From: Desulfobulbus sp.
GTDB lineage: Bacteria; Desulfobacterota; Desulfobulbia; Desulfobulbales; Desulfobulbaceae
NCBI GenBank assembly: GCA_003604995.1
Contig: QZJD01000023.1
Location: forward strand, 1 to 34,029
Direction: 5' to 3'
Length of the DNA stretch: 34,029 nucleotides
Shown here: in pieces, positions 1 through 34,029 of the stretch
Numbering within the stretch: the stretch's first letter is position 1
How the letters are laid out: each line of letters starts with the position of its first letter
The notes under the pieces: generated by a model
The model's database searches: none
Told to the model about the DNA's origin: nothing
What the model saw: the letters and a program-made list of their open reading frames with translations, nothing else
Position numbers and translations under genes: made by a program

Positions 1-2528
1 TGATCCTGCTCCATGTCCTGCGCCTTGGCGGCCTTGTACCATTCATGCCACATTTCCGGCTTGAACCTGACGACCCTGTTCCTTCCGTTCTGTTTTGCCT
101 GATAGAGCGCTACGTCGGCATATTTGATGACCTGGGTTATCGAGTCGCCGTCCTCGGGAAAGACGGCGACGCCGATGCTGACCGTCTTGTTCAGGATCTG
201 GCCATCGGAAACCTTGAAATGATGCTTCTCGACCGCCTGCCGAACCTTTTCCGCAACGTCTTCCGAGCTGCCGCAATTATGGACTTCAAGAAGAATGACC
301 AGGAACTCCTCGCCGCCGAAACGAACCAGCAGATCGCTTTCCCTGATCTGGTCACGGATCAGTTCAACCACCTCTTTCAAAATCTGGTCGCCGGCCTGGT
401 GCCCGTGCTCGTCGTTGACCATCTTGAAATAATCGAGGTCCAGCATGAACAGGCCGATTTTGCTTTTATTCCGCTTGGCGAGCGGTTCGTACTGGTTGAG
501 GTAATCCTCCAGAAAGCGCCGGTTGTAGCACTGGGTCAACGGATCTTTCAAGGTCTGGCTTTTCAAAAGCTTCAGCAGGCGGAGGGAGTTGAGGATCGGC
601 GCGCACTCATCAAGATACTTGCGCATCAGGGTAATCTGTTTTTTGCGGACATCCAGCTGTTTCCGGGGCGCCATGAAGGACAGGATAACTCCGACGCTCC
701 CGCCCATGACCATCGGGATGCAATAGCGGTGGTACTCCCGGTGATCGATGTTGAAATACGGGCACAGCCTGTTGTTGTTATAGGAGTACACCACTTCGCC
801 GACCCGCTTGGCCCGGCAGTAATCCGCGTTTATATGCACTTCCTTGATGCAGAGTTCCTCTTCGCTCGTGTTGTCCAGCAGGATCCGCATGGTATTGTCT
901 CTTCTGTTGACGCCGAGGATCAGGTAGTAATCAATGCTGAATTCCTTTTCCAAAACAAAGGCGAGCTGTTGATAAACCTCTTCCTCGTCTCTCGCGCCCT
1001 GCAGATCACGGCCAAAATTAGCCACCTTGTTCATCTGTTCAAGAAAGGAGGAGACGTTGTCCAGGGACAATTTTTTATGCTGATAGGAAAAACTCCGCAG
1101 GACATCGGCATCAGCCAGCAGGTTCTCGATTTTTAGTAGGAAATCGCTCCAGAGGTGCATCATGGTATTCACCACGTTGCGCATTTCGTTCAATTCATCC
1201 CTGATCCGCTTGCTGTAGACCGGGCAGCGGGTGCAATCCTCATACTTGTTGAGAAAAATACAGGTGTTTCGCCATTTGGGCGAAATGGCCAGGGAGCCCG
1301 TTTCCAGGTAGCAGACCAGGGAGGGGTTCTGGTGCACGGGGCATTCGCTGTGCTTGCAATTGAGAACATGCAGGCAGTGGATGTGATCGCTTTCAAAACG
1401 TTTGACAAAATCGTTGCTGAAGGAGTCGATCAGAATTTTTTTGAGTACGGCAAAGAAACTGCCGATATTGGTCAGGTTGGAGTAGAGAATCAGGACCAGC
1501 AGGACCGAACCGAGAACAAGAAGGAAACTGAAAACTTCCTTATGGTAAATCCCGATCTCCGTGGAGGGGTCATAGGTGAGGACCACCCTGGCCAGTATGC
1601 TGCGATCCAGACCCTTCAGGGCAACATCCTTATACAGCAGGTCGCTCGGTGCGGACGGATCGTTCAGAAAGGACCAGTCATGGCTGGTCAGCTCTGCCTT
1701 GATATGCCCCCTGGTGATCAGGGCGGTCATTCCGGCAGGCTCAGGGGAAGGGTCGGCGGATGAGCCGGCGTTGCCAGGTTCGGCCAGGAGCAGCATGCCG
1801 AAGGGCAGGGCGATATTGATCGCATGCAGGCTTTCCTGCAGATTCTCCCGCACCTCCAGGGCGCCGACATGTTGATTGTCCGCATAGATCGGGGTGACGG
1901 CAACCAGAGCCAGCCCGTTCTCGTCACGTTCGATGGTGCTGTAGGACTGAAGGTCCTGATTGACCTTGATAACCAGCGGTCTTGTCTCGGACAGGTCTTC
2001 GCCGTTAACGACCATTGCGCTGTGATAAAAGGAAATGGCCGGGGGTTTGAAAAAATGATACTGCAGGTGCTGGTTCCCTCCCGAACACTTCAGCCGTTTT
2101 TCCATATTTCTGAACAACAACAAATTCAGTTTTTCCGCGTCTCCGGCCACAAATGCCGCTGAAATTGCGGCATTGTCCGCGGTGAAGACCGCCTCCTTGA
2201 GCAGGTTTTCCTTATGCTGGTCAAGGCTGCCGGTTATCCATTCGCTCAGAAGCGCAAGCTGATTCCGCGCGGCATGTCTGGACTGAACACTGAAGGCCTG
2301 GTTGAGATAAAACAGCAGGAGCACGACAAACAGGCCGATCAAGCAGCCCGGCAGGTAGAGAAGGCGGGTCCGCAAGGTCCACTGCCTGGGGTGGAGGGGG
2401 GTCAGGAGCTCATGCAGAAACGCGCGGAAGCTGAAATGCTTTTTCGGCCTGGCCGCGCTCGCGGAAGCTTTTTCCTCTGACTGCGAAGAAGTTACGTCCT
2501 GTTTATCACTGGTGCCGTCTTTCTCCAT
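1..2528 (-). CDS. Membrane-anchored diguanylate cyclase (sensor, Cys-rich linker, GAF-like, GGDEF), 3' end cut by window edge
   Basis: This reading frame has 842 codons in the window and no stop before the edge. It begins with a Lys/Ser-rich cytoplasmic stretch, then TM1 (about 56-75), an extracytoplasmic sensor region (about 76-329) and TM2 (about 330-352). A cysteine-rich segment follows (C385, C391, C396, C406, C423, C432, C435), then a GAF-like region (about 450-640) and a GGDEF domain from about 657. The active-site GGEEF is at 738-742. An RESD motif five residues before it matches the RxxD inhibitory site for product feedback. It should therefore make cyclic di-GMP from two GTP in response to a periplasmic or redox signal; the signal is unknown. 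The ATG is preceded by AGGAGG at an unusually long distance of about 18 nt, and no closer start was seen. The remaining C-terminus is short by family norms but could carry another domain. Confidence 0.9.
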   Translation of the reverse strand, partial: MEKDGTSDKQDVTSSQSEEKASASAARPKKHFSFRAFLHELLTPLHPRQWTLRTRLLYLPGCLIGLFVVLLLFYLNQAFSVQSRHAARNQLALLSEWITGSLDQHKENLLKEAVFTADNAAISAAFVAGDAEKLNLLLFRNMEKRLKCSGGNQHLQYHFFKPPAISFYHSAMVVNGEDLSETRPLVIKVNQDLQSYSTIERDENGLALVAVTPIYADNQHVGALEVRENLQESLHAINIALPFGMLLLAEPGNAGSSADPSPEPAGMTALITRGHIKAELTSHDWSFLNDPSAPSDLLYKDVALKGLDRSILARVVLTYDPSTEIGIYHKEVFSFLLVLGSVLLVLILYSNLTNIGSFFAVLKKILIDSFSNDFVKRFESDHIHCLHVLNCKHSECPVHQNPSLVCYLETGSLAISPKWRNTCIFLNKYEDCTRCPVYSKRIRDELNEMRNVVNTMMHLWSDFLLKIENLLADADVLRSFSYQHKKLSLDNVSSFLEQMNKVANFGRDLQGARDEEEVYQQLAFVLEKEFSIDYYLILGVNRRDNTMRILLDNTSEEELCIKEVHINADYCRAKRVGEVVYSYNNNRLCPYFNIDHREYHRYCIPMVMGGSVGVILSFMAPRKQLDVRKKQITLMRKYLDECAPILNSLRLLKLLKSQTLKDPLTQCYNRRFLEDYLNQYEPLAKRNKSKIGLFMLDLDYFKMVNDEHGHQAGDQILKEVVELIRDQIRESDLLVRFGGEEFLVILLEVHNCGSSEDVAEKVRQAVEKHHFKVSDGQILNKTVSIGVAVFPEDGDSITQVIKYADVALYQAKQNGRNRVVRFKPEMWHEWYKAAKAQDMEQD

Positions 2529-2943
2529 TCTTGCTCGAAAAAAACGCCTCCTTTATTTGTTTCGCGGTCCTGCCGGCGATTTGGCGACGGGAGGACGGGT
2601 TCGGCGGCGGGCAATGAGCGCGAACGCCTGGATCAGGGCCGGAAAAACCATTGGATAATGCTGAAGAGGGCGATGGGGCAGCGTCATTGCACATCACCGG
2701 CCGAGGAGAAGCGAGCCGCCCCGTTGGAAAGGGGATTGCTCAAGATTTAATGAATGTGGCGAAATCAACAGCCTGCTCACCTGCAAAGTGAGCTCTTCGC
2801 CATGGTTTTGAAATACAATGACTATTGCAGGTTCTTGCAGGAATGGGCCGTAGTAATTTCCACAAGAAGGTCAGGCTGCAATTGCATTATAAGCGTGAAA
2901 TTTTTTCTTGTCAAAAGGAGCTGAAGAGGAGCGGTTCAGGCAT
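2529..2943. other. Intergenic region: promoter and long leader of the diguanylate cyclase gene
   Basis: About 415 bases without a convincing gene. It holds a consensus minus-strand promoter near 2886-2914 and then a leader of about 350 nt. A 6-bp inverted repeat, GCTCAC (2775-2780) and GTGAGC (2788-2793), lies in the leader. A 63-codon open frame at 2506-2697 on the minus strand has no ribosome site or recognisable sequence and overlaps the cyclase start, so I do not call it. I could not recognise a known riboswitch here, including the cyclic di-GMP classes. Confidence 0.5.
2886..2914 (-). promoter_or_regulatory. Consensus sigma-70-type promoter for the diguanylate cyclase
   Basis: Read on the minus strand, TTGACA (2914-2909) is followed by a 17-nt spacer and TATAAT (2891-2886). 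Both hexamers match the textbook consensus exactly. Transcription would begin near 2879, about 350 nt before the cyclase ATG. It lies just past the stop codon of the RND pump gene, so the cyclase probably has its own transcription even if the efflux operon reads through. Confidence 0.7.
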
Positions 2944-5900
2944 CTATTGCGGCAGGAGCGGGTGCTGGTGGCGCTTGATCATATAATAGAGGACCGGCAC
3001 CGCCATTCGGCTGATCAGGAGCGAGGCTATTTCGCCGAACATCAGTGAGATAGCCAAGCCCTGGAAGATCGGGTCAGCCAGGATCACCGAGGCGCCGACC
3101 ACCACCGCCAGGGCGGTGAGGAGCATGGGCCTGAATCTGATCGCCCCGGCCTCCACCACCGCCTGGGCCAGGGGCAGCCCGTGGCTTAAGCGCAGCTCGA
3201 TAAAATCGACCAGGATGATCGAGTTGCGCACCACGATCCCTGCGCCGGCCATGAAGCCGATCATCGAGGTGGCGGTGAAAAAGGCGTCAAAGCCCCAGTG
3301 CGCGGGCAGGATGCCGATCAGGGAAAAGGGGATGGCGGCCATGACCACCAGAGGGGTGATCAGATCCTTGAACCAGCCCACCATGAGCATGTAGATGAGG
3401 ATCATCACCACGCAGAAGGCGAGACCCAGATCCCGGAACACTTCCAGGGTGATGTGCCATTCCCCGTCCCACTTCATTGCCGGCTCCAGGTCGCTGAAGG
3501 GCTGGTTGAGGTTGTAGAGCCTGATCGGTTCGCCTGCGGAACTCTTCAGCTCCTTGAGCTTCTTGTTCATCGCCAGGATTGCGTAGACCGGGCTTTCAGC
3601 GGCGCCGGCCACGTCGCCGGTGACATAGATTACCGGCCGCAGATTCTTGCGGTAAATAGGCTGGTCTACCGGCACTTCCCGGATATGGACCAGTTCGCGC
3701 AGGGGAACCACCGGGGCCTTTGGGTCATGGGTCGGCCGCAGATGAATGTTCAGCACCCCGTTCACCCGGGCGCGCATGGCGCGGGGCAGTTCCAGGATGA
3801 TGTTGATTTCCTCCTTATCCGGTGGCTGGTGAAAGAGGTCGATGGACATGCCCTGCACCGCCATCTGAATGGCGCGGGTCACCTCGCCCTCGGAGATCTG
3901 GTTCAGGGCCGCCTTTTCCTTGTCCACGGTGATCACCGTCTTGGCGCGGTCCTGTTCCCGGTACCAGTCGATGTCCACCACCCCTTCGGTGGTTTCGAAG
4001 ATTTTTTTGACCTCGGCGGCCAGGGCCACCCGTTCCTGCTCTGTGGGCGCGTAGATTTCCGCAACCAGGGTCTGCAGGACCGGCGGTCCGGGCGGCACCT
4101 CGGCCACGGCCACCGTCGCCCCGTAACGCTCGGCAATTGCGGCCACCGCCGGCCGGACCCGTTTGGCCACGTCATGGCTCTGGGTATCGCGCTCGTGCTT
4201 GGGCAGGAGGTTGACCTGGATGTCGGCCACGTTGGATCCGGCGCGGAGGAAATAGTGGCGGACCAGGCCGTTGAAATTGAAGGGCGCTGCGGTACCGGCG
4301 TAGACCTGGTAGTTGACCACTTCGGGTTCGCCGGCGACCACCGCGGCCATTTCCCGGGCGACCCGGGTGGTCTGCTCCAGAGTCGAGCCTTCCGGCATGT
4401 CGAGGATGATCTGGAATTCCGACTTGTTGTCAAAGGGCAACATCTTGACCTTGACCAGCCCGAAATAGACCATGGAGCAGGTCCCCAGCAGCAGGCCCGT
4501 GATGAGGGTGAAAAAGAGCACCCGCATACCACCGTGCGCAAGCAGCGGATCCATGATCCGGTGGTAGAGACGGGTGAAGAAGTCGTCGGGCATCTGCTCC
4601 GGCTCTTCCGGCTCGACGGAGCATTCCTTTGGCGAACAGGTCTTTTTCAGGAGGCGGACCGCGGCCCAGGGGGTCACGGTGAAGGCGATGATCAGGGAAA
4701 AGAGCATCGCCGCGGAGGAGCCGATGGGGATGGGTCGCATGTAGGGGCCCATCAGGCCGCCGACAAAGGCCATGGGGAGAATCGCGGCGATGACCGCCCA
4801 GGTGGCGAGGATCGTGGGGTTGCCCACCTCAATCACCGCCTCTACTGCCACCGTCATCATGGCCCGGTTCCGGTTGGCCGGCAGGCGGAGGTGGCGGACG
4901 ATGTTCTCCACCACAACGATGGCGTCGTCCACCAGGATGCCGATGGAAAAGATCAGGGCAAAGAGGGTGATCCGGTTGAGGGTGTAGCCGTAGAGGTAGA
5001 AGACAAGCAGGGTCAGGGCCAGGGTCGAGGGGATGGCCAGCATGACCACCAGGGATTCCCGCCAGCCGAGGAAAAAGAGGATCAGCAGGGCCACGCCGAA
5101 CACGGCGATCCCCATGTGCAGGAGCAGTTCGTTGGACTTTTCCGCGGCGGTCTGGCCGTAATCGCGGGTGACCGTCACCTCGACGTCCGCCGGGATCAGG
5201 TGCCCCCGCAGGGATTCAAGTTTGTCCTGCACCGTCCGCACTACCCGCACCGCATTGGCCCCCGGCCGTTTGGCCAGCGACAGGGTCACCGCCGCCTCTT
5301 CCTGGGCGCCGTGTTTGCCGAAGAGAACATAGTTTGCCGGCTCTTCCGGGCCGTCGATGATCGTCGCCACCTCGTCCAGGTAGACCGGCTTGCCGCCGTA
5401 GACGCCGACGACGATCCGGCCGATCTCCGCGGCGGAGGAGAGGAAGGTCCCGCTCTGCAGAACAACCTCCTTGTTCATCGCCTGCAAGGTGCCGGAAGTG
5501 GACTGGCGGTTGGCCTCCTGCAGCCTGGGCACCAGGTCGGCCACGGTCAGATTACGGGCGGCCAGCAGCAGTGGGTCAAATTGAATGCGCACCTCTCGCC
5601 GGTTGCCGCCGATGAGCTTGGTTTCCGCCACCTCCGGGATATTTTTCAGGGCATCGTCCACCTGGGCCGCCAGGCGGCGCAGGGTGAAGTGGTCATAGCG
5701 GCTGCTGTGGAAGGTCAGGGCCAGGATCGGCACGTCGTCGATGATCCGGGGCTTGATCAGCGGCTTGGACACCCCGTGCGGGATCCGGTCGAAGTTGGTT
5801 TCCAGCTTCTGGTTGAGGCTGACGATGGCGTCCTCCAGATTCTGCCCCACGTAGAAACGGGCGATGAGCAGGCAATGGCCTGGCGAGGAGGTGGAATAGA

Positions 5901-6174
5901 TGTATTCGACGCCGGGCAGCTCGTAGAGAAGCTTTTCCATGGGGATGGAGACCCGCTCTTCGATCTCTTTGGGCGTTGCGCCCGGCATGGAGACCATGAC
6001 GTCGATCATCGGGACCTTGATCTGCGGCTCTTCCTCTCTGGGCAGGAGAACCACGGCCATGAGGCCGAGCAGCAGCGAGGCGAGGATGATCACCGGGGTC
6101 AGCTTGGCGTCGACAAAGGCGCGCGCCAGCCAGCCGGCGAAGCCGGAATGTTCGCTTGGACTGTTGTGCTTCAT
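2944..6174 (-). CDS. RND-family efflux transporter, inner-membrane permease subunit
   Basis: The 1076-residue product has the usual length for an RND pump. It has an N-terminal TM helix (about 27-46), a large periplasmic loop, a cluster of TM helices from about 350, a second periplasmic loop and a second helix cluster ending near 1065. TM4 carries [13 protein letters not shown] with D416 and D417, equivalent to the proton-relay Asp pair of AcrB. It would act as a trimeric proton-driven pump in the inner membrane. The lack of a His/Met-rich metal signature and the AcrB/MexB-like TM4 favour an organic-substrate (HAE-type) pump over a CzcA-type metal pump, but the substrate cannot be read from sequence. 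Its ATG overlaps the adaptor stop codon by 4 nt (ATGA), so the two are translationally coupled. Confidence 0.95.
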
Positions 6175-7202
6175 GGAATGAGCGTCACAGGCTGGCCGTC
6201 CACGAGTTCGGCGTCAAGGGGAATGGCAATCCGTTCACCCGGTTCGAGTCCGGATAGGATTTCCACCTGGTCCTGCAAGGTCATGCCGGTGCGCACCAGC
6301 CTGAGACGTGCGGTGTTGTCACTGATCACGAAAATCCGTTCCAGCTGGCCGAATCTCCGGACAGCGGCTGCGGGCACGAAGAGGGCATCCTTCTGTTGGC
6401 CGGTCACGGTGACTCGGGTGAATTGGCCGGTACGCATCCGGGACGACGCCTCGATGTCCAGCTTAACCGTGGCGGTTCGAGACAGGGGGTCGGCGGCCGG
6501 AGCCACTTCCGCCACCGTACCGGCAAGATCCAGATCGGCGGCAGGGATGTGTACGGGCAACTTGTCGCCGGCTCTCAGCTGCAGGACCAGGGTTTCGGGA
6601 ACCGAGGCCACCACTTGAAGCCGGCTGCTGTCCTCCAGGTGCAGGAGCGGAGCGCCGGGGGTGGCAAGGTCCCCGACGCTGGCTTTTTTGGCGGTCACCA
6701 CCCCGTCGAAGGGGGCGGTGATCCGGGTATAATCGAGCATGGTCCTGGCCTCGCGGTGCGACGCCTCGGCGATCCGGTACATCTCTTCCAGGGACTTGAC
6801 CATTTCGGCGGTGGCCGCGTTTTTCTGGAGGAGTTTGCGTTCCCGTTCCAGGTTGCGGCGCGCCTGCTCCAGCTGTGCCTCGGCCTGGAGAACCTTGGCG
6901 GAAATCTCGCCGGCGCGCAGCTGGACCAGGAGGTCGCCTTCCTTGACCGGGGAGCCGAGCACCACCGGCATCTGTTCGATGGCGCCGGTGATCTTGGCGG
7001 CGATCACCGCCTGCTTTACCGCCTGAATGGTGCCGACGACCTCGGTCTGAATCGGCGCGCCCTGGGCTGCTACGGTGAAGGCCCTGACTTGCACGGAAGG
7101 CAGAGGTGCGCCAGTCGGTTCCGGCGGCGCCTGTTTTTCTCCCCGGCATGCGCCCAGGAGAAGCATGGCACAGAACAGGGGCAAGAAGAGTTTGTTGTTC
7201 AT
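6171..7202 (-). CDS. RND efflux periplasmic adaptor (membrane fusion protein), lipoprotein
   Basis: The 343-residue product starts with a lipoprotein signal peptide whose lipobox LLGAC places the lipidated Cys at residue 19. The body has the family layout: a beta-barrel/lipoyl half-motif beginning near 50 ([19 protein letters not shown]), an alpha-helical hairpin rich in Glu, Arg and Leu (about 95-150), a second lipoyl half (about 155-185: ITAPFDGVV) and a C-terminal membrane-proximal domain. It links the inner-membrane pump to the TolC-like channel. It lies between the two partners in one minus-strand operon, 35 nt after the channel gene and overlapping the pump gene by 4 nt. Confidence 0.95.
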
Positions 7203-7237
7203 GGGAAGCTCTCGCTCACTCGTGATGACAGGTCAGT

Positions 7238-8647
7238 TCAGTGTTGAATTTCAGCCAGGGGCTCGCCATCCCCTTCGGGGAGTTCAAACTGCATCAGGCC
7301 GGCCGCCTTGCGCAGGTTGGCCACCGCGATCCGGCGGGCAGCCCGGGCAAGGGTCCCGCGGACCATGGCTTCGGTCAGGCGATTTTCCACGTCGATCAGT
7401 TCGGAGGAAAGGATGATCCCCTCCTTGAACCGTTCCCGGCTCAGATGGGCGCTTTCTTCCGCCTGCTCAACCATTTTTGCGGTTACCCGCAACCGCTGTT
7501 CAGCCTGTTGCAGGGCGAGGGACGCCTGTTCGACCTCCAGGCCGAGAGCCAGCAGCATCTTGCGCCGCTCCTCCTTTCTTTCCGCCAGTTGGGCGGTGGC
7601 CCTGGCAACCTGCGCCGAGGTTCGCTGGCCGCCATAAAGGTTGAAGTTCAGTTTGGCGCCGGCCAGCCAGGAATCTCCGGAACCATCCAGTTCATAGCCC
7701 TGGTCGAACTGGTAGCCGGCAAAGGCTTCTGCGGTGGGATAATATCCGGCTCGGGCTTGACGCAAGCCCGCTTCCGCGGCCGAGATGGCCGCGTCCATGA
7801 CCTTCAGCTCGGGGCGGCGATCAAAGGTAAGGTCAGGGGGCAAGGACTGTTCGTCCGTACAACCGGGGTCAATGCTGATGTCCCCTTTTTCCAGCCCCAG
7901 CAGGTTGCGTAAGGCCCGGTTGGTCAGATCCAGCGCATGCCGGGCCTGTATGAAATTTTCCTCGGCTTCCGACCTGTGGACTTCCAGGTTGAGCAGGTCT
8001 GCCTTCAAAAGATCGCCGGCCTCGTAGCGTGCCCGCGCTACCTGGAGGGAGGCGGTTATCGCCTTGAGGGCCGATTCCCGCGCCTCAAGGTTTTCCCCGG
8101 CCTGGACGATGGTGTAATAGGTTTTCACCACCTCGAAACCGAGTTGCGAGCGGACGATGTCCAATTCATGACGGGTCGCGGTCTCCATAGCCGTGGCAAA
8201 ATCAAGACCTGCCTGATCGCGGCCACCGTTGTACAGCCGGTAGCTGAGCGTGGCGGCCATGTTCAGGTTGTCGGTCACCCCCGGATCATTGAAGTCGATG
8301 GACTGGTCAAAGGCGGCCTGGTTGAGGATATTGCCGAAGGAGTAGAGGGGGGTGTTGGTCCGGCTGTACCCTGCGCTCAGGTCGAGCTGCGGATAAAAGG
8401 AGGCGTTGGCTTCGCGAACGGCCGCCCGGGCGGCAATGATTCGCTGCCGGGTTATGGCGGTGTCCGGATTGTTGCGCTGGGCGAACCGGACCGCTTCTTG
8501 TGCCGTGGCGATTTTCCGCGGTTCGTCTCCGATCTCTTCAGCCAGGACAGGATGAACCAGGAGCAACAGGAAAAGGAGTAGGGTGGCTAACGTTTCCCTG
8601 GCCTTTCCCGTGGGTCCGGTCTTGGCTGGCGGTATATTTTCCATCAT
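7238..8647 (-). CDS. TolC-family outer-membrane efflux channel
   Basis: The 469-residue product has a hydrophobic signal segment at about 20-36 (TLATLLLFLLLLVHPVLA). Two OEP-type repeats follow, each rich in long amphipathic helices (AQEAVRFAQRNNPD near 48 and a second Glu/Arg/Ala-rich half from about 275), with beta-strand segments such as DLSAGYS and AFAGYQF. It would trimerise as the outer-membrane duct of the tripartite efflux system. Two consecutive ATG codons open the gene; the first is listed, and a weak AGGA site lies about 12 nt upstream. It is the first gene of the efflux operon and is driven by the promoter near 8709-8738. Confidence 0.95.
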   Translation of the reverse strand: MMENIPPAKTGPTGKARETLATLLLFLLLLVHPVLAEEIGDEPRKIATAQEAVRFAQRNNPDTAITRQRIIAARAAVREANASFYPQLDLSAGYSRTNTPLYSFGNILNQAAFDQSIDFNDPGVTDNLNMAATLSYRLYNGGRDQAGLDFATAMETATRHELDIVRSQLGFEVVKTYYTIVQAGENLEARESALKAITASLQVARARYEAGDLLKADLLNLEVHRSEAEENFIQARHALDLTNRALRNLLGLEKGDISIDPGCTDEQSLPPDLTFDRRPELKVMDAAISAAEAGLRQARAGYYPTAEAFAGYQFDQGYELDGSGDSWLAGAKLNFNLYGGQRTSAQVARATAQLAERKEERRKMLLALGLEVEQASLALQQAEQRLRVTAKMVEQAEESAHLSRERFKEGIILSSELIDVENRLTEAMVRGTLARAARRIAVANLRKAAGLMQFELPEGDGEPLAEIQH

Positions 8648-8700
8648 GGTGCAGCGTTGTCCTTTTTCTGGTTGCGGTGCGGACTTGCCTGGAAAACAAT

Positions 8701-8738
8701 TAATATATATTATATCAGGATGCGCGCGGCAAATTCAA
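8701..8738 (-). promoter_or_regulatory. Efflux operon promoter with overlapping palindrome
   Basis: On the minus strand, TTGAAT (8738-8733), an 18-nt spacer and TATAAT (8714-8709) form a good promoter pointing at the TolC-like gene. A perfect 12-bp palindrome TAATATATATTA (8701-8712) overlaps the -10 element and the expected start point. A repressor could bind there, but AT-rich palindromes also arise by chance, and no regulator gene is encoded nearby. Confidence 0.5.
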
Positions 8739-8808
8739 CCCTGTCGGCCGAAGGTGCTGCGAAGGCTGTCTAATAAATAACCATAATATACTATGACGCA
8801 AGATCTTT

Positions 8809-8828
8809 ATTTAATTATTTTATTAAAT
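8809..8828. promoter_or_regulatory. AT-rich inverted repeat upstream of the small exported protein
   Basis: ATTTAAT (8809-8815) and ATTAAAT (8822-8828) are perfect inverted arms separated by 6 nt. They lie 23 nt before the ATG of the downstream gene, in a strongly AT-rich stretch that contrasts with the GC-rich surroundings. A role as a regulator site or part of the promoter is possible but not shown. Confidence 0.3.
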
Positions 8829-8851
8829 TGTTAAATAGCGAGGATGGTTAA

Positions 8852-9313
8852 ATGAAAAAACGACGCTCTTTCAGGAAAATATTAACGGCACTGGCCCTTG
8901 CCTCCTTGTTTCTGGCTTCCGGGCCTGCCGGTGCGGCAGAGGAAGAAGCCGGCGCGTGGGATCAGGCCGCCCGGGAACTGAGGGAAGCGGCGGGAGAGGT
9001 CAAGGAGGCTGGTGGTGCAGTAAAGGACGCCACTAAGGAGACGTCCAGGGATGTGTGGGAAAAAACCAGGGACGAATCCCGCCAGATTTATCACCGGACC
9101 AGGGAAAAAACCCAAGAAGGTTTGCAACAGACAAAGGAGACTTCCGGCTCGACCTGGGATACCATCAAAAATGAAACCAAGGAAACGTGGCACAAAATCA
9201 AGCGAGAAACCATGGAGATTCTCAGAGACTCCAAGGCGAGAATACATGAAGCCACCAGCCCGGAAGCGGAATCCGCTGATCCCGCTGCTTCAGCCGCTCC
9301 GCCGGATAAATGA
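8852..9313 (+). CDS. Small exported Lys/Glu-rich helical (LEA-like) protein, function unknown
   Basis: The 153-residue product has a clear signal peptide (KKRR start, hydrophobic ALALASLFLASGP, likely cleavage near AGA-AE at about 29). The mature part is highly charged and almost free of large hydrophobics, with repeated Lys/Glu/Thr blocks (KETSRDVWEKTRDESRQ, TKETSGSTWDTIKNETKETW) at roughly 11-residue spacing, as in LEA-like or amphipathic-helix proteins. A Pro/Ala-rich tail follows. I do not recognise a specific family; periplasmic stress protection or membrane association is a guess. It is transcribed divergently from the efflux operon and ends 3 bases from the stop of convergent nuoN. GAGG lies upstream of the ATG at workable spacing. 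Confidence 0.75.
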   Translation: MKKRRSFRKILTALALASLFLASGPAGAAEEEAGAWDQAARELREAAGEVKEAGGAVKDATKETSRDVWEKTRDESRQIYHRTREKTQEGLQQTKETSGSTWDTIKNETKETWHKIKRETMEILRDSKARIHEATSPEAESADPAASAAPPDK

Positions 9314-9316
9314 TTC

Positions 9317-10744
9317 TTACATGATGGTCTTGACCGCGGCATCAGCCACGGCGATGATCTTTGCCGGCATGGCACCCATGATGATGATCAGCACCACCAG
9401 GATGATCCCCACCGCCTTGTTCAGGCCGTCCACCGCCACCACCGGCCGGTCTTCCGGATCAGCGGTGTAGGCGACCCGCACCACCGACAGGTAGTAGTAG
9501 ATGGCAATGGCGGTATTGATCGCCGCCAGGATGACCAGCCACAGGTAGATGGTATTCTCGCCGCCGGCCGAAAGCGCACCGGTCAGGAGCATGAACTTGC
9601 CCATGAAGCCCACAAAGGGCGGAATGCCGGCAAGCGCGAACAGGCCTACCGCCAGGATCAGGGCCAGAACAGGCTGTCGCTGGTGCAATCCCTTCAGATC
9701 CTCGATGGCCAGGTTTTCCCCCTCCCGCGATACCGCGCAGAGGACGAGGAAGCAGGCCAGGTTCATGATCACGTAGCCGGCAATGTAGTACATGGCGATG
9801 GCATAGCCGCCCGGATCCAGGGTGAGCAGGCCGAGCAGAATGAAGCCGGCATGGGCGATGCCCGAGAAGCCGAGCATTCGCTTCACATCAGTCTGAACCA
9901 GGGCGCTCAGGTTGCCGTAGAACATGGAGCACAGGGCGAGAAACATCAGCAGGTAGATCAGGGTCATGTCGCCGCCGGGCGCCAGGGTGGTGATCCGGAT
10001 CAGCAGGGCCACCGCGCCCAGCTTGGGGACGGTGGCGATGAAGCCGGTGGTCTCGTTGGCCGCGCCCTGATAGATGTCTGGCACCCAGAAGTGCATGGGA
10101 AAGACGGCCAGCTTGAAGAAAAAGCCGGCCATGACCATAATTACCGCAAAGAGGGCCGCAGGCTGCGGGGCCTGTGGGAGGGCAGCGAGAATCTCCTGCA
10201 AATAGGTGGTCCCGGTCAGGCCGAAGAGGTAGCTCATTCCGAACAGCATGAAGCCTGTGGCCATCACCCCGAAGAGGATGTACTTGATACCGGCCTCCAT
10301 CTGAATGCGCATCCCCCTGGCATCGCTGCGCATGGGCACCAGCAGGTACAGGGCAAAGGAGGAAAGCTCCAGGGAGACGAAGATGGTGATCAGCTCGACG
10401 GAACTGACCAGCATCATCAGGCCCAGGGCGCTGAGCAGAAGGAAGAGATAGTATTCCGGCCGCACCTCCTCGTCGATGTCCTTCAGTTCACGGCCGAAGA
10501 TCAGGGCCACGGTCAGGCCGAAGGCGATCAGCAGCTTGAAGAGCTGGGAGTACAGATCTATCCGGTAGCTGTCAAAAAAAAGGCTTGCCTGGTCGTTGAC
10601 GCCGATCAGGGCGGCGAGCAGGGAGATGACCCCAAAGCCCACCGCCGTGTTTTTCACCTGGTTCGCTTCCAGCCGCTTGAACAGGCTCAGGGCAAAAAAA
10701 GCGGCGGCGCCGATGAGGACCGTGATTTCGGGGACGATAGCCAT
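9317..10744 (-). CDS. nuoN: Complex I membrane subunit NuoN
   Basis: The 475-residue product has about 14 predicted TM helices and the antiporter-like core. The TM5 Glu (E126 in VSLELSSFALYLLVP) and the TM7 Lys (K211 in FFKLAVFPMHFWVPD) of the proton channel are both present. It is one of four antiporter-like subunits in this operon and would sit in the membrane arm next to NuoJ/NuoK. It is the last gene, 40 nt after nuoM, the widest gap in the operon. No terminator separates it from the convergent gene 3 bases away. Confidence 0.95.
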   Translation of the reverse strand: MAIVPEITVLIGAAAFFALSLFKRLEANQVKNTAVGFGVISLLAALIGVNDQASLFFDSYRIDLYSQLFKLLIAFGLTVALIFGRELKDIDEEVRPEYYLFLLLSALGLMMLVSSVELITIFVSLELSSFALYLLVPMRSDARGMRIQMEAGIKYILFGVMATGFMLFGMSYLFGLTGTTYLQEILAALPQAPQPAALFAVIMVMAGFFFKLAVFPMHFWVPDIYQGAANETTGFIATVPKLGAVALLIRITTLAPGGDMTLIYLLMFLALCSMFYGNLSALVQTDVKRMLGFSGIAHAGFILLGLLTLDPGGYAIAMYYIAGYVIMNLACFLVLCAVSREGENLAIEDLKGLHQRQPVLALILAVGLFALAGIPPFVGFMGKFMLLTGALSAGGENTIYLWLVILAAINTAIAIYYYLSVVRVAYTADPEDRPVVAVDGLNKAVGIILVVLIIIMGAMPAKIIAVADAAVKTIM

Positions 10745-10784
10745 GTGCGATTCCTTTCCTGAAGTTCTCTCGCGAAGAATGATC

Positions 10785-12290
10785 TTATCTCAGGGCCATG
10801 CCCTGCTGTTGCCAGCTGTGCAGCTGGTCGAGCAGACTGACCACGGAGGTGTGCATCATATCGATAAAGGGCTGCGGGCCGAGCCCGATCCAGAAGACAA
10901 AGAGGAGAAACGGCGCCAAGGTGACGATTTCCCGGAGGTTCAAGTCTTTGAGATGGCTCTGGTCGGGATTGGTGGCTCGGCCCCAGACTACTCGCTGCAA
11001 CAGGCGGAGCATGTAGGCGGCAGCCAGGACCGCGCCCGGAATGGCGGCCAGGGCCAGAGGCACGTTTTCCTTAAAGGTGCCGGCCAGGACCAGGAACTCG
11101 CCGATGAAGGAGTTGGTTCCCGGAAAAGCAAAGGATGACAGGGAGAAAAAGGCGAGATAGGTCACATACCAGGGCATGTATTTGCCCACCCCGGCGGCCA
11201 CGTCAAGCTCACGGCTGTGGGTCCGCTCGTAGATCATGCCCACGCAGAGGAACAGGGCGCCGGTGGTGACGCCGTGGTTGATCATCTGCATGATCGCCCC
11301 TTCCAGGCCCTGGCTGTTCAGGACAAAGATGCCCAGTGTCACAAAGCCCATGTGGCCGACGCTGGAGTAGGCGATCAGCTTCTTCATGTCGTTCTGGGCC
11401 AGGGCGGTGAAGCCGCCGTAGATGATGCCGGCGATGGACAGCCACAGGATATAGGGCGCCAGGGCAAAGGTGGCATCAGGGGTGATCGGCAGACAGAAGC
11501 GAAGAAAACCATAGGTACCCATCTTCAGGAGGATGCTGGCCAGGATAACCGAGCCGGCGGTGGGTGCTTCCACATGGGCCGCGGGCAACCAGGTATGGAA
11601 GGGAAACATGGGCACCTTGATGGCAAAGGCCAGGAAAAAGGCCAGGAAGACCAGGATCTGAAAGGTCGTCGAGTACTGCTGCCACATCATGTCCGGAATG
11701 TAAAAGCTGCCGTTCTTCAGGTACAGGGCGATGATCGCCACCAAAAGAAGGATGGAACCAGCCAGGGTGTACAGGAAGAACTTGATGGAGGCGTACACCT
11801 TGCGCGGACCGCCCCAGATGGCGATCAGCAGGTACATGGGAATCAGCATGAACTCCCAGAGGATGTAGAACAGGACGAAGTCCAGGGCGACAAAGACGCC
11901 GAGCATGGAGGTTTCCATGATCAGCAGGCAGATCATGAAGGCGGCGACCCGCTTCTGGATGTACTTCCAGGAGGCGAGCACGCAGAAGGGCATGATCAGG
12001 GTGGTGAGCATGACCAGGAGCACCGAGATGCCGTCCATGCCCAGGACATAGTTGATGTGGAAGCGGGGTATCCACTGGTGGAATTCCGCGAACTGGTATT
12101 TGGCCGTGGTCGGATCAAAGCCGCTGACCAGGGGCAGGGAACAGAGGGCGACCACCGTGGTGACGGCCAGGGTCCAGAACCGGGCAAAGGACTCGCCGTG
12201 GAAGACAAGCATGACCAGGGCGCCCGCCAGCGGCAGGAAAATCAGGAAGCTGAGCAGGGGAAACCCCTCGTTGATGATCAGGTTATCCAT
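10785..12290 (-). CDS. nuoM: Complex I membrane subunit NuoM
   Basis: The 501-residue product has the NuoM family layout of about 14 TM helices. Channel residues are present: TM5 E146 (FYILWEFMLIPMYLLI), TM7 K225 (FAIKVPMFPFHTWLP), TM8 K256 (SILLKMGTYGFLRF), and a Glu rather than Lys in the TM12 region (GMIYERTHSRELD), as is usual for NuoM. It is a proton-translocating subunit of the membrane arm. The gene begins 14 nt after the NuoL-like gene. Confidence 0.96.
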   Translation of the reverse strand: MDNLIINEGFPLLSFLIFLPLAGALVMLVFHGESFARFWTLAVTTVVALCSLPLVSGFDPTTAKYQFAEFHQWIPRFHINYVLGMDGISVLLVMLTTLIMPFCVLASWKYIQKRVAAFMICLLIMETSMLGVFVALDFVLFYILWEFMLIPMYLLIAIWGGPRKVYASIKFFLYTLAGSILLLVAIIALYLKNGSFYIPDMMWQQYSTTFQILVFLAFFLAFAIKVPMFPFHTWLPAAHVEAPTAGSVILASILLKMGTYGFLRFCLPITPDATFALAPYILWLSIAGIIYGGFTALAQNDMKKLIAYSSVGHMGFVTLGIFVLNSQGLEGAIMQMINHGVTTGALFLCVGMIYERTHSRELDVAAGVGKYMPWYVTYLAFFSLSSFAFPGTNSFIGEFLVLAGTFKENVPLALAAIPGAVLAAAYMLRLLQRVVWGRATNPDQSHLKDLNLREIVTLAPFLLFVFWIGLGPQPFIDMMHTSVVSLLDQLHSWQQQGMALR

Positions 12291-12304
12291 TCCCTATGAT
12301 CCCT

Positions 12305-14095
12305 TTATGAGAGTTGTAAGAAGACATATGCAACCAGGACGACGGCGGCGAAGGTCGCGGCAAAATAGATGGTGAACTGGATCTGCCCGCTTTGCAGCGT
12401 GCGGACCCGGCCGCCGATCGCCCGGACGCAGCGGGCCAGGCCGTCCACCACCCCGTCGATGCCGTGCCAGTCGAACCAGCTCCAGAAACGGGCGGTGGTC
12501 ATCAGGGAACCCAGACCGACCACCCGGTAGGCCTCGCCCCAGGCGGTATCAAACCACTGGATGGGGTTCTTGGCGATCCACAGAAACCAGGAGCCGGCCT
12601 TGCGGTACAGCCAGTCCATGTCCAGACAGAGCTTGTCTTCCGGCACCAGGTATTTTTTCAGCATGAAAAAAGCGATTGCCGCGAAACCGAGAATCTGCAA
12701 GGTTTCGGCGATATGATAGCCGCCGTAGGGATGGTAATTGACCGGATAGGGCAAGAGCGAATAGAGAGCGGCGGGCACGCTGCCGACAATGATGCACAGC
12801 GAGGCGCCAGCGGTCATCGCCATCTGCATGTTCCACGGCGGATCGGCCGCCTTGGCCCAGGTCTCGTTGGTGCAGTTGTTTTCCCCGAAGAAAAGGAAAT
12901 AGGGAAGTTTCAGGCCGTTGTACATGAAGGTGCCGGTCGCGCCGAGCATCAACAGCCAGGCCGCCCAGTTCAGGTGCGCCTCGAAACCGGCGCCGACGAT
13001 CATTCCCTTGCTGACAAAGGCGGCGAAGAGAGGCGCGCCGGAGATGGACAGACAGCCGACAATGGTGAAGATCATCGTGGCCGGCATTTTTTTATACAGG
13101 CCGCCCAGTTCGGTGAACTTGGTCTTGCCGGTCATGTACAGCACCGAGCCGGTGCCCATGAACAGGAGCCCTTTGTAGAGAATATGGGCCACCGCATGGG
13201 CCGAAGCGCCGTTGATCGCCATCTCCGTGCCGATCCCGACCCCGGCCACCATATAGCCGACCTGGCTGACGATGGACCAGGCGAGCAGCTTGCGGATGTC
13301 ATTTTCCATGACCGCGTAAATGACGCCGTACAGGGCCATGATCACCCCGAGCAGGACCAGAATGTCGAAGCCGGCAAAACCTCGGGCCAGCGTATAGACC
13401 GCGGTTTTGGTGGTGAAGGCGCACATGAACACCGAGCCGTTGAAGGAGGCCTCGGAATAGGCGTCCGGCAGCCAGGAGTGCAGGGGGACGATCGCCGCGT
13501 TCAGGCCGAAGCCGATCATGATCAGCCAGGTGTACAGCTCAGGCTGCTTGACATCCATCAGGCTGAAGGTGATGTCGCCCACCGCCTGGTAGCGCAGCAT
13601 GATTCCGGCGAGCAGGATGATCCCGCCGATGGTGTGGATGAGCAGGTAGCGGTAGCCGGCGGCCAGGGAACGTTCGCCCCGCCTGAACCAGATCAGGAAG
13701 GTCGAGGCAAAGGCCATCATTTCCCAGAAGAGGAACAGGCTGAGGTAGTCGCCGCTGTAGATGGTGCCGAGCGACCCGGCTACATAGAACCAGGCGGCCA
13801 TGTGCTCCTTGGCGTTGTCCACGTGCAGGCCGTACAGGGTGCCGATGATCGCCATCAGTCCCATGATCAGGGCGAAGATAGTGGAGAGCCGGTCCACCCG
13901 GCCGAAGACCAGCTGCCAGTCGAGAAAGTTGACCAGGCCGTGCTGCCCGGGCAGGGCACTGTTGGCCACCACCGCGCCCATGGCCAGGAGCGGCACCAGG
14001 AAGAGATAGGGCCTGCGCAGCGGGCCCCGGATAAAGGGCAGGAGCAGGGCGCCGGCTATCAGGATCAGGGCTGGATGGGTGAATGCGCTGAACAT
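12305..14095 (-). CDS. NuoL-like antiporter subunit of complex I, with Asn in place of the conserved TM7 Lys
   Basis: The 596-residue product has a 14-TM antiporter-like core resembling MrpD more than typical NuoL. A C-terminal extension of about 120 residues (from LYRKAGSWFLWIAKNP through GIDGVVDGLARCVRAIGG to the final TM) has the form of the NuoL lateral helix plus last TM. TM5 E125 and TM8 K230 are kept. At the TM7 position where NuoL, NuoM and MrpD carry Lys (FGIKAAL-type motif) this protein has Asn199, codon AAC at 13501-13499. It probably holds the distal NuoL position because of the extension, but its ability to pump is uncertain. It starts 12 nt after the small membrane protein gene. 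I leave the symbol empty because the core is not classical NuoL. Confidence 0.88.
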   Translation of the reverse strand: MFSAFTHPALILIAGALLLPFIRGPLRRPYLFLVPLLAMGAVVANSALPGQHGLVNFLDWQLVFGRVDRLSTIFALIMGLMAIIGTLYGLHVDNAKEHMAAWFYVAGSLGTIYSGDYLSLFLFWEMMAFASTFLIWFRRGERSLAAGYRYLLIHTIGGIILLAGIMLRYQAVGDITFSLMDVKQPELYTWLIMIGFGLNAAIVPLHSWLPDAYSEASFNGSVFMCAFTTKTAVYTLARGFAGFDILVLLGVIMALYGVIYAVMENDIRKLLAWSIVSQVGYMVAGVGIGTEMAINGASAHAVAHILYKGLLFMGTGSVLYMTGKTKFTELGGLYKKMPATMIFTIVGCLSISGAPLFAAFVSKGMIVGAGFEAHLNWAAWLLMLGATGTFMYNGLKLPYFLFFGENNCTNETWAKAADPPWNMQMAMTAGASLCIIVGSVPAALYSLLPYPVNYHPYGGYHIAETLQILGFAAIAFFMLKKYLVPEDKLCLDMDWLYRKAGSWFLWIAKNPIQWFDTAWGEAYRVVGLGSLMTTARFWSWFDWHGIDGVVDGLARCVRAIGGRVRTLQSGQIQFTIYFAATFAAVVLVAYVFLQLS

Positions 14096-14107
14096 GGCTG
14101 TCCCTCT

Positions 14108-14410
14108 TTATGCGTGCTCGCCGGAGCTTTTTTGGGTGGTTGAACAGGTGCAGGTGCATTCCGCGTCGCGGTCATAGTAGTCCGGGCGGGTCATAATCCC
14201 GGAATGGCCGAACCAGCGGGCAACGCCGATGATCACCGCCGCGGCACCGAACCCGAAGAACGACCAGAAGAAGGGGAGCTTCTCCACGGAAGTATGTGCA
14301 TGGCTGGTATCCACGGTCAGGCTGTAGGCCAGAACCAGGGCGAGGAGCCCATAGCAGGTCTTGATGACCAGGGGCAGCCGTTCGCGCAGGGAGTCAATCA
14401 GTTTGTTCAT
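14108..14410 (-). CDS. Small two-TM membrane protein of the complex I operon, CxCxC tail
   Basis: The 100-residue product has two predicted TM helices (about 13-32 and 46-66) joined by a short loop with His38 and His70 nearby. The soluble tail ends in AECTCTCSTT, with Cys at 85, 87 and 89. The ATG overlaps the stop of the preceding MrpD-like gene by 4 nt, which strongly suggests coupled translation and a partner role with that subunit. I do not recognise a named family. An accessory subunit that seats the extra antiporter-like subunit is a reasonable inference; a metal-binding tail is speculative. Confidence 0.8.
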   Translation of the reverse strand: MNKLIDSLRERLPLVIKTCYGLLALVLAYSLTVDTSHAHTSVEKLPFFWSFFGFGAAAVIIGVARWFGHSGIMTRPDYYDRDAECTCTCSTTQKSSGEHA

Positions 14411-15900
14411 CCTGTCACCGCCTTGACGAATTGCATCATGAAGTTGGGATAGATCCCGATGATCACCGAGATGGTCACTGCAATGAGGATCGGTATGAGC
14501 ATGGACAGCGGGGCCTCATGGATCCCCACCGCCGCCCCTTCCGGCTTCTTGCCGAAAAAAGCCTTGTAGGTGACCGGGGCGAAGTAGCCCACGTTAAGCA
14601 CGGTGGAGCCGATCAGGATCAGGAGGATCCCCACCTGGTGCGCCTCCATGGAGCCCACCAGCAGGTACCACTTGCTGACGAAGCCGGCCACCGGCGGCGC
14701 GCCGATCATCGACAGCGAGGCCACGGCAAAGGCGCCGAAGGTAAAGGGCATGGTCCGCCCGAGCCCGCTCATCTCCGAGATATTCTTCTTGTGGGCCGCA
14801 ACATAGATGGCGCCGGCGCAGAAGAACAGGGTGATCTTGGAGAAGGCGTGGTTGACGATATGGATGATGCCGCCGTCAATGGAGTGCGGGGTGAGCAGGG
14901 CAACGCCCAGGATGATGTAGGACAACTGGCTGACCGTGGAGTAGGCGAGCCTGGCCTTCAGGTTGTCCTTGGTGAGGGCGATCACCGAGGCCATGATGAT
15001 GGTGAAACCGACAAAGTAGGCGGTGGGGATCCCTAAGTTGAACGTGGACATGGTATCCGTACCGAAGACGTAGAGCATGGTCCGGGTGGTGCAGAAGACG
15101 CCGACCTTGACCACGGCCACCGCATGGAGCAGGGCGGAGACCGGGGTGGGGGCGACCATCGCGCCGGGCAGCCAGTGGTGGAACGGCATGACGCCGTTCT
15201 TGGCGAAGCCGAAGATGCAGAAGACATAGAGCATGATCACCACCCAGGCCCGGGTGTCACCGGGGATGATCCCGGTGGAGATGTTATGCGGGAAGTCCAG
15301 GGTACCGGCCAGGACATAGATCAGGATCATCGCCGGCAGCAGGAAGAGCTTGGCGGTGGTGGTGAGGTAGACCACGTACTTCTTGCCGCCCTCGTAGCCC
15401 TCTTCGTCCTGGTGATGGGCGACCAGGGGATAGGTGCAGACCGAGACGATCTCGTAGAACAGGTACATGGTGAACAGGTTGTCGGAGAGCGCCACGCCGA
15501 TGGCCCCGAAGATGGCCAGGGCGAAGCAGGCGTTGAACCTGGTCTGGGCATGCTCCTTCAGGCCCCGCATGTAACCCATGGAGTAGAATACGGCAATGGT
15601 CCACAAGGAGGAGGCGACCATGGCGAAAATCATCGAAAAGCCGTCGGCGCGCAGGGTGATCGACAGGCCGGGCAGCAACTGAAACATCTGGTAGACCAGG
15701 GTCCTGCCCTCACGGATCGCCGGGATAAAAGACAGGACGATGCAGAAAAGCAGGATGGAGGCGGCTGACGAGACAAACTCCCGCAGGTTCGGGTGGTTTT
15801 TCAGGGTCATCACCACCAGGCTGCCAAAGAGCGGGATGATCACCGCCAGGAGCAGGTTCGGTTCCTGTGATATAGTGGTTGCAGCGGTAACAGGGTCCAT
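14407..15900 (-). CDS. MrpD-like extra antiporter subunit of complex I
   Basis: The 497-residue product has about 14 TM helices and clear similarity to MrpD-type monovalent cation/proton antiporter subunits. All key channel residues are visible: TM5 E150 (MYLFYEIVSVCTYPL), TM7 K234 (GFAKNGVMPFHHWLPG), TM8 H259 and K265 (LLHAVAVVKVG), and the TM12 His/Lys (IVNHAFSKITLFF). It sits between nuoK and the NuoL-like gene where normal nuo operons have no such gene, giving four antiporter-like subunits in total. It could add a fourth proton or sodium channel. Proton versus sodium preference cannot be told from sequence alone. Confidence 0.9.
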   Translation of the reverse strand: MDPVTAATTISQEPNLLLAVIIPLFGSLVVMTLKNHPNLREFVSSAASILLFCIVLSFIPAIREGRTLVYQMFQLLPGLSITLRADGFSMIFAMVASSLWTIAVFYSMGYMRGLKEHAQTRFNACFALAIFGAIGVALSDNLFTMYLFYEIVSVCTYPLVAHHQDEEGYEGGKKYVVYLTTTAKLFLLPAMILIYVLAGTLDFPHNISTGIIPGDTRAWVVIMLYVFCIFGFAKNGVMPFHHWLPGAMVAPTPVSALLHAVAVVKVGVFCTTRTMLYVFGTDTMSTFNLGIPTAYFVGFTIIMASVIALTKDNLKARLAYSTVSQLSYIILGVALLTPHSIDGGIIHIVNHAFSKITLFFCAGAIYVAAHKKNISEMSGLGRTMPFTFGAFAVASLSMIGAPPVAGFVSKWYLLVGSMEAHQVGILLILIGSTVLNVGYFAPVTYKAFFGKKPEGAAVGIHEAPLSMLIPILIAVTISVIIGIYPNFMMQFVKAVTG

Positions 15901-15915
15901 ATTCGTCCTCTCGGC

Positions 15916-16242
15916 TTATCCGTGCAGATCAACCAGATCTTCGGTGTCGATGCTTTTGTAGTTTCTGTACACAGCCACAACAATACTGACGGCGATGGCC
16001 GCTTCGGCGGCGGCGATGGCCATGATGAACAGGGTGAAGATCTGGCCCACCGATGGATCAGGCGCCAGGAAGCGGTTGAAGGCCATGAGGTTCACCGAGG
16101 AGCCGGACAGGACGAGCTCCGAGGCAATCAGCATGCCGACCAGCGTCTTGCGGGCGACCAGGCCGTAAATACCGAAGCCGAAGAGCAGGGCGCCGATAAC
16201 CAGATAGGTCCCCAGACAGTTGTACAGGTTGAGTAGTGTCAT
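15916..16242 (-). CDS. nuoK: Complex I subunit NuoK
   Basis: The 108-residue product has three TM helices and the family signatures GLVARKTLVGMLIASELVLSG and MAIAAAEAAIAVSIVVAVYRN. These carry the conserved membrane Glu residues of TM2 and TM3 that form the E-channel with NuoH, NuoA and NuoJ. The ATG overlaps the nuoJ stop by 4 nt. The next gene, the MrpD-like subunit, starts 15 nt downstream. Confidence 0.97.
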   Translation of the reverse strand: MTLLNLYNCLGTYLVIGALLFGFGIYGLVARKTLVGMLIASELVLSGSSVNLMAFNRFLAPDPSVGQIFTLFIMAIAAAEAAIAVSIVVAVYRNYKSIDTEDLVDLHG

Positions 16243-16793
16243 GCGCGGCTCCTTCCTCGGCGGGCCAGCACCAGGGCGCCGATGATCGCAAGCAGTAGGA
16301 CGATGGAGATCAGTTCAAAGACCAGGGAATAGGTGGTCAGAAAGGCCTTGCCGACCGCCTCCATGTCACCGGTTCCCTGGCGGGGAAAGGCCTGCCACTC
16401 GGTTTTTACTCCCAGATAGGCAAGGGCGACAAAGAGGAAGGCGCCGACGGCGGCCCCGATCGGGCTGGCCAGGGCGCCGGTCCGGCCGCGTCCGGTATGA
16501 TCTTCCGGGTCGGCCATCATGATTGCAAAGGCGATGAGGATGCTCACCGCGCCCACGTAGATCAGCATCTGCATCATCGCCACAAAGGGACTCAGCAGGA
16601 AGTAGTACAGGCCGGCCACACCGGTGAAGGCCAGCGCTAAGCCGGCCACGCAGCGGACCAGCCGCCGGGAGGTGGTGGCGACAACCGCGCCGGCGATGAT
16701 CAGGCCGACGGTGATCAGGAAGACCAGGCCGACGAATCCTTCCGCCGAGAAGAGGGAGGGCCCGCCTGCCGGCTGACAGAATAGGGTCTGCAT
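16239..16793 (-). CDS. nuoJ: Complex I subunit NuoJ
   Basis: The 184-residue product has five predicted TM helices. It includes the conserved TM3 stretch (SPFVAMMQMLIYVGAVSILIAFAIMM) with its pi-bulge region and Tyr, which takes part in the conformational coupling of quinone reduction to pumping. It follows nuoI with a 1-nt overlap and overlaps nuoK by 4 nt. Confidence 0.96.
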   Translation of the reverse strand: MQTLFCQPAGGPSLFSAEGFVGLVFLITVGLIIAGAVVATTSRRLVRCVAGLALAFTGVAGLYYFLLSPFVAMMQMLIYVGAVSILIAFAIMMADPEDHTGRGRTGALASPIGAAVGAFLFVALAYLGVKTEWQAFPRQGTGDMEAVGKAFLTTYSLVFELISIVLLLAIIGALVLARRGRSRA

Positions 16794-17233
16794 CAGCGTT
16801 TTTCCTCCAGTCGTTTGACAAGGTCGAAGATGTAGTCGTCCTTGTTGGTGCTTGCCAGGTTATAGTCCTTGGAAAACTGGATGGCGTCAAACGCGCAGCT
16901 TTCCACGCAGGAGCCGCAAAGGCTGCACTTGGTGAAATCCAGGGTATAGGTGGTCAGGACCTTTTTCTTTGCCCCTTCCGGCTTTACGCCGTCAACAGTG
17001 ATGCAGCCCGACGGACACGCGCGCTGGCACATGCCGCAGACCACACAGTTGGCGCCGCCGGTCTCCTCGTTTCTGGTCAATTCGATGTGGCCGCGGAAGC
17101 GGGGCTTCATCACCGGGACCTCGTGCGGGTACTGCTCGGTGATCACCGGCTTGAACAGCTCGCGGACCGTGATGTTCAGGCCCACCACCAGGCTCTTCGC
17201 GCCGCCGAAGATGTCGTTCCAATATTCGCTCAT
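16793..17233 (-). CDS. nuoI: Complex I ferredoxin-like subunit NuoI (two 4Fe-4S clusters)
   Basis: The 146-residue product carries two CxxCxxCxxxC motifs, C63/C66/C69/C73 and C103/C106/C109/C113, which bind the N6a and N6b clusters. It passes electrons to NuoB. As no nuoEFG genes lie in the operon, NuoI is the likely entry point for a donor such as reduced ferredoxin, or the docking site of a separately encoded input module. It starts 1 nt after the nuoH stop and is somewhat shorter than E. coli NuoI. Confidence 0.97.
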   Translation of the reverse strand: MSEYWNDIFGGAKSLVVGLNITVRELFKPVITEQYPHEVPVMKPRFRGHIELTRNEETGGANCVVCGMCQRACPSGCITVDGVKPEGAKKKVLTTYTLDFTKCSLCGSCVESCAFDAIQFSKDYNLASTNKDDYIFDLVKRLEEKR

Positions 17234-17234
17234 G

Positions 17235-18227
17235 TCAGAATACCTTCAGAAATACTGCGGTGACCAGCAGGTTGACCAGGGAGAAGGGGATCAGGACTTT
17301 CCAGGACAGGTTGAGCAACTTGTAGATCTGGGTCCGGGGATAGGTCCAGCGGATCCAGATGAAGGAGAAGATCAGGATGTAGATCTTCAGCAGAAACCAC
17401 CAGACTCCGGGCAGCAGCCCGAGGGGACAGTCCCAGCCGCCGAGGAAGAGCACGGTGGTCAGGCAGGCGCCCACCACGATGTTCAGGTACTCGCCCATCA
17501 TGAACAGACCGAAGCCCATGGAGCTGTACTCGGTCATGTGCCCGGCCACCAGCTCGCTCTCCGCCTCGGCCATGTCAAAGGGAGCACGGTTGGTCTCGGC
17601 CACCGAGCAGATGAAAAAGATCAGAAAGGAAATCCACATGTAGAGAAAGGTGCCGTTTTCGACCCGGAAGATATTCCAGTGCCAGAAGCCGCCCATCTGG
17701 TCCTTGGCGATTTCCTCCATGTTCATGGAGCCGCTGACCATGACAATGGTGATCACGGTGATCAGCATGGGAATCTCGTAGGCGATGTTCTGCGACACGG
17801 AGCGGGCCGCGGAGATCAGCGAGTACTTGTTGTTGGAGGCCCAGCCGCCGAGCAGGATGGCCATCATCCCGATGGAGGCAAGCGCGAAGATCAGGAGGAC
17901 CGAAAGGTCGATGGCCCGGGCCTGGAGACCTTCGGAAAAGGGGATGGCTACCATGGAGGTGATGGCCGGGATCATCATCAGGACCGGCGCCACCCGGAAG
18001 AGGATGCCGTCTACGCCCTGCGGCACCAGGAGCTGCTTGGTCATCAGCTTGATGCCGTCGGCGAGCGGTTGCCACAGGCCGTACGGGCCGACCTCTTTGG
18101 GCCCGATCCGCCGCTGGATGTGGCCGGCGCCTTTACGTTCGCACCAGCCCAGCCAGGCGGCGTTCACCCCGGCAAAGGCCATGATGCCCACAAGAAAGAG
18201 AATCGGACGCCAGATGCTTGTCTCCAT
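17235..18227 (-). CDS. nuoH: Complex I quinone-site membrane subunit NuoH
   Basis: The 330-residue, eight-TM product shows the NuoH hallmarks: ERKGAGHIQRRIGPKEVGPYG near the N-terminus, SYNKYS-like NNKYSLISAARSVSQNIAYEIP, and AETNRAPFDMAEAESELVAG. Together with NuoB and NuoD it forms the quinone chamber, and it starts the chain of charged residues into the membrane arm. The gene follows nuoD by 10 nt. Confidence 0.97.
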   Translation of the reverse strand: METSIWRPILFLVGIMAFAGVNAAWLGWCERKGAGHIQRRIGPKEVGPYGLWQPLADGIKLMTKQLLVPQGVDGILFRVAPVLMMIPAITSMVAIPFSEGLQARAIDLSVLLIFALASIGMMAILLGGWASNNKYSLISAARSVSQNIAYEIPMLITVITIVMVSGSMNMEEIAKDQMGGFWHWNIFRVENGTFLYMWISFLIFFICSVAETNRAPFDMAEAESELVAGHMTEYSSMGFGLFMMGEYLNIVVGACLTTVLFLGGWDCPLGLLPGVWWFLLKIYILIFSFIWIRWTYPRTQIYKLLNLSWKVLIPFSLVNLLVTAVFLKVF

Positions 18228-18237
18228 AAATCCTTCC

Positions 18238-19356
18238 TTATCGATCGATCTCGGGAATAACCAGGTCCAGGCTTCCCATGAAGGCCAGGGCGTCGGCCAG
18301 CAGCATGCCTTCGGCCACCTCGCCGAACAGGCTCAGATTGGAATAGGTCGGGGAGCGCAGCTTGAGGCGGTAAGGACCCTTGTCGCCGTCGCAGACCAGG
18401 CGGCAGCCGAAGCTGCCCCTTGCCGCTTCCACATTCGCGTAGCAATCGACGGCCGCGGGCTTGAGGGTTTTCGGCACCTTGGCCTGCACCGGCCCGCCGG
18501 GCAGCTTGTCCAGCGCCTGCTCGATGATCCGCAGGGACTGCTCTATTTCATCCATGCGGACCATATAGCGCGCCATGGAATCGCATTCCTTGTAACAGGG
18601 GATGTCGAACTTGAGTTCGGGATAGATGGAATAGGGCTCATTCCTGCGCACGTCGTATTTGATGCCCGAACCGCGCAGCACCGGACCCGTCGCGCCGTAT
18701 TTCCGGCAGATTTCCTGGGAAATGATGCCGATGTCCTTCAAACGCTTGATCAGGATGATGTTGCCGGTGACCAGGTCATGGTACTGGCTCGGCAGTCTTG
18801 AGCGCAGCCGCTTGATGAAGGCGCGGGTGCCGGTGATGAAGTCATCGTCGATGTCGTTGTACACCCCGCCGAAGCGGTAATAACAATAGGTCAGCCGCGA
18901 ACCGGTGACATGCTCCAGCAGATCCAGGATTTTTTCGCGGTCATCGAAGGCGTAGAGCAGAGGGGTGAAGCCGCCCAGATCCAGGACAAAGGCGCCGAAC
19001 CACAGGAGGTGACTGGAAATCCGGTTGAGCTCGACGGTGATCGTCCGGATGTATTCCGCCCGCTCCGGCACCTGGATCCCCGCGGCCCGCTCCACGGCCA
19101 TCACATAGCCCTGGTTGTAGGAAAGGGCGGACAGGTAGTCCATGCGGGGGGTATTGCCCATGAACTGGGCAAAGGTGCCGCTCTCCGCCATCTTTTCGTG
19201 CATCCGGTGGATATAACCCAGCACCGGTTCCGCCTTGACGACATATTCGCCGTCCATGGTCAGCTTGACCCGCAGAACGCCATGGGTGGCGGGATGCTGG
19301 GGGCCGAGGTTGAGAACGAAAGTCTCGTCGGGTGCGCACTGAATCGGGACTGTCAT
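18238..19356 (-). CDS. nuoD: Complex I 49-kDa-type subunit NuoD
   Basis: The 372-residue product is a free NuoD, not fused to NuoC. It begins with the quinone-site loop GPQHPATHGVLR (H25 in the HGV motif), and RMDYLSALSYNQ carries Y74. This His and Tyr have the same 49-residue spacing as the quinone-binding pair of Thermus Nqo4. There is no NiFe-hydrogenase CxxC pair, so it is a complex I subunit and not a hydrogenase large subunit. The ATG overlaps the nuoC stop by 4 nt. Confidence 0.97.
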   Translation of the reverse strand: MTVPIQCAPDETFVLNLGPQHPATHGVLRVKLTMDGEYVVKAEPVLGYIHRMHEKMAESGTFAQFMGNTPRMDYLSALSYNQGYVMAVERAAGIQVPERAEYIRTITVELNRISSHLLWFGAFVLDLGGFTPLLYAFDDREKILDLLEHVTGSRLTYCYYRFGGVYNDIDDDFITGTRAFIKRLRSRLPSQYHDLVTGNIILIKRLKDIGIISQEICRKYGATGPVLRGSGIKYDVRRNEPYSIYPELKFDIPCYKECDSMARYMVRMDEIEQSLRIIEQALDKLPGGPVQAKVPKTLKPAAVDCYANVEAARGSFGCRLVCDGDKGPYRLKLRSPTYSNLSLFGEVAEGMLLADALAFMGSLDLVIPEIDR

Positions 19357-20132
19357 GGCGTGAAGTCCTTAAGAAGTGGGTGGAAATCAGCATCCTCGGG
19401 GAGCAGGAGCGGGACCAGATAGGGATGGCCCTGGAAGACGATGCCGAAAAATTCATGGGTTTCCCGCTCGTGCCAGTTGGCGCCGGAAAAGATATGGGAG
19501 ACGGTGGGCACTTCCGGGGCCGAACGGGGGACCCGGGTCCGTACCGCCACCCGGCAGAGCTGACCGTCGGTGCGGTTGTAGTCGTAGACCACCTCCAGCT
19601 GCTCTTCCTTGATCCAGTCGACGCCGGTCACCGCCTCCAGGCTGAAGCCGGCTCCGTCCAGGAGTTCGGCGGCCGCCACCACCTGGTCAGGGGCACAGAA
19701 AACATCCAGGTGATAGCCGCGGGCTGCGTAGCTGCGGACCATTACCCCGTACGGCCGGGCTCCTTCCGGCTCCAGGGAAATCGGCGGCTCATCGCTTTCC
19801 GGCTCTTCGATTTCTTCGACCGGCGCGGCCTGTTTGGCTGCTTCGCCCTTCACCTTGGCGGCCAGATCGACGGAGGCGCTTTCTGCGGCGGTTTCCTGGA
19901 CCTTGGAGGGTTTTTTGGGGCTATCCGAGGATGCCGCCTCCCCTTCTTTCCCCTCGCTCTTTGCCTTGGCCTTGGCCTCTGCTTCGGCTTTCGCCTTGGC
20001 CTCGGCCTCGATCTTCGCCAGGGCGTCAGCCTTGGCCTTTTCCCTGGCGGCTTTTTCCGCATCGGCCTCTCCGGCCTTCTGCTCAGGAAACAGCTCAAGG
20101 AGCGCCCACTTGGTTTCGCGTAGTATGCTCAT
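19353..20132 (-). CDS. nuoC: Complex I subunit NuoC with a long Ala/Lys/Glu-rich N-terminal extension
   Basis: The 259-residue product has its NuoC fold in the C-terminal half (about 136-259), ending in the family signature NWHERETHEFFGI (219-231) and HPLLKDF. Residues 1-16 (ILRETKWALLELFPEQ) look like an ordered helix. Residues about 17-125 are low complexity, first Ala/Lys/Glu repeats (AEAKAKAEAEAKAKAK), then an acidic linker. The frame is open throughout and the extension keeps strong codon structure, so it is coding and not a start error. Its role is unknown; a flexible tether for a partner is possible. Confidence 0.95.
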   Translation of the reverse strand: MSILRETKWALLELFPEQKAGEADAEKAAREKAKADALAKIEAEAKAKAEAEAKAKAKSEGKEGEAASSDSPKKPSKVQETAAESASVDLAAKVKGEAAKQAAPVEEIEEPESDEPPISLEPEGARPYGVMVRSYAARGYHLDVFCAPDQVVAAAELLDGAGFSLEAVTGVDWIKEEQLEVVYDYNRTDGQLCRVAVRTRVPRSAPEVPTVSHIFSGANWHERETHEFFGIVFQGHPYLVPLLLPEDADFHPLLKDFTP

Positions 20133-20145
20133 AGGTCAGCCCTGT

Positions 20146-20643
20146 TCAGGTTGGTACGACTCTGGGCCAGCGGCGTTTGCCGGTGATTTTCTCTTCCAGG
20201 ACGAGGATGCCCTCGATGAGAGCCTCCGGGCGGGGGGGGCAGCCGGGGATGTAGACATCCACGGGCAGGAACTGGTCGGCACCCTCCACCACGGAGTAAT
20301 TCTTGTCGAACTTGAAGGGGCCGCCGGAGATGGCGCAGTTGCCCATGGCGATCACCCATTTCGGCTCGGCCATCTGGTCGTACAGGGTCTTGACCGCGGG
20401 GGCCATTTTTTTGGTGATGGTGCCGGCAACGATCATCACGTCGGACTGGCGGGGCGACGGGCGGAAGACCTCGGCGCCGAACCTGGCCAGATCGAAGCGG
20501 CCGGCGCCGGCCGCCATCATTTCGATGGCGCAGCAGGCCAGGCCGAAGGTCATCGGCCAGAGCGAGTTGGCGCGGCCGAGCGCCAGCAGTTTATCCAGTG
20601 AGGCGAACTGGATTATTGATGATGGTACTTTCTCTGTTCCCAC
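20146..20643 (-). CDS. nuoB: Complex I subunit NuoB (N2 cluster)
   Basis: The product binds the terminal [4Fe-4S] cluster N2. The ligand motifs are all present: the adjacent CC pair (37-38 from this start) in [12 protein letters not shown], the Cys in MGNCAISGG, and the Cys in [14 protein letters not shown] chose GTG at 20643 because GGAG sits 7 nt upstream of it. An ATG seven codons earlier (20664) has no visible ribosome site. Either way the start lies inside the end of nuoA (31 or 52 nt overlap), so translation is coupled. nuoC follows after 13 nt. Confidence 0.95.
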
Positions 20644-21020
20644 TCGAATACTCCTTTCACCCATGCGTAGACCACGGCCAGGGACAGGATGCCGACGAAG
20701 ATCAGCACCTCCACCAGGTCGCGGACCACAAATTCGGGACTGTTGTAGGCAACAGCCACTGGAAATAAAAACAGGACATCCACGTCAAAGGCCAGAAAGA
20801 TCAGGGCGTACAGGTAATAGACAATGCCGAAGCGGATCCAGGCCCCACCGATGGGTTCCATGCCGCATTCGATGAATTGACCGGTTTTTCCTGCGATGTT
20901 GCGGGTGTGTGAGGAAGGGGAGAGCAGTTTGACGATGATGATGGGGCCGACACCGAACAGAAGTGCCCCGATGAGAAAGATTGCAACGTAGACAATATTT
21001 GTCAAAGTGTGCTGATCCAT
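20613..21020 (-). CDS. nuoA: Complex I subunit NuoA
   Basis: The 135-residue, three-TM product has the NuoA signatures [17 protein letters not shown] and [18 protein letters not shown], with the Glu and Asp of the E-channel region and the TM1-2 loop Cys. ATG at 21020 is chosen because GGAGAGG lies just upstream. An in-frame ATG at 21062 adds 14 residues that are unlike the family. It is the first gene of the complex I operon. Confidence 0.95.
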
Positions 21021-21073
21021 GTTGCCTCTCCAGTATGAAAGGGCTGGCGAGCGAGTCGCCAAAATTATCAGCT

Positions 21074-21122
21074 ACCATACTGAAACCCCGCCCCCGTTGT
21101 CAACCTGAAATGAACGTTCATT
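21074..21122 (-). promoter_or_regulatory. Complex I operon promoter with TetR-type palindrome
   Basis: On the minus strand, TTGACA (21103-21098), an 18-nt spacer and TATGGT (21079-21074) point at nuoA. Five bases upstream of the -35 lies the perfect 14-bp palindrome AATGAACGTTCATT (21109-21122). This shape resembles TetR-family operators. If bound, the operon would be under a dedicated regulator encoded elsewhere. Confidence 0.6.
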
Positions 21123-21141
21123 CATTTTTTTCAGGCGCTTA

Positions 21142-21177
21142 CCACAACGTGGAGCTTGCATTTTGCAACGGTTGTGG
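21142..21177 (-). terminator. Nested stem-loop after the aminotransferase gene
   Basis: CCACAAC (21142-21148) pairs with GTTGTGG (21171-21177), and inside them TTGCA (21156-21160) pairs with TGCAA (21164-21168) around a 3-nt loop. It lies 27 nt past the aminotransferase stop. There is no immediate T-run on the minus strand, so termination may be weak or the structure may have another role. Confidence 0.3.
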
Positions 21178-21204
21178 CCGGGGGCGGGCTGGAGAAAAAG
21201 CGGC

Positions 21205-22410
21205 TCAGGTCAGCCGGGCGAGGGCCTCCTTGATCCGCTGCATTCCCTTTTCGATCACCTCCATGGAGGTGGCAAAGGAAAAGCGGACAAAGGGATCGGC
21301 GCCGAAGGCCGCACCCGGAACGCTGGCCACCTGGGCCTCGTCAAGGAAGTAGTCGGCCAGGGCGACGGAGCCGTTGATCGGTTTACCCTGGAAGGATTTT
21401 CCATAATAGGCGGAGAAATTGGGGAAGACGTAGAACGCCCCTTCGGGGTTGACGCAGCTCACCCCGGGGATGCTCCGCAGGTCGGCGACGAAAAAGTCGC
21501 GCCGGGGCCGGAAGGCCTTCAGCATTTCGGCGGGGAAGTCCTGGGGGCCGGTCAGGGCGGCCAGCGCCGCATACTGGGCCGGGGAGCTGGGGTTGGAGGT
21601 GGACTGGCTCTGGATCTTGTTCATCGCCTTGATGATGTGCTCGGGCCCGGCTGCGTAGCCGATCCGCCAGCCGGTCATCGCAAAGGATTTTGATACGCCG
21701 TTCATGAGCACCGTCTGCTCCTTGAGCCGGGCATCGACATCCAGGATATGGGGGAGCTTTCCGTCGAGGTAGGTGATCGTCTCGTAGATGTCGTCGGAGA
21801 TCACCAGCCAGCCCTTTTCCAGCGCCATCTTGCCGATGGCCTCAAGAGCCCCGGCCGAGAGCAGGGAGCCGGTGGGGTTGGAGGGACTGTTGATGACGAT
21901 CATCCGGGTGCGCTCCGTGGCGTAGCGGCCGAGAATCTCCGGGTTGAGGTCGAAGTTGTCCTTTTCCTCCAGGGGGACGATGACCGGTACGCCGCCGGCC
22001 AGCTGGACCATGGGCGGGTAAGAGACCCAGTAGGGGGCCGGGATCAGCACCTCGTCGCCGGGATTGAGCACCGCCTGGAAGACGTTGTAGAGCCCGTGTT
22101 TGCCGCCGCAGCAGATCTGGACCTGCTCCGCCGAATAGCTCCAGCCGTGATCGGCGCGGAAGCGGTCGGCCACCGCCTGCCGCAGCTCCGGAATACCGGG
22201 CACGGCGGTGTAGCGGGTGTGGCCGTCGTCGATGGCCTTCTTGCCCGCGGCGCTGACATGCGCCGGCGTGTCGAAATCAGGCTCGCCGACGCTGAAGTTG
22301 AGGATGTCGGCGCCGGCGGCCTTGAGGGCCTTGGCCTTGGCGTTGACCGCGAGGGTTGGCGAGGGGGCGATTTGGGTCACCCGGCTGGCGAGAGAGATGG
22401 CTTCTGGCAT
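21205..22410 (-). CDS. Class I PLP-dependent aminotransferase, aspartate-type
   Basis: The 401-residue product has the fold-type I layout. The motif NGVSKSFAMTGWRIGY carries the PLP Lys at 241, with NPTG at 178-181, SDDIY at 205-209 (Asp for the pyridine nitrogen) and the substrate-carboxylate Arg in FVRFSFATS near the end. It would transfer an amino group between aspartate or a related amino acid and 2-oxoglutarate in the cytoplasm. Exact specificity is not readable. AAGGA lies 8 nt before the ATG. It reads toward nuoA but is separated from it by the nuo promoter region, so it is not clearly part of that operon. Confidence 0.93.
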   Translation of the reverse strand: MPEAISLASRVTQIAPSPTLAVNAKAKALKAAGADILNFSVGEPDFDTPAHVSAAGKKAIDDGHTRYTAVPGIPELRQAVADRFRADHGWSYSAEQVQICCGGKHGLYNVFQAVLNPGDEVLIPAPYWVSYPPMVQLAGGVPVIVPLEEKDNFDLNPEILGRYATERTRMIVINSPSNPTGSLLSAGALEAIGKMALEKGWLVISDDIYETITYLDGKLPHILDVDARLKEQTVLMNGVSKSFAMTGWRIGYAAGPEHIIKAMNKIQSQSTSNPSSPAQYAALAALTGPQDFPAEMLKAFRPRRDFFVADLRSIPGVSCVNPEGAFYVFPNFSAYYGKSFQGKPINGSVALADYFLDEAQVASVPGAAFGADPFVRFSFATSMEVIEKGMQRIKEALARLT

Positions 22411-22568
22411 GGCGGTATCCTTCTGTATATAGGGACGAGTAAGAGGTTGCGCTGTTTATTTCTGCTGTACTTGGTTCGCTGGAATTTGGCAACAGCAAAG
22501 TAGGGAAAACCCCGGTTCATCGGGAAGCTAGGAAATGCCAAAAGAACCACGACGTAGCGCCGGTCCAC

Positions 22569-22598
22569 TTGTAAAAAAACGGAAAAAAGAGGTATATT
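22569..22598 (+). promoter_or_regulatory. Candidate promoter for the 22692 gene
   Basis: TTGTAA (22569-22574), an 18-nt A-rich spacer and TATATT (22593-22598) form a plausible promoter about 90 nt before the gene start. The evidence is the hexamer match only. Confidence 0.35.
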
Positions 22599-22599
22599 C

Positions 22600-22695
22600 A
22601 TGCAAACGCCTCTCCGGACCTTTCCCTGTCGAAGAGTGAAAGCAATGCATATTCTCCAGACAAAGAGCATCATCATGGCTTTTCGGGACGCATGA
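22600..22695 (+). CDS. Possible 31-codon leader ORF
   Basis: An open frame starts at ATG 22600, with GAGG about 7 nt upstream. It encodes a Lys/Arg-rich 31-residue peptide and stops at 22695 in an ATGA overlap with the start of the next gene. The arrangement would couple translation of the two. The peptide resembles nothing I know, and the same bases can be read as a -10 element, so it may be chance. Confidence 0.25.
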   Translation: MQTPLRTFPCRRVKAMHILQTKSIIMAFRDA

Positions 22696-23186
22696 TCATG
22701 CGCGTTGTATTTTTTCTGCTCCTGCTCCTTTCCATGGCGGTCGCGGCAACGGCGGAACCTGTCGGCGACGGGGCGGCGGACCCGGAGGTGGTCGCCCTCT
22801 TTCAGTCCCTGGAACAGGCCTTCCGACGAAAGAGCGTCCAGGACATAATTGCCAATCTGCACCAGGATTTTGTTTACGACATGACTTACCGTACGGATGG
22901 CGCATTGAGCGCTCTGAAAAATGATCTCCAACAGTACCGGGAAAGCCTGGGCGCGTTTTTTCTGAGCAACCCTGATATCGTCGACTACCGGATCATGGTC
23001 GAGTCCGCCGATGCGTCGGGCCGGGAGGTCACGGTCCAGGCGCGGATCATCAGCGTGGTCCGGTTAAACGGCATTGTCAATTCCTGCGACGCCTCCTCCG
23101 GTTACAGCCTCCTGCGGGCCAACGGCCGGCTGCTCATCAAGGGGGTGCGCGGAGAGGCCGCCTGCACCAATACCAAGGGGGAATGA
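22692..23186 (+). CDS. Small exported protein, NTF2-like by appearance, function unknown
   Basis: The 164-residue product has a signal peptide (RVVFFLLLLLSMAVAATAEP, cleavage near 22). An early helix with VVALFQSLEQAFRRKSVQDIIANLHQDF is followed by alternating strands (DYRIMVESA, EVTVQARIISVVRLNG, GYSLLRANGRLLIKGVRG). This order is typical of SnoaL/NTF2-like cone folds, but I have no direct match. Two Cys (CDASS near 137 and the C-terminal EAACT) could form a disulfide in the periplasm. The start could also be the ATG two codons later. It is a single gene between the aminotransferase (divergent) and the next exported protein. Confidence 0.7.
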   Translation: MIMRVVFFLLLLLSMAVAATAEPVGDGAADPEVVALFQSLEQAFRRKSVQDIIANLHQDFVYDMTYRTDGALSALKNDLQQYRESLGAFFLSNPDIVDYRIMVESADASGREVTVQARIISVVRLNGIVNSCDASSGYSLLRANGRLLIKGVRGEAACTNTKGE

Positions 23187-23259
23187 CTTCCGTCGCAACC
23201 TTTTTCCTGCCTTTTTATTTTACCGCTGATCCGCAGCTTTTTTTTGCCCTCGCCCCTCC

Positions 23260-23289
23260 CCGATACCGACCCCGACCCCGATACCGATT
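23260..23289. repeat. Five-unit hexamer repeat (CCGAnn)
   Basis: CCGATA, CCGACC, CCGACC, CCGATA and CCGATT follow each other without a gap in the non-coding stretch after the 22692 gene. Such short tandem arrays can change length by slippage, but it is outside any coding region. Confidence 0.6.
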
Positions 23290-23333
23290 CCAACCCCTGA
23301 TCGGTATTGTCGCAACCCGCTGATTTTGCGTCT

Positions 23334-23375
23334 CGATGTCGGCCCGACATCGCCCGATGTCGGCTTTGTTTTTCC
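23334..23375 (+). terminator. Three-armed stem-loop: terminator or attenuator
   Basis: Arm A CGATGTCG (23334-23341), arm B CCGACATCG (23344-23352) and arm C CGATGTCGG (23355-23363) are successive complementary copies, followed by a T-rich run (CTTTGTTTTT). B with C plus the T-run looks like an intrinsic terminator. A with B would prevent it, giving the layout of an attenuator. It lies about 150 nt past the previous gene and 75 nt before the next. Confidence 0.5.
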
Positions 23376-23402
23376 TCCGCGAGCTCTACAATGGAAGCAA
23401 GG

Positions 23403-23421
23403 GAACAGGATAGTCCTGTTC
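23403..23421. promoter_or_regulatory. Perfect 8-bp inverted repeat in the 5' region of the 23450 gene
   Basis: GAACAGGA (23403-23410) and TCCTGTTC (23414-23421) flank a 3-nt spacer. The repeat ends 15 nt before the AGGAGG ribosome site (23437-23442). It could be a regulator site or an RNA hairpin that affects translation. Confidence 0.4.
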
Positions 23422-23449
23422 GAGATGAACCTGCTGAGGAGGAAACAAC

Positions 23450-24271
23450 ATGAACACCAGGCACATGATCTTGGGTTTGTTGGCAATGCTTTTTGCCGTC
23501 TGGCCGCTCACCACCGGTCAGGCCGGGGCAAAGGATTTTGACCGCATGGGCGACGTCAGCGTGGAGATTGTCTCCGATGACCGGGGGCCCCTGCCCCGGT
23601 ACGACGCCGGTTTCGGCAACCAGCGCAACCGGCGGAGCTACGTGGCTGCTCAGGATGGCGAACGCTACCGGATCTGGGTCAGCAACCGGGGCGGCACGAC
23701 GGTCGGGCTGGTCATCGCGGTGGACGGCCGCAATATCATCTCCGGGGAGAGGTCGGACCTCGGGCCGAATGAGCGGATGTATGTGCTGGGGCCCTACCAG
23801 ACCGGCCAGTACGAGGGCTGGCGCACCAGCCGCAACCAGGTGAACCGGTTCTACTTCACCGGCATGAGCGATTCCTATGCCGCCGCCTGGGGCGACAGCA
23901 CGGCCATGGGGGTCATTGCGGTGGCGGTGTACGAAGGCCGGCACGGGGAGCGGGATGAGCCCTGGACCTTCCGGTCGGAAAAAGGCCGGCCGGACAGGCA
24001 AATGGATGCACCCATGGCCAGGGGGCAACGGGAAGACCCCGGCACCGGTTACGGCGAGACCGAGTGGTCGCCGAGCCGGCCGGTGCAATTCTTCCCGAAG
24101 GAGCGGCCGTCGGTCAGGGAATTCATCAAGTATGAATGGCACGCCACCCTGTGCCGGCGGGGGATCACCGACTGCCGGGAGTACGGGCGCGGTAACCGGT
24201 TCTGGCCGGAGTACCGGCGGCACGGCGGTTTTGCCCCGCCGCCACCGCGCCGGCCGTTCCTGGGACGGTGA
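23450..24271 (+). CDS. Exported protein of unknown function, Arg/Gly/Pro-rich tail
   Basis: The 273-residue product begins with a signal peptide (MILGLLAMLFAVWPLTTGQAGA, cleavage near 27). Residues about 30-165 look like a beta-rich domain (DVSVEIVSDDRG, YVAAQDGERYRIWVSNRGG, VGLVIAVDGRNIISGE, NRFYFTGMSDSYAAAWGD, MGVIAVAVYEG). A polar Arg/Pro-rich region follows and ends in PPPPRRPFLGR. There are two Cys (LCRRGITDC). I do not recognise the family; extracytoplasmic location is the only firm statement. AGGAGG lies 7 nt before the ATG, a strong ribosome site. Confidence 0.75.
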   Translation: MNTRHMILGLLAMLFAVWPLTTGQAGAKDFDRMGDVSVEIVSDDRGPLPRYDAGFGNQRNRRSYVAAQDGERYRIWVSNRGGTTVGLVIAVDGRNIISGERSDLGPNERMYVLGPYQTGQYEGWRTSRNQVNRFYFTGMSDSYAAAWGDSTAMGVIAVAVYEGRHGERDEPWTFRSEKGRPDRQMDAPMARGQREDPGTGYGETEWSPSRPVQFFPKERPSVREFIKYEWHATLCRRGITDCREYGRGNRFWPEYRRHGGFAPPPPRRPFLGR

Positions 24272-24403
24272 GTGAAAACATGGCAGGGAAGGCGTTTCCT
24301 CTTCCTGAGGGGCTTGGGGGTGGCAGGAGGATAAGTTCCCCGTTTTCCGTCCGCCGGCCTAAAAATGTGTCAAAAAAGACATAGATTCGACCGGTTAAAG
24401 AGC

Positions 24404-24432
24404 TTGACACCCAAAGAACGGACTCGGATAAT
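24404..24432 (+). promoter_or_regulatory. Promoter of the aldehyde ferredoxin oxidoreductase operon
   Basis: TTGACA (24404-24409), a 17-nt spacer and GATAAT (24427-24432) form a near-consensus sigma-70-type promoter on the plus strand. Transcription should start near 24439-24440, which is exactly where the MITE-like element begins. Confidence 0.65.
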
Positions 24433-24443
24433 AAAAAGGGATA

Positions 24444-24561
24444 GAGCCTCTTTCAAAATGAACGACGTCGCGAGATCGAGCAAAAAATATTCTGGGCAAA
24501 AACGACGCCGTCCAGGAGATTTTTAGCCGATCGGAGCAGGTGGTCATTTACAAAGAGGCTC
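24444..24561. mobile_element. MITE-like palindromic element, copy 1 (118 bp)
   Basis: The ends are imperfect 18-bp inverted repeats, GAGCCTCTTTCAAAATGA at left and its near-complement at right (16 of 18 match). The interior continues as a looser palindrome. GATA occurs directly before (24440-24443) and directly after (24562-24565), as expected for a 4-bp target duplication. There is no coding capacity, so it would need a transposase supplied in trans. It shares most of its sequence with copy 2 in the same orientation. Confidence 0.75.
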
Positions 24562-24636
24562 GATATCTTCCGTTTTCTCAGCACGTTTTTGCGGCGAGGT
24601 AATTGAAAGGCATGCCATGCCAGCATAGCGATCCTT

Positions 24637-24672
24637 CGGGATACTCCGGCGGGTACCTGCCGGAGTATCCCG
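24637..24672. promoter_or_regulatory. 36-bp near-perfect palindrome in the oxidoreductase leader
   Basis: GGGATACTCCGGC (24638-24650) and GCCGGAGTATCCC (24659-24671) are exact inverted copies, extended by one outer C-G pair, and the loop contains GGTACC. It starts about 100 nt before the oxidoreductase ATG. As RNA it would be a very stable hairpin; as DNA it could bind a dimeric regulator. It has no T-run for termination. Confidence 0.55.
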
Positions 24673-24735
24673 CCGCAATGTTCATGCCGGCATTCCAGGC
24701 CGAAAAACGACAAATGCGCATTCAGGGAGGAATCT

Positions 24736-26469
24736 ATGGCTGACAGGATTTATCGGGTTAACATGTCTGATTTAACGGTGCGGGTCGAGGATGTCCGGGA
24801 ACAGTGGTCCGGTCTCGGTGGCCGCGGCCTGACCTCGACCATTGTCGCGGCCGAGGTGGAGCCGACCTGTCATCCCCTTGGACCGCGCAACAAGCTGGTT
24901 TTTGCGCCCGGCCTGCTGAGCGGGACCGTGACCGCCAACTCGGGCCGCCTCAGTGTCGGCGCGAAGAGTCCGCTCACCGGAACCATCAAGGAAAGCAACG
25001 CGGGTGGCACCGCGTCCCAGCTCCTGGCCCGGCTCGGGCTCAAAGCCCTGATCATCGAGGGTCAGCCGGAAAAGGAAAGCCTGTACAGCCTGCATGTCAC
25101 TGCCGACGGGGTGGCCATCGCCGAAGAGCCCGACCTGGCCGGCAAGGGGAACTTTGCGGTGGTCAACGTTATGCTGGAGCGCTACGGCGAGAAGACCGGG
25201 GTGATCTCCATCGGCCCTGCCGGCGAAATGAAAATGGCCATCGCCAACATCTCGGTCAAGGACCCGGAGGGCAAGGTGCGCAGCGCCGGCCGCGGCGGAC
25301 TCGGGGCGGTCATGGGGGCCAAGGGCGTGAAATGCATTACCATCAGCGTGCCCAGGGAAGCAGCGGTGCCCATCGCCGAACCGGAAAAGTTCAAGGCGGC
25401 GGTCAAAATCTTTGCCAAGGCCCTGCTCGAGCATCCGGTCAGCGGCCAGGGGCTGCCCACCTACGGCACCGCGGTGCTGATCAACGTGATCAACGAGGCC
25501 GGCGGCCTGCCCACCCGGAATTTCCGTTCCGGCCAGTTTGAGCAGCACGACGCCATTTCCGGCGAGACCATGCATGACCTCATCGAGGAGCGGGGCGGGA
25601 AAATACGGCACGGCTGCCATGCGGGCTGTGTGATTCAATGCTCCCAGGTGTTCAACGATGCGGGCGGCAAGTACAAGACATCCGGCTTTGAATATGAGTC
25701 CATCTGGGCCATGGGGGCCGACTGCTGCGTGGACAACCTGGACCAGATCGCCGAGGCGGACAGCCTGATGGACGATATCGGCGTCGACACCATCGAGACC
25801 TCGGTGACCATGGGGGTTGCCATGGAGGGAGGCCTGCTGCCCTTCGGCGACGGCGCGGGCATCATCCGGATACTCGACCAGGACGTCCGCACGGGCACGC
25901 CGCTGGGGCGGCTCATCGGCGGCGGCGCGGCGGTCGTCGGCAAGGCGTACGGGGTCACCAGGGTGCCGGTGGTCAAGAACCAGGCGATCCCGGCCTATGA
26001 TCCGCGGGCGGTGAAGGGTATCGGCATCACCTACTGCACCAGCACCATGGGCGCGGACCACACCGCCGGCTATGCTGTGGCGACCAATATCCTGAAGGTC
26101 GGCGGCGATGTCGATCCCCTGAAAAAAGAGGGGCAGGTCGAGCTGTCGCGCAATCTGCAGATCGCCACCGCGGCCCTGGACACCGCCGGCCTCTGCATCT
26201 TCGTCGCCTTCCCGGCCCTTGATATTCCGGAGGCGTTCACCGCCATCGTCGACATGATCAACGCCCGTTTCGGCATCAGCCTGACCGCCGACGATGTCAC
26301 CGAACTGGGCAAAAATATCCTGCGCACGGAGCACGAATTCAACCTGGCGGCGGGCTTTACCAACAAGGACGACCGGCTGCCGGAGTTCTTTTCCACTGAA
26401 CTGCTGCCGCCGCACAATGTCATCTGGGATTTCACCGGGGAGGAGATCGACGAGTTCTGGAATTTTTAA
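24736..26469 (+). CDS. Aldehyde:ferredoxin oxidoreductase (tungsten/molybdenum pterin enzyme)
   Basis: The 577-residue product belongs to the AOR family, cytoplasmic enzymes that oxidise aldehydes to acids, or reduce acids, with ferredoxin through a bis-pterin W/Mo centre and one [4Fe-4S] cluster. The N-terminal domain (about 1-205) has the GLGGRGLTS and SAGRGGLGAVMGAKGVK pterin-binding signatures. The cluster Cys are C294, C298, C302 and C487 (DTAGLCIF). The first pair has three residues between them (CHAGC), whereas the classical motif has two. FEYESIWAMG (318-327) and GADHTAGYA match conserved active-site stretches. GGGAGG precedes the ATG. It is followed by sulfur-carrier and activating-enzyme genes that fit pterin cofactor assembly. 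The substrate is unknown. Confidence 0.93.
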   Translation: MADRIYRVNMSDLTVRVEDVREQWSGLGGRGLTSTIVAAEVEPTCHPLGPRNKLVFAPGLLSGTVTANSGRLSVGAKSPLTGTIKESNAGGTASQLLARLGLKALIIEGQPEKESLYSLHVTADGVAIAEEPDLAGKGNFAVVNVMLERYGEKTGVISIGPAGEMKMAIANISVKDPEGKVRSAGRGGLGAVMGAKGVKCITISVPREAAVPIAEPEKFKAAVKIFAKALLEHPVSGQGLPTYGTAVLINVINEAGGLPTRNFRSGQFEQHDAISGETMHDLIEERGGKIRHGCHAGCVIQCSQVFNDAGGKYKTSGFEYESIWAMGADCCVDNLDQIAEADSLMDDIGVDTIETSVTMGVAMEGGLLPFGDGAGIIRILDQDVRTGTPLGRLIGGGAAVVGKAYGVTRVPVVKNQAIPAYDPRAVKGIGITYCTSTMGADHTAGYAVATNILKVGGDVDPLKKEGQVELSRNLQIATAALDTAGLCIFVAFPALDIPEAFTAIVDMINARFGISLTADDVTELGKNILRTEHEFNLAAGFTNKDDRLPEFFSTELLPPHNVIWDFTGEEIDEFWNF

Positions 26470-26494
26470 GCTTTGCCGGGAATGGAAATCTCAT

Positions 26495-26671
26495 GAGCCT
26501 CTTGCAAAATGAACGACGTCGCGAGATCGAGAGAAAAATATTCCGGGCAAGGATGCGTTGTGAAATCGCCCGGAAGCAGAGTAGCGCTCCGTTGAGGACG
26601 ATTTCACAAGGAAGACGCCGTCCAGGATATTTTTAGCCGATCGGAGTAGATGGTCATTTTGAAAGAGGCTC
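26495..26671. mobile_element. MITE-like palindromic element, copy 2 (177 bp)
   Basis: The terminal inverted repeats (GAGCCTCTTGCAAAATGA and TCATTTTGAAAGAGGCTC) match at 17 of 18 positions. TCAT occurs directly before (26491-26494) and after (26672-26675), a 4-bp target duplication different from that of copy 1. The body equals copy 1 plus about 59 extra central bases that form their own hairpin, TTGTGAAATCG (26558-26568) with CGATTTCACAA (26599-26609). It lies between the oxidoreductase stop and the MoaD-like gene, so it is transcribed within the presumed operon. Confidence 0.8.
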
Positions 26672-26716
26672 TCATGTCAGTTCCCATAAAATGATGAAGC
26701 CTGCGACAATGATGAC

Positions 26717-26941
26717 ATGCGGGTAACAATCAGGCTGTTTGCCAACTTCCGGATCGGTCGCTGCAAGCAGGAATCCAGGGAATACGATTCACCGGTAACC
26801 GTCCGCGATATTGTCGAGGAACTGGGGATTCCCGCTCCGGAAGTCGGGATCATCTTCATCAACGGCCGCAACGCCGACATGGACCAGGCGCTGGCGGAAG
26901 GCGACAACCTGTCGCTTTTTCCCCTGGTCGGCGGAGGCTGA
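26717..26941 (+). CDS. MoaD/ThiS-family sulfur carrier protein
   Basis: The 74-residue product has the ubiquitin-like MoaD/ThiS fold pattern (RVTIRLFANFR strand, VTVRDIVEELGI helix, VGIIFINGRNAD strands, EGDNLSLFPLVGGG end). It finishes in Gly-Gly, the site that is adenylated and thiocarboxylated. It would deliver sulfur for the dithiolene of the pterin cofactor used by the oxidoreductase encoded upstream. A thiamine role is less likely in this setting. Its TGA lies 1 nt before the GTG start of the activating enzyme, so the two are coupled. Confidence 0.9.
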   Translation: MRVTIRLFANFRIGRCKQESREYDSPVTVRDIVEELGIPAPEVGIIFINGRNADMDQALAEGDNLSLFPLVGGG

Positions 26942-26942
26942 G

Positions 26943-27776
26943 GTGCGGGAGCTCGTGCAATTTCTCCGCGACCGGTCAACGGGCGGTCTGCTGCCGCTGG
27001 CCGCCCAGACCGAGGCCGCGGTCCGTTACGGCCTGACCGTGCCCCATGTGGAGGAAATCGCCCTGACCTCGGGCATCCTGCCGACCCGCTACCAGAGAAA
27101 CCGGGACATGTTCTCGCTCCCCCAGCAGCTGGCCCTGTTCAGGAGCAGGGTGGCGGTCGTCGGCTGCGGCGGGCTCGGCGGGTACATTATCGAGGAGCTG
27201 GCCCGCTTGGGCATCGGCGGTATCGTCGCCATTGATCCAGATGTGTTCCAGGAGCACAATCTGAACCGACAGCTGTACTCTACCCCTGACCAGCTGGGCC
27301 GGAAAAAAGTGGAGGCCGCCGCGAGCCGGGTTGCGGCGATCAATCCCGCGGTGACCTGCCGGCCGGTGGCGGAAGCATTTGATGAACAGAACGGCCCTGA
27401 ACTCCTGCGGGGGATCGATGTGGCCGTGGACGGGCTGGACTCAATCCCGGCTCGCCTGCTGCTGGCGGAGATGTGCGAACGCCGCGGCATCCCTATGGTG
27501 CATGGGGCGATTGCCGGCTGGTCCGGTCGCCTGGCGACCCAGTTTCCCGGCGACCGGACCCTGGAGCGGCTTTACTCCGGCAACCGTGAACTGCCCGGCA
27601 TTGAAGTCAGGGAGGGCAACCCCTCATTTACCCCGGCGGTGGTCGCCGCGCTTGAGGTGGCGGAGGTCGTCAAGATACTCCTGCGCATCGGCGAGCCGAT
27701 CCGCCACCGGTGCCTGAGCATCGACCTCTTTCATCTCGAATTCGTCGAGATCACCCTGGGCGAGGAACAATCATGA
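26943..27776 (+). CDS. ThiF/MoeB/HesA-family adenylyltransferase (E1-like)
   Basis: The 277-residue product adenylates the C-terminal Gly of a ubiquitin-like carrier. VAVVGCGGLGGYIIEEL (70-86) is the nucleotide loop, D98 binds the ribose, NRQLYS (108-113) is the arginine finger region, and VDGLDSIPARLL (162-173) follows the second conserved Asp. No paired CxxC zinc motifs are seen, unlike typical MoeB. C178 is a possible sulfur-relay Cys. The first 60 residues are an extra N-terminal helical region. The start is GTG at 26943, with GGAGG 5 nt upstream; an earlier in-frame ATG (26811) would lie inside the carrier gene. Confidence 0.9.
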   Translation: MRELVQFLRDRSTGGLLPLAAQTEAAVRYGLTVPHVEEIALTSGILPTRYQRNRDMFSLPQQLALFRSRVAVVGCGGLGGYIIEELARLGIGGIVAIDPDVFQEHNLNRQLYSTPDQLGRKKVEAAASRVAAINPAVTCRPVAEAFDEQNGPELLRGIDVAVDGLDSIPARLLLAEMCERRGIPMVHGAIAGWSGRLATQFPGDRTLERLYSGNRELPGIEVREGNPSFTPAVVAALEVAEVVKILLRIGEPIRHRCLSIDLFHLEFVEITLGEEQS

Positions 27777-27800
27777 ACCCACCGAAAGCGCAACCGGATC

Positions 27801-28103
27801 ATGCAGGCGGATAAGCCGGCGGTCATCCGCATGTTCGGCCTGCTGCACACTCTGCGGCGAAGGCAGGGGCTGCCGGTTACCGTGGAGCGTTCAGTGCCGA
27901 CCGAAGGGAAGGCGGCCAGGGAAATCGCCTTGGAGCTGCGCCTGCCCTTGGAGAAGATAGAAGCGGTGTTCTGCAACCATCACGCATGCCCCCTTGATCA
28001 CCTCGTCATGCCCGGCGACCGGGTCGCCTTCGTGCCCTACGGGACCCCGGGCCCGCACCGCTACTGCCTGGGCATCAAGCAGGCCGGTGATCGAAGCCGG
28101 TAG
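27801..28103 (+). CDS. Second ubiquitin-fold (MoaD/ThiS-like) protein without terminal Gly-Gly
   Basis: The 100-residue product has a beta-grasp pattern (VIRMFGLLHTLRRRQG, AAREIALELRLPLEKIEAVFCNHHACPLDHLVMPGDRVAFVPYGTPGP). A Cys/His cluster (CNHHAC) lies mid-protein and the tail HRYCLGIKQAGDRSR does not end in Gly-Gly, so it may not be a carrier substrate. I recall similar small proteins beside AOR genes, but their role is unproven. The ATG at 27801 has a weak ribosome site. A 13-codon open frame (27773-27814) overlapping the E1-like stop by ATGA may bring ribosomes here. It ends 17 nt from the convergent antitoxin gene. Confidence 0.75.
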   Translation: MQADKPAVIRMFGLLHTLRRRQGLPVTVERSVPTEGKAAREIALELRLPLEKIEAVFCNHHACPLDHLVMPGDRVAFVPYGTPGPHRYCLGIKQAGDRSR

Positions 28104-28120
28104 CCGGTGCGCATGATTTT

Positions 28121-28444
28121 CTACAGCTTGGCCTGGGCAAGCGCCGGCAGCCTTTGAATCTTCCCTATCGCGCGTGCCGCCGGTGAGTGGGTTAGCTGAT
28201 AAAGGTCCCAGGCCAGCTGCAGATTAAGCCAGAATTGCGCCTCCATGCCAAAAAGTCTTTCCAGACGGAGTGCCGTATCAGGCGTTAGGCCCCGCTTCCC
28301 GTGGATCAGTTCATTCACGCGCGGGTAGGAAACCCCGAGTTTTTCCGCCAAATCACTTTGCGTCATGCGCAGTGGTTTGAGAAACTCTTCCAGCAGCATT
28401 TCGCCAGGATGTGTCGGCGGGCCATTTTTTGGTATGCGAACCAT
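28121..28444 (-). CDS. higA: HigA-family antitoxin
   Basis: The 107-residue product is a HigA-type XRE-family helix-turn-helix protein. It opens with the family hallmark PTHPGEMLLEEFLKPL. The DNA-binding region is MTQSDLAEKLGVSYPRVNELIHGKRGLTPDTALRLERLFG, and a C-terminal helix (QFWLNLQLAWDLYQLT) completes it. It neutralises the upstream toxin and probably represses the pair by binding the palindrome in the promoter. It starts 14 nt after the toxin stop, in the toxin-first order usual for higBA. Confidence 0.94.
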   Translation of the reverse strand: MVRIPKNGPPTHPGEMLLEEFLKPLRMTQSDLAEKLGVSYPRVNELIHGKRGLTPDTALRLERLFGMEAQFWLNLQLAWDLYQLTHSPAARAIGKIQRLPALAQAKL

Positions 28445-28458
28445 CTGCCACCTCCCGG

Positions 28459-28752
28459 TTAATGGTAATCCGTAATTTCAACCTGTTCCGCTCCATCGTC
28501 CGTCCATACAAAGCAAACGCGGAACTGGTCATTAATGCGTATGCTGTGTTGTCCTTTTCGGTCGCCGTGCAGGAGTTCCAGAAAATTCCCTGGCGGAATC
28601 TTCAGCGATTCCAGCGAAATGGCTGCATTGAGCTGGTCGAGTTTCCGCTGTGCCACCCGCCAGAGTTGCCGCGGACAGGTCTGGCGGGCTTCCTTGGAAT
28701 TTTTCCGATCAAAGATATCTTCGGTGCCTTTGCCGCGAAAGGATCTGATCAC
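28459..28752 (-). CDS. higB: HigB-family toxin (RelE superfamily mRNA endonuclease)
   Basis: The 97-residue product has the RelE/HigB layout: MIRSFRGKGTEDIF start, RKLDQLNAA helix, LKIPPGNFLELLHGDRKGQHSIRINDQFRVCFVW core and EITDYH end. The C-terminal His and the Arg of INDQFRVCF are typical. It would cut mRNA on the ribosome when free of HigA. The start is GTG (28752-28750), with AGGAG upstream. Confidence 0.93.
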   Translation of the reverse strand: MIRSFRGKGTEDIFDRKNSKEARQTCPRQLWRVAQRKLDQLNAAISLESLKIPPGNFLELLHGDRKGQHSIRINDQFRVCFVWTDDGAEQVEITDYH

Positions 28753-29288
28753 CGGTCTCTCTCCTCACTTTTGTTAGTATTATAATGGATAACGTTATAC
28801 GTGGCAACAGGAAAAGAACAGAAAAATACCGTGAACCGCACGGCAACAAGGCCGGCAGGAAAATACATGCGTCCACTTTTCTCCGCCACCTGCCACCTCA
28901 GATCATGGCCCCGAATATTTCCGCGGCGTGGGGCCTGTTTCCCACGCTGCAATGAGCGGCAGGAAAATAATGCGCCCCTTTTTGTTTGTATCCGAAACTG
29001 TAGAGGTTGCCTGGTAACAGTTTTTTCTCCGGTGACAATGGTCGCTCTCGTCCAATAGCCATTATGTCCCTGAGATTTCAGGGATGACGCCTCCGCTCCC
29101 GGCCCTTGCCTTTTACGAACGGCGGGCTTCAGGGGGCTCTTTTTCCCGGAGCATCGTCATCTTCATTTTGCTTTCATGCGTACTTTGTGGCAGGGTTTAC
29201 AAGGGGCACTTTTCATAGTTCCAATCCATGAACAAAACAATGACCCTGTCAGGGCATCGGTGAATCTTCCGGGGAAAGGAGGCGTGCG
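28753..29288. other. Intergenic region between higBA and the NfeD-like gene
   Basis: About 535 bases with the higBA promoter at the left end and no recognisable gene. A hairpin-forming repeat, TCCCTGA (29067-29073) and TCAGGGA (29078-29084) around GATT, lies near the middle and is not followed by a T-run. The right end carries the AGGAGG site (29277-29282) of the NfeD-like gene. I could not fix a promoter for that gene. Confidence 0.5.
28779..28807 (-). promoter_or_regulatory. higBA promoter and operator
   Basis: On the minus strand, TTGCCA (28807-28802), a 17-nt spacer and TATAAT (28784-28779) form the promoter. A perfect 10-bp palindrome ATAACGTTAT (28789-28798) lies in the spacer, where bound HigA would block polymerase. 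This layout is typical of autorepressed toxin-antitoxin operons. Confidence 0.65.
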
Positions 29289-29861
29289 GTGGTAAAGGCG
29301 TTTGCGGACTTTAACGGCTTGGAGATATTTTTTCTCATCTGCGCCGTCATCGGCGGCTTTTTCGTTCTCCTGAAGCTCATCACCCAGTTCACCGGCGGGG
29401 ACAGCGACTCCGCCATCGGGGTGGAAAGCGACATAGACACCCATCACGCGGACTCCGATATCGGCTTCCGTCTGCTTTCCATGCACGGGCTTTCCGCCTT
29501 CTTCATGATGTTCGGGCTGGTCGGCCTTGCCCTCTACCGGCAGAGTCAGGCCGGGATCATCATTTCGATGGTCGGGGCGGTGGCGGCGGGATTGGCCTCG
29601 GTCTGGGTCATCGGCAAGATCTTCCAGGGGGCAGCCCGGCTGCAGTCCAGCGGCACCCTGCGGACCGCGGACGCGGTCAACAGCACCGGCACCGTCTATC
29701 TCACGATCCCGGCAGGGGGGACCGGCCGGGTCAGCATCAATTTCCGCAACCATCTCCGCGAGTTCGACGCGGTCGAGAAAAACGGGGCCGAGATCACCTC
29801 CGGGACCCCGATCCGGGTAGTGCAGGTCAACGCCAATGTCCTGGTAGTGGAACCACTTTAA
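29289..29861 (+). CDS. NfeD-like membrane protein (flotillin partner)
   Basis: The 190-residue product has three predicted TM helices (about 12-33, 63-83, 87-108). A C-terminal beta-barrel of OB-fold type (about 118-190) follows (GTVYLTIPAGGTGRVSIN, GAEITSGTPIRVVQVNANVLVVEPL), as in NfeD/YqiJ proteins. The family usually sits beside SPFH/flotillin genes, as here, and is thought to help flotillin membrane domains. The start is GTG, with AGGAGG 6 nt upstream. The flotillin gene follows after 16 nt. Confidence 0.85.
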   Translation: MVKAFADFNGLEIFFLICAVIGGFFVLLKLITQFTGGDSDSAIGVESDIDTHHADSDIGFRLLSMHGLSAFFMMFGLVGLALYRQSQAGIIISMVGAVAAGLASVWVIGKIFQGAARLQSSGTLRTADAVNSTGTVYLTIPAGGTGRVSINFRNHLREFDAVEKNGAEITSGTPIRVVQVNANVLVVEPL

Positions 29862-29877
29862 TAAGCAAGGAGCCGTC

Positions 29878-31440
29878 ATGATCGATTTCTGGATTTTCCC
29901 CGTTGCCGCATTTCTCATTCTTGTCGTCTCGACCATTACCTTTCTCGCCTCCCGCTACAAGCGCTGTCCCTCGGACAAGATCCTGGTCATCTACGGCAAA
30001 GTCGGGGTCGGCCAGTCCGCCAACTGCATCCACGGCGGCGGCACCCTTGTCTGGCCGCTCATCCAGGATTACGCCTATATCAGTCTCACGCCGATGACCA
30101 TCGGCATTCCGCTGCAAAAGGCCCTTTCCCTGCAGAACATCCGCATCAACGTGCCTTCGACCTTCACGGTCGGCATCAGCACCGAGCCCGAGGTCATGAC
30201 CTCGGCCGCCGAGCGCCTCCTGCACCTCTCCCAGCAGGAAATCGAGGAAATGGCCAAGGAAATCATCTTCGGCCAGCTGCGCCTCACCGTCGCCTCGCTG
30301 ACCATCGAGCAGATCAACCAGGACCGCGAGAGTTTTCTCGAAGCGGTGCGCAAAAACGTGTCGCCGGAGCTTAACAAGATCGGCCTCTTCCTCATCAACG
30401 TGAACATCACCGACATCACCGACGAGTCCGGTTATATCGACTCCATCGGCAAGAAGGCGGCGGCCGAGGCAATCAACCAGGCCAAGGTCGACGTGGCCGA
30501 GCAGGAAAAAAAGGGTTCCATCGGCGAGGCCGAAGCAACCAGGGAAAAGGAGATCCGGGTGGCGGAGAACGTGGCCGCCTCCGAGAAGGGGAAGAAAAAG
30601 GCCGAGGCCGATCAGCGCATCTTTGTCATGCAGCAGGAGGCGGAAGCGACGATCGGCGAGGCGGCGGCGGACCGGGAAAAGGAGATCAAGGTGGCGGAAA
30701 ACCTTGCCGAGTCGGCGAAAGGCCAGAAAAAGGCCGAGGCGGACAAGCGGATTTACGTGCAGCAGCAGGAGGCCGAAGCGGTGACCGGCGAGAACAGGGC
30801 CAAGGCAGATATCGCCAATGCCGACGCCGAACTGGCCGTGAAACAGGCCGCCGCCCTGCAGCTCGGCGAAGTGGCGCGGCGGGAGGCCGAGGTCGAGATC
30901 CAGAAGGCCCAGTACAAGGCGGAGCAGGAGCGGCTCACCGCCGAAGAGGTTGTCCGCCAGGAAATCGACAAGCGGAAGATCGAGATCGCCGCCGAGGCCG
31001 AGGCCGAGAAAACCCGGCGGGAGGCTAAGGGTCAGGCCGACGCCATCCTCCTCAAATACCAGGCAGAGGCCGAGGGCGTCCGCCAGGTGCTGGAAAGCAA
31101 GGCCGCCGGTTATCTCAGCCTGGTCCAGGGCTGCAACGGCGACGCCAAGGCCGCGGCCACCCTGCTCATGACCGAGAAGATCGAGCAGATCGTCCAGCTC
31201 CAGGTGGAGGCCATCCGCAACATCAAGATCGACAAAGTCACGGTCTGGGACCCGGCCGGTGGAAGCAAGGACGGAACCGCCACCGCCAATTTCCTCTCCG
31301 GGCTGGTCAAGAGCCTGCCGCCCCTGCACGACGTGGCCGGCATGGCCGGCATCGAACTGCCTAAATACCTTGGCGAGATCTCGAGCAAGGATGCGCCGCC
31401 GCCATCGGCAGACAAGCAGAGAGCTTCTGATAAGGAGTGA
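29878..31440 (+). CDS. Flotillin-like SPFH protein with a 44-residue tandem duplication
   Basis: The 520-residue product has an N-terminal membrane helix (about 5-24) and an SPFH domain (about 30-200: CPSDKILVIYGKVG, IRINVPSTFTVGI, LNKIGLFLINVNITDIT). A long Ala/Glu/Lys coiled-coil (about 195-420) rich in AEAE repeats follows, then a C-terminal region (SLVQGCNGDAKAAATLLMTEKIEQIVQLQ). Flotillins form large oligomers that order the membrane. Within the coil, residues 216-259 and 260-303 are near-identical 44-residue units. It is cotranscribed with the NfeD-like gene. Confidence 0.93.
   Translation: MIDFWIFPVAAFLILVVSTITFLASRYKRCPSDKILVIYGKVGVGQSANCIHGGGTLVWPLIQDYAYISLTPMTIGIPLQKALSLQNIRINVPSTFTVGISTEPEVMTSAAERLLHLSQQEIEEMAKEIIFGQLRLTVASLTIEQINQDRESFLEAVRKNVSPELNKIGLFLINVNITDITDESGYIDSIGKKAAAEAINQAKVDVAEQEKKGSIGEAEATREKEIRVAENVAASEKGKKKAEADQRIFVMQQEAEATIGEAAADREKEIKVAENLAESAKGQKKAEADKRIYVQQQEAEAVTGENRAKADIANADAELAVKQAAALQLGEVARREAEVEIQKAQYKAEQERLTAEEVVRQEIDKRKIEIAAEAEAEKTRREAKGQADAILLKYQAEAEGVRQVLESKAAGYLSLVQGCNGDAKAAATLLMTEKIEQIVQLQVEAIRNIKIDKVTVWDPAGGSKDGTATANFLSGLVKSLPPLHDVAGMAGIELPKYLGEISSKDAPPPSADKQRASDKE
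30523..30786 (+). repeat. Two in-frame 132-bp tandem repeats inside the flotillin gene
   Basis: Unit 1 (30523-30654) and unit 2 (30655-30786) encode 44 residues each. Shared blocks include REKEI(R/K)VAEN, KKAEAD, and QQEAEA. A third, diverged start (GENRAKAD) follows at 30787. It looks like an internal duplication that lengthens the coiled-coil. Confidence 0.8.
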
Positions 31441-31558
31441 TATCCTGTTGAGTTAAAGAACTATCTGGAATTCCTCGGAGAGGGCAAAGAATCTTGTCGC
31501 TGTGTCGCGCGATTAATAAATAATACTGATGCTGTATCCTGGTTCCGTAAGGGTGGCG

Positions 31559-31584
31559 ACAGGAAAAGAGTTTCCCTTTTCTGT
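31559..31584 (+). promoter_or_regulatory. Stem-loop just upstream of the 31602 gene
   Basis: ACAGGAAAAG (31559-31568) pairs with CTTTTCTGT (31576-31584), with one bulged G and a 7-nt loop. It ends 17 nt before the ATG. It could affect translation or mark the end of the flotillin transcript. Confidence 0.35.
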
Positions 31585-31601
31585 GACAGCGGGAGAAAGC
31601 C

Positions 31602-32855
31602 ATGCAGAGGTTACGATACAAGAGACTTGAGATTCGCTACGCGGTGTTTTTCCTCTTTGTCCTGACGCTTAGCGGCTGCGCGGGGAAGGATGCTGAGGGA
31701 GCGCGCTATCGGCATGCGAGTCGCTTAGGCACGCTGTCCGGCAAAGGCATGGTGATTTACGCCATTGGTCCTGAGGAGTTTCCCCAGGGGGGAAGCTTTG
31801 TCGCTATCCAGGATGCCCTGCCGTCGAGTGAAGGCGCGCAGATGTTGCGTGACCAGGTGCTCACGGACGTTACGATAGCGAAGACCGTGAACGATTTAGG
31901 ACTTCCGGCAGCTATCGGCTTGGTGTCCTCCGGCGCAGGTCAAGCGCAGCGCTTCGCCATGTTCTACAGGACGCCCCGGCGTTCGCTTGTGCTTCAGCGC
32001 TCATCAATGAGTGCGCAGTGGCTCTCATTGAGTCAGCTCTACGAGAGCCGCATTGTTGCGGATCTGCCGAATGTACCACAGTCGGTCCGACGTCTCGCGT
32101 TTCATGAAGATTTACCTGCCTCGCCATGGCCGGTGACGATTCCACCCGACGTGCGCGACGCATTCGCCGTTCCGGCCGAACCTGCCGCCCCAGTCTCCGC
32201 GGTGGATGGTCATGACTACGTCGCAGTGGCCGATGACCTGATGGCACGCCTACTGCCCACGGTAACCGTCGAGAATAGGCAGCGCGCCGAGGCGATGCTC
32301 GCCAAACTGGAGCCGGTCGCGGAAGTCGAGGGACTCCATTGGAGAATGATGGTGATCAGCGGGGAGGGGGCAATGGGCTTCGGGGTGCCGGACGGCACGC
32401 TGATCGTGAGCGACGGGCTTGTGCAAGCGCTCGACGATGCCGAACTCACAGCGGTGATTGCGCATTTGATGGGCCATGAGCGGTACCAGCATGCGCGTGC
32501 CGCAGCGCGCCGGCGCGACATTCTGTCAGTGTTAACCCTTGTCGGTGGTTCGCTCTCTCTTGCGGGAGGTGCGATGGGATCATTCTTGATCCCGACCGGG
32601 GGCTATCTGGCGCTGATTGCGAGTCCCCAGTTCGGCTATACGCAGACAGAGGAAGTCGAGGCTAACGCCGCCGCCGCTTTGATGCTGAGCAAGACGAACC
32701 AGGCGCCCGGCGAACTCTTTGAGGCGATGGTGAAACTGTCAGGTAGGGGACAGGAGGGGACGCTGGCATTCGACACTCTGCATCATCTTTCGGACTCGAC
32801 AATTCTCCAGTACGGGTTAATGCTTGACGCCGGGCTGAGCGGCAAACAGCCTTAA
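31602..32855 (+). CDS. Lipoprotein resembling M48 metallopeptidase, catalytic Glu missing
   Basis: The 417-residue product has a lipoprotein signal (FLFVLTLSGC, lipidated Cys26). A region of about 200 residues that I do not recognise follows, then an M48-like domain (about 215-390: FGVPDGTLIVSDGLVQALDDAELTAVIAHLMGH). The HExxH zinc motif reads H288-L-M-G-H292, so the catalytic Glu is Leu. The EAD motif with the third zinc ligand reads E353-A-N. Zinc ligands may remain, but peptidase activity is not expected. A hydrophobic stretch (LSVLTLVGGSLSLAGGAMGSFL) follows the motif, as in M48 proteins. It may be a scaffold or assembly factor. GGGAG precedes the ATG. Its codon use looks less GC-biased than that of its neighbours. 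Confidence 0.8.
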   Translation: MQRLRYKRLEIRYAVFFLFVLTLSGCAGKDAEGARYRHASRLGTLSGKGMVIYAIGPEEFPQGGSFVAIQDALPSSEGAQMLRDQVLTDVTIAKTVNDLGLPAAIGLVSSGAGQAQRFAMFYRTPRRSLVLQRSSMSAQWLSLSQLYESRIVADLPNVPQSVRRLAFHEDLPASPWPVTIPPDVRDAFAVPAEPAAPVSAVDGHDYVAVADDLMARLLPTVTVENRQRAEAMLAKLEPVAEVEGLHWRMMVISGEGAMGFGVPDGTLIVSDGLVQALDDAELTAVIAHLMGHERYQHARAAARRRDILSVLTLVGGSLSLAGGAMGSFLIPTGGYLALIASPQFGYTQTEEVEANAAAALMLSKTNQAPGELFEAMVKLSGRGQEGTLAFDTLHHLSDSTILQYGLMLDAGLSGKQP

Positions 32856-33242
32856 TCCTGAATCTGTGGCGTTCGGGGGGTAATAGTGGTCAGGCCAGAA
32901 TGGCATTAGTTTAAGGGAGTCAAAGGGGCATTGCCGCCAGTCTGGCAACACCGCCCCCGCGAAGGTGGTTTTTCCCAATGACGGGCGCCAAGCACCGCGA
33001 CAGTGGGAAAATTGAGCGGCTTTCTCAAGGCGTCTGCGGACAGAATGATTCTCGCGCCCAACAACGCGAAAAAAAAATCCAGATCCCAGGGGTTGGCGGA
33101 AAAATTCAGGTAAGCGTAGACTCCGATTTTTCCGCGGATTTCAGCGTTCAGGTGGTCATCAGATAAGAGACAGGAGATAGAGGGGGTTACTGCTTTGCGG
33201 GGAGAATAGATAAGCAACGGCACTCTTTTTTGCGCAACAAAG
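32856..33242. other. Intergenic region with no supported gene
   Basis: About 387 bases. A minus-strand open frame of 122 codons (32906-33274) crosses it and runs 32 nt into the vapC end, but it lacks a ribosome site and a recognisable family. A small TTGCC/GGCAA hairpin (32931-32948) lies near the left end. An A-rich run at about 33070 is followed by sequence that looks like decayed coding or repeat material. Confidence 0.4.
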
Positions 33243-33632
33243 TCACCAGAGAGTTTTCGCCCCATACTTCCCAAATATTTGATCCGCCGTTACGATGGTT
33301 ATCTTTTCCACCATTGCTTGGGCGATCAGGAGCCGGTCAAAGGGGTCCCGGTGGTGAAAGGGCAATTTTTCGTTCCTGGCCGCATGACGCAACTCGATGG
33401 GCAGCAGGGCGAAACTGTTGGCCGCCAGTTGTTCGGTAACAAAACGTTCAACTGACTTGGCCAGCCGCAGTTTGCCGAGGCTTGACTTGATCGCCATTTC
33501 CCAACAACTGGCCATACTGAGACAGCATTCGTTATTCGGATCGGCAATGGCCCGACGGGTTGCGGCCGTGAGATTCGCATCGTCGGTCACCCACCACAGG
33601 AAGACATGCGTGTCAAGAAGGAGACGGGGCAT
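33243..33632 (-). CDS. PIN-domain toxin, VapC-type ribonuclease
   Basis: The 129-residue product has the PIN-domain acidic residues D7 (LLLDTHVFLWW), E45 (SCWEMAIKSSLGKL), D99 (HRDPFDRLLIAQA) and D117 (VTADQIF), which bind Mg/Mn for RNA cleavage. It sits directly after its antitoxin with a 1-nt overlap (33632), the antitoxin-first order normal for this type. Confidence 0.93.
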   Translation of the reverse strand: MPRLLLDTHVFLWWVTDDANLTAATRRAIADPNNECCLSMASCWEMAIKSSLGKLRLAKSVERFVTEQLAANSFALLPIELRHAARNEKLPFHHRDPFDRLLIAQAMVEKITIVTADQIFGKYGAKTLW

Positions 33633-33859
33633 CAGATGTATTCCTTAAAATCAGCCGGCAGTTCATCGAAATCGGGCGCGATGGCCAGTACTTGCCCCTT
33701 GGCCGAACCCGGACGCCGCTTCTTTTTTGGCTCGGCGACCGGCGTCAGCCTGAGAAGAGGCTTGTTGTCCCGGGCGATAACCACTTCTTCCCCAAGCAGG
33801 GCCAACTTAACCAATTCGGAAAAATGGGATTTCGCCTCGGCAATATTGTATTGTTTCAT
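33632..33859 (-). CDS. Phd/YefM-family antitoxin
   Basis: The 75-residue product has the Phd/YefM N-terminal DNA-binding and dimerisation fold (MKQYNIAEAKSHFSELVKLALLGEEVVIARDNKPLLRLTPV). A short, disordered-looking Lys/Arg-rich linker and a C-terminal toxin-binding tail (DFDELPADFKEYI) follow. It pairs with the PIN toxin next door and probably represses its own promoter through the operator overlapping the -10. Confidence 0.92.
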   Translation of the reverse strand: MKQYNIAEAKSHFSELVKLALLGEEVVIARDNKPLLRLTPVAEPKKKRRPGSAKGQVLAIAPDFDELPADFKEYI

Positions 33860-33870
33860 AACACACCTCC

Positions 33871-33908
33871 ATGTTAGTCATTTTAGATGACCATCATTAC
33901 GGTGTCAA
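33871..33908 (-). promoter_or_regulatory. phd/vapC promoter and operator
   Basis: On the minus strand, TTGACA (33908-33903), a 17-nt spacer and TAAAAT (33885-33880) form a near-consensus promoter. GTCAT (33877-33881) and ATGAC (33887-33891) are the core of a 27-bp imperfect palindrome (33871-33897; 9 of 11 arm positions match). It covers the -10 and is a likely antitoxin binding site. Confidence 0.65.
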
Positions 33909-33959
33909 GGGGGAGTGGAGGGTGTATCGGATGTATTGCAAATATCATTGGGAGAAAAG

Positions 33960-34029
33960 ATGTTAACCGTGAGATTGCCGGATAATATCGAAGCGCGGCT
34001 GAACACCCTTGCAAAGACCACCAACAGGC
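33960..34029 (+). CDS. Ribbon-helix-helix protein, probable antitoxin, N-terminal fragment cut by window edge
   Basis: ATG at 33960, with GGGAG a few bases upstream, opens a frame reading MLTVRLPDNIEARLNTLAKT to the window end. This is the typical start of CopG/RelB-type ribbon-helix-helix antitoxins (a short beta strand, then a helix). Only 23 residues are visible, so the family call is tentative. It is divergent from the phd/vapC pair. Confidence 0.65.
   Translation, partial: MLTVRLPDNIEARLNTLAKTTNR

Follow-up and report, generated by a model that had tools for sequence, protein, structure and literature searches.

A short mobile element, the 118-nt form of a MITE, adjoins the predicted transcription start of an aldehyde:ferredoxin oxidoreductase operon in an uncultured Desulfobulbus, and a second copy of 177 nt lies between the first two genes of the same operon. 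As the best overall explanation, and one towards which we lean with some conviction, we propose the insertion of a selfish MITE with a post-transcriptional effect of the RNase III type. The window, meaning the whole stretch of 34,029 nucleotides analysed here, is contig C22 of a 2.64-Mb assembly (108 contigs, 74% complete).

The operon and its promoter

The oxidoreductase gene (24736-26469, + strand, 577 aa) encodes the Pfam domains AFOR_N and AFOR_C, has aldehyde:ferredoxin oxidoreductases as its closest solved structures (PDB 9mqx, 1aor), and ends in a TAA at 26467-26469. It is followed on the same strand by a gene for a MoaD/ThiS-like protein (26717-26941, 74 aa; Pfam ThiS and Ub-Mut7C), in an order shared with congeners, and then by one for a ThiF/MoeB-like adenylyltransferase (26943-27776; Pfam ThiF), of which the mechanical open reading frame starts at 26811 and the GTG at 26943 is the inferred start. 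The operon is probably tungsten- or molybdenum-dependent.

Upstream of the oxidoreductase, a -35 hexamer TTGACA (24404-24409, + strand) and a -10 hexamer GATAAT (24427-24432) are separated by 17 nt and constitute a strong sigma70-type promoter matching 11 of 12 consensus positions. From the position of the -10, transcription is predicted to start 6-9 nt downstream, at 24438-24441. Of 37 genomes, 14 (the present one included) hold an orthologue of the oxidoreductase, and both hexamers are identical in all three congener loci with enough upstream sequence (L211, L212 and L214). In these loci TTGACA-17/18-GATAAT lies 224, 213 and 208 nt, respectively, before the orthologous ATG, and no further site reaching 10/12 occurs in the 450 nt preceding that codon; the corresponding distance in the window is 303 nt, or 181 nt if the insertion is subtracted. 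The surrounding block (24366-24432), which includes an upstream TGTCAAAA..CATA stretch, attains a best ungapped identity of 48/67 with L211 and 49/67 with L212, as against 26-32/67 in 12 other loci. No such promoter was seen in the 184 nt of upstream sequence available for a fourth congener locus (L213), nor upstream of the ATG in ten more distant orthologue loci. Given this independent conservation in congeners, the promoter is, judging from sequence, almost certainly real, which is the strongest support for the key assumption of the original prediction, namely that oxidoreductase transcripts begin immediately before the element.

The reverse orientation also offers a promoter-like site. On the minus strand (24456-24428), TTGAAA from the MITE end and a host TATTAT are spaced by 17 nt, match 10 of 12 positions and overlap the oxidoreductase -10. 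As a family trait, an outward hybrid promoter using the TTGAAA of the terminal repeat as its -35 was not convincing: over 441 borders, 18 outward -10 boxes occurred at the three fitting offsets combined, with approximately 5 per offset at neighbouring offsets nearer the element.

Two insertions in one operon

Copy 1 occupies 24444-24561 (+ strand) and is flanked by a duplicated GATA at 24440-24443 and 24562-24565; the end of the -10, the duplication and the first base of the element thus fall exactly where the original prediction had placed them. Relative to the 177-nt form it carries a 59-nt internal deletion between CAAGGA repeats. Its + strand folds at -50.8 kcal/mol (z -6.4; none of 200 shuffles equally stable), with a stem broken by internal loops. 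Since the predicted start lies at or just before the duplicated GATA, the insertion appears to have left the promoter whole. Copy 1 begins 11 nt past this conserved promoter and lies 174 nt from the oxidoreductase start codon, and the sequence between it and the ATG gave no further promoter-like site scoring 10/12 or more; the transcript should therefore open with the 118-nt hairpin, as had been proposed.

Copy 2, the full 177-nt form, occupies 26495-26671 (+ strand) between duplicated TCAT sequences (26491-26494 and 26672-26675). It begins 25 nt past the oxidoreductase TAA, bearing out the claim of another hairpin just after the stop, and folds at -75.7 kcal/mol (z -6.8). At the promoter, L211, L212 and L214 have no MITE, the L213 sequence being too short to judge there; in the gap between the oxidoreductase and moaD-like genes it is missing from all four congener loci.

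The leader remaining downstream of copy 1 contains a 16-bp hairpin (24637-24672, + strand) without a T run on its 3' side. A different short GC palindrome was noted at a similar place in L212 and L213, and none was seen in L211. A riboswitch in the leader was ruled against, as Rfam gave no match to a known riboswitch or leader RNA at gathering score in the window; the best hit of the leader search had an E value of 1.7.

Several genes further along the window were also noted. Adjacent HTH and HigB-like toxin genes on the minus strand (28121-28752; Pfam) likely form a HigBA-type toxin-antitoxin pair, and a PIN-domain protein encoded on the same strand (33243-33632; Pfam) is a possible VapC-like toxin. 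An NfeD-like gene (below cut-off) and a flotillin/SPFH gene lie in tandem at 29289-31440, and after them comes an M48 peptidase gene (31602-32855; all Pfam).

A MITE family and its partner insertion sequence

Both ends of the element carry an 18-bp terminal inverted repeat, GAGCCTCTTKCAAAATGA, the right end of copy 1 having two mismatches. With up to two mismatches allowed, this pattern matched the own genome 106 times, whereas a reversed-pattern control matched 0 times. Pairing ends in the fetched stretches gave 41 candidate elements, of which 36 were kept; those dropped were one duplicate reading of a copy and three of odd length, all four lacking a duplication, and one, 183 bp long, whose duplication was of 3 bp. 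The 36 elements measure 118-178 bp (176-178 bp in 28, 130-132 bp in five and 118 bp in three), and 31 have target site duplications of 4-6 bp. All but two (34/36) lie outside genes as predicted by a codon-usage script, and their flanks are AT-rich (0.587 vs 0.486 at random intergenic positions). Among aligned 118-bp copies, those on contigs C22 and C31 belong to one subtype and that on C21 to another, which suggests that the short form arose at least twice. Its sequence features (terminal inverted repeats, duplications, dispersed short copies without a transposase gene, and an autonomous relative sharing the ends) mark the element as a true MITE family, in agreement with the name first given to it.

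The family extends well beyond this assembly. Of 257 genomes in the order, 46 (from 24 of 69 genera) carry its exact 18-base end pattern, and a scan of genome contigs returned at least 105 stretches with element ends. Among the 105 listed, many come from Desulfobulbaceae, Desulfocapsa and Desulfurivibrio assemblies, and 42 match the 177-nt consensus, many of them across the whole of it at 90-95%, some in the terminal repeat only. Also listed was Desulfopila aestuarii DSM 18488, in which a transposase fragment adjoins the same terminal end; this was the starting point for an insertion sequence (IS) search. Relatives of the transposase were found in 8 of 115 genomes, two congeners among them, and the same search gave no transposase match in the own genome, where the MITE family may be inactive or the IS may be absent from an incomplete assembly.

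A complete IS of 1,290 bp was located in the congener G001 (L191:1441-2730). It shares the 18-bp ends exactly, is flanked by TTAA on either side and contains a single 380-aa ORF; its ends, duplication and transposase are as expected for the mobiliser of the family. A second congener, G037, holds several 1,296-bp IS copies with the same ends; duplications were seen at L192, L201, L203 and L205 (the last an element of 1,391 bp), and none at one copy (L199). The transposase scores above cut-off for Pfam DUF772 and DDE_Tnp_1. Its best NCBIfam scores are for IS1182 (72.8 bits; cut-off 270) and IS5_4 (62.4 bits; cut-off 140), and as both are well under their cut-offs we term the IS IS5/IS1182-like, not a member of either. 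From these shared ends, the MITE is probably mobilised in trans by this IS5/IS1182-like element. Two long-copy candidates, L139 and L146, were set aside, as this transposase does not lie between their ends. A piece of a related transposase was observed in a Paracoccaceae stretch (L150).

The palindrome itself appears to be conserved. In 48 copies of exactly 177 nt, picked for equal length and spread from 85 distinct copies of 174-180 nt, both partners have changed at 12 of 54 consensus pairs, amounting to 62 cells vs 20.5 in shuffles and at most 27 in slid controls; the shuffles leave relatedness among copies in place, which weakens the test. On this sequence comparison, the palindrome is maintained by compensatory changes across species, and the selection involved could act on DNA, through transposition, rather than on RNA.

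Placement of the elements

That one operon holds two copies is statistically unremarkable. Three element pairs lie within 2.1 kb of each other among the 36 elements, compared to 1.0 expected (P 0.08), and neither copy occurs in any assessable congener locus; the copies thus need not be a designed pair.

The proximity of copy 1 to a start point raises the question of whether the transposase prefers the start points of active sigma70 promoters, perhaps as melted or polymerase-bound DNA. In the own genome, a promoter of 10/12 or better points into the element at five of 72 borders, its -10 ending 8-13 nt away, against 0.30 expected from AT-matched intergenic controls. The enrichment was first seen with a range of 3-16 nt (0.31 expected, unmatched controls), and the choice of distance bin followed inspection of the data. 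At 9/12, the earlier, non-held-out set of 280 borders gave 12 cases vs 3.5 expected (own genome 6/98, other records 4/160, IS and relatives' loci 2/24). A test fixed beforehand, on 159 new borders from other genomes, yielded two cases at 10-13 nt and 9/12 vs 2.08 expected by column permutation (P 0.61), and at 10/12 one case vs 0.25 expected (P 0.23). For two other own-genome cases, the glycogen phosphorylase and a flavodoxin-like gene, a look for conserved promoters in relatives gave no information, the upstream regions not being homologous. As the preset test on new borders did not confirm it, we consider such a preference improbable. If true, elements of this kind would recurrently become the first part of mRNAs, a bacterial counterpart of start-site-directed integration, which is known from yeast Ty3.

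What the hairpins may do

We envisage that a selfish MITE landed a few bases past the start point used by an old and conserved promoter, duplicating 4 bp of its target. The duplicated GATA would have kept promoter and start point intact, so that transcription continues, with the leader lengthened from approximately 175 to approximately 300 nt and now opening with the 118-nt hairpin. A second, independent insertion would have put the 177-nt hairpin into the gap that separates the oxidoreductase gene from the moaD-like gene. If, as the sequence implies, both elements are transcribed through, RNase III or another nuclease may cut or trim the hairpins and so alter how long the leader, the oxidoreductase segment and the downstream segment last relative to one another. 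RNase III processing would be the likeliest and best-precedented effect, a guess from precedent, and copy 1 may be a poor substrate because internal loops interrupt its stem. Any direct effect on translation would be small; computed changes in start-codon accessibility are small and depend in direction on the exact start base.

The element might instead be a neutral passenger that landed by chance in AT-rich intergenic DNA near a start and is transcribed without measurable effect on the operon. We give this a minor though appreciable share of the probability: the location of 34 of the 36 elements outside predicted genes, their AT-rich flanks (0.587 vs 0.486) and the little-altered start-codon accessibility all agree with it. 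Set against this, however, the hairpin can hardly escape transcription from a conserved promoter 11 nt before the element, and similar hairpins do change transcripts in Neisseria (PMC2649163). An improbable rival is that the hairpin shields the mRNA from 5'-end-dependent decay: starting 3-6 nt into the transcript, it would, through pairing of the duplicated GATA with a downstream TATC, leave few 5' nucleotides unpaired. The minimum-energy fold does pair GAUA with UAUC, and with the MITE in place most of the initial nucleotides are partly paired for starts at 24438-24440; yet for those same starts the 5' end of the empty allele is predicted to be about equally or more paired, while with a start at 24441 both alleles have three nucleotides unpaired, such that the effect would hinge on one base of start choice.

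The original prediction is supported in the nature of the element and in its position just past a conserved promoter; the control of stability or termination that it offered is conjectural. Very stable hairpins might be supposed to stop transcription at one or both elements, uncoupling the oxidoreductase from moaD/thiF, but no intrinsic-terminator-like site (GC stem and U run) was found on the + strand in 24200-24800 or 26300-27000, including after either copy, and a stop at copy 1 would leave the operon without transcription from the one promoter recognised for it. We therefore regard attenuation or termination as very improbable, and retain selfish insertion with RNase III-type processing as the preferred account.

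Comparison with known systems

Mobile elements of such a kind are already known, and the present IS or MITE may already carry a name. What the locus adds is a clean natural example, outside Neisseria and the enterobacteria, of a mobile hairpin as the predicted 5' end of a metabolic operon mRNA, with the assets of empty sites in congeners and a conserved promoter. The MITE family is spread across several genera of the order alongside an IS with shared ends, and compensatory changes preserve its palindrome; it is therefore well suited to the question of whether such hairpins act through RNA or are mere substrates for transposition.

In the open-licence literature, no MITE of this order was found described; the only case was one from Geobacter, another lineage, in a review (PMC10969869). 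This element, Chunjie of Geobacter uraniireducens, resembles ours in its many intergenic copies of varied size, one of them inside an operon, and differs in being 178-235 bp per the review (PMC10969869). The present element does not belong to the Correia family: its ends read GAGCCTCTTK... and its 4-bp duplications vary, as opposed to the Correia ends and TA duplication given in PMC2229807.

The nearest worked-out case for a hairpin at the 5' end is nonetheless the mtrCDE leader of Neisseria meningitidis, where a Correia element (CREE/NEMIS) lies between the native promoter and the genes, is transcribed and is cut by RNase III (PMC2649163). It too is a short palindromic MITE within an mRNA leader, between a native promoter and its operon; it differs in its end sequences, in the IHF site of its long form and in the promoters at its ends, and the RNase III cleavage demonstrated for it serves as precedent only for the present MITE (PMC2649163). 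For copy 2, the nearest such case is ERIC in Yersinia, likewise a co-transcribed intergenic repeat between genes, though of 127 bp, with 7-bp ends and TA; its reported effect is an orientation-dependent destabilisation of the upstream transcript (PMC2229807).

Follow-up and report, generated by a model that had tools for sequence, protein, structure and literature searches.

The window, a stretch of 34,029 nucleotides from a draft genome of Desulfobulbus sp. (contig QZJD01000023.1), contains on its forward strand an aldehyde ferredoxin oxidoreductase gene of 577 aa (positions 24736–26469; AFOR_N 1.6e-62, AFOR_C 1.1e-72) with a short repeat element on either side. Copy 1 lies upstream at 24444–24561 (118 bp) between two GATA duplications (24440–24443 and 24562–24565), and copy 2 lies downstream at 26495–26671 (177 bp) between two TCAT duplications (26491–26494 and 26672–26675); these features, too, are given for the forward strand. 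A promoter-like sequence, TTGACA-17-GATAAT (11/12 match), precedes copy 1 on the same strand at 24404–24432. Both elements are non-coding, have one orientation and align over nearly their full length, except for a single internal gap of ~59 bp. Their 18-bp ends are within 0–2 mismatches of GAGCCTCTTTCAAAATGA, and at this stringency the end is found exactly four times in the window versus 0.01 expected. An earlier note made from the letters alone had described the two elements as MITE-like, which is borne out by their terminal inverted repeats (TIRs) and duplications and by the copy number and empty sites reported below; the lengths, duplications and common orientation that it gave were confirmed to the base. 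Its claim of two independent insertions is supported as well, as each copy has its own distinct duplication.

The genome is represented by a draft of 2.64 Mb in 108 contigs (74% complete). BLAST of this draft matched at least 40 places (40 of 81 candidates scored); weak reverse-read matches at some of the same places occurred because the element is a near-palindrome. When up to three mismatches were allowed, the 18-bp end had 111 matches in the genome, compared to one for a reversed control pattern, so that the additional copies of the ends, which the earlier note had proposed to look for, were indeed present. The family TIR is 18 bp long and reads GAGCCTCTT(T/G)CAAAATGA. Many contigs of the draft end inside a MITE copy, which leaves some uncertainty as to how many copies there really are. 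Perfect target duplications of 4 or 5 bp flanked 32 of the 37 complete copies, whereas shuffled pairings of the flanks of these 37 copies gave 1.4 duplications on average and 7 at maximum. The duplications are 78% A+T, versus 50% A+T in the flanks. Most copies are intergenic, with all gene arrangements represented; all accepted length classes are shorter than 190 bp, and no transposase gene lies within the elements. Neither window element matched Rfam, the viral contigs searched contained no exact match to the MITE end, and the plasmids searched contained no match to the 177-bp element. In the literature, we found no paper with the MITE end sequence and no report on such MITEs in this order.

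Alignment of the copies from this genome revealed a main class of 176–178 bp as well as classes of 131–132 bp and 118 bp, the latter with three members, one of which is copy 1. In copy 2, the canonical form, the direct repeat CAAGGA occurs on the forward strand at 26548–26553 and again, exactly 59 bp downstream, at 26607–26612, and the two repeats flank an inner hairpin. If one CAAGGA is removed along with the DNA between the repeats, the 118-bp form results. This spacing and the existence of three 118-bp copies support the proposal that copy 1 is a 59-bp deletion derivative; its inner hairpin would have been lost between the CAAGGA repeats, probably through replication slippage. A loss of 45 bp between AGGATGA and AGGACGA would likewise account for the 132-bp form. 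As each of the short forms is found among at least two sequence subtypes, deletion has probably recurred.

Several further elements combine the same ends with other interiors. Two elements, one of 130 bp (L081 279–408, with a GGAT duplication) and one of 183 bp (L073 214–396), have an unrelated palindromic body of the GGGGACAG type, which contains a GGGGACAGAAT palindrome. At L133 1019–1071 (contig C58 of the same-genus genome G001), a 53-bp element consists of little beyond the two ends and is flanked by GGTA duplications. At L061 from position 1501 onward (G053), an apparent nucleotidyltransferase-domain gene is interrupted by a short element that shares these ends and has ATAT duplications.

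Empty sites were found for this family. The copy on contig C102, which has a GTATT duplication, is inserted into a second dispersed repeat, and copies of that repeat in G001 (UBA10518) align without a gap across the junction, thus representing a related empty site. A second insertion site is also empty in G001, with small indels. The oxidoreductase gene is present in five of the seven genomes of the genus, and the gene order downstream of it is conserved among same-genus genomes. We detected no element in the downstream intergenic space in G001, G003, G005 and G006, and none in the upstream intergenic space in G001, G003 and G006; in G005, the contig ends there. The intergenic flanks have diverged in these relatives, and therefore no base-exact empty site can be read at the two window insertions. 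Most simply, the gene was already in place when the elements were inserted. The second dispersed repeat, of ~100–130 bp (TTTTGTCAGTCCCGCAAAAAGTGCGGAACTGACGCCGGC...TTGCGAGGTTATC), has many copies of its own in this genome and in G001 (L002 around 384; L286, L293, L299 and L306 around 1500–1610), and had no match in Rfam.

The earlier note had also proposed to look for an autonomous insertion sequence (IS) that shares the ends and makes 4-bp duplications, and such elements were found in G001 and in genomes of other families. The G001 IS is 1290 bp long, has identical 18-bp ends and TTAA duplications, and encodes one transposase of 380 aa with DDE_Tnp_1 and DUF772 domains, both above the Pfam cut-off. 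The best match to this transposase was the NCBIfam IS1182 model NF033551 (2.5e-20), but its score of 72.8 bits fell short of the cut-off, which is 270, and we therefore name the partner IS1182-like. A genome from another family, G037, contains seven transposase copies that are 90% identical; at the three loci that we read, the ends were the same, and clear duplications were visible at two of them. In addition, ISUnCu17 from an Aeromonas plasmid, annotated as IS1182-like, has the ends GAGCCTCTTGCAAAA, an ATGA duplication and a transposase with ~45% identity; we found no paper on it. In the draft that contains the window, no such transposase was detected by protein search or with PF01609 or PF05598. 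Repeats are often lost from draft assemblies of this kind, and with 74% completeness the absence of the transposase from the draft is therefore not proof of its absence from the organism.

The MITE and the IS share only ~18–23 terminal bases, and their bodies are unrelated. Origin of the MITE by simple internal deletion from the IS was therefore rejected, and the suggestion that copy 2 points toward a larger parent form has to be corrected: 177 bp is the standard length of the MITE. The elements are thus short, within the range of ~50–600 bp that is usual for MITEs, and non-coding, have TIRs and a near-fixed duplication length, exist as dispersed copies with empty sites and have a candidate autonomous partner. 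We conclude that both window copies belong to a newly described family of a well-known kind, the MITEs. The story is that of an ordinary mobile element; the family itself is new and is now defined with its candidate partner and empty sites. Several uncultured bacteria related to Desulfobulbaceae and Desulfurivibrio contain it in abundance, and many of their contigs end in it.

We consider it very probable that the two elements represent one MITE family with a canonical length of 177 bp, that they arrived separately and were moved in trans by an IS1182-like transposase, and that the 118-bp form arose by deletion between CAAGGA repeats. A DDE transposase of this type would recognise the same ends and cut AT-rich sites with a stagger of 4 or sometimes 5 bp, with the two window copies arriving as separate events; its source would have been lost from, or be missing in, the draft. 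Mobilisation of these copies by the transposase of that IS family is what we infer from two features, the shared ends and the duplication length. An improbable alternative is that a transposase of a different family, which shares the ends by chance, mobilises the MITE. The unrelated bodies of MITE and IS agree with this, as does the failure to detect DUF772 (PF05598) transposases in nine of 12 MITE-rich genomes, including the one studied here; on the other hand, the full-length elements that were found with these ends encode IS1182-like transposases and have the same duplication length.

Ahead of the oxidoreductase gene, the sequence TTGACA-17-GATAAT is conserved in G001 and G003 with a 17-bp spacer and in G006 with an 18-bp spacer. 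In the window, its −10 box is followed at a distance of 11 nt by the start of copy 1. Transcripts would therefore be predicted to begin close to the GATA duplication and to include the 118-nt hairpin, which has a predicted RNA energy of −50.8 kcal/mol. Copy 1 has thus probably come to serve as the 5′ leader of the oxidoreductase mRNA, and a hairpin element so placed behind a conserved −10 box offers a concrete test case. The promoter-like element, conserved in four genomes of the genus, is also found at L172 1248–1276, L173 1259–1287 and L175 1263–1292.

A second alternative holds that selection maintains the elements as structured units with a function (as terminators, RNA leaders or REP/REPIN-like sequences) and that they are not transposon debris. 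The hairpins are strong, the 177-bp length and the body are conserved across genomes of the order, some double changes exist between subfamilies, and the copies from this genome keep the predicted pairs in 96.5% of cells compared to 94.6% in shuffles. However, this excess of pairing is absent within three other genomes, which leaves selection on an RNA structure unproven, and it can also result from subfamily structure or from arm-to-arm conversion. The target duplications and empty sites show transposition, and Rfam gave no match. A role as terminators was rejected; the copies are not concentrated between convergent genes: among the 23 copies with an assigned gene context, 3 are convergent and 11 divergent. 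Overall, we regard selected structured units as highly unlikely.

Finally, it is scarcely credible that the pair forms a composite unit (mobile insertion cassette) that brought the oxidoreductase gene here or could carry it out: although the two copies have the same orientation and intact outer ends and enclose one complete gene, and although MITE-associated gene cassettes (PMC5444012) and MITEs flanking integrons (PMC6382973) are known elsewhere, the outer flanks differ (GATA on the left, TCAT on the right), with no duplication common to the outer ends of the pair as in a composite transposon, and the gene and its downstream neighbour are in the same order and element-free in same-genus genomes. 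Composite transposition of the gene was thus rejected. With 45–60 copies in 2.64 Mb, the probability of at least one pair this close is 0.78–0.95, so that such a pair is expected by chance, and the suggestion that the pair could move or delete the whole gene is unsupported.

We return to the MITE family, proposed to be mobilised by an IS1182-like transposase, which can be compared with several known systems. REP/REPIN sequences are likewise short intergenic palindromic repeats, but REPs are not known to have ends and target duplications of this kind. In a few separate copies, the same MITE ends enclose a REP-like GGGGACAG body. Among elements of the IS1182 family, ISUnCu17 resembles the window MITE in the core of its ends, and ISPse1 from Paracoccus was reported to have 16-bp ends and a 4-bp duplication (PMC3281130). 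Unlike the ISs of this family, the window elements lack a gene, are 118–177 bp long and have only the ends in common with them. IS1272, a palindrome-targeting member of the same broad transposase family, reportedly replaces target inverted repeats and makes no duplications (PMC5678879), whereas the window elements duplicate 4–5 bp. MITEAba12 of Acinetobacter and Moraxellaceae is similar in being short and non-coding, with defined ends, AT-rich targets and spread across a family, and its identity to candidate parents was also reported to be restricted to the ends (PMC6382973); it differs in having another parent, while the window MITE has 4- or 5-bp duplications and an IS1182-like partner.

Among the complete 177-type copies from this genome, identity to the nearest neighbour was at most 97.2%; since no two of the copies read are more similar than this, recent movement is not evident here, consistent with a family that has been inactive for a while. 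The 177-bp consensus is 93–98% identical across five genomes (the one studied here, Desulfurivibrio sp. SURF_16, RIFOXYD12_FULL_57_12, KR13_N2.mb.116 and MM_PC_MetaG.mb.92), and in the other four, the copies are 96–98% identical to the consensus of their own genome. As genomes of different families are involved, likeness of this degree suggests that the 177-bp element has spread horizontally. Spirochaete contigs with the end sequence did not carry the 177-bp body, and spread of the MITE across phyla is therefore not claimed. A broader scenario, unlikely in our view, would have the 177-bp element spread nearly unchanged across families of the order and be abundant mostly in genomes lacking the transposase; this would come about through repeated horizontal arrival with short-lived sources, or because copies are useful to the host, for example as a hairpin at the start of the oxidoreductase transcript. 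In many contigs of G050, we observed a large related population with the ends GAGGCTCTTGCAAAATGA and GAGGCTCTTGCAAAATAA spaced ~132 bp apart, which suggests a sister MITE family.
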